Shown piece after piece: positions 1-64,000 of a DNA stretch of 64,000 bases. Origin of the DNA: Haliotis asinina (Eukaryota; Mollusca; Gastropoda; Lepetellida; Haliotidae); contig NC_090290.1 in NCBI RefSeq assembly GCF_037392515.1, positions 35,675,253 through 35,739,252 of the forward strand. The letters are read 5' to 3'. The number at the start of each line of letters is the position of its first letter. The stretch's first letter is position 1. The position numbers and the translations under genes were made by a program. The notes below the pieces were generated by a model. That model made no database searches. It was not told the DNA's origin and saw only the letters and a list, made by a program, of their open reading frames with translations.

Positions 1-480
1 GACTATAGCCAGCTATAAAGTACAATGCTGCACTATTGTAACCTGTATGACTATATCGGACTATAGCCAGATATGTGGTGCAATGCTGGACTATAGTCAT
101 CTGTATGAAACTCTATCGAACTAAAGCCAGCTGGATGGTGTAATACTGTACAGTCACATGTATGGCACTATATCGAACTAAAGTCAGTCATATGGTGCAA
201 TACTGGAATACAGTCACATGTATGAAACTATATCGGACTATAGCCAGCTATTTGGTACAGTACTGCTCTATGGTCAGCTATATGGTACAATACTGCTCCA
301 TAGTCACCTGTATGACACTCTATCGAGTATGACAGCTTTATCGTAGCTTTATGGTGCGATATTGCACTACAATCAGCCGTATGACTCTATATTGAACTAT
401 AGCCAGCTACACGCTACAAATCAGACTATAGTCACCTATATGATGCTATATCGGACTTACATGACACAAATCGGGTTACT
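1..480. repeat. Degenerate ~58-bp minisatellite
   Basis: GACTATAGCCAGCTATA-type units recur near 1, 60, 118, 176 and 235 and then fade, alternating with TATGGTGCAATACTG. The array lies inside intron 1 of the second integrin gene and runs off the left edge. Confidence 0.8.
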
Positions 481-929
481 GCCGATGGACATGTTTGTTG
501 TCTTTGTCGGTGTCATCGTTTCTAAAAATTTTAGATCTTTACTCATGGTGCCAGTCATCGGATTGTCTTGTGCAGACTCCACTAAACTGCGACGTCACAT
601 AGCTTGGATATTGGTATGTTCGGCATCAACAACTGCATGGTACTTGGTTAAACTATAGCCAGATGCTCACACCACATAGTACTCTAATCAACCTAATGAA
701 ATAATCCGATGCTCCATATAAGGTCATAACATTACACCTCACTACATATAAGGGAATACATGTAGTGTATCTGAGCCGAACAATTTCTAGCCAAATCGGT
801 TCGCATATTGTATAATATTTAAGCTTTAACTTAATTACAAGAAAAATTGAGAACGTGTTAATATAATTTTGTATATTGTTTAACGGTTCATTGAGCATTG
901 TTCCACATTTTCATGTCTGTTAGTACATA

Positions 930-1017
930 ATGGTCTTACTCCCCCGACCCCTTTAGTCGAGCTTTACCACAAGCATGGGATGCTGAAGGGCAGTCCTATC
1001 CTGGACCTTCACGGGTT
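930..1017 (+). mobile_element. SINE-like family A, 3' end only
   Basis: CCCGACCCCTTTAGTCGAGC, then AAGCATGGGATGCTGAAGG and GGACCTTCACGGGTT match the family end. It lies in intron 1 of the second integrin gene. Confidence 0.7.
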
Positions 1018-1247
1018 GTTAATACCGACGGGGAAGCGGCTTGTAAACATTCGAAAAGACCTATAATTGAGTACATTTCTCTAGGATACAATTCCACGAA
1101 GCGATCTTAGCATGAAGTCAAGATTTTAATGTTACGTTAACAAAACCTGTAGCACGAAATGACTGTGGGTAGCATTACACAGACTCCGATCGTTTGCAGT
1201 GACTTCCTGTTGAAAGATGTGACAATACAATAATTTCCTTCACTTAC

Positions 1248-1414
1248 TTGTATCCAGACTGAGTCCTCTTGAAGGCGCTAGCGTATCCAAACATGCTTTG
1301 TCCTGGTCCGTGGAGGACACGTGCGTGGACAACGTCAATGTTGTAACTGGAACACACATCTACAAGAAATAGACAGAGAAGAACTGGAAGAGTGGCCCGT
1401 CCAGATGTCGCCAT
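1248..1414 (-). CDS. Exon 1 of a second integrin alpha gene (rest outside the window)
   Basis: The exon encodes a signal peptide and the start of blade 1. It has the same length (167 nt), same start context and same phase-2 GTAAGT donor as the exon at 40442-40608. The proteins differ at only four of 55 residues (positions 3, 38, 46 and 52). Intron sequence just after the donor is also related (GAAAGATGTGAC is shared), while the upstream flanks are mostly different. All other exons must lie left of position 1. This is a head-to-tail tandem paralogue of the complete gene. It could be an isolated duplicated exon, but the intact start, signal peptide and donor favour a gene. Confidence 0.85.
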
Positions 1415-4400
1415 GTTGGATTCAGGATGAGTGTTGACTGGTCGAGTGACGCCGATTTCCGTACCGAAGGGGCCAACAGGAAGGATGATCAAGTATTCAT
1501 GACATTCTTGCTCTGACTGAACCCGTGACGTAAGAGATACCATATAAAGGAGCCCCCCTTCCCATGGCCTAAATGACGTCCTTCATAATCCCCTTTTCTT
1601 ATGTTTACTCTCACTGTATTCCAGTGTTTGTTTCTGAGTACGTGACAAGCATATGTTGTGAAGGGTGACATTTAGTTAGTCATTAGAAGTTAGGGTGTCA
1701 TTAGAAGTTAGCCATAGTGTAACATACTTTCTCGCATCCCCGCCATCAAGCTTAAAATGCAAAATAACCACAGTGGAAGCTGTCAAAAAGGACATCTCTC
1801 CAATCTTGTAAACATAGGCATAAAACCTGAGTCCAGTCCTTGACTTGTACATTTATCATAAGCTCCACAATCAGGTACATTGATTAAACTGTATTTCGAC
1901 AACTTGATAATGGCATCCTAAGAGTCCCAAGGCATTACTGTAAAGCGCACCCGCCTCATGGGTGTGACAAGTATACCTCAACTGATAATATAATGTGTGT
2001 TTTATTTAGGATTACACTTTCTCCGTAAAGTTCAGATTCCAGTATATTTGTTGGGTTGAGTCCCATTCGGCATTCGAACCCACACCCCTATTTCATTTTA
2101 TCACCACCACTCAAAGTCAGCCGCAAGTATTAGAATCTGTAGTGTACTGGGAAAGTGTAATTCTAAATATAATATATGTTTCATTTCACTGTGTCTAAAT
2201 GGCACTGTGTAGCCACTAGTATAGATTCAAAAGCGACATAAAACTCTGCTGACTCACTCAATTCTGGAAATTCTCTTTTCAGACAATGTTCACTTGTGAC
2301 CACAATTAACAGTCGGCAACATCAGCAGCAAACAGAAAGACTTAGAAATCATGTGATGCTATTGATATTATTTCATTTGCTACTTCCTAAATGTGAAAGA
2401 TCAGAGAAAAGAACCGGAAACAAAATGCAACTTTGTCTTACTCCAGTATATGCCTTTAACATGTTATGTAGATGGTTTTACCTACGACTACATGTTTCAA
2501 AAGGCGTTGTACTCAACCAGATCTGCCAAATTGTGAAATGACGTTAGGTAATTTTAACTTTTATGCAGAATGCAAGTTTTGTTTAAATCCTCCCCAGTCC
2601 AAACAAAATAAACAAACGAAACCATGAAAATGAATCTACAAACATGCTACTACTTTAAATATTTGAAGCCTGAATAACACATGAACAGTACATGATAATA
2701 CGGTCGGTGTGCGTTAAAAAACCCAAACACGTGTACTACAGGAACAGTCGTCAGTACAGCAGTTTCTCAAATTTTGATACTGAAATATGTGACATTGTTC
2801 GTTCGACAATAACACAGTTATGTGCTTTAATACGACTTTTAATAACGAGCTAGGCCTTAAACAACCAACCATCGAGCACAATTCAAACACACAACGGCAG
2901 CTACATGGTGAACACATTTATTAAAAAAATATACAATAAAATGTGGAGAAGTGTGTTTCGGTGATTTGAATAGTTTAAACACAATGACATGTATATGTTA
3001 TATCGAATCCTCGTGATCATGATAAGGGCATGCTTGGTGCGCTCTTCAATAGCAAAGAAAACAGACTGATGTTAAAGTCGTTTCAGGTAACCATTTCATC
3101 TTCTATTCAGAAATATATATAATAAAAATTAGATATAATGGCACTACAATCGCGCTGTTCATGTTCAGAGCATTAATCAAATTAAATATTCTTCTGAATG
3201 TATCAAATGTGTTACAAAGACACGAGTAGCCGTATGTGCTAAATTCGTTTACGTTTTTATGATTCATCTAAGGCTTGTAGCTACAGATATTTTATTGTTT
3301 GAAAAATAGCTTTATATATCTCCAGAACACATCATTTGCATTGTTAAAATTTCGAACTAAAGTAACAACCGTCAACCTGTAGAGGTTTGTCGTTGGAATG
3401 GTACTCCACTAAAAGACCGGAAATGCATTTTTCTAAAATATTTTGAAATGTACAAAGAAAACGATATCTACTAATATTTTATACAAATACACACTTTGTG
3501 AAGTATTGTAGAACTGAGGAAATGCGCATTTTTGTGTTAACCTGTCACTCTTGTGACACTGTACATTTGATCTCCATATGCAGCAAGAAAGCAATACAGA
3601 TTCTGCCGTTGTTAATAATCAATGAAAATATTTCAGAGAGAATCGAGGCTTCCCAATTGTGAATCCAAGCGGAAAACACCAAAAACAGCTGGTGTAAGTT
3701 ATTCGCCTTCTATAATTTGTTCTAAAAAGTAAGGGAACTGTACTTTCAATGCACGATTGTCGAAACTGGTAGATATATGGGATTGAATCAAAATTGATGC
3801 AATAATAGTGGATGTTTTTAGAATGCATCACCACATGGAGTTAATTCAAAGCGAAGCTGTTCGTTCAGTTATCCCCAGGAAAATTCCAGGTTTACAATTC
3901 CCAGTAAGTAGTGTGTGATTTCACCCTGAAAACCCTGACCGTGCGCAGATGCAAGAAAACGTATAGGAAAATAAGGTCAACAGTGATTTGTCGACCTGCC
4001 TGAAAAAGTCAAGATTCATAATGACACTCCATGCATTGCGTTTGCGTGTGGTGATAACGTGAAATGACGCTGCATACACATTGGAACGTTCCTCAATGGG
4101 TTTCTTTCTACAAGACTTTAAAGTTCAGGTTTACCTTTTTAAGACTATATGACTATGGTATGTAATGTGGTGATCTACCCTCATTTGTGGTATTTCCGTC
4201 CCTCAATGTAATGTAATGTAATGTAATGTAATTCACATGAATTTCTTAGTGAATTTCTTAGTGTGGCTTAGTGGAAGCCTTTTGCGCTTAAAACCCGGAA
4301 GCAACAACTTGATTCAGTTCACCGATAAGCTTGTTACATCCAGTGACGACCAGGTCTCTTGAATCCCAGAGATCAGATGATCATTTGTCGTTGGTTTCAT

Positions 4401-6276
4401 ATGTATAATATTTATACTCTTCAAATCTTCAAAAAATGAAACTTGACAAGCCATTTTGGTGTTTATTTCCTGGGCCATAAAAATCATCACTTTACAGTCT
4501 TCCAAAGCCTGAATATCCAGAGAGTGTTTGGTAAAACTACAGAGGACTATTAAAACCACTTTATCAGGTTTCCTTTTTAAAGAGTATATTATATTACTAG
4601 TACATATATCATTGAATTGTGACGTTTTATCTGTGACATTTTTTCCTCAAGCTACTAACTTGCAGCATAACAAGTAGTGGATAACGGACAACGCACACAC
4701 TGACCACAAGGATTGAAGTCAGTATACAGAAAGGATTTAATTAACATTCCAATTTGGCTGCTATTTGATTAGTTGAGTCTATAACTTAGTTAATTCTTTC
4801 GTCGGCTGATCGTACGTAATTGCCTTGCTTTCTTTTCCTGACCAAAAGGACAATAAGACGTTGTCGCTCATAACGTCGTATGCTTTGTTATCTATTTGCC
4901 ACAAATAGCGATCTAACATTAGCAAACAATGCATCTTACTCGTATTTTGTCAAATAGAATTTGCGATATTTTAGACATCATCTGCTTAGATATTTTTATA
5001 TGGACACAGTTTGTTTGCTAGCAACAGACATCATTACATGATCTTAGGTGTGTATTAACTACATGGATATAGGGGTAAAACGGTTCACGTCTGTGTGAGT
5101 GTTGGGAAGGAGTTATACTGATTGTAGTATATGTGTCCTGTATGTGAGAGGAATGTGTTGTCTGTTTCAGTTTTGATTTAAGTATAATTTTTGTAAAGTC
5201 CCCATAGCTCTTATGGGTGACTAATGAAACGAAGAAAACTATTTGCAAACTCGAAACAAAGGTCAGATATATCTTAGATGGTTCCTCCTTTGGTCAAAAC
5301 TTTGTTCCCTCCGAACCATGTGCAACGCTTGTCACACGGGTCTCACACGTACCGTAAACGGGTTGCTTATGAGTGACCAACGCAACTCACACGGGTTTGC
5401 ACAAGGGGAATGAACTCTTAGGCAGTAGTGTATAAGATCGTATAGGGTTTAGTGTCACCTGTGTCGGCGGCAGCATTATTAGCATGCACCAGTGCATGTT
5501 GTAGACAGCGAAATCGCACCCTGTATAGATATCACAAAGCATATTATACCTCGCAATACTGTTCACTCTACAAAAGCTGAACAGGACAGCGTGAATTCAA
5601 CAAGGATGTAAAGGCGATCCAGCATTCATCCCGTACGCCTCAGTGAGCTGTACCTGGTAATATCACAGCTACAGCACTACGTATACGGTCAATAAATACG
5701 CAACTTTTGTCAAGTTTGTAAAATAAAGACACAAATACAAACGCTTACATTTATGACATTTCATTTGTTTAAAGCTTGCATTTCTTTTTCTGTTCTGTAT
5801 AGTATACATAACAATAGTGCAACCGTAACAAAATGGGGCCCGTAATTAGGTCACGACACTTCGCGAGACCTTAGGTTGTTTACTACTTCCGGTGACATAC
5901 CTTTCCGAAGTAGCTGGTGGCCTGTCGATCTGAGTCAGTCTGCATGTAAACTCCATGAGACGTCATAAACCAAGCATCAGAGATCAAAATTAAAACTAGG
6001 GTTGACTATTGAGGGGGAAACAATTATTGTCATAGCAACATACTATTGATATAGCAACGAAGCAAAAAAGCTGTTTGTTTGTACGGTAACAAAATAAAAC
6101 ATAACCACCACCACCCCCTCCCCCTTAAAAAAACAAAAACCAAAAAACCCCACAATGTAACATCAATGAATGCATCATGTTTCAGGCATGCTCATGAAAT
6201 CAAAGTGTTCTACTGGGACGGAACACACCATTTAAAGAAGAAAATGAAAAACACGATCTCGAAATGAATCACAGGG
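1415..6276. other. Intergenic region between the two integrin genes
   Basis: AT-rich, with no ORF I can support. It should hold the promoter of the second gene and the 3' flank of the complete gene. Visible pieces are a pentanucleotide run (AATGT about six times near 4205-4232) and a dispersed repeat at about 5270-5440. No convincing TATA box or poly(A) signal could be assigned. Confidence 0.5.
5265..5445. repeat. Dispersed repeat, copy 1
   Basis: The stretch around 5399-5432 (GGGGAATGAACT then AGGCAGTAGTGTA) recurs in reverse complement at 63877-63911. The full extent is uncertain; the segment includes a GGTTCCTCCTTTGG start and TCACACGGG motifs. Confidence 0.6.
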
Positions 6277-6720
6277 AGCACCGGTCAGAACAATACACAT
6301 ATGTTGTCTAATACACCCTCATCCCCACCCAATCCCCTTGCTACTCTCCTTTGGTCGATTGTCCAGAGACGCAGCTGTTTCTTGAAGCACCGGTCAAAAC
6401 AATACACAAATGTTGTCTAATACACCCTCATCCCCACCCAATCCCCTTGCTACTCTCCTATGGTCGATTGTCCAGAGACGCAGCTGTTTCTTGGAGCACC
6501 GGTCAAAACAATACACATATGTTGTCTAATACACCCTCATCCCCACCCAATCCCCTTGCTACTCTCCTATGGTCGATTGTCCAGAGACGCAGCTGTTTCT
6601 TGGAGCACCGGTCAAAACAATACACATATGTTGTCTAATACACCCTCATCCCCACCCAATCCCCTTGCTACTCTCCTATGGTCGATTGTCCAGAGACTCG
6701 GCTGTTTCTTGGAGCACCTG
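6277..6720. repeat. 109-bp tandem repeat spanning the integrin stop codon and 3' UTR
   Basis: Units begin at 6277, 6386, 6495 and 6604, with a fifth start at 6713 (AGCACC). The period is exactly 109. The unit contains, on the minus strand, the last ~17 codons of exon 21 and the TAG, followed by GGTGGGGATGAGGGTG-type UTR sequence. Copies left of 6668 lie in the 3' UTR, which therefore repeats the C-terminal coding segment three more times. Confidence 0.92.
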
Positions 6721-6799
6721 ACTGCCTATTCCCGTAGTAACCGCTCTCTCGCTTCCACTTTTGGACTTGGCCTTTCTTCTTTCGCTTGAAAAAGTTGCA
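6668..6799 (-). CDS. Integrin alpha exon 21 (cytoplasmic tail and stop)
   Basis: Acceptor CATTTACAG; 43 codons and a TAG stop at 6668-6670. The tail starts CNFFKRKKKGQVQKWKRESG, replacing the Gly of the conserved GFFKR clasp with Asn, and ends STIGE. Its last ~50 bases belong to a 109-bp tandem repeat that continues into the 3' UTR. Confidence 0.93.
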   Translation of the reverse strand, partial: CNFFKRKKKGQVQKWKRESGYYGNRQSGAPRNSRVSGQSTIGE

Positions 6800-9700
6800 C
6801 TGTAAATGACAACGCCAATCTTTATCAAATATACATCAATGATATCAACTAACTGACCTTGAATAGAATATGTACATCCTATTATAGTAACTGACTCATA
6901 AGGACAGTGTTTGCAATGCTTAACTTTACCAGCTGGCCATCAGGACCTGCTGCTACCTGCAGGTTTTAAAATCTACAGGTCCTGAATGAAAATCTGCAGG
7001 CCCATTTTGATACAGTCAAACCAATAAAAGCAAAATAGACTACTTTGTGCACAGTTTCACAATGTCCCTACAAATTCAAGCCAAGCCTATGATACACATT
7101 AACTTAACACGATGGATCGTGGACGATTCCCCGAACATCAATAAAGAAAACAAGGGGGAAACATTCCAGTTGAAACATAACTGCCACATAATGTACTGGA
7201 GGCCTTAAGGACCGGCTCAAACTGCCGGCCCGATACAATAACAAACGGCGCCGGGCCTCCGAGCCGGCGGTTATTTCGAACGCTGCATAAGGATGACAAC
7301 AATGTGATTCTGAGAGTGTTAGCGAGCCAAAGTCTTACATATGTGTGCAGACTTTGGTGACGTTTACCTTCCATAGTATGATGAGGATGATGATAAGGAT
7401 GAAGATGCCGGCAAGGACGCTGCCGATGATGATCCAGATGTTGACTTTACCGGGTGGATTATCGGGGTAGATTGGCGTCATTACCTTTAAATGAGAAGAG
7501 GACTGTCGTTAAATATCGCGTGGTTACATCTGTTAAGATATCGCCCGTCTTACCTACACTTTTATCTTACACAGCTTGTACCTAAACGTACAGGTACCAA
7601 TGGCCAGGATATCACACATCCTACCCCCATCTAGACAACCTGTCCGAATATCACAGATTGTGATTTCATGATATCGCCCGTCTTACTTACAACTTCGTCA
7701 CTGCATCATGTAGAATACGTGGGAATACAGGTGCTGATGTCCAGGATATTACTTACATTACCCTCATCTCAACAACATGTCGCAAGGTCACAGGTAGTGA
7801 TGTTATAATATTGCCCGCCTAACCTACACGCTCCTCTCTTACAGCATGTCAATAGATCATAGGTAGTGATGGCAAGAAAGTCAGAGACCTTGTCTCCGAG
7901 AAAGACAGGAAATGACGGTCAATATATCACCCACTTTACCTTCGTCTAGACAAACACAGAAGTACACAAGTGTACAGGATGTAATAACCCTCGTCAAAAC
8001 AAGTCCTTAAGTGCACAGGATGTAGTAGTAAGGTAATCACACACCCTACCTTCGTCTTGACAGACTGTCCCCAGGGGTAGAGCAGGAGGTGGTCAGGTTG
8101 GATCACTGTGGCTTCAGTGTAGTACCTCAGAAAGTCAACCCGCTGAATTCAAAACAAAAGAACGCGTTTTGCAGACTGCAGCTAAATGGAACCAGGGTTG
8201 TCAGCGTTTGTTTATTATATCAGCATTTACACATGCTTCGTCACATCCACAGGAACACAAAGTTTCATCAACAGTAATATACACGTAATAGAATAAATTA
8301 TCATTGGTTGGATAGTTTGTTGTTTGACGCCGCACTCAGCAATATCCCAGCTGTTTGTAATTCATCGACAATCCAGTGATTTACATAATAAGCATCGATC
8401 TACGCAGTTGGGATATGCTGACGTGTCAGTCAAGTCGGCGCGAATGACCACCCGACAACGTTAGTAGCGAGGACTGATGAAGACGGTTCAAAGAGTATAT
8501 AAAGTAACAGAAACGTTGGTGATCTAGAATATAAGCCAAATATGAGCTTTGGTTGTTGGCTGCTTTTTTAAGTCTGGACCAGACAATACAGTTATCAAAA
8601 GACTGAGCATCGATCTATGATATATCTGATGACATGTGTCATCCATGTCAGCGAACCTGACCACGCTACGCCGTTAGTCGTCCTTTCCGACAAGCACCGG
8701 TTGTTGAAGACACAGTCTAACCTGTATTTTCACGGGTTCAATTTTGAGCAGGAAGCTACCCACCTCACGAAAGGGGAGTTTGCTTCCTGGTATCCACACG
8801 GTGATGTTGACGATGGCGCTACTACCCGGGCTGAGATGATGCAAAGGACACGTGTACTCAACACACTTGAAGTCAGCACAGTCCTGTAAACCAGACAACC
8901 ACAGTAACGTCAGAAGCAGTCTCCATCAAATATACCATAGAGAGTTACAGAAACCAAGATTGACCCATACATCATGAGTTATTCGCTGGTCACAAGGGTA
9001 ATGGGTTAATGTATCCTCGATGAGCTCACGTAACACTAACAAACATCGTGGGTACATCAAACCATGTTCCCCTCGTGACCAGAGAACCACGTATTTATCT
9101 TACCGAACACATGTTAAATTTGAACTGTTTGATTGTACATTTTGCAGACAAGAAAAACAGATTTAGAGTTGTCTCCCTTCCATCGATTTGCATTCGCAAA
9201 AACACCGGTAATTTCCAGACATCATACGTGTTCCAAAAGTATTCGAGCTAAAGAATTACTACCATGAAGTACCACATGAGTTCGGCATTCCCAGCGGTGT
9301 ACATAGAAATGTTACTCGCTTGTAAGCGATAGAAATATTAGAAGAGTGCTCAACCAAACAGAAAGCGACATTTATATCTGAGGTGAAATGATTAACGATG
9401 ACACCGGTTGGTGGCTAAACATGTCTCCTAACAACAGTCAAATATATTATCAGAATCATATCAAGACTTAAGGGCATAAAACAGCTACAACGGGTTTGTT
9501 ATGTTATTGACATATAGCAGAACGTCTGTGAAATATAGTTATGTCTATTTCACCTCCACTTAATAGTCAAGCAATCGTGGTGGCAGTTTGACCGAGTAAT
9601 TTGTGAAAAGATAAGAAAAGAATTTATAACCTTATAACACTTCCATGTTTTAAATGTTGCAAAAAGCACATATTTGTTACTTTCAAAAATAAGAAAATAT

Positions 9701-10075
9701 GTTGAAGAGACCCACCCCAAGTCGTATATTATATTTATGAAAACCCTAACCTTACTTTCTGAAAATACTAAAGAGGGAAACTTCGCTTTGAAATACTGAT
9801 TTGCTATAAATAAAGGACTTTCCGAAGAGATATGATTTGAAAACAAATGGGATTATCCGGTTTTTCTTCCACTTATAAATCGATTACCACGAAAACCAAA
9901 CAAATACAGACCCTCCCTATAATAAATAACTGTATGAAACTGTATGAAACTGATTACTACCATGTCCAGGAGGTTTTTCGCAGCGTCACTTGTTTGGCGC
10001 TCCTTTACTTTCGAAGGCGTCAGAACAGGTAAAACATAAGTCGTTATTGCCATTGGTTTAGTCGACGTCATCGTT

Positions 10076-10107
<32 letters not shown>

Positions 10108-13100
10108 CGATGTGGTGGAACTCTGCTCGACGCCGTCACTTTTTATGTATGGCTGACAGGCAACGCTTGATCCGTCTTCATGTAGGATCTGTGGGGAACA
10201 GATGAGTGTTGCTAGATTTACAGATGTTGGATTGACAAGAAGAGAGGCAATGGAGTACTGAGTGGTTGAGTGAGTTAAATTTTCGCAGCTTTCAGCAATA
10301 ATCCAGCAATATCACGGCGGGGGACAAAGAATTATTATGTACGCATGTGTTAAACAGAACTCGTGTTTTCGGTGTGTAGAGCGAACGCTTTAACTATTAG
10401 ATCCATTCCAGAGCAGCAATCTCAAGCCGAGTCCTTTGTTATATCTGATGTTCCTTATATTCATCCGAATATTACCTTCACTCCTCACATCGAGTCCTTA
10501 GCCTGAGATCGACTCCAATGCAGCACAGCTCACATCAGGCACTTACCCTGAGACCCACGCCTTTGCTATATCTCACACTCTTTATATTCATCAGCGTATT
10601 ACCTTCACACCTCACATCGAGTCGTTAGCCTGAGATCGACTCCAGAGTAGCATATCTCACACCGAGTCCTTACCCTGACCCCTTCTTCTGCTCCTTAAAT
10701 TCACTAGGCAGAGCTGAACATCTCACATCGAGCCATTACACTGAGATACACTCCAGAGCATCACGTCGAGTCCTTACCCTGAGGTCCGCACCTTTCTTAT
10801 ATCTCCTATTCCTTACATTCATCAGTCAGAGCATCACATCTCACATCGAGTCATTACCCTGAGATCCGCACCTTTCTTCTCACATCGAGTCCTTACACTG
10901 AGATCCGCACCTTTCTTCTCACATCGAGTCCTTACACTGAGATCCGCACATTTCTTATATCGCCTACTCCTCACATTCATCAGTCAGAGCATCACATCTC
11001 ACATCGAGTCCTTACACTGAGATACACTCCAGAGCATCACGTCGAGTCCTTACCCTGAGGTCCGCACCTTTCTTATATCTCCTATTCCTTACATTCATCA
11101 GTCAGAGCATCACATCTCACATCGAGTCCTTACACTGAGATCCGCACCTTTCTTCTCACATCGAGTCCTTACACTGAGATCCGCACATTTCTTATATCGC
11201 CTACTCCTCACATTCATCAGTCAGAGCATCACATCTCACATCGAGTCCTTACACTGAGATCCACACCTTTCTTCTCACATCGAGTCCTTACACTGAGATC
11301 CGCACCTTTCTTCTCACATCGAGTCCTTACACTGAGATCCGCACATTTCTTATATCGCCTACTCCTCACATTCATCAGTCAGAGCATCACATCTCACACC
11401 GAGTCCTTACACTGAGATCCGCACCTTTCTTCTCACATCGAGTACTTACCCTGAGATCCGCACCTTTCTTATGTCGCCTATTCCTTACATTCATCAGTCA
11501 GAGCATCACATCTCACACCGAGTCCTTACACTGAGATCCGCACCTTTCTTCTCACATCGAGTCCTTACCCTGAGATCCGCACCTTTCTTATATCGCCTAA
11601 TCCCTACATTCATCAGTCAGAGCATCACATCTCACATCGGGTCCTTACACTGAGATCTGCACCTTTCTTATATCGCCTACTAGCTATATTCATCAGTCAG
11701 AGCATCACATCTCACATCGAGTCCTTACCTTCATGTCTACTGCCTCCACTAGCGCCTCCTCTTTCTGGGTGAAGTAAGGAAGGTTGACAGAGACACGTGT
11801 GTGCGGCAAAAAACTGGGGCCAGCGTTCTTGATGACGTATTTCTGTCCGATGGTAACCTTGGTTTTGTCCAGTTCATCCATCCGTACCAGAATCTGGTCG
11901 GGATCCGACTTTCTGCAATGCATAAAACAGACTCCCACCCAAATGTCTACTGATATCAAATACATCACCACAAGTTAATAAAGTTACAAATATGAGTGAC
12001 TTGTCGGGGATATTTTTATCTTTATCAACGAGTGTTGATATGATTAATGTTAGTACACATGAGGGTGTGATTTTATTTTAGTTTTCAATGAGAAATGTAC
12101 CTCTCTCAACACTGTACTATCATTAAACTTGCAGTGCGGCGATGTGACAGCATTGTGACGTCATCAATTTCACGACGTCATAGCTGTGTCAGGTCGTTAT
12201 TGCACAAATCCACAGTCAAATCGATATCTCCTAGGGATGTCATATGATCTTACACCAGCGATATCTCATGTGGAACACAGTATTGAATTAAAAGATAAAC
12301 ATCATGACTTTTTTTTATTGTGTTGGTCAATTCCGGGTGTTATTGAGTATTTGAAGCCCGTGAATACATTTGGAACTGACGGCGTTTTCAACCAGTCAGA
12401 TTACAAAACACCGTGACTTTTGATTTACAATGATAAAGTCATATCTCATGCATCGATAAGTATTTCTGTTTGAGTGAATAAAATTGGTGATACAAGTCAA
12501 CACATATAAACTGTATTTTAAGGAAAACACTCTCAGTGGTGATTTCTTTTGGAGAAATAAATATGATTTTGTTTATATTTGTTTGTTTGTTTGTTGTTTA
12601 ACACCACACTGAACAATATCCCTCCGATCCAGTTAGTCGCCGATAAGCGTGTGGTGTTGAAGACCTATTCTAACCCGAATCCTTAAGTGTAGAAAAGCTA
12701 AGGTCGTTGAATACATATCGCCAAAACGTGATCCTTTTGGAAACAGAGTAGAGTATGTAATTACCCATTGATTCCTGTTTGAGCATCGATCCAGACGCGG
12801 GTAGTCAGACTGGCTTTGTTATTATCCGGTGTCGTCTCATTACTTCCGGTTTGCACTGAGACATTAAATTCTAGCGAGGACATATCAGTCTTAATATCAT
12901 CGGCCGTGAAGAAGACTTTAAAGGTAAACGTCTCCTTGAAATATACCGGAAGAAGTACGTTGCATTTCAACCGATATAGGAACACTCCGATTTCCTCAGA
13001 TTCTCCGTCGCAGACGACAGGTTGTTGTGAGGATGACTCTGTCGTCTGCATTGACACAGTTCCAGACCAGGTGACAAAAACTACTGTTGCGAATGCCGTT

Positions 13101-16100
13101 TCCATGTCGTTCCTGACAGCCACGTTCAGCACCAAGTCTTTTGTCGCGTTGATAACGACATCCTTATCTAAAGGCTCCCTTATAAGGGCCCCATCCTCAT
13201 TATTTATGCTCGCTTGAAGGTCAAGGATGAGGTCAGACCAACACTGGTTCTCTTGACCACATTCAAGTTGAAAAGCCACCTGAAGTCACGGAGAAGTTAT
13301 TAGTCACTTTAAGTTTGAAGCATTGAATCATGAAAGCCTCAGCATGCAAACTTTCACAAAGATAGTCAAGGAAAAATGTCAGGTAAAATTAAATATAGGA
13401 AAGATTTCATTGTTATCGAGTTGAATCATCAAGAAGAATACCAACAGGGAGCTATCAGTCTACATATTGCGTAGATACTTAACATATAATAGCCACATAA
13501 TTAATTTGGTTCACATCCGCTGTTTTTGTGAGGTTTGAACTATCTGCAAAACAGTATCTTATCGAATCACGGCAGTGAAGAAGCTGGTTGATAGGTAAAC
13601 ATTTCAAGTAAGTCTGAGTGTTTTGTTGGTATACATTCAGAGACGAATGTACACTTTAACGAAATTAGGACTGAGGCTATTTCTTCATCATATGTTATAT
13701 TCTGACACATCGTGATATAGACAAACGCTGTTTTGAACAGATAACCTATTTTCGTTTGGAAATAGTGTTTTGTTTGCATCTTGTTTAACGCCGCAGTCGG
13801 CATTATTGCGAGTTACCATTTCTTTCTTCTTGAAAAGCTATTGTTTTCTCATGATTGATTGTGCTATTAAAGAAACAGAGGACACTATTCTGGAAATGTA
13901 GTAGCAAGCGATACAAGTCCCTGTGGTAGTTTGTAAGAAGAGCTTTGAGAGAACAACGTTTAACCACTCACGTCTTTGATCAGTTTGTGGGGTCGTGACT
14001 GATTGGTGACCGGCTGGATGTCGGAGTTGGGATCCGCCGGTTGTGGGAGTTGGTACATGGCCTCCACACGGACCACAGTGAACGGATCCTTATCTACGCG
14101 ATCCTACAAAGATCCATAGAGAAACATTGCAAAACGTACGAAGTGAAAGAATTGTGTTCACTCGCTGCTGCCAAGGTGTCATGTGAACAACAATATATAG
14201 AAATGGCGTATCTTACATTTACACTGATGGCTTGAAACTCCCGGCATGCTCCTGTTTGGCTGTTAGCAGTTATTACATCAGATACGAAATCGACGTAGCC
14301 CTGTGTGGAGTTAATGAGTATACGCTTCTGTCCATTTCCTTTGTACGTATCCACAGAAAGTATGTAGTCAAACACTGAAACGTAGGCGTTGTATAGGGTT
14401 ACAGCTTGGGGGTTGTGTGACATATACGCATGTTGTATAGGGTTACAGCTTGGGGGTTGTGTGACATGCACACATGTTGTATAGGGTTACAGCTTGGGGG
14501 TTGTGTGACATGTACACATGTTGTATAGGGTTACAGCTTGGGGGTTGTGTGACATGCACACATGTTGTATAGGGTTACAGCTTGGGGGTTGTGTGACATG
14601 TACACATGTTGTATAGGGTTACAGCTTGGGGGTTGTGTGACATGTACACATGTTGTATAGGGTTACAGCTTGGGGGTTGTGTGACATGTACACATGTTGT
14701 ATAGGGTTACAGCTTGGGGGTTGTGTGACATGTACACATGTTGTATAGGTTACAGCTTGGGGGTTGTGTGACATATACACGTTGTATAGCATTACAGCTT
14801 GGGGTTGTATAAACTATATACATGTTTTATAGCCTTTGAATGTCATTTAGAAGTGTAAATACATAAGAATGAAGATTTTATGGATATCAACTTCTTTATG
14901 AGAGAACACAACGTTTCGGAGTTAATGCTTACTCCTTCATCAGGTGATTGAGAAAGGGATACAGAGGTGTATTTATATGTACAGGTAAAACAATAACAAA
15001 GTAACAAGTGGAACGAGTTAACGAAAGCTAGTATAAACAAGCACTGATAGGAAGCCGATAGTTAAGATAACAATGATGGAAGCCAACGGTAATGCATTAC
15101 AGTTGATTGGATATGTTTACATAACATGATTGGGGATAAGGATGGAAGCCAATGGTGATACATTACGCATGATAGGATGATGTACATAACACACGATAGG
15201 GGGTGAGCATGTATACATGAGGGTTGGTGATGTACAAACACAAGTATGTACTCGGGTAGATAGGCTATACATGAATTACATAGATAGAATGTACACAGGT
15301 AGATGAGATTAATTTATCAATAAGTCCCAGGCACTTGGTAGGTACACTCCTTGGTCGCGGTTGATGGCTGGTTTCTGTCTCCGGATCTCGATGGCCTCTT
15401 GCAGTTTCCTTTGGCGCCAGTTGTTGTTGTTGGTAGATAGTATCCTAGTGTCCTCCCATCCAATTGATACGCATGTTGTATCCAAACCTCGCCCGCAGCT
15501 GCTTTGACACCTCCTACTTCACATTCAATGGTAAGATATACAAGCAGATCCACGGTCTCCCCATGGGCTCACCTCTTTCTCCTCTCATTACAGAAATCTT
15601 CATGACCTCCTTCGAGGAAGCAGCCCTCTCCACAACTCCGTTCCAGCCCCTCTGTTGGTACCGCAAAGTCGACGACACCTTCACCACCATCGCCTATGAC
15701 AACGACCCCAATGAGCTCCTCAACCACCTCAACGACCAACATCCAAGAATCAAGTTCACCATGGAGACTGAGACCAACCAACACCTGCCCTTCCTTGATG
15801 TATCCCTCCACACCACAGACGATGGACTTAGAACCTCAGTATACCGCAAGCCGACGCACACCGACCAGTACATCCACTACAACTCCTGCCACCACCCTCA
15901 GATCAAGCAAGCTATCATCGCCACCCTTACCAGACGTGCCAAAGCCCTCTGCCACCCCGATGCCCTAAACAATGAACTGGACCACCTCAGAAAGACATTC
16001 ACCACACTCAACGGGTACCCTCCCCAGCTCGTCACAGCCACCATCAACAAGACCCTTAAGGACCGAGAACCCCGCCCCAAACCTGCTCCATCACCCATCA

Positions 16101-19100
16101 GAGTAACCATACCCTACTTTGGCCCCATCAGTCATCAAATATCACGCCTCATCAAGACCAAAGCCAGCATCGATGTCACCTTCTCCAGTGGCAAGACCAT
16201 CAAGACCTACCTAAAAGCCAACGGTAAAGGACCCAGCTGTGAACACCCTAACCCGAGAGGATGCATCTACCAGATCCCTTGCAACTGTGGCGACCTATAC
16301 ATTGGAGAAACGCTGAGACCAATCAACACCAGAATGAAGGAACATCAGACCTCAGTCAGGAAACTCGACCAGAAATCGGCCATCTCTGAACATATTCTCA
16401 AGAACCCTGAACACTCAATTGGATGGGAGGACACTAGGATACTATCTACCAACAACAACAACTGGCGCCAAAGGAAACTGCAAGAGGCCATCGAGATCCG
16501 GAGACAGAAACCAGCCATCAACCGCGACCAAGGAGTGTACCTACCAAGTGCCTGGGACTTATTGATAAATTAATCTCATCTACCTGTGTACATTCTATCT
16601 ATGTAATTCATGTATAGCCTATCTACCCGAGTACATACTTGTGTTTGTACATCACCAACCCTCATGTATACATGCTCACCCCCTATCGTGTGTTATGTAC
16701 ATCATCCTATCATGCGTAATGTATCACCATTGGCTTCCATCCTTATCCCCAATCATGTTATGTAAACATATCCAATCAACTGTAATGCATTACCGTTGGC
16801 TTCCATCATTGTTATCTTAACTATCGGCTTCCTATCAGTGCTTGTTTATACTAGCTTTCGTTAACTCGTTCCACTTGTTACTTTGTTATTGTTTTACCTG
16901 TACATATAAATACACCTCTGTATCCCTTTCTCAATCACCTGATGAAGGAGTAAGCATTAACTCCGAAACGTTGTGTTCTCTCATAAAGAAGTTGATATCC
17001 ATAAAATCTTCATTCTTATGTTTTATAGCGTTACAGCATGAGGGGTATGTGATACATACACATGTCGTATAGCGTTACAGCATAGGGGGTTCTGTGACAC
17101 ATAAATGTGTCGTTTAGTATTGCAGGGGTTTGTGTAACACATATACCTGTTGTATATTGTTACAGCATATGGGTTGTGTGACACCTATACCTCTTGTGTA
17201 TTGTTACAGCATGGGTGTTGTGTGACCCATATACCTGCTTTTAGAGCATGGGGAGTTGTGTGACACATGTTCATGTTGCATATTGTTACAGCATGGGGTG
17301 TTGTGTGACACATCTACATATTGTGTATTGTTACAGCATGGGGAGTTGTGTGACACATACCTGTTTTTGAAGCATGGGGAGTTGTGTGACGTATGTACAT
17401 GTTACATAGTGTTACAGCATGGGGAGTTGTGTGACACATCTACATATTGTGTATTGTTACAGCATGTGGAGTTGTGTGACACATATACCTGTTGTGTGTT
17501 TTTGCAGCATGGGGAATTATGTGACACATAGACCTGCTGTGTATTGCTTCACCATGCACATTCAGTCAAAGACAGTAACGTCGAAATTTGAGGCACTTTA
17601 TAGATTATTCGACGTATCTATACTGACACAGTATGGGACAAAGGTTGAAGAAGGGGTACGCAGTGAATAAGGTTTCACTCTGAAACAACCGAATGTTCGA
17701 CACGTCACAACTGGACTGTAGCTCGAATATTTAAAATAGATACAGAAATTCATAAAAGCAAAAGCAACAACGTTAACAATGATGCTGAGTCTTACTGAGG
17801 CTTGGAGGAAGGCTGACTCCGGTGTAGTGGAAACAGATCCGCAACAAGAAACATCTGTCAGTGTTAGTCCCCGCTGGACAATTGGACCTGTCCTTGATGA
17901 CAAGCTGGGGTTCAGTCGTGACGTTGGCGTGAAGGTCAACTATGGGCCTCGTTCTGAGAATGACAGCAGAATCCGAGAGGTATGCCCCGACAGCGATATC
18001 TGCAAAAAAGTTGCTGGTCACTTATGTCGGTTTGAACACTGTTTCAGTTTAATAGTCGTAGAATTCTTTCATGAAGGACAGAATCCTAGAGTAATCGTGA
18101 TCGTACATCCGTTGATATGAACGAAAATGGTGAAACATGAGGAAGCCAGAACAAGGATAAAAACAGATGGAGATCAAAGGATGAGAACAGATGGGGATTA
18201 AGGGATCAAAACAGGAGGATATCAAAAGATCAAAGGAAAAACCGGTGGAAATTGAAGGATTATCAGAATAGGTGGGGGTCAAAGGATAAAAAAGACGAAG
18301 ATCAAAGAACCAAAACAGGCGGAAATAAATGGGGGGATCAAATGATCAAAACAGACATATCTAAAAAAATCAAACAGGTGAAAATCAAACGTTTAAAGCA
18401 GCTGCGATCAAAGGATGACAACAGGAAGTGATGAAGCGATCAGTCGGATGTGTAGTATCAGGACAGAGGATCAAAGGATCAAAACAGATGATATGAAAGG
18501 ACCAAAGCAGAGGGAAATCAGACAACCAACACAGGCGAAAACCAAAGGACCAAAGCAGGTAGATCAAAGGATAAAAATAGGTGGTTATCCAAGGATAAAA
18601 CAGATCAAAGATCAAAGCAGATGAGGTCAACAGATCAAAACAGGTGGGATCAAAGGGTGAAAACAGGCGAGAATGAAAAGATCAAAGGAGGTGGAGATCA
18701 AAAGATCAAACTAAGTGCCAAGCAAAGAATCAAAACTAGCGGGGAACCAAGGATGAAACAGGCAGACATCAAAGGATGAAACAGGCAGACATCAAAGGAT
18801 GAAAACAGGCAGACATGGAAGGGTCATCCAGTAGCATAATGTATTGACTTTTTCAGGCAACAAACCTACAAAAATACCTACAAAATATGAAGATTCTACA
18901 CGGATTCTACACTTAGGAGATCAGAGAGTGTGTCTGTTGAGTGGTGGGTCGTACCGGGGTAGCCATTGCTGTCCACGTCGGCAGGTTTGGAAATGCTCCA
19001 GCCAAAAGACGTCACTGTCTCCGTGTCGTTAATGTCGCGGCCTCCTATTCTCTGCATCGGTTCGGCGCTCAACCCTCCATCCCCTCCGTGGTAGATATAT

Positions 19101-22100
19101 ACCGCCCCGCGTCCTTCATCCTCGTATGGAGCTCCAACAGCAACATCTGGAAGATGATAACGACATATGTCACATATCTTCTGTCACCTCTGCTGACGTC
19201 TCCAACACCCAAATTGACTATCACGAACGTATTTATACTACCATCAATTTTCATGTTCCAACAGAAACTTGTCATTATGCTATGTCATTCTCCAAGTCAT
19301 CTGTATGACAGTCACTGTCTCCAAGTCTGCTGCTGAGAGTTCCAAACATTACTGAGTGCGGCGTAAAACTAAACACACCCTTGATGAGTCGATGGCTACC
19401 ACGGTAATCACAAGCTCACCTTAGTAACCATCACTGTTGATGAGTCGATGACTACCACGGTAATCACAAGGTCACCTTAGTAACCATCACCGTTGATGAG
19501 TCGATGACTACCACGGTAATCACAAGCTCACCTTAGTAACCATCACCGTTGATGAGTCGATGACTACCACGGTAATCACAAGCTCACCTTAGTAACCATC
19601 ACCGTTGATGAGTCGATGACTACAACGGTAATCACAAGCTCACCTTAGTAACCATCACCGTTGATGAGTCGATGACTACCACGGTAATCACAAGCTCACC
19701 TTAGTAACCATCACCGTTGATGAGTCGATGACTACCACGGTAATCACAAGCTCACCTTAGTAACCATCACCGTTGATGAGTCGATGACTACCACGGTAAT
19801 CACAAGGTCACCTTAGTAACCATCACTGCTGATGAGTCGATGACTACCACGGTAATCACAAGCTCACCTTAGTAACCATCACTGTTGATGAGTCGATGAC
19901 TACCACGGTAATCACAAGCTCACCTTAGTAACCATCACTGTTGATGAGTCGATGACTACCACGGTAATCACAAGCTCACCTTAGTAACCATCACTGTTGA
20001 TGAGTCGATGGCTACCACGGTAATCACAAGCTCACCTTAGTAACCATCACTGTTGATGAGTCGATGGCTACCACGGTGATCACAAGCTCACCTTAGTAAC
20101 CATCACCGTTGATGAGTCGATGACTACCACGGTAATCACAAGCTCACCTTAGTAACCATCACCGTTGATGAGTCGATGGCTACCACGGTAATCACAAGCT
20201 CACCTTAGTAACCATCACTGTTGATGAGTCGATGACTACCAAGGTAATCCCAAGCTAACCTTAGTAACCATCACTGTTGATGAGTCGATGACTACCACGG
20301 TAATCACAAGCTCACCTTAGTAACCATCACTGTTGATGAGTCGATGGCTACCACGGTAATCACAAGCTCACCTTAGTAACCATCACTGTTGATGAGTCGA
20401 TGGCTACCACGGTAATCACAAGCTCACCTTAGTAACCATCACCGTTGATGAGTCGATGGCTACCACGGTAATCACAAGCTCACCTTAGTAACCATCACTG
20501 TTGATGAGTCGATGACTACCACGGTAATCACAAGCTCACCTTAGTAACCATCACCGTTGATGAGTCGATGACTACCACGGTAATCACAAGCTCACCTTAG
20601 TAACCATCACTGTTGATGAGTCGATGACTACCACGGTAATCACAAGCTCACCTTAGTAACCATCACTGTTGATGAGTCGATGACTACCACGGTAATCACA
20701 AGCTCACCTTAGTAACCATCACCGTTGATGAGTCGATGACTACCACGGTAATCACAAGCTCACCTTAGTAACCATCACCGTTGATGAGTCGATGACTACC
20801 ACGGTAATCACAAGCTCACCTTAGTAACCATCACTGTTGATGAGTCGATGACTACCACGGTAATCACAAGCTCACCTTAGTAACCATCACCGTTGATGAG
20901 TCGATGACTACCACGGTAATCACAAGCTCACCTTAGTAACCATCACCGTTGATGAGTCGATGACTACCACGGTAATCACAAGCTCACCTTAGTAACCATC
21001 ACTGTTGATGAGTCGATGACTACCACGGTAATCACAAGCTCACCTTAGTAACCATCACCGTTGATGAGTCGATGACTACCACGGTAATCACAAGCTCACC
21101 TTAGTAACCATCACTGTTGATGAGTCGATGACTACCACGGTAATCCCTAGCTAACCTTAGTAACCATCACTGTTGATGAGTCGATGACTACCACGGTAAT
21201 CACAAGCTCACCTTAGTAACCATCACCGTTGATGAGTCGATGACTACCACGGTAATCACAAGCTCACCTTAGTAACCATCACTGTTGATGAGTCGATGAC
21301 TACCACGGTAATCCCAAGCTAACCTTAGTAACCATCACTGTTGATGAGTCGATGACTACCACGGTAATCCCAAGCTAACCTTAGTAACCATCACTGTTGA
21401 TGAGTCGATGGCTACCACGGTAATCCCAAGCTCACCTTAGTAACCATCACTGTTGATGAGTCGATGGCTACCACGGTAATCACAAGCTCACCTTAGTAAC
21501 CATCACTGTTGATGAGTCGATGACTACCACGGTAATCACAAGCTCACCTTAGTAACCATCACCGTTGATGAGTCGATGACTACCACGGTAATCACAAGGT
21601 CACCTTAGTAACCATCACTGTTGATGAGTCGATGACTACCACGGTAATCCCAAGCTCACCTTAGTAACCATCACTGTTGATGAGTCGATGACTACCACGG
21701 TAATCACAAGCTCACCTTAGTAACCATCACTGTTGATGAGTCGATGACTACCACGTTAATCACAAGCTCACCTTAGTAACCATCACCGTTGATGAGTCGA
21801 TGACTACCACGGTAATCACAAGCTCACCTTAAAAACCATCACTGTTGATGAGTCGATGGCTACCACGGTAATCACAAGCTCACCTTAGTAACCATCACTG
21901 TTGATGAGTCGATGGCTACCACGGTAATCACAAGCTCACCTTAGTAACCATCACTGTTGATGAGTCGATGACTACCACGGTAATCACAAGCTAACCTTAG
22001 TAACCATCACCGTTGATGAGTCGATGACTACCACGGTAATCACAAGCTCACCTTACTAACCATCACCGTTGATGAGTCGATGACTACCACGGTAATCACA

Positions 22101-25100
22101 AGCTAACCTTAGTAACCATCACCGTTGATGAGTCGATGACTACCACGGTAATCACAAGCTCACCTTAGTAACCATCACTGTTGATGAGTCGATGACTACC
22201 ACGGTAATCACAAGCTCACCTTAGTAACCATCACCGTTGATGAGTCGATGACTACCACGGTAATCACAAGCTCACCTTAGTAACCATCACCGTTGATGAG
22301 TCGATGACTACCACGGTAATCACAAGCTCACCTTAGTAACCATCACTGTTGATGAGTCGATGACTACCACGGTAATCACAAGCTCACCTTAGTAACCATC
22401 ACTGTTGATGAGTCGATGACTACCACGGTAATCACAAGCTCACCTTAGTAACCATCACTGTTGATGAGTCGATGACTACCACGTTAATCACAAGCTCACC
22501 TTAGTAACCATCACCGTTGATGAGTCGATGACTACCACGGTAATCACAAGCTCACCTTAAAAACCATCACTGTTGATGAGTCGATGGCTACCACGGTAAT
22601 CACAAGCTCACCTTAGTAACCATCACTGTTGATGAGTCGATGGCTACCACGGTAATCACAAGCTCACCTTAGTAACCATCACTGTTGATGAGTCGATGAC
22701 TACCACGGTAATCACAAGCTAACCTTAGTAACCATCACCGTTGATGAGTCGATGACTACCACGGTAATCACAAGCTCACCTTACTAACCATCACCGTTGA
22801 TGAGTCGATGACTACCACGGTAATCACAAGCTAACCTTAGTAACCATCACCGTTGATGAGTCGATGACTACCACGGTAATCACAAGCTCACCTTAGTAAC
22901 CATCACTGTTGATGAGTCGATGACTACCACGGTAATCACAAGCTCACCTTAGTAACCATCACCGTTGATGAGTCGATGACTACCACGGTAATCACAAGCT
23001 CACCTTAGTAACCATCACCGTTGATGAGTCGATGACTACCACGGTAATCACAAGCTCACCTTAGTAACCATCACTGTTGATGAGTCGATGACTACCACGG
23101 TAATCACAAGCTCACCTTAAAAACCATCACTGTTGATGAGTCGATGACTACCACGGTAATCACAAGCTCACCTTAGTAACCATCACCGTTGATGAGTCGA
23201 TGACTACCACGGTAATCACAAGCTCACCTTAGTAACCATCACTGTTGATGAGTCGATGACTACCACGGTAATCCCAAGCTAACCTTAGTAACCATCACTG
23301 TTGATGAGTCGATGACTACCACGGTAATCACAAGCTCACCTTAGTAACCATCACTGTTGATGAGTCGATGACTACCACGGTAATCACAAGCTCACCTTAG
23401 TAACCATCACTGTTGATGAGTCGATGACTACCACGGTAATCACAAGCTCACCTTAGTAACCATCACTGTTGATGAGTCGATGGCTACCACGGTAATCACA
23501 AGCTCACCTTAGTAACCATCACTGTTGATGAGTCGATGGCTACCACGGTAATCACAAGCTCACCTTAGTAACCATCACTGTTGATGAGTCGATGGCTACC
23601 ACGGTAATCACAAGCTCACCTTAGTAACCATCACTGTTGATGAGTCGATGACTACCACGGTAATCACAAGCTCACCTTAGTAACCATCACCGTTGATGAG
23701 TCGATGACTACCACGGTAATCACAAGCTCACCTTAGTAACCATCACCGTTGATGAGTCGATGACTACCACGGTAATCACAAGCTCACCTTAGTAACCATC
23801 ACTGTTGATGAGTCGATGACTACCACGGTAATCACAAGCTCACCTTAGTAACCATCACCGTTGATGAGTCGATGACTACCACGGTAATCACAAGCTCACC
23901 TTAGTAACCATCACCGTTGATGAGTCGATGACTACCACGGTAATCACAAGCTCACCTTAGTAACCATCACTGTTGATGAGTCGATGACTACCACGGTAAT
24001 CACAAGCTCACCTTAGTAACCATCACCGTTGATGAGTCGATGACTACCACGGTAATCACAAGCTCACCTTAGTAACCATCACCGTTGATGAGTCGATGAC
24101 TACCACGGTAATCACAAGCTCACCTTAGTAACCATCACTGTTGATGAGTCGATGACTACCACGGTAATCACAAGCTCACCTTAGTAACCATCACTGTTGA
24201 TGAGTCGATGACTACCACGGTAATCACAAGCTCACCTTAGTAACCATCACCGTTGATGAGTCGATGACTACCACGGTAATCACAAGCTCACCTTAGTAAC
24301 CATCACTGTTGATGAGTCGATGACTACCACGGTAATCACAAGCTCACCTTAGTAACCATCACCGTTGATGAGTCGATGACTACCACGGTAATCACAAGCT
24401 CACCTTAGTAACCATCACTGTTGATGAGTCGATGACTACCACGGTAATCACAAGCTCACCTTAGTAACCATCACCGTTGATGAGTCGATGACTACCACGG
24501 TAATCACAAGCTCACCTTAGTAACCATCACCGTTGATGAGTCGATGACTACCACGGTAATCCCAAGATCACCTTAGTAACCATCACTGTTGATGAGTCGA
24601 TGACTACCACGGTAATCACAAGCTCACCTTAGTAACCATCACTGTTGATGAGTCGATGACTACCACGGTAATCCCAAGCTCACCTGCATAACCATCACCG
24701 TTGATGTCTCCAAGGTTACTGATGGAAGTTCCAAATCTGGCTCCGTGTTCATTGTTGCCCTTGAGAACCGAGCTCCGTGTCAATACCCGCTGTGAAATGC
24801 AAAAACGGATTACGGCCGCTGAGAAAATGATGGTCTGTGTTAAGTCAAACGTTTCTCTCAACGGTACAGATACATGTTCTTGAATTCGTCTTAAAGTGGA
24901 ATTACTTTCTTGTTTTGTTTTGTTTTTTTTCTGCAGAGAACAAAACAAGCGAAAACAACAGTATCAAAACAGGTGGAATCAAAGGATCAAACAAGCAGAC
25001 AGCAAAGGATCCCGCTGTGAAATGAATAAACGGACAAAAGGCCCTGAGAAAATATATACGTAAACACATCAGCTCCAAACTGGGCTGAAATTGGGCTGCT

Positions 25101-27304
25101 TTAGGAAATAAGCTAAGGTACACTCCACTCGCTCTTTTCCGTTAGCTCCAAGAAGACACGTCTCTGCCCCGATGACAATTATGTGCCAAACACGACAAAT
25201 CAATGAGAACGCACGTGATGATTGCGGTGCTGTGAATGAAATATCCCGAGTACTTGACTCGTTTTATAGCATTTAGATATAGTTTAGAAAATCATAAAAA
25301 TTATTTATCGTCTTATTGAAAGTAACAAGAACGTAGCTAACATAATTGTGTTATGGACGGTGGGAGATTCAAATATATGCACGTGCATTTTGTTTACATT
25401 TCCAGCTTTGTTTTTTTCTGGGGCGATTTGCGGTCTTGGAGATTCTACGCGCGCTTCAGACATATTTAGTTAACATTATGATAAATAGCCATGAGTTGCA
25501 AATCAAAATATTCTTCATATACCAAATCACCTCTGGGGTCTTTCATTTTCGTCAACCTATTCATTATAAATTCCAGGTGGAGTTTGGCAGCAAGGCTACA
25601 TGCAAGTTCATGACGCCAAGCATACTAATTCTCCAGTTAGAGATACACGTGAAAGCGTTTTTGTACCTGTATTTACTCTTATTACAGGTCCCGTGGAATA
25701 CCGGGGTAGAAGAGGCATTTAGCAACCCATGCTTACCATAAAAGACGGCTCTGCTTGTCGTAAGAGGCGACTAACGGAATCGGGTGGTCAGGCTCGCTGA
25801 CTTACTTTTACGAAACACTCAGCAATATTCCAGCTATATGGCGGCGGTCTGTAAATAATCGAGTGTGGACCAGACAATCCAGTGACCAACAACATGAGCA
25901 TCGATCTGCACAATTCGGGAACCAATGACATGTGTCAACCAAGTCAGCGATCCTGACCACCCGATTCCGTTAGTCGCCCCCTTACGACAAGCGTAGTCGC
26001 CTTTTATGGCAAGCATGCGTTGCTGAAGGCCTATTCTACCCTGGGACCTTCACGGGTCCTGTAACTTTAGAAGCAGTTTCATGCTTGGACAGCTGCAACG
26101 TCAGAAGTAGTTTCCATCAACTGTAACGACACAGACACTGCCTCGCTCTCTTCACGATTTGAACTTGAAGTTAATGCATACACCTATCGGTTAGTGGTAT
26201 TTACAACCTTATGTCTGGACACGTAGAAGGCGACTTAAGGTTTATTTCTTGCCTGGCGATTGTCGTTGAGGAGGTTCAGGTAGACAAACACCCGCCCTTC
26301 ATCCATGTAGTTTTTCTTGTTATGGTCACTGCCGTCGTTGTTGTCGGTGAAGAAAGGAGCTCCGACTAGCAGGTCGTCGAAGTCATCTCCATTAACGTCT
26401 ACCGTACACAGGGAAGCACCAAAGTAAGCCCTGGCCTAAAACCATAATTGTTCATAATTGTCATAATTGTCTTCTGTTCGTTATGACACGAGGCGGCGGG
26501 GTAGCCTGGTGGTTAAAGCGTTCGCTCGTCACGCCAAAGACCCGGGTTCAATTCCCACATAGGTACGAAGTGGGAAGCCCATTTCTGGTGCCCCCCGCTT
26601 TGATATTGCTGGGATAGTGCCAAAAGCGGCGTAAAAGAGAAATTGAACACTTTTTACACACCACTTACAAGACCATCATAACAATAGCAAGGAAATAGCA
26701 GACAGAGTTACATTGTACCCATAGTGGGACTCGAACTCGGACCTTTGGTCATGTGTGTGGGAGTAATTGAATAATGGGTTGAGTTTACCCGTGTCTTTTA
26801 CGTGAGGTGCCAACGTCTCAACGATACCGTACCGGCACAAAAGTAAACAAGGCTTCCTGGCGTTTTGGAGACATTCGGCTCCTTTCACAATGTACTAATG
26901 TGATGTAAGTCACTTGTGTAACAGTCACTTGTGTAACAGTCACTAGGGTTAAAGAATGGGAGTTAACGTTAACCTTAGTAAAGGTTACTTCGTAAAAGGC
27001 GCCTCGGCAGAAGGTTGATTTTAAGACGCTTCTAAGAATTGCGTATCAATGTATCCTATAACGTTCTCTATGTTTGTGAGACGCTCCTTGACGAATCGTA
27101 TCGTTTTGTAAATAGTTAGCATTGTCAGAAAATTACGTATCATCGTCTAGCGTAAAGCCTTAGCTATTTACGCGAAAATCTGGGTGGATGCTATATGCGA
27201 TACCCATTTCTTGGGTCAGCCGCCGTGATATTGCTAAAAGCGGGTTAAACTCTGCAACAGTCTTCTTCCGTTTGTCGCTGATGTGTAGGACTGCAAAGTT
27301 CACG

Positions 27305-27386
<82 letters not shown>

Positions 27387-30300
27387 ATCTACGTCGTTGT
27401 CACGTACACAATAACAGACACATCATGCTTATCTCCAGGCAACTCACCTGGTCGCCCTCCAACGACTGCACCAATGAAAGTGAGTTTAAGCTGAAGAGAA
27501 GGACAATCTGAAATAGTTTAAAATGACATGTTCAAATTGTGTGATGCATAATTGGTGTAAATGAAACCAACAAGTTCTTTGCTGCGGATGAAACAAAACT
27601 TTTGAGGAAAGTATTGTAGGAAAGTTTTAAGGGAATGTGGTGAAGGAATATATTGAAGGGAAGTGATGTTGGTAGATAGTGATGAAGGTACGTGTCAATC
27701 CTCGTGTAACGTTGTAGTAACGTAGGTTGGAGTTGGAAGATAGTGACGATGGATCGAGCTAGAGTATAGTTACGTAGGAACGAGTTGGAGGATAGTGACG
27801 TAGGAACGAGCTGGAGGATAGTGACGTAGGATCGGGGTGGAGGATAGTGGCGTAGCATCGGGTTCAAGGATAGTGACGAACGATCATGTTGGCGGATAGT
27901 GATATAAGAACTTGTTGGAGTATAGTGACGTACGTAGGATCGAGTTGTAGGATGGGCGTGTGTGATTGGGTTGGGGGACAGTGACGTAGGGTCGTGTTGG
28001 AGGAGAGTGGCGTAAAATCGAGTTGGAGGAGAGTGACGTAGCAACGTGTTGGAGGAAAATGATGCAACTAAGAGTTCAAGATAATCGATGCAGGTAAGTG
28101 TGAAGGGATAGACAATAGAGTTTAGGAGAACTCCACACGCCCACAAACCAATATTACAATCTGCTGATCTGGCCACGTAACGGTTGCGCCTCTGCTCCGC
28201 GACGAAGCGTTGGAGAGGGCGTGTACAGCTGTTTCCGTTGCAGCCGATAATGTACAGTGACTGCATTACGTCACGTAAATACTTTTGAACAGTCACAACT
28301 ATCCGGCCCGCTTCAAGAATTAATAAGGAACCTTTAAATATAACATTGATGTGGTTATCCATTAGACTTACGTGGACCATCTCTGTACGTGGAGCACCTG
28401 CAGCAAAGCACGTATTTCCATGACCGCACAACGTTCCCGTGACCACAGAGTAGCCTGTTCGTTGGTCAATCACCATGGTTACCAAACATGTCATATAGAG
28501 TCATCGCAACATATAACAATTGTGTAAGTGGGTGAGTTAGTGAGAGAATATTGTTTTAAGGCCGCTTTTAACAATATTCCAGCAATATCACGGAGTGAGA
28601 CACCAGACATGAACCTGAAACCTTGTACCCATGTCGAGAACCAAACCCGGTTCTTCGGCGCGACAAGCGAAGGCTTGAACCACTAGCTACCCACCGTACC
28701 CAACTGTATAAGTATAACTGTGCATTCTTATCAAGTATAGCAATAAGTAGGGTGATTTCTACAGATAATGTGAATGCGTATGCGTGTGCATGTGCATGTG
28801 TTTTTGTTGTATTGGTTAGGATCAATGTCAGTTTTAAACAGCGAGTCAGCTGAGATGCCGACGTATACCATGCCGAATATCCCCTTTAGAAGTAATCTTC
28901 AGATCGGATGGTCAGGCATGTTGCACTGGTTGACACATCGTATCCTTACTGCGTGCTCATGCTTTTGATCACTGGAGTTTCTGGTCCTCACTCGATCATT
29001 CACACACCGCCGTGTCTGGTCAGACTCTCTCTCTCTATCCACAGGACTTACCAAAGTATGAATAATCGGGAATACGAAAGTTCATTTTCAATTCCAGTCG
29101 AGTCACAAGGTCGCCCTCCCTTTTCAGTAAAACAACTCCTCCTGAAAAGAGACAAATTTTCATTTCAGATGAAATGGTGATTTGCAACACATACAGTAAT
29201 ATTCAAAGGAGTGGAAACTTCCCATATTTTTTGCAAAAGTAAAAACACAAGAAAACCCAAATCATTTTAAAAAAGTAATGAAACAAGCACACAAAAAACA
29301 AAACAAAACAAAAAAAAAACCCAAAAGAACACGCAGAAAAAACAGAACTGCATAGGAACAGACGTACATCAACGCAGTTGTAAACATTGTAAACAGCGTG
29401 TTTTACGGTAAAGTCGTGAGTTCACTGACAATAAATTCTTTTGAAAAGTCTGAGCTTCGGAAAGATGCTTAAATTCCACCAAATATTTGCAAATGTAAGA
29501 AGTAAAAAACCTAGTATGTATTTCCTACCCGTCCAGTCTTTGAATCCTGGGACGCCAATCAATACACTGCCATCCTGTAACAAAAATTATATTGAGAAAA
29601 AATCCTGCATTTCATAATTTAATAAACTGCTTGATTGTAATTAATGTACTTGTGTGAGTGTGTTCAGTGTGTATCACCTGTCACTTTGTGGAACGGTGCC
29701 TGAGCAGTATGGAGTGAGCGAGTGAGTTTTTAGTGTTACGTCGCTCACAGCAACATTCCACCTATACGGAGGTGGTCTGTAAATAATCGAGTCTGGACCA
29801 GCCAATAAAGTGATCAACAGCATCGGTCTCCGCAACTGGGATACGATGAAATGTGTTAACCCAGTCAACGAGTCTGACCACTCGATCCTGTTAGTCGATT
29901 CTCACAACAAGCATGGGTTACATCAACCCGGAACTTCAGGGGGCGGGTGGGAAGTAGGATCAGGGATCCAGAATTTGAACCAAGGTAGACACTTCTGTAA
30001 AGTTCTGCTATGTTACCCCAAATGTAACCTAAACATAATTTGTCCAGCATTTGAGGTATAACAACAGATTATTGGATTTCAATATTATCAACTTTATGCG
30101 GAGATCGCATGAGATGATATTCCAGTTGTTATTTACATATACTTCCTGTCAAAGGTTTAGACTCACTAGTGTAAATATAGCCACTTATTTCAAGCAACTG
30201 TTCTTAACTAAACTGTGCAAAATATTCCATACTATCTAAAGGTACTGTTTACACATGAACTGATGTATTGTAAAACAAATTCGTAGCATTGATATTATTA

Positions 30301-33300
30301 TTGTCATGAGTTCAATAAGTAAATATCAGTGAAAACTGGCGAATTCTTAACAAAACTCCACACCAATACTGCAGCTGTCACATGCACAATATTTGCACAT
30401 GCCTTATGCAGTTGGATGCATGATAATCATGGAATTCATCTGTATAAGGTTTGCAGGTGGTTCCCATAGTCAGTTGAGAAGTCGGTCTTCGATGTAACTG
30501 TCACGGTCAAAACACATAGTTCCTAAAACTATATTTTTCAAAATCTCCGGTACATTTTTCGTTTAAACAATTGTTTTGATGGCACAAGGTTATTTTTTTT
30601 CTAAGTCTTTTGTATAAGTTTTCATGCCTTTAATGTTTAATCGTATTTCATATGTGTTTAGGAACACGTAACAGTATTTTGTGCTTTTGACGTTTGAATG
30701 AATTTGGAAGTGGCGGTACAGCCATTTGCAAGTTTATTCCTGTTTTCTGGCTTACAATGTCAAGTAACGTACTTAGTTCGTCTACTATTATCAGTTATTC
30801 TACTGTAAAAGGCAACAGACATGAACATTAGAACTAGAACTGGAAATGGAATTGGACATGTTGGACAGTGAATAAAGTCATACAGGAATCATGTTGTTCG
30901 TAACAGTGACCATATAAAAATAACATTGTGAGTGTTTCAAGTGAGTCTAAACTTTTTATAGGAAGTATAGATACGACTCTACAACTTGTATGCTCTCGAG
31001 GGTATGATTTACGCCTGGAGACAGTGTTCATAAGTTTGAGGGCTTTCTTTTGCCTATCGGTCAGTTTTTCAATACTAACTTTCTCGCAAACTTGACCGTG
31101 ACCCGTGGAGGTCGCAGCCATGTCGTTAGACAAACCAAACCGAACCTATCTTGTTACTCGAAATGGTATCGCTACTAGTTTAGCCAATCAGATCGCAAAT
31201 TGAAATCAAGGGCAAGTAATTTGTAATTTCGAGAACCACGAGAATGGATGCAGGATCAGAGAAGATTCACCAAAACTCTCGTCCTGGAGGTAAATTGAAG
31301 CAGGTTTATGAGCTCTGTCTTGGGGGAAACTTACTGCCATTGTGTCACCAGACATCCCAGCTTCGCCCATACCGTTCCACATAACAGACTTAGTAATTCC
31401 GGCGTCGAGGGAAATTAGTCTGACATAGCTGTCCGGGTCAAAAGGGTAGAATTCTTCCGACCCCATGTTGACGTTGTCGTTAACACAACGGCCTATTAAA
31501 AAGGCACGTCCAGTTGCCTCATCACGAAGGTCATTGAATCGAGGTGCGCAGACCTGGAGTGAACAGTCAATTATAAATGTTAACAGAATCATTGAAACAA
31601 AACAAAGGATATCGTTGATAGTATTTCACAATATAAAGCCTTCTATGTATTGGTCCGCCACCTTGAACAAGGAGAGTTCTATGGATTTACAACTTCTTCA
31701 ATAATTCACCAACTTCTAAATGCCATCGGGAAGTTGTTTTACGGCTTTGAATACGCAAAGCCATTAAAAAAGTGGTCCTGTACTTTACTGAGAAATTGTA
31801 ATAACCAATAATAATAATAATAATAATAATAACCAATATACCGAAAACATAACCGAAGGCTTCGAAAACATGAAATCTCATAAAAGTAAACGTTCATGGT
31901 TTTGTCTTCTATTTATAACCTTGACAAAACGCCAGAGTTGCGTGTCTTTTGTTGTTCATTATATAACGTGTCGTACATTGCAGCGATAGGTGATCCAGTA
32001 GTGCATTTTAATGTTAAACTTGTATAACGGGCTGATTGTACACGACTCTATACAACAGGAAGCCGGATGTCACTGGGTGCAGTAATTGGCAATTTGATTC
32101 ACAAACTGTGGGCAACATTGCTCCAAATGCATTGTCCACACAAATTGTAAAACGTCTTTAGATCAGAGACCAGCATCGCGGTGCAGACCTCATCAGTAGA
32201 TTCTTATTAACGATTACAGCACAGGGAGAAGCATAGTTGAGTTTGGACAAAGCAAATCCAGAGTTTGTTTGGATGTTGTTTAACGCTGCTCTCAGCAATA
32301 TTCCAGCTATATTAAGGCTGTTGGTGAATATCCGATTCTGGACCAGACAATCCAGTGCTCAACAGCATGAACATCGATCTATGCCAGTGGGAATACAATG
32401 ACGTGTTAACCAAGTCAGTGAGTCTGACCACCTGACCCCGTTAGCCGCCTCTTTCGACAAGCACGGGTTGCTAAAGACCCATTCTAACCCGGATGTTCAC
32501 GGGTAAATCGAGTATTCTACGTGTGCTAACACGTCTGACAATCGATCCAGGTACTCGTCCAATAATAACTCAGAATGATTGTATTGATGATGTACTTATT
32601 CGACGACTTACAGTGGTCGTGTCGTTGGTTTGTACGATGACAGAGCCGTACATCTCGTTGTCAACGCTCCACACTCCTGAAGGCGCCTCTTTATATTCTG
32701 GAAAGTTCAGGTATTCAGAGTGAGTATCTTCGTAAAGAAAACGTCGTAGAGGGAACGTGAGTGGCTAAATGAGAGTGTGAGTGACACGGAGTGAGAGACA
32801 AAGGAAAGGGTAGCGAGACAGGGAATGAGCGTTAGTCAGAGAGGGATGTGAGAAACAGTGTTATTGAGTGGGAGCGAATGTTAGTGAGAGAGTTTGTGGC
32901 CTCAGGTGCCAAGGAGGAGACACTCGCTCCTAACCGTGTAAAGGTGCTTGTGAACTCGCTCTTACGATGTGAATCATTTGTATATGCCAGGTGGTCTGTC
33001 CGAAAGAACTTTTGATCGTTATCATGCCCAACTCATTTGTCTTTCGATGTAATAAATTAGGTTATCACTGATTCTTTTTGTTGTTTGCATGTCACAATAA
33101 CTTTTGCCCATGAGTATATATAGTGCAACCGACATTACCCTGTATGGTTTGGTTGTTAAACGTCGCACTCAGAAATATTCCAGGTATATGGCTGTGGTTT
33201 GTAAATAATCGAATCTGGACCAGATAATCCAGTGATCAACAGCATCGATCAGTGAGCCTGACCACCCTGTCCCGTTATTCGACTCTTACGACAAGCATGG

Positions 33301-36300
33301 ATTACGAAAGACCAATTCTAACCCGGTTCGCTTAGTTCTGTGTTTTAACATATTCATTGACGTTTAGAGGACTTACGTACAACAGTTTACTTGGATCTTG
33401 ACCATTACCTCTCCTAAAATACATCTTGACACAGCTAAAAGGCTCTGTGACATCACACTCGTGCGTGGCACCGGTGGAGTTCCGTCGTTCGGAGCTGTCC
33501 TTTGGGGAGCCTACAATGATCCTAAAACACGAAACACCGATATTGGATCAGGATTTATAATTTACAATCATTTCTGTTCTTATTACTGTTTAACATTGGA
33601 GAATGTTTACTGGTCATGTATTTGCAGTTCCGTACGTATTTAACCATATAAATAAATAAAAATTATATCGAGTTCCGGTGCTGCAGACGCACTTTCCAAA
33701 CTTGAGAGCGATGTCTTCAATTTGGAAACATTTTCATTTGATCTCTTGTACAATCACATCTGAGTCCTGGCAATGGCCAATGGCATTGTTTCACACGAAA
33801 GGAAGCAGTAATTTCATTACCTTAAACCATGTTTACACTTTCAAAATATATTGCAATACGCCCTCACATATGACAAATTTTGGCAATACAACATTGGCAA
33901 TCCCCTGAATATGTCAGATCATTTCTTAACTCCTTACGTAAAAAGATTTTATGTAATTCATGACTTACATGTGGAAAATGGTTTCGCAACACCATGAGAT
34001 TCAGTGTTTTTATTATTATTTATTTCATTTCACTTTATATTCAAAACCCGTGTAGTCATTGTTATTCATATCACAACGTTGTAGCTTGACACTCATGACT
34101 CACTATATATTGGTGTGCACGTTCTACGGTCAACGGCGAACATCACGCGCAATACGCATATACGTTGTTAAGCAAATAATCTAGTTTCAGTAAACTGGGT
34201 GCCGTTCCACTAACCGGTCTTATCCAAGATCAGTCTTGGAAAGCAAAGCCAATTTTACAATCGCCTTAGCTAAACTCAGTGAAATTATAAGTGACAGTTC
34301 CGATGGCGATAGTCTATTGCGACCAAATTTATCATACTATTGCAATAGTATTTTGTTTCCTTGAATTGCCTCATTTGAAGTCATTTTCCCAAATCCTATA
34401 TCGAATGATGTATTCGGTGAGACATAAAATGAAACGGAAATTTCATGAAATGAAAAGAGATTTCATGTCGGATAGCATGCGCGGGTGCCTCGAATGGCGG
34501 TATGCATTCGAATGGTGGAGTCGAATTACATCTTGATGATTTTAACAACAGCTGAGGAAATATGATAACTCTATGTGATATAAATATGATTTGTTATGTT
34601 GCACACCGACGATACTGATCCATATGGTTTACAACACAAGTTCATGCAATAAGATAAATGTATACAAAAAATATACATATAGTTGGTGGTTCCAAAAAGA
34701 AAAATTATAAATGCTGTTATAATGTCGTGATTGGCGATTGGGCTTCAGTAAACCCTACCACAGTCACCTGCGAATTATGACCGTTCCACATTGTCCAGGA
34801 GATAGCTCTTGCGTTCCACTCGCTTAGTCCGTTTCCAGACGCTACGTCAAGGGGTCGGGCGAATTGAACTCCTAACTAACCACATAACATTCTTGCATAG
34901 ATACATTCATAGATAAAAGCAACAACAAGAATACTCACATAGATTTTACTCTGTCTCAGTCCTTCTCTCTGAATACAACTAGGCTCGTACCGCAACTGAG
35001 TGACGTGGACGAGCTTCCGTCACTAAAAAGCGAGCACGACTCGCTCAGTGCCCAACCTGTCTTTTTATATGGTTCGAGTCTGGCCTGATCTTTATAATGA
35101 TTATCTGTTTCAACTGATTGTTTTGATTCGTTAATCCTATATCCTACCTTGCTCTCGTGATTATTGAGCAGAACCGTTTGGACACTCGCCTCTTTTAATG
35201 TATTCTTTATGGTTCCAATGTAACATTAGTCTGTTTTTTCCCCACAACGAATGTGTTCTGTCTCTCATTCCATAACCTACGGCTAATCGCCATTCCCTGA
35301 AGACTTTTTATCTCCAAACCGTGCCTAACCGTTATTAAACCTATCAAGCTAAATACGGAATCTGATCTTATTTTCTTATGGTTATAAAGATGATTTTTTA
35401 CCTTATAACAATATTGTTTCAGGTTTGGAAATCATATTTTAGAGAAAGTTTTTTTCATAAATACACGGAAATTACCATGCAAAATATATAAATGGCTGCA
35501 TTTCGTTATAAGTACATTACTTCATTTGGGTTTGTCAGTTACGATCATTCAGTTGTTTGGTTGAGACTGTTTTCTTCATACATGGGGTTCCGACAATCAT
35601 TTTTGGACAGAGAATGTTCATTTTAAATTTTCAAAGGCCATCCTCTCATTATGAAAATGATCCCCTTCATTTATGGTTTATAGGGAGACCTCCACAGGAT
35701 TTTAAAATTAAATTACGAATGCTGCACTTCTGGTGAAAATTAATTTCAGGAAAAGCTTTTAAATTTTCTCTCCTGATTTACAAATTATTCTAGAGTGAAG
35801 CACTCTGTGACACATTTGGCTATAAACAGACTGCCTGTATTTAAGATACTTTGAGAAGATGGTTATATTTGGGTTACAGAGGCACTTCTTAATATTGTTC
35901 TGGAAAAAAACTCAACTCAATCTCCATGGATTGGCACAAATAAATGCCAGAGTCTTAAGATGTTTTACATTTTCGACCAGGCTTCTTCGAACTTTTGACC
36001 GCCATTTGAGAAGATCAAAAGTGAAAGGGGTACTGTGCGATGAACACTCTTCAGAAACAAAAGTGAAACCATTGGCCCGAAATAAGGAAATATGTTAAAC
36101 GTAATACTGTACATCGTTTATCTTGAACACAGATAAAGGAAAGTCGTCACACGGATGAACATATGCATTGTTGTCACAGTCAGCAATAATTCAATTCACT
36201 CACGGTACATGTATGGACACAAAGGGGCGTTCAGGTCAGTGCAGGTGACACCACCCCTTGCTGCCGTAATTGCTCCTAGGAGAAGGGGTTAGGAGAAGGG

Positions 36301-36658
36301 ATGGGATTGCACAAATTGTCGAGGTTTTGTTTGGGGAATTCTTCATCATTCCTCATGAAACGCTTTGGCAAATTGTGCAAGTGTCTGAAGACGATGGTCG
36401 GGTTCAGATCAGGCGATTTGAAAGGTTGGCTGAACCAACATCTTCAGTAAACTTTGTTTCTATGATTAATCCACATGAGGATTCAAATAAGCTAGGCATG
36501 GAGTCCAGCATCATGCGTGAGAAATATCTGCCTTCATACAGTCTATAATTTAAGCAAGTCTGGCTGTAGGTGGCTTTAAGTGACTGTTTGGAGAAAAAAT
36601 ATTTGGTAAATATTGGTATTTCAATGCCTCAATTATATTCTGACTGGGGAGCCAACGT

Positions 36659-36744
<86 letters not shown>

Positions 36745-37115
36745 TTATTGAGTATGTCTCCCAGTCATAATAAATATATGTAAGATTAACCCTGTGAAAA
36801 GCTCATGATAGATAAATGGATGTAGGATTCGCCAGTGTCCCACATCATGTAGTCCATTATACAAGCAGGATTTGCGATTCACGTTCCCTGTTGATGTTTT
36901 TCATAGATAACATGTTGGTGTAGAATCTCCTCAAAGATGATTTGTTAGCCATGTCCCTACTTAACATTACAATATTTAATTAAGAAGCGGCTTGCACTTC
37001 CTTATTGTTCTGGAAAGCCGGAAGCTTCTGTCACCGGAAAACGCCTATCCTATCATGACCCAACAGTCGTGTAGCGTTGAATCTCATCACAAACACAATA
37101 CTAATGCGTGCCCCC

Positions 37116-37166
<51 letters not shown>

Positions 37167-40100
37167 TGTGTCTCTGTGTGTCTCTGTGTCTCAGTGTCTC
37201 TGTGGTTTGGGTTTAAACATATCTATTTCTGCTACAAGGTACAGAACTGAAGAGTAGCCTGGGGTTATGTTATGTATCGTTTTATGGAAAAGAGTCAGTT
37301 TCTGGGTGCGCCTTTCTACTAGAGGCAAGAGATTAGTTTCTGAATATAATTTATTATGACTTGTTCCCCTTGCTGCCCCACATATTGTTCTCAATGCATA
37401 AAGCTGCATTTTTTCATTAATTATCTCGGACTAGTCTCTGCGGAACGTCTTTTACTAAACAGTATGGTTTCTGTTTTGGATGGATTGAATATCACTTGCC
37501 ACCGTACTGCCCACTGAGAAATCCTTTCTAAATCTTTATTGAGGATCTTAGCATCTTCAGTAGGATCTTCTAGTATGACATAAAGCGAAGTGTCACCAGC
37601 AAAGAGTCTTATATGGCAATCTATATTTTCAGCAAGGTCGTTTATATAGACAAGAAATAATAATGGCCCAAGCACAGATCCTTGGGGGACACAGATTACA
37701 ATTACAGTTGTAATTTATGTAGACCTCCCTTATGCCACACTTTATCAAAGGCCTTATTTCACAAATGACTGCCCTTACTTCTTTACCTTTATCCACAGCA
37801 CTTGGAATTAAGTTCTGCAACTCTAATAGTTGATAAGTTGTTGAATCATAAGGAATAAAACCTGACTGTAATTTATTTGTGATACCATTGTCTTTAAAAA
37901 ATCTTAAGAAAAACATTTGTGAACACATTTCTCATAAGCTTTAGATGAACAGCACGTGAGAGACCGTCAGGGCTCGATGCTTTGCGAGTATCTATAGCTA
38001 GGGAAGGGAGTATATCTTCTACATATCTCTGGGTTAATGTAATATTCACTAAACTGTTAGACGATTTACTACATCTTAATCTTCAACCACGGACTGAGCA
38101 ACGGAAAATCATTAAAAATATTTGCCATTGGCGTAGGATCATCATAAATTATATTATCATGTGAGATAGGAGGAAATGATGTTGATTTCTCTTTTTTCTT
38201 TAGATAGTGTTTAATTAACTGCCACCACTTCTTATAATTACACTGTTCATTTATCATACTATCTAATTTTAAGAAATAATTTTCTTTCGCTTTTCTGATT
38301 TCTGACACTATCTTATTCCTTGTGGTTCTGAAAACTTGCCAGTCCGAGGGTAAATATTTGCAAGTCTGTGTTGCGTTTTTCGGAATTCATCCATAACTTG
38401 TCTTCAATTCTAACCATAATGATCTTGTTTGTAATAAACGTATCACATATACACTTACAAGGATATCCGTAAAGTTATCAACAAGCGAATCCAATTCATC
38501 AATGTCTAAAATGTGTCCCAATTAAAGTCGCGAAGATATGAAATTAGGCTTTCAATGTCTAACTGGGAATAATTACATATCTTTCTTTTAAAGGTAAGAT
38601 TTCCAGGTTTGGGATGGTTAATGCTAAGAAAGACTGGACAGCGGTCACTATACACCGGATCAAGGACTTCTGATGAAGTTACACTTACAAAATGTGAGAC
38701 TAAACTAAAAGTTCATCTAAACGCTGCTTTTTATTGCTAAGATAGTCGATTTGAAAGTCTCTCTACGAACACCCGCCACCCTCCACGATTCAGTCTATCT
38801 GGTCTGAAAGGTTTATGAAATCCAGATATCATAACATCATTGTCTTGGATATAAGGGTGGAACCATGTTCCTGTTATGCACATGATGTCATAATCTTTAC
38901 ATTCAGCATTGAAAATTCAGCATTGAAAATTCAGCATTGATAATGTCGATTTTATCCCTTATGTTTATATGGACTACATTCAAATTAGATATTAGATATT
39001 TGTTATTTGATACAGTGGGTCCAGGGTTTGGATGGACATCCCCACAACAAATCAATAACATAAGAAACAACCGCAAACTCCTGAGACCCAGGGTAAAGAA
39101 ATAATCATATGAGATGATATGTATTAAGATCAATCTTGCCCTTTGAAGAACTGCGAGTTTGTACCTTTCCTATCATGATCCAACAGTCATATAGTGTTGA
39201 ATCACATCACAAACACAATACTAATGCGTGTGTATGAGTGTGTGTGTATGTGTGTGTGTGTGTGTGTGTGTATGTGTGTGTGTATGTATGTGTGTGTGAG
39301 AGAGAGATAGTGAGAGGGGGTGAGAGTGAGAAAGACAAAGGGAGATTGAGCTAGAGACGGCAAGAGAGAGAGAAAGTGAGTGGTAGGGTGAATGAGAGAC
39401 AGTGAGAGTGTTAGAGTGAGAAAGAGGGAGAGAGAGAGAGACTGAGAGACCGAGAGAGAGAGAGAGAGACCAAGAGAGACCGAGAGTGAGAGAGAGACAA
39501 AGGGAGAGTGAGCTAGAGAGGGCAAGAGAGAGAGAAAGTGGGCGGGAGGTTGAATGAGAGACAGTGAGAGAGAGAGAGAGACTGAGAGAGACCGAGAGAG
39601 AGAGGGTGAGAAGGGGGGGGGGGAGGACCCGGATACAACGACTGAGGCTGAACGGTTGGTGTGTAGGATGACATTTCGCGAACTACTGGCTGTGACAGCA
39701 CTATTGCGTTAATGTTATATATAGCTAAGCGTTGATGGGGGATGGTTGGTCCTTGCCACAGAGCTAAAATAAGCTTCAGAGAGCCCATTGTTTCCCAGAG
39801 TAGGGTGTCTGTTTACATGGGACACTTGACTGGTCACACAATCAAAGGCATATTTTAATGTGGTTCACGTTGCCACCAAAGTCTGAACATGAGTCGGTCT
39901 GAGAAAAAAAAGTTTCAACGAAACAAATTAATAAAGACAAGATTATATGAATAATGATCTTGATGCACATGTATTGCAATTCCTATTACAATTAACACAT
40001 TAAATAATAAACGTGATCTATGACGAGGTACTTTTAGGTTCGAGTCTGCGATGTTGGAGTGAAAAAACAGTTTCGGGGAGGGGTGGGGTGGGTGCGGAGT

Positions 40101-40608
40101 CGATATTTAGAAGGGTCAGCCAGGCGATGAGAAACACAGAAAATAAAAATGCTGCCCAAACTGCGTCCTGAATATATTGATCTATTTCCTTGACGAAACA
40201 TTTGCAGCGATAACTTGAAGGCGAAGTTTAATCATACACAAAATGATAGTGCCATCACACCCAACCTTATGATTGGTGTTACAAAGCGACTTAAGTCCTA
40301 ACCTGTAAGATTATCATAAATATAACATTTTATTATACAATCCTTGCATCACTAAGAAAGCAAGGAAGTTTAGCACTGGGTGTGATCGTTCGTTTACAGT
40401 GGCTTCCTGCTGAAAGATGTGACTTTACGTTTTTCACTTACTTATATCCAGTCTGAGTCCTCTTGAAGGCAGTAGCGTATCCAAACATGCTTTGTCTTGG
40501 CCCATGGAGGACACGTGCGTGGACAACGTCAATGTTGTAACTGGAACACACATCTACAAGAAATAGACAGAGAAGAACTGGAAGAGTGGCCCGTCCAGAT
40601 GACGCCAT
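6668..40608 (-). CDS. Integrin alpha subunit, complete gene of 21 exons
   Basis: This gene encodes an integrin alpha chain, a single-pass cell-surface receptor that pairs with a beta chain to bind matrix or cell ligands. Exons joined by phase: 40608-40442, 33521-33409, 32697-32612, 31553-31335, 29574-29529, 29141-29052, 28454-28372, 27507-27448, 26435-26253, 24789-24684, 19146-18955, 17999-17796, 14374-14217, 14103-13972, 13279-12765, 11912-11729, 10188-9961, 8883-8764, 8142-8050, 7484-7368 and 6799-6668. They total 3228 nt (1075 residues), a usual length for the family. The protein has a signal peptide (about 1-23), FG-GAP blades to about 455, calcium loops DVNGDDFDD (301-309), DINGDGYAD (377-385) and DVDSNGYPD (441-449), thigh and calf domains, a membrane helix (about 1009-1031) and a 44-residue tail. 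No inserted I domain is present. The tail begins KCNFFKR where most family members have GFFKR. No clear furin site is seen. Every junction keeps phase; one donor is GC. Neighbouring paralogue exon at 1248-1414. Confidence 0.95.
7368..7484 (-). CDS. Integrin alpha exon 20 (transmembrane helix)
   Basis: 39 codons in phase 0. A short Pro-rich juxtamembrane stretch (TPIYPDNPPGK) is followed by a helix of Ile, Leu, Val and Gly (NIWIIIGSVLAGIFIL and on to IILWK). It ends in WK, as in other alpha chains just before the cytoplasmic face. Acceptor TTTAAAG, donor GAAG|GTAAAC. Confidence 0.93.
7500..8075. repeat. Degenerate array in intron 19 resembling the exon 19 donor junction
   Basis: Motifs such as CCTACCTTCGTCTTGACA (real junction at 8044-8061), CCTACCCCCATCTAGACAAC (7620), TACCCTCATCTCAACAAC (7757) and TACCTTCGTCTAGACAAAC (7938) recur at irregular spacing with ATATCGCCCGTCTTAC between them. 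Confidence 0.6.
8050..8142 (-). CDS. Integrin alpha exon 19 (end of calf-2)
   Basis: 31 codons in phase 0: RVDFLRYYTEATVIQPDHLL then LYPWGQSVKTK. Acceptor GAATTCAG, donor GAAG|GTAGGG. The following intron holds degenerate copies of this exon-donor junction. Confidence 0.9.
8318..8470 (+). mobile_element. SINE-like family A copy, diverged
   Basis: TTTGACGCCGCACTCAGCAAT, then CAATCCAGTGATTTAC and GACCACCCGACAACGTTAG follow the family order, with deletions. Confidence 0.7.
8571..8742 (+). mobile_element. SINE-like family A copy, 3' portion
   Basis: Starts TCTGGACCAGACAATACAG and ends near TTTCACGGGTTC, the family 3' end. It abuts the donor side of integrin exon 18. Confidence 0.75.
8764..8883 (-). 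CDS. Integrin alpha exon 18 (calf-2)
   Basis: Exactly 40 codons in phase 0. Encodes DCADFKCVEYTCPLHHLSPG then SSAIVNITVWIPGSKL. The Cys cluster and the hydrophobic strand after it match the calf-2 C-terminal half. Acceptor TTTACAG, donor GAG|GTGGGT. A SINE fragment ends about 20 bases beyond the donor. Confidence 0.92.
9961..10188 (-). CDS. Integrin alpha exon 17 (calf-2 with a threonine run)
   Basis: 76 codons in phase 0, between a CCCACAG acceptor and an ATG|GTAGTA donor. It starts ILHEDGSSVACQP and contains 12 consecutive Thr codons (10072-10107, alternating ACG and ACA) and further Thr around it. This is the loop where many alpha chains are cleaved into heavy and light chains. No RxK/RR site is visible, so cleavage is not supported. 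Confidence 0.85.
10262..10412 (-). mobile_element. tRNA-derived SINE family B copy, diverged
   Basis: Reads in reverse complement: a GCGAACGCTTTAACTAT stretch (A-box side) at the right, and CCAGCAATATCACGGCGGGGGA at the left end. Confidence 0.6.
10430..11728. repeat. Complex satellite flush with the exon 16 splice donor
   Basis: Nested units made of TCACATCGAGTCCTTAC, ACTGAGATCCGCACCTTTCT, TATATCGCCTACTCC and TTCATCAGTCAGAGCATCAC are repeated in two lengths. On the minus strand each GTAAGGACTCGATGTGA motif equals the first bases of intron 16, starting at the GT of the donor at 11728. About 20 such motifs occur, many preceded by CTCAGT. The left part (10430-10750) is more diverged. Confidence 0.9.
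11729..11912 (-). CDS. Integrin alpha exon 16 (calf-1 to calf-2)
   Basis: Acceptor GCATTGCAG, donor GAAG|GTAAGG. Encodes SDPDQILVRMDELDKTKV, then YVIKNAGPSFLPHTRVSV. The KNAGPS motif is characteristic of the start of calf-2. A complex satellite starts at the donor itself. Confidence 0.93.
12582..12690 (+). mobile_element. SINE-like family A copy with internal deletion
   Basis: GTTTAACACCACACTGAACAAT, then a jump to CCAGTTAGTCGCCGATAAGC and AAGACCTATTCTAACC: the family ends without the middle. Confidence 0.7.
12765..13279 (-). CDS. Integrin alpha exon 15 (thigh to calf-1)
   Basis: The longest exon (515 nt). It begins VAFQLECGQENQCWSDLIL, matching the family motif in which two Cys residues flank a short acidic loop before SDL. 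Several N-glycosylation sequons occur (NATK, NVSV, NETT). Acceptor GACTTCAG, donor ATGG|GTAATT. Confidence 0.94.
13972..14103 (-). CDS. Integrin alpha exon 14 (thigh)
   Basis: Acceptor CTTTGTAG, donor GAC|GTGAGT; exactly 44 codons in phase 0. Encodes DRVDKDPFTVVRVEAMYQLP and ends SRPHKLIKD. The YxL motif followed by a Pro-rich loop fits the thigh domain. Confidence 0.9.
14217..14374 (-). CDS. Integrin alpha exon 13 (thigh)
   Basis: Acceptor CGTTTCAG, donor AAT|GTAAGA; phase 1 in, phase 0 out. Encodes FDYILSVDTYKGNGQKRILI, then QTGACREFQAISVN. A 44-bp minisatellite begins about 14 bases upstream of the acceptor. Confidence 0.92.
14388..14835. repeat. 44-bp minisatellite next to the exon 13 acceptor (homogeneous part)
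   Basis: About ten copies of a 44-bp unit (TATAGGGTTACAGCTTGGGG, then GTTGTGTGACATGTACACAT). The first unit begins about 14 bases from the acceptor of exon 13 (14375). Later units toward 14830 diverge. Confidence 0.92.
14861..15467 (-). repeat. Penelope inverted arm, left
   Basis: Reverse complement of 16415-17021, exactly 607 bases each. It includes the 3' end of the endonuclease frame and the whole 3' UTR-like region. The match ends sharply at 15467, where the forward segment begins. Confidence 0.93.
14907..14946 (-). ncRNA. Hammerhead-ribozyme-like motif (left arm)
   Basis: The same 40-base motif on the opposite strand, at the mirror position in the inverted arm. Both copies would be present in one through-transcript in opposite sense. 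Confidence 0.7.
15468..16573 (+). pseudogene. Penelope-like reverse transcriptase/GIY-YIG endonuclease, 5'-truncated
   Basis: The open frame continues back to a TTG at 15464 inside the inverted arm, so I see no natural start. From that TTG it gives about 369 residues. Visible RT motifs are FNGKIYKQIHGLPMGSPLSP (about 21-40), then CWYRKVDDTFTTI near 64-76. The catalytic VDD is present but preceded by Lys, where I expect Tyr in Penelope proteins. The endonuclease part is GCIYQIPCNCGDLYIGET (266-283) with Arg at about 290, the GIY-YIG pattern. The fingers and first RT motifs are missing. Penelope elements encode both activities in one protein and prime reverse transcription at the cut target. 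This copy is not autonomous. Confidence 0.9.
16415..17021 (+). repeat. Penelope inverted arm, right
   Basis: The native 3' end of the element: the last ~50 codons, stop at 16571-16573 and ~450 bases of noncoding sequence ending CTTCATTCTTATGT. Confidence 0.93.
16936..16975 (+). ncRNA. Hammerhead-ribozyme-like motif (right arm)
   Basis: Core order CAC-CTGATGA-aGGAGT-loop-ACTCC-GAAACGTT-GTG. GGAGT and ACTCC form stem II, CAC and GTG stem I, and ACGT is a self-complementary minimal stem III. Penelope elements are known to carry minimal hammerheads that can work as dimers. Cleavage would fall after GTT at 16972. Confidence 0.75.
17022..17545. repeat. 44-bp minisatellite, diverged part beyond the Penelope insertion
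   Basis: The same unit (GTTACAGCATGGGGAGTTGT, then GTGACACATATACC), about a dozen diverged copies. It continues the array at 14388-14835 on the far side of the inserted element. Confidence 0.85.
17796..17999 (-). CDS. Integrin alpha exon 12 (end of blade 7, start of thigh)
   Basis: Acceptor TTTTTTGCAG, donor CTCA|GTAAGA. Encodes DIAVGAYLSDSAVILRTRP, the conserved end of the propeller, followed by thigh-domain sequence with Cys residues (RSNCP, DRCFLLRICFHYTG). Confidence 0.94.
18125..18830. repeat. Degenerate minisatellite in intron 11
   Basis: Repeats of ATCAAAGGATGAAAACAGGC-type units, about 22-28 bases, purine-rich, ending with near-identical copies (GCAGACATCAAAGGATGAAA). Related sequence appears again at about 24936-25010, in the intron before exon 10. 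Confidence 0.85.
18955..19146 (-). CDS. Integrin alpha exon 11 (blades 6-7, third calcium loop)
   Basis: Acceptor TCTTCCAG, donor CCCG|GTACGA. Encodes VAVGAPYEDEGRGAVYIYHG, then SFGWSISKPADVDSNGYP. It completes the blade 6 GAP strand and supplies the calcium loop of blade 7. Phase 1 at both ends, matching exons 10 and 12. Confidence 0.95.
19350..19380 (-). mobile_element. SINE-like terminal scrap at the array edge
   Basis: ACTGAGTGCGGCGTAAAACT is the outer end of the SINE families and directly abuts the first 56-bp unit. Confidence 0.5.
19381..24683. repeat. 56-bp minisatellite of about 95 copies seeded from the exon 10 splice donor
   Basis: The unit is exactly 56 bases: lines 19441, 20281, 21121, 21961, 22801, 23641 and 24481 all start in the same phase, so at least 90 units carry no net length change. 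On the minus strand each unit reads ATCAACGGTGATGGTTAC, then TAAGGTGAGCTTGTGATTAC, then CGTGGTAGTCATCGACTC. The real exon 10 end reads ATCAACGGTGATGGTTATG, CAG|GTGAGCTTGGG. So the unit equals the final exon codons (NGDGY) plus donor plus about 30 intron bases. TATGCAG is replaced by TACTAAG. Few sites vary (ACTACC/GCTACC, CACCG/CACTG, CACAAG/CCCAAG). Confidence 0.97.
24684..24789 (-). CDS. Integrin alpha exon 10 (blade 6, second calcium loop)
   Basis: Acceptor TTTCACAG, donor GCAG|GTGAGC. Encodes RVLTRSSVLKGNNEHGARFG then TSISNLGDINGDGYA, with the final codon of the loop (D) split across the intron. The last ~23 bases of this exon and the donor are the source of the very large 56-bp array immediately downstream. 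Confidence 0.95.
24786..25062. repeat. Duplicated acceptor-side segment upstream of exon 10
   Basis: CCCGCTGTGAAATGCAAAAA (24786, including the exon 10 acceptor) recurs as CCCGCTGTGAAATGAATAAA (25012), each followed by a CCTGAGAAAAT-like stretch. Between them is GATCAAAGGATCAAAC-type repeat shared with 18125-18830. Confidence 0.75.
25684..25804 (-). mobile_element. SINE-like family A, 3' half
   Basis: In reverse complement: CTTACGACAAGCAGAGCC, then GGTTGCTAAATGCCTC and TACCCCGGTATTCCACGGG. It abuts the next copy head to head. Confidence 0.85.
25804..26060 (+). mobile_element. SINE-like family A, near full length
   Basis: AAACACTCAGCAATATTCCAG, TGTGGACCAGACAATCCAGTG, GAGCATCGATCTGCACAATT, CCTGACCACCCGATTCCGTT, GGGACCTTCACGGGTCC in the family order. 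Confidence 0.9.
26253..26435 (-). CDS. Integrin alpha exon 9 (blade 5, first calcium loop)
   Basis: 61 codons in phase 0. Encodes ARAYFGASLCTVDVNGDDFD then DLLVGAPFFTDNN and GRVFVYLNLL. DVNGDDFDD is the DxDxDGxxD-type calcium loop of blade 5. The acceptor is GGTTTTAG. The donor reads CCAG|GCAAGA, so this is apparently a GC-AG intron. Phase with exons 8 and 10 agrees with this boundary. Confidence 0.93.
26490..26645 (+). mobile_element. tRNA-derived SINE family B
   Basis: GGGTAGCCTGGTGGTTAAAGCG resembles a tRNA D-arm (A box) and GGGTTCAATTCCC a B box. The tRNA-like head is followed by CCCATTTCTGGTGCCCCCC and TGATATTGCTGGGATAG, ending AAAAGCGGCGTAAAAG. Confidence 0.9.
26700..26760 (-). mobile_element. 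SINE family B fragment (B-box part)
   Basis: TACATTGTACCCATAGTGGG, then ACTCGAACTCGGACCTTTGG, the reverse complement of the B-box region. Confidence 0.5.
27196..27258 (+). mobile_element. SINE family B fragment (3' end)
   Basis: CCCATTTCTTGGGTCAGCCG then CCGTGATATTGCTAAAAGCG, the family tail. Confidence 0.55.
27305..27385. repeat. (GT)n microsatellite
   Basis: About 40 uninterrupted GT dinucleotides, some 60 bases into the intron after exon 8. Confidence 0.97.
27448..27507 (-). CDS. Integrin alpha exon 8 (blade 4, 60 nt)
   Basis: Acceptor TATTTCAG, donor CCAG|GTGAGT; exactly 20 codons in phase 0: IVLLFSL, then LVQSLEGDQ. It supplies the outer strand of blade 4 and the lead into blade 5. 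A long GT microsatellite lies about 60 bases into the following intron. Confidence 0.88.
27640..28080. repeat. ~26-bp minisatellite in intron 7
   Basis: Units of the form GTTGGAGGATAGTGACGTAG plus GATCGA, best kept from 27770 to 28050. On the minus strand reading continues in from exon 7, which makes a long spurious frame. Confidence 0.88.
28372..28454 (-). CDS. Integrin alpha exon 7 (blade 4)
   Basis: Acceptor CAACAG, donor CAC|GTAAGT. Encodes YSVVTGTLCGHGNTCFAAG then APRTEMVH, the GAP strand of blade 4 with a Cys pair. Open reading continues into the intron on both sides, but the phased splice sites mark the exon. Confidence 0.92.
28553..28702 (-). mobile_element. tRNA-derived SINE family B
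   Basis: In reverse complement: a tRNA-like head (TAGCTAGTGGTTCAAGCC), B-box region (AACCGGGTTTGGTTCTCG) and the tail TGATATTGCTGGAATATTG. It sits just upstream of exon 7. Confidence 0.85.
28900..29020 (-). mobile_element. SINE-like family A fragment
   Basis: GATCGGATGGTCAGGCATG, then GGTTGACACATCGTATCC and CACTCGATCATTCACACACC; the middle of the family in reverse, about 30 bases from exon 6. Confidence 0.7.
29052..29141 (-). CDS. Integrin alpha exon 6 (blade 3 to 4)
   Basis: Acceptor TTTTCAG, donor TTTG|GTAAGT. Encodes GVVLLKREGDLVTRLEL and ends DYSYFG, the FG motif that opens blade 4. Phase 1 at both ends. Confidence 0.92.
29529..29574 (-). CDS. Integrin alpha exon 5 (blade 3, 46 nt)
   Basis: Small exon between a TTACAG acceptor and an ACGG|GTAGGA donor. 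Encodes DGSVLIGVPGFKDWTG, matching the family pattern (L-V-G-A-P-G, then a W-T-G turn) of blade 3. Phase 0 in, phase 1 out. Confidence 0.9.
29722..29941 (+). mobile_element. SINE-like family A copy
   Basis: TACGTCGCTCACAGCAACATT, GTCTGTAAATAATCGAGTC, TGACCACTCGATCCTGTTAG and CAAGCATGGGTTACATCAAC in order. Confidence 0.85.
31335..31553 (-). CDS. Integrin alpha exon 4 (blade 2)
   Basis: Acceptor CACTCCAG, donor GCA|GTAAGT; 73 codons in phase 0. It begins VCAPRF, the classic integrin motif of blade 2, and carries LIGRCV. The later part (DAGITKSVMWNGMGEAGMSGD) leads into the blade 3 strand in exon 5. Confidence 0.92.
31806..31832. repeat. (AAT)n microsatellite
   Basis: Nine or so AAT/ATA triplets in the intron upstream of exon 4. 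Confidence 0.9.
32268..32503 (+). mobile_element. SINE-like family A copy
   Basis: TTTAACGCTGCTCTCAGCAAT, TCTGGACCAGACAATCCAG, GACCACCTGACCCCGTTAGC and TTGCTAAAGACCCATTC in the family order. It lies in the intron after exon 3, 109 bases from the donor. Confidence 0.88.
32612..32697 (-). CDS. Integrin alpha exon 3 (blade 1 to 2)
   Basis: Acceptor TTTCCAG, donor ACT|GTAAGT. Encodes EYKEAPSGVWSVDNEMYGSV followed by IVQTNDTTT. The MYGSV segment corresponds to the FG strand that opens blade 2. Phase 1 in, phase 0 out. Confidence 0.88.
33145..33331 (+). mobile_element. SINE-like family A copy with internal deletion
   Basis: GTTAAACGTCGCACTCAGAAAT, TCTGGACCAGATAATCCAGTG, then directly GATCAGTGAGCCTGACCACC and ACGACAAGCATGGATTACG. 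Confidence 0.85.
33409..33521 (-). CDS. Integrin alpha exon 2 (blade 1)
   Basis: Acceptor TTTTAG, donor AGAG|GTAATG. Encodes IIVGSPKDSS, a Cys pair (HECDVTEPFSC) and VKMYFRR. This is the GAP strand and disulfide of blade 1. A second possible donor (TAC|GTAAGT) lies 36 bases further on but would break the phase with exon 3, so the upstream GTAATG donor was chosen. Confidence 0.88.
33522..37040. other. Intron 1, proximal part: nothing recognised except a microsatellite
   Basis: AT-rich sequence without a supported gene. A (CA)n(TA)n tract lies at about 36660-36741. The short open frame at 36270-36548 (+) matches nothing I know. Confidence 0.5.
36660..36741. repeat. (AC)n-(AT)n microsatellite
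   Basis: About 17 AC followed by about 22 AT dinucleotides. Confidence 0.95.
37040..37105. repeat. Direct repeat flanking a LINE, left copy
   Basis: CCTATCATGACCCAACAGTC, GTGTAGCGTTGAATCTCATC and ACAAACACAATACTAATGCG match 39170-39232 with few changes. It is followed by a CT/GT tract to about 37200. Confidence 0.85.
37106..37205. repeat. (CT)n-(GT)n microsatellite
   Basis: CTCTCTCT, then GTGTGTGT, then degraded CTCTGTGT between the direct repeat and the LINE 3' end. Confidence 0.92.
37205..39165 (-). pseudogene. Decayed LINE (APE-type non-LTR retrotransposon) ORF2
   Basis: On the minus strand from 39133 down: a hydrophobic stretch ending CCGDVHPNPGP (39018-39050), an endonuclease-like segment with CITGTWFHPYIQDNDVMISG then FHKPFRPDRLNRGG (about 38885-38755), a linker (KAKENYFLKLDS), RT pieces (GITNKLQSGF; LGPLLFLVYINDLAENIDCH; LFAGDTSLYV) and a C terminus (RTICGAARGTSHNKLY). 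A frameshift splits the RT near 37680 and the catalytic FADD has become FAGD. The element lies in integrin intron 1. It looks CR1/L2-like, but the clade is a guess. Confidence 0.88.
39168..39232. repeat. Direct repeat flanking the LINE, right copy
   Basis: CCTATCATGATCCAACAGTC, ATATAGTGTTGAATCACATC and ACAAACACAATACTAATGCG. It is followed by a GT/GA-rich region. Confidence 0.85.
39233..39625. repeat. GT- and GA-rich low-complexity region
   Basis: (GT)n then long (GA)n-type purine tracts with a partial internal duplication (GGGAGATTGAGCTAGAGACG near 39340 and GGGAGAGTGAGCTAGAGAGG near 39500), ending in a G run at 39615. Confidence 0.92.
40442..40608 (-). CDS. Integrin alpha exon 1: signal peptide and start of propeller blade 1
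   Basis: Starts at the ATG on the minus strand at 40608 and ends in phase 2 at a GTAAGT donor. It encodes a hydrophobic signal peptide (LPVLLCLFLVDVCSS) followed by the mature N terminus YNIDVVHARVLHGP and the FGYA motif of blade 1. The ATG is the first that precedes the hydrophobic core. The exon is near-identical to the one at 1248-1414. Confidence 0.95.
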
Positions 40609-40767
40609 ATTGGATGTTGAGGAAGTGTGCACTGGTAATCAGCTTCAGAGTCAAGGAGGCGATGGAAAATATGGTAAACTATTCCGGACATATTTGCTCT
40701 AATTGAATGAGTAAGAAATTACGCTATGACGCATAAAAAGACACCATGTCACATGTATCATGATAGC

Positions 40768-40858
40768 GGTGGGGTAGCCTAGTCGTTAAAGTGTTGACTC
40801 GTCACAACGTAAACCTGGGTTTGATTTCCCGCATGGATACAATGCGTGAAAATCGACG
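40768..40858 (+). mobile_element. tRNA-derived SINE family B, head only
   Basis: GGTGGGGTAGCCTAGTCGTT, then ACCTGGGTTTGATTTCCCGC. It lies just upstream of the integrin gene start. Confidence 0.8.
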
Positions 40859-40887
40859 TCGAAGCATAGCTGGAGACTTCAGAAAGT

Positions 40888-41056
40888 GACGGGGCGGTGG
40901 GGTGGCTCAGTGGTTAAAGCGTTCGTTCACACCGAAGACTCGGGTTCGATTCCTCACAGAGTTACAGTGCGTGAAGCCTATTTCCGGTGTCGCCTGTCGT
41001 TATACTAGCTGAATATTGCTGAAGGCGGCGTAAAACCATACTCACTCACTCACTCC
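40888..41056 (+). mobile_element. tRNA-derived SINE family B, full length
   Basis: The A box TGGCTCAGTGG and B box GGTTCGATTCC are both at consensus. The tail GCTGAATATTGCTGAAGG and GCGGCGTAAAACC ends in ACTC repeats (41040-41056). It is the best-preserved copy in the window. Confidence 0.92.
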
Positions 41057-41425
41057 ATATTATTAACTTAGATGACTAAAACCATATTATATACTCATTC
41101 ACTCCGTAAGTGACACAGAAGAAACAACTGCCTTTATCGACTCTGTCGAGATCGACTACTGTGACCCCAAGATAACCATGCTGTTTTGTCTGATCGCCTG
41201 GCTTTATATGCGATCGATTTTTGGCGATTTCGGACCACTTCGTTGGACAAAAGACGATGTGACTACTCGGTGTTTAGTTTCAATCTATCTTCCTGTCTGT
41301 CCGTCTGTCCGTCTGTCCATCTGTCTATCTATCTGTCTGTTTAACGGGTCTATCTATCTGTCTATCTCGTTTTGTGTGGCCCTTCTTTTTTCAAATAATT
41401 TACTTGTTTATCCAGCAATTTATTC

Positions 41426-41689
41426 AGAACAATTTAGATAAAACAGAATTGGTCACTTACTATCGTTTAATGGTCACACTAGTCTGCCGTAGTTTTTTCA
41501 TCCTGTTTTTAATAGAACAATTTAGATAAAACAGAATTGGTCACTCACTATCGTTTAATGGTCACGCTAGTCTGCCGTAGTTTTTTCATCCTGTTTTTAA
41601 TAGAACAATTTAGATAAAACAGAATTGGTCACTCACAATCGTTTAATGGTCACACTTGTCTGCCGTAGTTTTTTCATCCTGTTTTTAAT
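41426..41689. repeat. 88-bp tandem repeat, three copies
   Basis: Unit starts AGAACAATTTAGATAAAACA at 41426, 41514 and 41602. Each contains GTTTAATGGTCAC and CTGCCGTAGTTTTTTC. Confidence 0.95.
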
Positions 41690-43493
41690 AGCGTCTCGTT
41701 AGTTTCTCAGCGCTACACTTGCTCGATTATCCTCATAATAAAACATTCCCATCTCGATCAATGGGAGCAGCTGAAGGTTACTGAAGAGCGTGTCACGGCA
41801 TGAGAAAAGAAGATTGCTCTCCCTCTTCCTACATTTAGTAAGTACATAACGTTTTCCTAACCATGAACTGACCCAACAAAGTCGTGGATATACGATAGTG
41901 GTTGCTGCCCATTGGCGAACAAGAACTGAGACTTACCCAAAGGCATGGCTCTTAAGGGCCGTTTATAATTTATAGTGGGTGGGGAGGGTTATGATGATTT
42001 TAACGGTGTGGGTTGGGGGTGGGGGTGGAGGTCAACTAAGTGGGGAGGTAGAGTGGTCATGAATCTTTTTTCACACATCATCTAAGGGGTGGGGGGCCGG
42101 CAAGTTTGTACATAAAAATACTAAAAAATGATGCTAAAAAATATGGGAAGCTGAAGGAGGGGGTAATTGATTTTGTCCCCTCAGCCATTAAGCCAGGTGA
42201 ATGGCGTCAGCTCCTCAAAGTTACTGCTACTAAGGGACTATGTAACACAAAATCTACCACAGTGTGTGTGTGTGTACTTGTACTTTGTATCGTGAACTCT
42301 GACTGTGCTGAGCATGTCCTGACTGCTTCATGGTATCACTTTTATCACAGATTTCATATAAAGGACAGTCTACACGAAGGATATCCTTTTCAGTTCACAC
42401 TTAGAGTCGCATCCATCCCTGCTTGCTTCATGACAGAACGTATATAGTCCGCTTGGGTTCAAATGACAATGATAAATGGTTAAATAACTCGAAAATATTG
42501 ATAAGTGCGTAAAAAATAAATAAGCCGCGTGGTCATCAAATATCTCTACCCAACACGATCTGAAATATGACGTTTTTTATCTAACACGGAGAAAGTTATT
42601 TAAGAAACCATCATATCAAATTTTCACCCTCCATATCGGGGGTAGGGGGGTTGAGGGGGTCTGGAGTTGGGGGGAGCGGGGTGCTTACAAACAATTGATA
42701 GAACAGCGCCCGACAAGCTGGAGTCATCTCCCCTGGCTGTGTTGAGTGCACCTGATTGTGTGCTGGTGTTGTCCCAGACGGACTATAACATCGGTGTATA
42801 GAAATGACGTGTGCATGCGTGTAGTGCGTGATCGCGATCACATGATCTGCGAAACTGTGGTTATATAAATCTTCCCAACTGTTTCAACATCGGGAAGCGT
42901 GTGTACAAAATGCCGAGAAGAGAATACCCAAAGAGGATATTTTATTAAACAACTAAGCGACTAAAACAGAATCTAAAGGACAATAAACGGAAGGGGGCCG
43001 TCGCATGCCATATAAACCAGTATAGAACAATGATTCAGCGGAAAGCTATTTTATTACTGCTTAAATATGTTACCACGTCCAGTTGTGCCTCCACTTCTTT
43101 TCCGTCCTAGGTACGCCCCTGGCTAGTCTCACGTACAGACCCTGAGGCAAAATATAATCAAGAAGGCCCACACAAGGTTAGAAAATGTGGCAAGTCTAGA
43201 TTTCCACAGCTTCGGGTCTCAGGCGTCCGTTTCATTTCATTTAAGTTTCTTTCTCTGTGAACTCTTTTCAGCACATTATGTTCCGTTCAGAGACTAGTTG
43301 TTAGTCTAGCCCCTGGATAGTCTTTGTAGTCCCTGGATAGTGACATATAAACACGTTTATGACAGAATCGGAATCGCATAGTTGACTCGGATATGTTATA
43401 ACAATGGTATAGTTGCGTCTTCGTGACATCTGAGACCCTTCAAGGTCTGTGTTGAAAACGATCTTCACAAAACGATGCTTACCGTGAGAAGAA
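41690..43493. other. Upstream intergenic region, no gene recognised
   Basis: G-rich stretches (GGGTGGGGAGGG at 41980; GGGGGTAGGGGGGTTGAGGG near 42640) are the only notable composition. Short open frames here match nothing I know. Confidence 0.5.
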
Positions 43494-43596
43494 ACTAACG
43501 CGATCGGGTGGTCAGGCTCCCTGAATGGGTTGGCATATGTCTTCGTGTCCCAACTGTATAGACCGAAGTCCATATTGCTGATCACTGGATCATTCT
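43494..43596 (-). mobile_element. SINE-like family A fragment
   Basis: GCGATCGGGTGGTCAGGCTC, CGTGTCCCAACTGTATAGACC and TGATCACTGGATCATTCTG in reverse order. Confidence 0.75.
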
Positions 43597-43885
43597 GTGA
43601 TTGTGTTTAAAAAACATTTGGACACAATTGGTATTTGGTACAAGGGAGGAGTGCAAAGTAGGGAACATCCAGGTGCACGTGCACAAGTGCCGACAAAGTT
43701 GGATTCATAAAAATGGATTCATATACCCGCACTTTGTTCTCTCCATCCTTTCTTTCCATCCATTCTCACACACATGCCTGTTCCTCTCAAGTCTGGAAAA
43801 TACACTCACAGAGTTGGTATGATATTTTGGTTATCATCAGCTTTTCGCTGAGTACTATATCTTTATTACTTTTTGAGTTACATAG

Positions 43886-44134
43886 CAATTCATCATCCGC
43901 TTTGGAGCCAAATGGACTATATCCTTTCGTTCCAGGTTAGATTTTGAGGACTTTCTGTTCCTTATCGTCAATTCATCATCCGCTTTGGAGCCAAATGGAC
44001 TATATCCTTTCGTTCCAGGTTAGATTTTGAGGACTTTCTGTTCCTTATCGTCAATTCATCATCCGCTTTGGAGCCAAATGGACTATATCCTTTCGTTCCA
44101 GGTTAGATTTTGAGGACTTTCTGTTCCTTATCGT
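43886..44134. repeat. 83-bp tandem repeat, three copies
   Basis: CAATTCATCATCCGCTTTGG starts at 43886, 43969 and 44052. The copies are essentially identical, so the expansion is recent. Confidence 0.95.
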
Positions 44135-44386
44135 CCTCAATGTACAAGGTAGTCCCTGGAGACTAAGTATGGAAAGTTTGGACGCTTTTGAGCTAGTAGA
44201 TAGATCTCAGAAGAGTTTGGGAGAAAAGAAACTTGAAGATATTTTGTGGTCATGATGATTATCAGTCGAGATGCAGACACGTCATGGCTGTACGGTTATG
44301 AATATCAGGAGTTAAAACTTCTTTCGAACAATGGCCGTCCTGACTCTATGTGGCAGGTATATCCTTTTAGATATTCAGTGAGCGTG

Positions 44387-44533
44387 TATTGTTTTACGGC
44401 GCTGTTAGCATTATTCTATCAATATCACGACAGGGGACACCAGAAATGGGCTTCATACATTGTACCCATGTGGGGAGTCGAATCCTGGTTAGTCAACGGC
44501 CGCTTTAATCGCTAAGCTAACTCATCTCCCTTT
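44387..44533 (-). mobile_element. tRNA-derived SINE family B, diverged
   Basis: TTTTACGGCGCTGTTAGCAT, CACCAGAAATGGGCTTCAT, GTACCCATGTGGGGAGTCGA then the tRNA-like head in reverse. Confidence 0.82.
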
Positions 44534-45227
44534 CAAGCAGTTCAAACCAAAACATGAGTCTCATTAACATATTGAGACAAAGACCTACTTCTCAGCCGAT
44601 CCGATTTTTCTCGTGCGAATACAGACATCACAAACAACTCTGTTTACACTGAATTCCAATTCCTTTTTTCGCAAGAAAATGGTATTTACAAATGAATTTT
44701 AATTTTAAACTTTAACAAGAACGTATTTCTATATTTTATGGCAATGTGTAGGCAGCATGATATTAACTAAGATTTCACAGACTGCTCCTGTTTGAAGAGG
44801 TCGTAAAATGATTCACAATGCATCTGGCTCAATGGTTACACCTGTTATGTGCTTTCTTGTGCTTATTCAACGCAATTCTGTAAGCACAATGTATATAATA
44901 TCCATTCCACACAAACCTTTCTAGAGACAGAGCCTCTACGATTCCACGATTTCCAGGTTTCCGTTTGTCAGAACCCGCTGCAAGACAAAGCACGCTGTAC
45001 GACGTGTTTGCAAGGACTAGACGGAGATTAGTATTGCAATACACAGTGGCTTTGATGAATCAAATAATACTGACTAATATTTATGAATCCAGTTAAATGA
45101 TTTAGTCTAAAAATTCTAAAATTCTAAACAAGCGCAGCCCAGTCGCGAAACAACTGCAGCGATATAGGCAGTTTAACATAAACACAACGCCCCGATCGGA
45201 AGCAATGTCGGTAATACTTGAAACACG

Positions 45228-45588
45228 CTCGGCCATCTTCGGAGATTTGTATGAGGTGTTGTCGGAGCTATACATTATTTTATTAGGAAAAGATCGTCAC
45301 TGCAGAAGAGTGTTATAAGTCATTCCCTTGGAGGCTTCCGATGTTCAGACGTAAACAACCTCCAGGGGCATGACTTATGACACTCTTCTGCAGCGACGAT
45401 CTTTTCTTCAAAATACAGTTTATAGTCCCGACAACACCTTATAGGTAAACGCATGTGGATAATTATAAAAATGAAACATTAGAAACTAAAAACAAAACTC
45501 ACTGACACGGGTGCTCCTTCCAGTGACGCCATGTTTAGATGTGCGAGTTTCACGGAACGGAGCCGAGAAATCTCCGAAGATGGCCGAG
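45228..45588. mobile_element. Foldback (MITE-like) element
   Basis: Outer ends CTCGGCCATCTTCGGAGATT (45228) and its reverse complement (to 45588) enclose a second, inner inverted repeat: 45254-45334 pairs with 45359-45438 around a 24-base loop (GAAAAGATCGTC... and GACGATCTTTTC). No open frame. Confidence 0.8.
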
Positions 45589-45589
45589 T

Positions 45590-45850
45590 GGTCACATGCA
45601 ACGTAAAACACAACTTTGCAGATTCTGATACCTTTCGGTATGCACTTACCGAAACAAATCATCCAAAATGCCAATTCAACGTATAAAGTTGAAAAAAAAA
45701 CGCGATGTTAAAAAGACCGCGAAATAGAGTTCAAAGGACTCACTAATTTTCCCCCAGCTCTGGAGGAAAAAGTGGTATCAACAGCTATGCTGCGCTGCGC
45801 ATGCGTAGTGGGTAGGTTCTAGGAGCTTGGAACGGTATGCCAGCCCTGAG
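45590..45850. repeat. Dispersed repeat family C, copy 1
   Basis: TACCTTTCGGTATGCACTTA, GAGTTCAAAGGACTCACTAA and TCAACAGCTATGCTGCGCTG are matched in order, with divergence, at 61428-61660. Confidence 0.65.
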
Positions 45851-48318
45851 TATAAGGTCGTTTTGTGTACGCAAACAAGTATATAATCTACTCTTTGCTT
45901 TAAAAAATATGTTGATTGTGGTAAGCCGATTCTGTCACAGAGAAAACTCAGTGTCTTGACACCTATATGTCTGCCTGCCTGTCTGCTATTGACAATATGC
46001 AATGCACAATTTCAATTCTCTTTGACCAATTGCAGTTTGAAATTAACACCTATCGGGCTTATGCGCCATAAACAAAGAGCCGGCTGAGCGTATCGGCAAA
46101 TGAACCAGTGGCCAATGACAAGGCGTCGTTACACATGAGGAGGTAAACCCAAGTACAAAATATTGCACTTTAGATTTGATTATACGCTTATAAGTTTGTT
46201 TATTTGTTTTTTCACAATCACCAATGCATTTTATATATCATGAACAATAACTGTGTCTTAATTATGTTTGATTTTTTGGTTGCATGTGACCTTAAATAAC
46301 TGAAAAAAGTTGTATTGCATGGACGTTTACAGGGGCAGAAGCAAGTTGTGTTTAAAGACTTCTTCCAGTGAATACAAATTTTAAAAAAGGCAGATTTAAG
46401 TTGTTGGGTGGCCTTAACAAAGGGAGGTTACTAACTCATCGTGGAACTGTACACGATAACGGACAAAAGTTGCTTAATCCGGTCCCAGTTTCTAAAGGAC
46501 AGAATCCACAGTAGGTATATACAGTTTTAACTGAAGTACACATTCTTCGAAAAAAGTAATATCTTGACATTATTTCTATAACTTTACACTGCTTTAATTT
46601 TACTTCTTGCAGTCTGTTGTAGGATTCAACATAATCATTTGTTTCACCGTGAAGTGTACTGAGTCAGACAACATGCACTAAGTCGCGCTTAGGGCGCGTG
46701 TGTGAACTATGATTCATATTGGCAGTGAACAAAATGTCTACATATTACAGTCACGTTTTATATACAAATATTAAGAGAGCGTGTGCTTTTCATCAGGTTT
46801 CAACATAAATATGTATGTGATAATAAACTAATTAGGATTATAAGATTAGATAGAAAGACGTACACTTCGTCATTTTGTATTCCTAACAGTTTTGTACCAC
46901 TGGTAGATGGTTAAACTTCAAAATGTTTTAATTTGTTGTCGTAATAATGACGGTGGAAATATTATGGAGTAAAACAGTTTCATCTTTGTTAATCAACCTA
47001 TACTGTCAATTGCGCTTGAGGATGCGCAGTAGGGATGACGAACCAGTCAATACTTATGAGAAATCATCCAGGTTCTCATAAGAGGAAAACAATAAGAAAG
47101 GCAACAACTTGTCCACGGAAAGTGATCTGGATCTGTGCCCATTTAAAGCGTTCGTCACGCCGACAACCCTGGACGGATTCCAAACATGAGTGCAATACCT
47201 GAAGCTCAAGGTGTTCCCGTCGTGATATTGCTGGCATATTACTAAAAGCAGCATAAAGTTTAACTCACTCATCCACCCTTACTACATGTCAAAACATTGA
47301 TTACGGAACAGTCTCGTTTCCTGTTTCCTTGGTTCCGTCCTATTGCGCAGCTTAATGCGATAACCAGTCCACTATTTTAGACTATGTCATTTAACTGGAT
47401 GCATAAATATTAATCAGTGTGATCTGATAATTCTACGCAGTTGTATATTGCAACATTAAGCCCCTTCTAAGCCCAGTAAATACGCCGTAGCTCTGACAAA
47501 TGGAAACCTGGAAATCGTGAAAATCTCAAAATGAGGTTCTGCCGCTAGAAAAGTTTAGCGGTCTCTGACGGAACTGATATTACATCAACCTCATTGTTCG
47601 TTACAGAACTACGCTCAATAAGCGCAAAACAACATATAACAGGTTTAACCAGTGTGCCAGATGCATTCCAAATCGTTTTGCGACCTCATCAGACAGGGGC
47701 AATCTGTGATTCCATAGTAAAGGTATGCTGTCTGAACCTCAACATAAAGTAGAGAATGACGATGCAATTAAAGCTTAAAATTAAAATTCATATGTAAATA
47801 CCATTTTCTTATGAAACAAGGAACTGGAATTCAGTTTAACCAGAGTTGTTTGTGGTGTCAATTTACACTTTCACACGAGAAAAGTCGGATCGTCTGAAAA
47901 GCAGGTCATTGTCTGAATAGGTTAATGAGACTCATGTTTCGGTATGCACATTGCATGTGCTTGAATCCCCATCCGAGCAACAGTTTGCGATCCTTTATAT
48001 AGTACAAAGCCAATAAAAGGCGAAGACACGATGTTCATATTTATTACGAGGAAATAAATGAAGCATGATAATAATGTTTACAAACGTGCCGATGAGTGAA
48101 TATGGATTGGTTTGAAAACAGAGTTCCTCTGGATAATGATACCACGGCAAAACAGCTAAACGATGAAGATCTTCCGTGCATTTTTGGAAAGACTACATTC
48201 GAGATGGTCTTGGTAGAGTTTGAAACGTAACCAGGTCCAACAGAGGCCACGAATTTCTGGCACTCTTGAGCGGCACAACTCTGCACACTGCCGTCGTAAC
48301 TGTACCCGTATCTGTATA
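45851..48318. other. Intergenic, nothing recognised apart from a SINE copy
   Basis: AT-rich. Holds the 3' flank of the DUF1647-like gene and one SINE B copy (47142-47277). Confidence 0.5.
47142..47277 (+). mobile_element. tRNA-derived SINE family B, diverged
   Basis: TTTAAAGCGTTCGTCACGCC, then GTCGTGATATTGCTGGCATA and AAAGCAGCATAAAGTTTAAC; the end carries ACTCACTC. Confidence 0.8.
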
Positions 48319-48855
48319 TCAAGCATAGTTTTTGAATAACTTGGGAGTCATTCGACTCCGTAATACCTCAAAGTATTTTTCCTTATGTCCGCGTCGTACT
48401 TTGATTAACTTCAGTGGAACTGTAACACTGATCTCGTGATCCCGGAAGAGCTTCACGAGTATAATACCCATCGCTGATTGGTCGAAACGGTGACACTTGC
48501 TGTACTTCCGGATTTCTCCTCTACAATGAAGAAGACTTTTAGGATTTTCCGGGCACATGCAATTAGGGCTGAGTGCGCATGCGGCCCAGGGCTTCACCAC
48601 TGCATTGCGAATAAACCGATCATTTTTCAGCATGATAAAGAAAGCACCGGGCTCCACCGTGTGAGAGAATTTGCATGTCCTTTCCCCAAAGTAATTCATC
48701 ATATCCTGGGTGGTGTGTTGACCAATTGACCAATCAGCCCTGTTGATGGTCACGCCCCTGATGTCCAGTTCCTTTAAGAGAGTGAGAATGGAATCCCCCT
48801 GGAACCGAACCGAGGCGTCCGTCCACACCAGATGTTCTGCTGTCGGAAGATTGGC
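48319..48855 (-). CDS. DUF1647-like gene: C-terminal exon and stop
   Basis: TTATTGCAG acceptor; 178 codons and TGA. Contains EHLVWTDASVRF, VEPGAFFIMLKNDRFI, a Cys-rich loop (NCMCPENPKSLLHC) and YSKCHRFDQSAMGIILVKLF. The acidic WTDAS could be the metal or donor site (inference). Confidence 0.82.
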   Translation of the reverse strand, partial: ANLPTAEHLVWTDASVRFQGDSILTLLKELDIRGVTINRADWSIGQHTTQDMMNYFGERTCKFSHTVEPGAFFIMLKNDRFIRNAVVKPWAACALSPNCMCPENPKSLLHCRGEIRKYSKCHRFDQSAMGIILVKLFRDHEISVTVPLKLIKVRRGHKEKYFEVLRSRMTPKLFKNYA

Positions 48856-51800
48856 CTGCAATAATGACGCACTGTTAAGAAACCTTCACGACAAGCAATG
48901 CACACGACCCAACAGAAGTTTGTTTGCTATTTGTCACCGAACTGAGCAACATTCCAGCTATATAGTGGTGTCTGTAAATTATGGAGTGTTGCCCAGGCAA
49001 TTCAGTGATCAACAGCATGAGCACTGATCTAAGCAATAGGAATTCTATGATAGTGTCTACCGGTGTGCGAGTATTCTTCACCCAATGCTTGTGTCGCCAC
49101 ATATGACAAGGGTGTGAGTGCGTGCGTGCGTGCCTGAAATGTCTATCATTATATCTCCTTATAAATCCTGCCTTTTGCAAATACATTATAAACGTTATCT
49201 GATAGTTCAATGTAATTGGTTCTCTTGCCTGGTGCTGTCTAGCACGATATCAACACAGTCCGGCACGGCAATGGAATGTTTACCGTAGGGCAATAGAATT
49301 GTCGAGTATAACAATGCCAACCTCTCAACAAAGTAACAGTGAATGTGTATGTTTCATTGTTGTCACTTGCCTTTCGACTATGTACATGTAATAACTGCTG
49401 ATAATACAACCACATATTTTTACTCGAAACCGCTTACAGCATGACAAGGGAGACTACTCACGTTGATTATGAGGGGTTTCCACGTATAGCATTTCAGGTT
49501 TCGAAGACGAGGGTGCATCGCCCATAGAGGGAAGGTCCTCACTTCGCAGCGACAGAAACGTTCAACCTGGACAGGAGAAAGATTGAGTGAATATTGTTTT
49601 AAGTCTCATATAGCAATGTCCTTGCAGCATCGCGTCGCGGAACATCTGAAATTAACTTCCAAACATTCTACAGAACACATACCGTTTCTCCTTCACTGGA
49701 CAGTTTTGTTGAACAGCTGTCCATGGCGCTCAGAAACGACAAGGTGCATGAAATGTCGACAAATACATTACATGTGGTTGAATAATTTCGTCTCAGCACC
49801 AACTACGGTTACCTGTAAGGGAGGCAACTCCATTCACAACTCACCTCACTCCTTTCTTCGGTTGTAAGTCCAAGGTCATAGTAGACAAAACTGTAATTGG
49901 TAAGCAGAGGAAATACTCTTTCATGGAGGTTCTTGATCATTGCTTGCGATTCGAGAAAATGGTTCGAAGAGGCAGCGGTCACAAACACGACCTTCTTGGC
50001 TGTGTAATTGGGCTTCAGAAGTCTGGTCACTTCCGACAGTGTGTCTCTGTCAAGGTGCACCATAGAATTTAGAACGCTGGACAGACTTTCTTTGGGGTCA
50101 GATATTACACTCCCTATGCAGTTGGTGTCCACACACGGGGTTGCTGCAAAACAATGACACGAAAAAATATACAGCGATCACTTCTGACTTTGAATGGTTT
50201 TTAAACATCACAGTATAATTTATCAGTTAACATGATTTGATATTCGTAATGAACTATTTCGGATAATGTTATGTTTGAAGCAAATTGACTCCTGGTAAAT
50301 TACCAGGAAGGGTGTCAGTAAGCCATTGCTCTTACTTGTCTTTTGTGTAAATCGAATTTGTATTTACCTTTTGATTTTTATGCCATTTCAGCAGAATTGT
50401 ATCTAAAGCTATTGACTCCATGCCTAAAGTGGATCATTTTCTGTTTATACTCTGAATGATGCTTTGTGTTTGCGCCCAAAAAATATTGAGGTGGCATGGA
50501 AAATAGCGTATCTGAATGCCTTTGAGGAATCTAAAATCAATCTTTGGCGACATGGGCGAACACCTTGTCAACTGGGCTCACTCCCCATACCGGGAGTTTG
50601 ACGTGACGATGCATTTACATTCACATTGTGTTGCTAGGTCTGACTTCACACTCACAAATGAGTCATCCTCATCAGTGCCATGGCCACCATCAACCTCATC
50701 AACTAACTACGTCATCATCGACAACGTCAACTACAGCAGCAGAGTAAAACTTACATGTTCCTGACACATTGTTGCAGGTCCCAGTCGGGGGGTTCGCCTT
50801 CCAAAAACCGCCGTCTTTCATAGCTGATGACATAAGCTCGAAATTACACACGTACTGGGGAGACAGGTGCTGGGGATGTTATACAGGTATTTTCTCATAA
50901 TGGAATTTAGTGTCCAGGCTTGTACATGTAGTTTCAAACTTTAAATGTAGCAGACATCTAATATTTTGAGAAACCAAAGGTACCATTAGATGATTTCGAA
51001 TTAAGTAATTTGCTTACTTTACTTGAATGGAAGTTACTAAACACCGAATGAGACGACAATATGTGTCTCTTGCCTTGTCGTTCAGGAAATCTCCCTCTCC
51101 ACTTTCTCCATCCCGCCCGTTCTCTTCTCGCACGCGCACACACACGCATACACACACACTCTCTCTCTCCATTTCTCTTTCTCTCTCTCTCTTTCTCTCT
51201 CTTTTTCCAGGTCTCTTACTTTGGATTCTAGCGGAGTAGTCGATGAACAGGTCCTCAAACCGCACTTCTGGTTGAAAAAAGCAGATATTGTTTGAAATCA
51301 GTTATTGCATACGGCTGTGGAAATGTCATGGTTAACCTGCATAGGTTGAAAGGGTATGTCCAGTCCATTTACATGATCAATTGACTTGTCACTGCGTGTG
51401 TTTGTGGGGAAGTAATGAGAGAGAACATCAATTTCACCTTTTTGTATTTGCTAGTGATCCTGAAACAAATATTTATCACAAAGGAACAGTGTACAGAAGT
51501 GACTGATTCTATTTCCAATATGTTACCTTGTGTTTTTACCTTAGGAACAAGACACTGGATCTATCAACATTTCATAAATGTTTCTTTTGTATTAAATAGA
51601 ATATATTCAGTGTTGATGTCTCTTATGTAAGACACAATATACTGAAATGAATATCCCTTTAACGAGAAACACTCCCTGAACTGACACTATGATACTCATA
51701 ATCGTAATAGATTTTGAATACATTGAGTTGTCTTTGATTGTCTAATGATCGCACTGAACATTACACTCAAATCTTTTAGGACGTTTTACCGTGTTTGCCC

Positions 51801-52536
51801 TGTAACAAACGTTTACAAAGACACTAATTTGAACCATGCAAATTACCTTCATCCGTGTGTTTAGCCCGAATCGATCTTCGTTTTTCAGATGCCAGGTTTT
51901 TGTGTGTGTCTGTTGCCTTTCCATCTGCGAGTGGGTCATCTAAATATACAGATACCTTCGTTAAATTTTCTAAACCGTTGCTTGACTGTAGAGGATTAAA
52001 TAAATTATTCCATTATCGAAGTCTATAGTACAAAAATCAACAAATATTAATGGTAAACAATAACAAAGCTTGCAGACGTGTTTTTCTAAGTATATACAAA
52101 AGCATGGTAAATAAATACCAAGTTTACGAATATTGCTTCTATCACTGGTGTTCAGTAAAAACATAAATTTACATATATCAGAATATGCATGGTAAATATC
52201 GCGGTAGATGTTTTGTGCTTAAATCCTTTAAACCATTTTTAAGGAAGTGGAACTTCAGTTACAACACTTAATCTTGGAATATTTATAATCCTTCTCGATC
52301 AGAAGATCGCGTCAAGAACATCTGAATCTGAATAATGAAACGAAGACATTTCTGACAATATCCACTAGGAGGTTACTCTCTGTATTTCAAAGATTTAAGA
52401 AAATGTGTAAAATGTAAAATGTGAGATATGATGATGTCATTACCAGTGAGCTCTTCCAACTCTGGCATCTGTGGCAAGTAGTTGAACACAACGAGGGCCA
52501 ACAATCCAATACTAATGAACAACAGGAGCCATCGGG
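48319..52536 (-). CDS. Predicted type II membrane protein with DUF1647-like (glycosyltransferase-like) domain, 5' end missing
   Basis: Seven exons on the minus strand: 52536-52444, 51939-51847, 51267-51220, 50854-50755, 50143-49845, 49566-49462 and 48855-48319. The first encodes a signal anchor (WLLLFISIGLLALVVF); a low-complexity polar stem follows. The catalytic-like region contains KKVVFVTAASSNHFLES, SFVYYDLGLT, CYTWKPLIIN, EHLVWTDASVRF and CHRFDQSAMGI, the pattern I recall for DUF1647 proteins, which resemble Golgi glycosyltransferases. Substrate unknown. The last four exons join in frame to a TGA at 48319. The three upstream exons share phase 1, but the exon at 50854 opens in phase 0, so a short exon or another acceptor has been missed. 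The start codon lies upstream of 52536 and was not identified. Confidence 0.75.
48928..49050 (+). mobile_element. SINE-like family A, 5' part
   Basis: CTGAGCAACATTCCAGCTATA, GTGGTGTCTGTAAATTATGG and TCAGTGATCAACAGCATGAG, in the intron of the DUF1647-like gene. Confidence 0.82.
49462..49566 (-). CDS. DUF1647-like gene: middle exon
   Basis: CCTGTCCAG acceptor, CAAC|GTGAGT donor; 35 codons in phase 0. Encodes VERFCRCEVRTFPLWAMHPR, then LKCYTWKPLIIN. The YxWKP motif before the acidic WTD motif of the next exon is conserved in this kind of protein. Confidence 0.8.
49845..50143 (-). CDS. DUF1647-like gene: N-terminal half of the domain
   Basis: TTTTGCAG acceptor, TGAG|GTGAGT donor; 99 codons after two bases. 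Contains CVDTNCIG, then KKVVFVTAASSNHFLESQAM and SFVYYDLGLTTEERSE. The first resembles the first strand of a nucleotide-sugar-binding fold (inference). Confidence 0.8.
50755..50854 (-). CDS. DUF1647-like gene: Cys-containing exon before the domain
   Basis: CTCCCCAG acceptor, ACAT|GTAAGT donor. Encodes YVCNFELMSSAMKDGGFWKA then NPPTGTCNNVSGT. A second AG 15 bases upstream would add HLSPQ in the same frame. It joins in frame to the next exon (STPCVDTNC). Confidence 0.65.
51120..51212. repeat. (CA)n-(CT)n low-complexity tract
   Basis: CACACACACGCATACACACA then CTCTCTCTC to the donor side of the 48-nt exon. The T/C tract ends in TTTTTCCAG only 8 bases from that donor on the opposite strand. Confidence 0.9.
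51220..51267 (-). CDS. DUF1647-like gene: small stem exon
   Basis: A 48-nt exon, CAACCAG acceptor and CAAA|GTAAGA donor. In phase 1 it reads VRFEDLFIDYSARIQ. Its exit phase does not match the exon at 50854, so its inclusion is uncertain. Confidence 0.45.
51847..51939 (-). CDS. DUF1647-like gene: stem exon
   Basis: TATTTAG acceptor, GAAG|GTAATT donor. In the frame set by the anchor exon it reads DPLADGKATDTHKNLASEKR and on, a polar stem. Phase 1 at both ends. Confidence 0.55.
52444..52536 (-). CDS. DUF1647-like gene: signal-anchor exon
   Basis: Between a TTTCAG acceptor and a CTG|GTAATG donor. Encodes RWLLLFISIGLLALVVFNYL, then PQMPELEELT: one membrane segment preceded by a basic residue, consistent with a type II Golgi anchor. 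Confidence 0.7.
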
Positions 52537-53839
52537 CTGAAACAGTGTTATAAATGAAAATAGTGACAACCCACATCATACTTTTTCCAGATAACTGTAT
52601 GTAGTGGTCTCCAAGGTCCGGTATTACTATATGAGCATGTGAGGATTGCATCATGTCCATATTTTAGTATAAGGCACACGTATGTGGTTCCCATTTGGCA
52701 GGAACATGACAAGCCACAAACTCCTGGCAGGACATGGCCTTTGTTAAAAGGTGGTAAAGATAATGAATAAAATATGTAAGTCCGATTTGTTTCACCATGG
52801 TAAAAATTCAACGTACACACACCGAAGGAGGCATGCACGGTGTATACTCTTTTTGCCACTACATGTACCCAGAAAGGTCTACTCCCATTTGTGAGAAGTC
52901 CCATTTGTGAGACTCCCAGTTGTGAGACAGTGGAGTAGGTAATTAACAAAGAAAACAGTATACTCCCTATCTGATAGAATGGATAACCTTAGCTGGTTAG
53001 GGTTTAGCTGTGTTTCTGAACCTTGTGAACAGAACAGAACACACATTTCATTCTACAAAATCACATATAGTGACACGGAGAACACGTAGCATATTGACAC
53101 ACATTAAAATGTTTGGATCTTTACAGAAATATTGAGAACGAAACTGATGTCTAATGACATTTATTGCTGGTCAAAATATAATGTGGAGTTCATCACAGAC
53201 ATATGATGTATAAAAATTATCGGATTCTTTCACACCTTACAATATCGCTACAACGTCCTGTTTGAATGGGCAACCAGTGGTTTGAAGTTCTAAATTTAGT
53301 GTAATCAGTCTATAATAATACGGTAATTGTAACAAATAAGGTTATAAAAAGGCAAATGATACGATACGCTTGACACTTGATAACAACGGAAAATTAAAAT
53401 CAGCGTTTGGAGAATATGAATTGTACATAACATTATGACAAATGATATTCAACCTGCCATTACAACATAACGTTTATTACGTACTGACGGGGTATCTGTC
53501 AAATTCACCGCAAATCACGACGTCTGATTGCAATAAACGTTTTAACTATAATTTATATAAATATACTTATTAACCTTTGAGTGCTGTTTTTTTTTATTAC
53601 CGTTATATGGCAGCCCTTCAGCAAGTTCCGATGTCGGCCTGTCATTGATAATCTATTTCATTAATTTTTTTTGCCTATCGCTGTTATTTAGAGAAAATAA
53701 TACACGCTCTTTAACGAACAATGTCGTCTGCGTTAACTAACTCATTAATGAACTATGACTCCCTTAGGCACTCTTCAGCAACTGGGCTGTTCCCCCTTTC
53801 ATTGTAGGGATGTGCACTCAACCATTAATTAATGTGCCT
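52537..53839. other. Upstream of the signal-anchor exon, no exon identified
   Basis: AT-rich. The missing 5' exon(s) of the DUF1647-like gene should lie here or further right. A small repeat (CCCATTTGTGAGA and CCCAGTTGTGAGA near 52900) is visible. Confidence 0.4.
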
Positions 53840-54500
53840 TACAAATGGGAGTTCTCACAAAAAGGAAGGACACCGTAATTCCAAGTTTACTGAGGTTAGT
53901 AATTACTTCCATTAAAGCCCGTTCACCTCTTAGTGCCAGATCATTAACATGATTTCTTATTTCAAAAGTTAAAGAAAACATTACATCTAATTGTCCCAAA
54001 TATTTAGAAGTATTAACTGTTGTTATTGGGTCATCATTCTAACACAACTTTTCGCTAGGCGACCTCTCGTTTTGTAAAGAGCAACACTTGTTTTATCAAA
54101 AGGTTTCAAGCACGAGTATTCAGAGAAATTAAGTTGATTTTGTAACACAGAAATTGTATCAGACACAAGCACAACGTCACCTGCAAACACAGGTAATAAC
54201 GTGTCTAATAAGTTGGGAAATGACTGTATACAATATTTACCATATCTTGATAATTCAGCTGATAATTCATTAATGAATTGAGAAATCAATAGCGGACTGA
54301 GGACCCAGCCTTGCTTTAAACCGACAGTGAAAATAAACTGTAAATCGATTATCATTTCAATCACATGTTTTAACAGAGCTATTAATCCTCATAATAGCAG
54401 TTAGCATATTACCGTATAAGCCAGATTAAAATAAACCATTCCACTGCTCTGAGGGTTCAGTTGAATCATAGGCTTTCATAAAGCTAATGAAAAACAACTT
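53840..54500 (-). pseudogene. LINE reverse-transcriptase relic
   Basis: On the minus strand: FISFMKAYDST (cf. SKAFDS, about 54490-54450), GLKQGWVLSPLLISQFINEL (about 54320), LLPVFAGDVVLVSDT (FADD changed to FAGD) and, near 53990-53860, DVMFSLTFEIRNHVNDLALR. Stops and frameshifts separate the parts. The motif order is that of non-LTR RTs. It is a different family from the element at 37-39 kb. Confidence 0.85.
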
Positions 54501-54509
54501 TTAACTTTC

Positions 54510-54880
54510 TCCCTCTCAACACGCACACCCTCAGCATACACATACATACTCCCTCATTTACACATGCACATACGCACTCCCTCAGGTCACACACACACAT
54601 ACAATTACGCATTCCCCCAACTTCCACATACGGACACACATAAACACGGACAGACGCAAATACGCACACGTCCACATACACAAGCACACCCCCGCTCAGC
54701 TTACTCAGGAACACATACGGCCACACACACACACACACGGCCACACAGTCACACAGTCACACAGTCACACAGTCACAAATACACACACGGGCACAGATAC
54801 ACACACGGACACACATACACTTACACCCACTAGGTCACACACACACGGACATACATACACACACACTCACTCCCTCAAAA
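54510..54880. repeat. CA-rich low-complexity region
   Basis: Interrupted (AC)n with CACACGGACACAC and a short CACACAGT repeat at 54745-54775. Confidence 0.93.
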
Positions 54881-55446
54881 TACACACTACCACGACGTTA
54901 CTATGACGTACATCCATCTCATCCACTGATCAGATATAAATAATAACTCCAGTTTGTCTGTAACTATTTCACCAAATAGACAAGACTTAATACTCACAAA
55001 ATGTCTGCAAAGCTGAACGCTGAAATATCATAAAAATGAAATATCATTAATGGGATTTGAATACACATACAATATAGGGAATGGTCCAAAAATCCACATG
55101 TTCTTAGATCAATAATGACTTGATCAAACAATGTATAACTGAAGGTCGAGCAGCTATCGATCAACATTTGTTTATTAATTACAAATAACAGCGATAAAGT
55201 ACTACCCATCACCATAAGGAAGCTATGCTGTCTGTTTCAGAATCACTACGAGACAATGATGGCTGCATTCGTGAAGCTATGTTTTGGGCATCGCTTTGGT
55301 CACTGATCACTTTTTTCGAGATTTAGAAGATTGACATCTGATCCAACAAGGACATTAATTCTTATGTATCCACATATCCTGGCATATTCCCATGCTTGTG
55401 TCATTCAGTAGTAACTGTCAGGAATTTAACTCGCACACACTTAGGT

Positions 55447-55655
55447 TGAGTGAGTTTATTTTTTATGCCGCTTTCAGCAATATTCCAGCTGTATGGCGGA
55501 GGGCTGTAAATAATCGAGTCTGGACCAGACAATCCAGTGAACAACAGCATGAGCAATGATCTGCGTAACTGGGAACTGATGACGCGCCAACCAACACCAA
55601 GACCGCACATGGGTTACTGAAGATCAATATTCTAACCCCGACTTCCAAGGTAGCA
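55447..55655 (+). mobile_element. SINE-like family A copy
   Basis: TATGCCGCTTTCAGCAATATT, GTATGGCGGAGGGCTGTAAA, TCTGGACCAGACAATCCAGTG, and a shortened 3' end. Confidence 0.88.
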
Positions 55656-55867
55656 GACACCTAGAAGTTTCCTTGATCATAGACAAAGTCAAACATATCT
55701 AATTTCTATATGCTGCATAAAGACCAGGGCACAACTTCACAAAACCTATTTGAACAGGGACCTTTGACAACATGATCGTTACTTCCAAACTTAAATTTCG
55801 AGTTCGGTTTAAAGGGTTTGCTCTCCAGAAACCCATAATGGTTGGTTCCAATAATTTGGTTGTCTGA

Positions 55868-56083
55868 TAGGTGTTTAACGTCGTACTCGGCAATATGCAA
55901 GCAATATGTGTCGCAGGTCTGTAAATAATGAAGTCTGAACCTGACAATCCAGTGATCAACAGCATCAGCATCGTAACTGGGATACGGTGACATGTGTCAA
56001 CCAAATCTGCAAGTCTGGCCACCCGAACCCGTTAATCGCCTCTTACGGCAAGCATGGGGTGCTGAAGATCAGTTCACGGGTAT
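55868..56083 (+). mobile_element. SINE-like family A copy, diverged
   Basis: GTTTAACGTCGTACTCGGCAA, GACAATCCAGTGATCAACAG, GGCAAGCATGGGGTGCTGAAG, GTTCACGGGT. Confidence 0.85.
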
Positions 56084-56817
56084 GTCACATTAAGGGAAAT
56101 GACCAAGGTGAAGAGCGGTCGCAACATAAGGGTGATCGTAACTCCCTGACCTGGCCCAATGCAATTTCCAATACGATGACATGCATCAACCCACAAACCA
56201 AAAACAAATTTTTGCCACAAACGGGGGCAGCTGAAGATCAGTTTGTATCTTGATCTCCTTCATCCCATACAGATGTTCGACAGGATTATACGAAAAATAA
56301 AAATCATGAAAATGAAACGGTATGCTCACCATGTTGTCTGTTGAGATGTGAAGCCTTGTCCCAGCTGACAATGAGTGTGCTATGTAAGCGAGTCGGCGAG
56401 CATTATAACAATCTTCTATACAATAGTTATACTGCCCAGTCGGAGCGGGGCTAGCCTCAGGGTTGGATTGACGCATTACGTTGTGAGATTTATCCCTTAT
56501 CTTTCGATTAATGTTTTATCAGTTCATGTGAAGAGTGATCCGCAATTCCCCGTCCCTCCCAGTTATGCGTGAATGGTGTAACATTTGATAATAGCCTTGC
56601 GGTGCATCAAGGAATATGGATGTGACGATCTGGTACTTAGTTTTTGAAACGTTTTCGCGAAAAATGGAATGGAATAAGTTTGCATACTTACGATGCCTTT
56701 CCTGAATATTTCTTATTAAACTGCTATGTGTGAATAATGACTGTAAGGACTGGGAGCACAACACCCAAAGACGGCATTTCCCAACTGAGGGATGCTGAGA
56801 AAGTTTAGGTGATCAGA

Positions 56818-57255
56818 CTTTGAGAAGTAGTTTGAGATGAGCGTTTGCTATGTATGTTGGAGATGCATGTTTAAGGCTGATGTTTGAGATGTTTTCTTTA
56901 GATGAACGAGTGAGATGAATATTGGGGATGAAAGTTAGATATGCGTGTTTGAGATGAACGTTTGAAAAGAATATTTTGAGAAGAAAGTATGAGGTGAGTA
57001 TTTGAGATGAACGTGAGAGATGTATGTTTGAGATGTACGTTTGTGATGAATATTTTGAGATGAACGTTTGAGATGAATATTTGAAATGAACGTTAGAGAT
57101 GTATACTTGCGATGAGCGTTTGAGGTGACTATTTGAGAAGAACGTTTTAGATGATCTTCTGAGTCCAACGTTTGACATGAAGGCTTGAGATAAACATCTG
57201 AGAGAAACGTATGAGATGAACGTTTGAGATATACGTTTGAGATGCATGTTTCTTT
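56818..57255. repeat. 13-bp minisatellite
   Basis: About 33 diverged copies of a 13-base unit of type GTTTGAGATGAAC, with a few 14-base units. Confidence 0.92.
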
Positions 57256-57529
57256 GGGGCATCATATTGTTAATTCAGCAACTAATTTATGCATACACAC
57301 TTATAATGTTATCCGCGTCGTAAAATGTTCAATGCAGTTAGTTCAAATATTAATAGGATAACGGAGACGAGTTTACCACAGACTCACAGGAGCACTGCAA
57401 ATAGCTAAAACGCATAGTTATAGCATGTTTTATATCTGTGCCCAAATTTTCAAAGTTCTCTTCCAAGATAGTCGTAAGTGCCATTCATTAACATTAACTT
57501 ACAACTATCTTAGCGCTAAGAGAGCTTCG

Positions 57530-57800
57530 GACCCGTGAAGGTCCCGGGGTAGAATAGGCCTTCAGCAACCCATGCTTGCCATAAAAGGCGACTCCGCTTG
57601 TCGTAAGAGGCGACTAACGGGATCGGGTGGTCAGGCTCGCTGACTTGGTTGAGACATGTCATCGGTTCCCAATTGCGCAGATCGATGCTCATGTTGTTGA
57701 TCACTGGATTGTCTAGTCCAGACTCGATTATTTACAGACCGCCGCCATATAGCTGGAATATTGCTGAGTGCGACGTAAAACTAAACTCACTCACTCACTA
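57530..57800 (-). mobile_element. SINE-like family A, full length, best copy
   Basis: In reverse: ACCCGTGAAGGTCCCGGGGT at the left (element 3' end), GCGACTAACGGGATCGGGTG, TGATCACTGGATTGTCTAG, CGCCGCCATATAGCTGGAAT, ending GCGACGTAAAACTAAACTC with (ACTC)n. It defines the family at about 270 bases. Confidence 0.93.
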
Positions 57801-58467
57801 AGAGACCTTCGAAAATCTAGGGCCTGGTTCTGGCACAAGTCGGGCTCCTAACATGTACAACCTTCAACTTTGGAGTGTTTCTTGACAATCTGTTCCTATT
57901 GTACCATGTGTTAAGACAATTTGTACCATGTGTTAAGACAGTTCAGTGGTATGCTCACATCATTCTCTGTTTCAGCAAGCAGCATAAGATTATCGAGGAC
58001 GGTCGACTGTGCTTCCAGTGGCTTGGACTCGTTGCTGCAGGCGGTATACGTTTTGACATGAACAGAAAAATGACTTGCAAGTTGTCTTTCAGTCTGGTCA
58101 GCATTCAGTCTTGTTCCCTTTGATCCCTTGATAATGGCTGCATTTCGCAACCGTCGGTCAGTGCATGTCCGGTTGCTCTTCCTATAGGGATGACACCTCG
58201 GGATGCACGTGCATTGTCATTTTCATGAATGGCCACATTCAAAGCCACAAGCATGGCAAAGACGTTATTGGAAGCAGCGGGCATTGCCATTATGTCTTTT
58301 AAGATATTCTGTTTCTGCCAAGGAAGGGCATCCACTGACAAGGTGTTGGATAGTCTCTTATTATTGTTATTATTGGTGTTCAACAATTCTGTCAACTAGT
58401 CCTAGCTTAATTAATGCATTGGTTTTCAAAATGTCAACGTTTCAACGTCTTGCTTCTGGTACTTCAT

Positions 58468-58636
58468 AATGAGTGAATGAGTGAGTTTAGTTTTAATCCA
58501 CTTTTAGCAATATTCCAGCATCATTATGGCTGGAACACCAGAAATGGGCTACGTACGTTGTACCCATGTGCGGAATCGAACCCGGGTCTTCGCCGTGACT
58601 AGCGAACGCTTTCAACGCAAGGCTACCCCAGCGTCC
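58468..58636 (-). mobile_element. tRNA-derived SINE family B
   Basis: AGTGAGTTTAGTTTTAATCC at the left, CACCAGAAATGGGCTACG, GAATCGAACCCGGGTCTTCG (B box in reverse) and AACGCAAGGCTACCCCAGCG. Confidence 0.9.
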
Positions 58637-58714
58637 TGCACGTCTAGCATAAACCACCTGCCAGGCCTATGACACCTTCGGAAATATCAACGTGTTTAGT
58701 ACCTTTCTGTGTTA

Positions 58715-58865
58715 CTGACAATTTAAGACACACGCAAGCACAAGAAGACCATGTGATCAGGGTTAAATGGTAAAGGATGGAATCTAGCTCAATCGGCAAT
58801 AAACAGGAGAGGTCCAGCCATGGAATGGGCCAGAACTGAATGTGAAAGCTTTACCTGTGTGCCTG
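58715..58865. repeat. Dispersed repeat family D, copy 1
   Basis: GGAATCTAGCTCAATCGGCA, ATAAACAGGAGAGGTCC and GAACTGAATGTGAAAGC match 60624-60770 almost exactly. Confidence 0.9.
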
Positions 58866-58869
58866 AAAC

Positions 58870-60430
58870 ACTGAAGTTGACTTTCTTGGATGTCTTTAAC
58901 GATCTGTTTCGGGTCATTATCACACAAAACCACACACACACGTTGTCTCCTCTGTACTAACTCACTATACAATTTACCAACTTACATTCTCGCAATCACT
59001 CATATACTGTGTTTTCTTTCCCAGCTCACTAAAGAAACGAGTTACTTTATCAAAAACAACAATCACACACACGCACACACACAAAATTAGAAATAAATTA
59101 TTACAGCAACCATTGATGGTAACCAGGCTCTCATTCTGAAGTTACCACCTTCTACTCCCAGCAGAAGATTAACCCTTTTCTTGATAATGTTCACACCAGC
59201 ATCAGCAGCCAAAGATTATTACTGCTGTCTTCTTCTCACAGTAGCAGATTAACTCTGGTGTCTGCGTAATCTCCCACTGTAAGCTGTCACCTTTGAAGCC
59301 ATTGGGTAAAACTGCCGTAAATGGGCTTAAAGGCGTCCTGACGTGTAACCTGTTGAAGACCGATCACGTCTGATGATACCACTTAAGCTTTAAGCCAGCT
59401 TTAAGTCGATGTGCAACGTGTTAATAGGTTCGACATAATCCACGTCCACGTGACGTTGAAACAAAGGCAAGCACCGTTTCGGGCCCCTGATAAAGGCTCT
59501 TCGGGATTCGAACAGGAGCGTCTAGTGTACCCAAGGCCACAAATCCGCCAAGCAAATGTGCTTGTTATAAATGGTCCATGCTACCCCTAACACATTTGAT
59601 ATCCGAGTATATAATTACTCCCCATTAACTGAATATTCACGAGACGGCAGATAACTGTACTATTCGTAACTGATGTCAACATCAGCGTTGCAAACTTCCG
59701 CCTGTCCGACCGTCCTGGACGGTCAGTTTTTAAAAGTTGCACGCCCGACGGGGCTTGGACCAATCTGACTTTCAGTATAATCACTAAAGCCTTGATTCAA
59801 AAAGATTTGAAAGCATTTAACAGTTTCCCTTCTCTTATTTACCCTTTTATAACTTTTCTTTATCTAGAAAATTCTGTACTGGCAACATTCCAACGTTTCC
59901 AGCTTTCCAAATTTCCAAGAAATAATTTATTTCCTAACAGGATTTCCATATCATGAGTCGATGTAGATGACACACATATTAAACAAAACTAATGTATAGT
60001 TTGATAACCATTTAGCAACACAATAAAGGTTTTTGCTTTATGTTGGCAATGTAAAACATTACATTTGGGGTCCTTGGTAAGCATTCCCTATTCTTATCTA
60101 AACGAATGATCAAAAATATTAACCTACAAAAATATTACCTTGAAAAGTTATTTGGGATCCACGTAAACCCCAGCAAATACTGTCAAATGCGAGTAAGGTT
60201 TTTAGGTACTGTTACAATCTTAACTTCAGCTTTCTTCACATCTACGTCAAACATATTGCATCCTACCAGTATATTTATAGACAACAGGTTTGATTTCAGT
60301 TTTAATCGGTTTTATATTTGTAACAGTTGGACATCAAGACGACAAGAAATCAAGTGCTATACACAACTGTTCAGGTTCTATGCGTCATTGTTGAAAGTGA
60401 CTCCGTTCCTTCGGATTTGGACAGCTCTGA

Positions 60431-60464
<34 letters not shown>

Positions 60465-60620
60465 CATCATCATCATCATATGGTTGGGTGTATTGAGAAT
60501 TCGGAAAGTGTGAATCATGTGTCTGGAGTCTGATGGAAGCGATGGATGTGAGATAGTGGTTCACATCAGGGTAGGAAGAAGAGGGTGGTAGAAGAACACA
60601 AGGATGTACGTAATGTCAGC
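58870..60620. other. Nothing recognised except simple repeats
   Basis: A palindromic GAT/ATC triplet tract lies at 60436-60480. No gene is supported. Confidence 0.5.
60436..60480. repeat. (GAT)n-(ATC)n palindromic microsatellite
   Basis: About ten GAT triplets switch directly to about five ATC triplets, so the tract is partly self-complementary. Confidence 0.95.
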
Positions 60621-60623
60621 CTG

Positions 60624-60770
60624 ACAATTTAAGCCCAAGCAAGCACAAGAAGAACATGTGGTCAGGGTAGAATCGGTAAAAATGGAATCTAGCTCAATCG
60701 GCAATAAACAGGAGAGGTCCGGCCATGGAATGGGACAGAACTGAATGTGAAAGCTTTACCAGTGTGCCTT
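60624..60770. repeat. Dispersed repeat family D, copy 2
   Basis: Same orientation as 58715-58865. Similarity begins near AAGCACAAGAAGA and ends near AAAGCTTTACC, followed by AGTGTGCCT. Confidence 0.9.
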
Positions 60771-61427
60771 GGGTGGAAGATCTGTTAGCTCATCACTTGA
60801 CCTATGTTGAAACCATCCGGACAACCAGGCCAGATATCTCTCCTGAGATGCAGCCAAGTGATGGAATACATGAACATTCCTCATTCTTTGAATATGAGGA
60901 TCAGCTAACATTGGTTTCTTAAGCGCCGAAGTGAAACAGCGCAGTCATCCATGCACCATGACGGATCTACTGAGGCTGAGCTTCACGAACCGAATATCAT
61001 AACTCACAATGCTCACAAATGAGGTGTCGACAATATGGATTATCTGGGTGCAATTTTCTCCGTAAAACATTAAGGCAACAGATGGACAGTGGTTCTCTTC
61101 TACAACATTGTGGATGTTGCTGACATGTAGTATGGCTCTGGAGTATGGCACTGGAGTGTTCGACGAAGAGGTTCCCGTCGGCTTCACCTCCTGAGGACCA
61201 AGGTCTCTTGTGGAGGCAGGACGACTGCCAACAGGGGGCCAGGCAGGCAAATTTTCAAACAATCTTTTGAAGAGAACTATAAACATATTGTTTTTCACCA
61301 TGACTTCATGTGCAAGTTACTACTTGTTTCAGGTTTCAGCGCTTTTCACAAACGATCACATGCGTATTCTTTTGGCATTCATTATCGATGTTGAAAGTAT
61401 CAATGATGTGAAACATTAAAGGTCACA

Positions 61428-61660
61428 TTCAACGCAAAATGCAACTTGGGAGATTTTGGTACCTTTTGATATGGACTTATAGAGACAAATGATCAAAAAT
61501 GTTAATTCAGCTGATAACTTTGAAATATAACGCGGAGGAAAAAAAAAGTTCAAGCGATTCACTAATTTCATCCTAACAAGTGAAAACTGAGGTGAAAATT
61601 GGTTTCAACAGCAATACTGTGCTGTTGATTAGGTTCGCGTGACTCGAACCGGGAAGCTTG
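61428..61660. repeat. Dispersed repeat family C, copy 2
   Basis: TACCTTTTGATATGGACTTA, AGTTCAAGCGATTCACTAAT and TTCAACAGCAATACTGTGC follow the order of 45590-45850. Confidence 0.65.
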
Positions 61661-62277
61661 GACAGTTTATTCCCAAGACGGCAACTCGTAAAATCATAGT
61701 TAGTTAGTGATGCCTGTAAGGATCTTCGCTGTGGTTTAAGTTGAAGAACAAATTTCAAAGATGTTTCTTGAGATTGTAAGCTTCCTTGATCTGCATTAAA
61801 AAGTAATAAATACACTGTTCCGATACTTTTTCTCATTTGTTTTACATTTTGAATTGGGGAGGTGTGATAGATTTACAACCACGTTATCAAGAAAGTGTAG
61901 CATTAGAAATACTAACATCATTGTTTAAATAGTGCTCAGCTTGAAAACTGAAATGGTTTAATCCATGTATATAACACAGAAAACAACTTGTTGATTGTGA
62001 TGTCACAGACCAAACTCAATGGCGATTATATTGACGCCTATGTGCTAATCCTTCGCTTTTCAGAGAAGTGATCGTCTGCATGTGGGCTGTACCTCCTTCT
62101 CGCCAAACAGATGTTGGGTTCTTCTTGCGAAGTGAGACGAAGGCATGGAGCGGTCCCCTTTAAGGAGGAAAAAGCCTCGATTCAGGACTAACATGTATGT
62201 ACTCCCTAATACTGAGAGCTGGAGTTGAATGGACCTGTAGCTGTGCCCATCTCCGACCATGTACATATATGCATATA

Positions 62278-62903
62278 CTGTTTTGTATGTGGAGTATGTG
62301 CCCCAGGTGTATTGCATATCTGTTTTGTGTGTGGAGTATGTGCCCCAGGTGTATTGCATATCTGTTTTGTGTGTGGAGTATGTGCCCCAGGTGTATTGCA
62401 TATCTGTTTTGTGTGTGGAGTATGTGCCCCAGGTGTATTGCATATCTGTTTTGTGTGTGGAGTATGTGCCCCAGGTGTATTGCATATCTGTTTTGTGTGT
62501 GGAGTATGTGCCCCAGGTGTATTGCATATCTGTTTTGTGTGTGGAGTATGTGCCCCAGGTGTATTGCATATCTGTTTTATGTGTGGAGTATGTGCCCCAG
62601 GTGTATTGCATATCTGTTTTGTGTGTGGAGTATGTGCCCCAGCTGTATTGCATATCTGTTTTGTGTGTGGAGTATGTGCCCCAGCTGTATTGCATATCTG
62701 TTTTGTGTGTGGAGTATGTGCCCCAGGTGTATTGCATATCTGTTTTATGTGTGGAGTATGTGCCCCAGCTGTATTGCATATCTGTTTTGTGTGTGGAGTA
62801 TGTGCCCCAGCTGTATTGCATATCTGTTTTGTGTGTGGAGTATGTGCCCCAGGTGTATTGCATATCTGTTTTATGTGTGGAGTATGTGCCCCAGGTGTAT
62901 TGC
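62278..62903. repeat. 42-bp minisatellite, about 15 copies
   Basis: Units CTGTTTTGTGTGTGGAGTAT, GTGCCCCAGGTGTATTGCAT, AT. Starts at 62278 and 62866 differ by exactly 14 x 42. Variants are GTGTG/ATGTG and CCAGG/CCAGC. The unit is a multiple of three without stops in several frames, which produces four long spurious ORFs. Confidence 0.97.
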
Positions 62904-63045
62904 GGTTCGGATACCAGGAAATGAAAGCTGGATTTTGTAACGAGCAACGTAGTTGGGCTATACTGTGTTTTCAGTGTTCACCACTTACCCATGTCCTGTT
63001 TCATGGGAAGGAGAGTGGAAATCCTGCCCATGTGTATGTTCGTTG

Positions 63046-63275
63046 GCTGCATGATATGGATGCTTACGTGTTTATACATTTTGTGACAGTGAGTTTTACG
63101 TGTCTACTACTGTAAACTGATGGCTGCATTTTGTGGATCTTTAATTGTTCATATAATTTGTGACAGTGTATTATGTGTGCTTGCTACTGTACACCGTTGG
63201 CTGCATTATGTGGATGTTTGACTCCTCATATATTTTGTGACAATGTATTATGCGTGTCTACTACTGTAAACCCTC
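63046..63275. repeat. ~76-bp tandem repeat, three diverged copies
   Basis: TTTTGTGACAGTGAGTTTTA, ATTTGTGACAGTGTATTATG and TTTTGTGACAATGTATTATG each precede CTACTGTAAAC-like sequence and GGCTGCATT. Confidence 0.85.
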
Positions 63276-63675
63276 CAGAAGAATAGGCAGCGTTGCCTAC
63301 GTTGAGGGAACACAGCTCCAGAGATATTTTCTAAAAGTTTTTATCTCCGGTTTTACGTGTCGGGCTTCAGTGACCTTTGACCTTGTTCAAATGTAAGTTT
63401 AAAATTTAAATGCATATTATACAGCCAGCAACAGCCGAATGTTGGTGGTTTTTCTCAGTGCCTGTTATGTTCGAGAATTTGGTATTGTATGATAATAAAA
63501 ACAGTGATCCGCACTGCTGATAGAGTTATACTTGTTATTGTTTTGTTGTTTTGTTTTGTTGAAAGTTGTGTACTCGAGAAGAACTGTTTTTGTCCACGGA
63601 AATCGGATGTGCCCGACTTTATCGCCGTGTAGGTGTTTTTGGTTTTGCAGCAAATCGTCCTACTTTTTATCACTC

Positions 63676-63715
63676 TTTGTATCCATGTGGGGAATCGAAC
63701 CCGGGCATTTGCCTG
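63676..63715 (-). mobile_element. SINE family B scrap (B-box part)
   Basis: TATCCATGTGGGGAATCGAA then CCCGGGCATTTG, a short match. Confidence 0.45.
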
Positions 63716-63849
63716 TTTAGAATGACAGGTAAAACATGATGTGGAACAAAGACTATATTACCAATGTTGTGATGACCACAGTGGCGAGGTATTATTGCAC
63801 TGATATAAAAAATAACAGAAAATTTCCGTAAACGTGCAGCTATAGAAAT

Positions 63850-63925
63850 GTTTCACCTCGACAAACTACTGAAGGTACACTACTGCCTAAAAGTTCATTC
63901 CCCTTGTGACAAGCATTCACGTGTT
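63850..63925. repeat. Dispersed repeat, copy 2 (inverted relative to 5265-5445)
   Basis: TACACTACTGCCTAAAAGTTC then ATTCCCCTTGTGAC is the reverse complement of 5399-5432. Confidence 0.6.
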
Positions 63926-64000
63926 CAATTTCATGAAAAAGCACTGATGAAAAGGTTCCGACTCGCATGCCAAAATGCTATAAGTTCTTAATTCTGAAAA

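Follow-up and report, generated by a model that had tools for sequence, protein, structure and literature searches.

One intron of a probable integrin-alpha gene of Haliotis asinina (gene A) carries a tandem array of 56-bp units, each repeating the end of the preceding exon, its splice donor and the start of the intron. This splice-donor minisatellite, noticed by the first-pass annotation of the window (the whole stretch of 64,000 nucleotides analysed), is real. Very probably it is an exon-intron-boundary ('mirage'-type) minisatellite, which would have formed by duplication of the junction, been amplified, been passed from gene A to its paralog C by conversion and persisted hidden by splicing. 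The features are collected in Table 1.

The naming of the gene as an integrin is borne out by a match of 210 amino acids (four exon pieces) to integrin alpha-4 with an E value of 4e-45. Gene A belongs to a tandem set of three integrin-alpha paralogs (A, B and C), and all seven exon pieces compared are stop-free in each of them; concatenated, they give a dN of 0.069 between A and B, well below the dS of 0.324. Exon numbers serve as labels only, gene A being without an end-to-end annotation. Judged from donor and acceptor positions, intron 10 measures 431 nt in paralog B and 543 nt in paralog C.

Table 1. Features of gene A and its arrays in the window (exon-intron borders within motifs marked by a slash).
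Feature	Position	Strand	Remarks
Second donor-anchored array	10692..11728	-	~40/80/119-bp units, from exon '15' donor AAG/GTAAGGACTCG
Exon '15'	11729..11908	-	matched stretch SDPDQILVRM...EAVDMK; homology begins further upstream
44-bp array	14388..14808	-	ends ~13 nt before plausible acceptor TTTCAG of weakly matched exon '13'
Exon '11', gene A	18955..19146	-	reading frame picks up at DVAVGAPYEDE
Intron 10, gene A	19147..24683	-	5537 nt, phase 1
Degenerate older exon-10-end copy	19293..19346	-	through donor position, CAG/ATGA-CTTGG
Dispersed-element fragment	19344..19378	-	adjoins distal array end, beside CATCAA direct repeat
56-bp tandem array	19381..24706	-	true junction and 94 intronic copies
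First in-frame stop TGA, exon 10 read through into array	24616..24618	-	intron part of copy 1
True splice donor CAG/GTGAGC	24678..24686	-	first intron base 24683
Exon '10', gene A	24684..24789	-	106 nt; final 23 nt form the 5' portion of the unit

As determined by TRF, the array has a period of 56 and comprises 95.1 copies with 97% matches and 0% indels. The anchor GATGGTT occurs 95 times on the minus strand between 19100 and 24800, and all 94 spacings are exactly 56, in agreement with the fixed period over at least 90 units claimed at first sight. The true exon-intron junction counts as copy 0, the other 94 copies being intronic. As the first-pass annotation had proposed, the unit unites exon end, donor and intron start: 23 nt of exon and 33 nt of intron, in register over the exact junction. 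The range given there began correctly, but its end, 24789, is the start of exon '10' and not the array edge at 24706. The ~95 near-identical donors it described are indeed donor-like, GT being retained in 94/94 intronic copies; their near-identity was slightly overstated, since AAGGTGAGC is found in only 81 of the 94 and TACTAAG precedes GT in 89.

Arrays are common locally (58 merged arrays with a period of 15 or more in 143 kb), and an unrelated intronic minisatellite might resemble the exon by chance. The probability of this is negligible, the reading being already refuted by the alignment of exon and unit. The 23 nt found in exon '10', where the first-pass annotation had seen its own weak point, are shared beyond chance, in register across the junction and running on into the same intron bases. 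Furthermore, the unit stretch was found nowhere else in the genome besides A and C. This genome search over 1.14 Gb used 29 nt of the unit, largely from its intron part, allowed up to 3 mismatches and yielded at least 97 places, at least 95 of them in A and at least 2 in C, all counts being lower bounds; the reversed 29-nt control gave 0 matches. No Rfam family reached its gathering score between 18000 and 26000. The unit was also considered as part of a dispersed element and rejected as such: the element merely adjoins the array distally, and its match at C7:35758997 contains the element alone and no unit.

Long near-identical arrays are prone to collapse or inflation in assemblies, so that the copies could be miscounted or even spurious. 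We regard such an artefact as very unlikely. The gene A array contains 19 unit types, and a block of 12 units recurs 13 units away inside it; paralog C, at a distance of more than 70 kb, has two units as well, and the 159 contigs for 1.14 Gb suggest a long-read assembly. As far as testable, the array is thus genuine, and the recurring block also confirms the internal exchange suggested earlier.

By its sequence, the array is a case of a known kind of structure, the 'mirage' minisatellites of amphioxus, where 'mirage' denotes a kind of structure, not a homologous family, and the amphioxus arrays enter by their description. In the excerpts of PMC3087553 and PMC3902484 considered, mirages are described for Adh3, TnC, the globins BflGb6 and BflGb9 and PGBD5. 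Like the gene A array, they are minisatellite-like tandem duplications of an exon-intron boundary with splice signals in the repeats; the integrin unit spans the boundary with its 23 nt of exon and 33 nt of intron, and AG/GT-type signals recur in its copies (GT 94/94, AAGGTGAGC 81/94). In PGBD5 the first repeats abut the 5' splice site, as in gene A. Length instability is described for the amphioxus mirages, and the integrin array has 94, 0 and 2 copies among the paralogs of one assembly. The host is a gastropod here and amphioxus there, the integrin array is on the donor side, and its 94 copies in gene A compare with 2-7 for the globins and PGBD5 in those excerpts. Unlike the amphioxus mirages as described there, it has no-copy and two-copy states in paralogs and a probable transfer by gene conversion.

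Two further systems are comparable, again as far as excerpts of the reports describe them. In human segmental duplications, boundary minisatellites distinguish recent paralogs and change the structure of introns, as here (PMC2812944); the human variable repeats average 30-bp units x4 and may stay in the exon, unlike the integrin copies, which are expected to leave with the intron. In the Rogers model, the tandem duplication of an AGGT segment (PMC4974935), splicing absorbs a duplication that includes splice signals, as here. In contrast to intron gain under this model, an existing intron grows and none is created: the intron position is shared by all three paralogs, so no new intron appears in a former exon.

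The founder unit has at both of its ends the 6-bp direct repeat CATCAA, which likely marks the founder duplication. One tandem duplication across the junction, by slippage or mediated by microhomology, would have produced the first extra copy; three adjacent bases (TGC to CTA) would have been altered ahead of amplification, and unequal exchange or slippage would have raised the number to 94. The dispersed-element fragment adjoins the distal end, so the end seen today may differ from the original founder junction. As long as the exon-proximal donor is used, each copy would merely add intron, and the array may persist because a donor-spanning duplication is nearly invisible to the mRNA.

The sister genes hold no copies of the unit in intron 10 (B) or two (C), and birth, growth and apparent spread of the array can therefore be read from them. 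In C, exactly 112 bp (two units), identical to the first two units of A, stand ahead of its own donor. Around the donor, A and C show no difference over 102 nt on the exon side and 107 nt on the intron side. B has the same 102 nt; past the 107 intron nt, C reverts to B-like sequence. Third positions differ between A and B at 0 of 86 codons in exons 10 and 12 and at 95 of 356 in exons 9, 11, 14 and 15 (Fisher 9e-11; exon 10 alone 8e-5); exon 1, with third-position identities of 93% (A-B) and 100% (A-C), was left out of this test. Mismatches between B and C per 100-nt window amount to 1-9 in the 18 windows above -200 and to 0-4, mostly 0, from -200 on. We read this pattern of identity as probable gene conversion between the paralogs, in which C would have received the first two units on a tract from A. 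The direction from A to C is inferred; the same junction would follow from loss in a C-like ancestor of B.

Such a loss is the core of a different history, in which the ancestor of B and C had units, B lost them by recombination between two similar exon-end copies and the sharing between A and C is ancestral. The junction sequence of B would result from a crossover between copies 0 and 2 in C, as read from the alignment, and the 102 nt of exon 10 are common to A and B. We nevertheless consider this history unlikely, given the 209 nt of A-C identity and the patchy third-position identity, which speaks for recent conversion. Among the matches listed (200 bp or more), the other A-C intron matches are only the intron-15 array and dispersed repeats. 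In addition, the own intron of C is without the intron half of the unit, so the unit would have arisen in an A-type intron.

Amphioxus mirages are reported without interference in regular splicing (excerpts of PMC3087553 and PMC3902484), although mirage copies could serve as cryptic splice sites (PMC3087553, in part), and human repeats at exon-intron boundaries can alter splicing (PMC2812944, in part). The commonest copy has a predicted U1 pairing of -9.6 kcal/mol versus -11.3 kcal/mol for the real donor, corroborating the donor-like character of the copies. Splicing probably proceeds from the first donor, which would be favoured by its better predicted pairing with U1 and by its adjoining exon; use of a later one would lead to a premature stop. 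On translation, decoys 1-4 all gave early stops: decoy 1 a frameshift stop in the next exon, the others the TGA in copy 1. The statement that a copy used as exon would end at TACTAA was thus mistaken; the first stop is the TGA, as 56 is not divisible by 3.

The decoys might nevertheless be functional, ~94 of them binding U1 or competing with the true site and thereby tuning integrin output via unproductive splicing. The preserved GT (94/94), the 81 copies with AAGGTGAGC at a predicted -9.6 kcal/mol and the premature stops of decoys 1-4, whose TGA later decoys must likewise hold, fit this idea. We consider it improbable. Within the donor 9-mer, 2 of the 13 variable positions of the unit are found, with 2.1 expected (P(2 or fewer) 0.65; low power with 13 positions), and on this weak test the decoy donors look neutral. 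High identity is expected in any young array, and the paralogs have no array (B) or just two units (C). Neither the splicing-regulatory role nor the purifying homogenisation raised by the first-pass annotation is supported by these data; most likely the array does nothing useful. Masking of the decoys by RNA structure was rejected as the basis of donor choice: the predicted openness of the real donor ranks 84 and 88 of 95 in two settings and 21 of 95 in a third, which gives it no consistent advantage over the decoys. For the first 348 nt the predicted fold has -151.3 kcal/mol (z -8.3 versus shuffles, which destroy the repetition).

The intron may also contain older junction copies. In a two-step history, to which we give an even chance, it would be a long-lived graveyard of junction duplications, an older one degenerate (Table 1; borders read off the alignment, with a 3-nt overlap with the dispersed fragment) and the 56-bp array the latest. 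The tail of the A intron was matched to the exon-10 junction as well by 0/2000 shuffles and to the exon alone by 2/2000, further runs giving 0/1000 and 1/1000; for the intron start versus the exon end the values were 1 and 3 of 1000 in B and 0 and 6 of 1000 in C. For comparison, the lowest value for 10 control introns versus their own exons was 39/300. On the other side, the B match was weaker under a third scoring (29/2000), the two relics compared with each other reached only 31/2000, and the segments were picked after the resemblance had been seen, in a close study of this intron only. The two-step history is compatible with the boundary-minisatellite explanation and adds one claim to it.

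Further arrays adjoin donors in these genes. The second array of Table 1 repeats the exon '15' donor and is also present in B and C. In intron 11 of B and C an array edge comes to within 1 bp of the donor. Further downstream, the donor region does not recur at 80% identity or more, and this array is therefore adjacent to the donor without repeating it. Among the donors of the exons found (exons were not all found), an array edge lies within 25 bp at 3/10 donor intron positions (P 0.001) and within 2 bp at 2/10 (P 2e-4), paralogs being collapsed; the uncollapsed '7 of 25 donors' counts paralogs repeatedly. Of 125 myosin-exon matches, 30 loci were surveyed, and none had an array starting within 100 nt of the match end; no generality is therefore seen there. 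This survey is weak, covering mostly one paralog cluster with the donor motif located in 11/30. Two integrin-like loci (L020 and L026) were set aside, their nearest downstream arrays being 350 and 951 nt past the match end.

It is a tentative and rather doubtful proposal that junctions in this lineage are favoured birthplaces of minisatellites, which would arise recurrently, stay hidden by splicing, reach dozens of copies, spread by conversion and displace donors, as in C. If true, introns would grow longer as they take in exon ends, and a single intron could preserve such events in layers. At this one place one can see how a splice-boundary minisatellite was born, was amplified and probably spread from paralog to paralog, with the unduplicated state in B and the two-unit state in C as natural controls. 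Two questions become testable: how the spliceosome picks the first among ~95 nearly equal donors, and whether a donor-spanning duplication is truly cost-free. The array further suggests that splice-boundary arrays are not limited to amphioxus.

The minus strand of the window carries an integrin-alpha gene (gene A; exon numbers are labels). Four of its exon pieces (210 aa) match integrin alpha-4 structures (E 4e-45), and the closest named relative of its protein comes from the limpet Patella caerulea, with 42% identity across 51% of the query. Exon '10' ends in ...GDINGDGYA with the donor TATGCAG/GTGAGC (first intron base at window position 24683), exon '11' starts at 19146, and intron 10 (5537 nt) consists mostly of one tandem array with a 56-bp unit. 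The true junction itself makes up the first unit, and behind it come 94 further units with a mean pairwise identity of 97.3% and 19 distinct types; a 12-unit block recurs 13 units away. Each unit is composed of 23 nt of exon and 33 nt of intron, and CATCAA occurs at both unit ends; this direct repeat of 6 bp, shared by exon and intron, would fit an origin by slippage or microhomology tandem duplication. As 89 of the 94 copies carry TACTAAG where the exon has TATGCAG, this change most likely predates the amplification. A 29-nt stretch of the unit (intron part plus CATCAA), searched with up to 3 mismatches and with repeat counts as lower bounds, gave 97 matches in the 1.14-Gb genome, 95 in A and 2 in a paralog; the reversed 29-nt control gave none at up to 3 mismatches.

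The same contig carries two more copies of the gene (B and C) in tandem, and the patchy exon identity among the three paralogs, within about 140 kb, suggests gene conversion. The unit is absent from the same intron of B, and the intron of C equals that of B plus exactly 112 bp, comprising two units followed by C's own donor TATGCAG/GTGAGTCTG. Possibly, units were lost from a C-like ancestor of B instead of being transferred from A to C. Around the first donor, A and C are identical over the 102 nt that precede it, a stretch common to B also, and over the 107 nt that follow; among the matches listed, no A-C intron match of at least 200 bp was found besides the intron-15 array and dispersed repeats. 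At third codon positions A and B differ in 0 of 86 codons in exons 10 and 12 versus 95 of 356 in exons 9, 11, 14 and 15 (Fisher 9e-11; exon 10 alone 8e-5; exon 1, with third-position identity of 93% for A-B and 100% for A-C, was left out). Counted in windows of about 100 nt, B and C show 1-9 mismatches per window in the 18 that lie upstream of -200 and 0-4, most 0, from -200 to +2500. We interpret the three copy states, the A-C identity and the patchy third-position and B-C mismatch pattern as the result of repeated gene conversion among A, B and C, in which one tract would have taken A's first two units into C.

U1 pairing is predicted to favour the true donor (-11.3 kcal/mol) over the decoys, i.e. 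the donor-like sites in the intronic copies (-9.6 kcal/mol for the decoy sequence found in 81 of the 94 copies, -5.6 and -6.6 kcal/mol for two weaker variants). RNA folding as an explanation of donor choice was rejected after folding predictions. The first-pass annotation had placed a stop at TACTAA if a copy were used as exon, which translation did not bear out: with decoy 1 the frame shifts and a stop follows in exon 11, and decoys 2, 3 and 4 meet a TGA in copy 1 (the true junction being copy 0), which decoys beyond 4 must contain as well. Frames are open in A, B and C for all seven exon pieces compared and dN is 0.069 versus dS 0.324 for the concatenated A-B pieces, so that the integrin protein appears to be under constraint, which needs the first donor. 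This donor is most likely the one used. Two of the 13 variable positions fall into the donor 9-mer (2.1 expected); in this weak test variation neither avoids nor seeks the 9-mer and consequently lends no support to maintained decoy function or to selection disarming the copies. Mechanistically, a duplication across a donor would create a second donor downstream; while the exon-proximal one is used, all beyond would be intron and the mRNA unchanged, so that such duplications could drift up and grow.

Possible older relics of the exon end were seen as well. The tail of intron 10 of A holds a degenerate exon-end copy that continues across the donor position (shuffles: junction 0 of 2000, exon alone 2 of 2000), and the B/C intron has a weaker one at its start (B 29 of 2000; under other scores B 1 and 3 of 1000, C 0 and 6 of 1000). 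In the control, 10 introns against their own exons, the lowest value was 39 of 300.

After exon '15' an array likewise starts at the donor and repeats it: the 24-nt donor region has 15 downstream copies in A, 2 in B and 8 in C at 80% identity, and no upstream copies in any of the three. Behind exon '11' of B and C an array edge is found 1 bp away from the donor; as a search for downstream copies of the donor region at 80% identity gave none, this array adjoins the donor but does not repeat it. Altogether, an array edge lies within 25 bp of 7 of the 25 donors examined, i.e. 3 of 10 intron positions, compared with 0.55 of 25 expected at random places (P 0.001 collapsed to intron positions). If arrays inside exons were selected against, array edges would likewise fall at exon ends, and the excess is thus no proof of preferential birth at donors. 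Arrays may press against acceptors too (44-bp array in the table). At none of the myosin-exon loci surveyed (30 of 125 matches, 11 of the 30 with a located donor motif) does an array begin 100 nt or less from the match end. It seems rather doubtful, the more so as the intron-11 array does not repeat its donor, that exon-intron junctions are preferred minisatellite birthplaces in this lineage, where recurrent donor-spanning duplications are hidden by splicing, amplified and spread by gene conversion.

Some further features were noted. The exon '9' donor of A (window 26252, minus strand; exon ends are our own reading) is CAG/GCAAGA where B and C have GAG/GTTTGG, and the intron behind it is possibly a GC-AG intron. 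A large cluster of myosin-head matches with many apparent tandem paralogs lies at C5:73.57-73.88 Mb of the same genome. The stretches flanking the 374-aa reverse-transcriptase ORF are repeated in inverted orientation, and we take this ORF to resemble a Penelope-like element; the reverse-transcriptase fragment, presumably of a non-LTR element, lies in the integrin gene between exon '1' and the later exons. The period of the 42-bp array is a multiple of 3, and long open frames therefore cross it on both strands.

Features located in the window (C11, contig handle)
Feature	Position	Strand	Remark
Exon 1 of second integrin-alpha paralog	1244-1582	minus	C11:35596000-35676000 also given for paralogs
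44-bp array	14388-14808	minus	ends about 13 nt before plausible acceptor
Reverse-transcriptase ORF, 374 aa	15313-16820		RVT_1 match below curated cut-off
56-bp array	19381-24706	minus	period 56, 0 indels
Reverse-transcriptase fragment	37421-37714	minus	RVT_1 E 1e-8
ORF matching DUF1647	49809-50177	minus	E 9e-6, just above cut-off
42-bp array, 15 copies	62270-62903		

Minisatellite-like tandem duplications of exon-intron boundaries are described for amphioxus genes under the name mirages, with unstable length, copies that are potential cryptic sites, and no interference with regular splicing (PMC3087553, PMC3902484). Exon-intron-boundary tandem repeats are reported to differ between human paralogs and to be able to alter splicing (PMC2812944), tandem duplication is discussed as a route of intron gain (PMC4974935), and a 27-bp intronic minisatellite of variable length is described in an abalone gene (PMC6905558). 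As mirages are known from amphioxus and none was found for a mollusc in the literature searched by title or abstract start, subscription literature lying mostly outside, we file the 56-bp array of H. asinina as a new and very large case of the mirage-type minisatellite, a kind already known.
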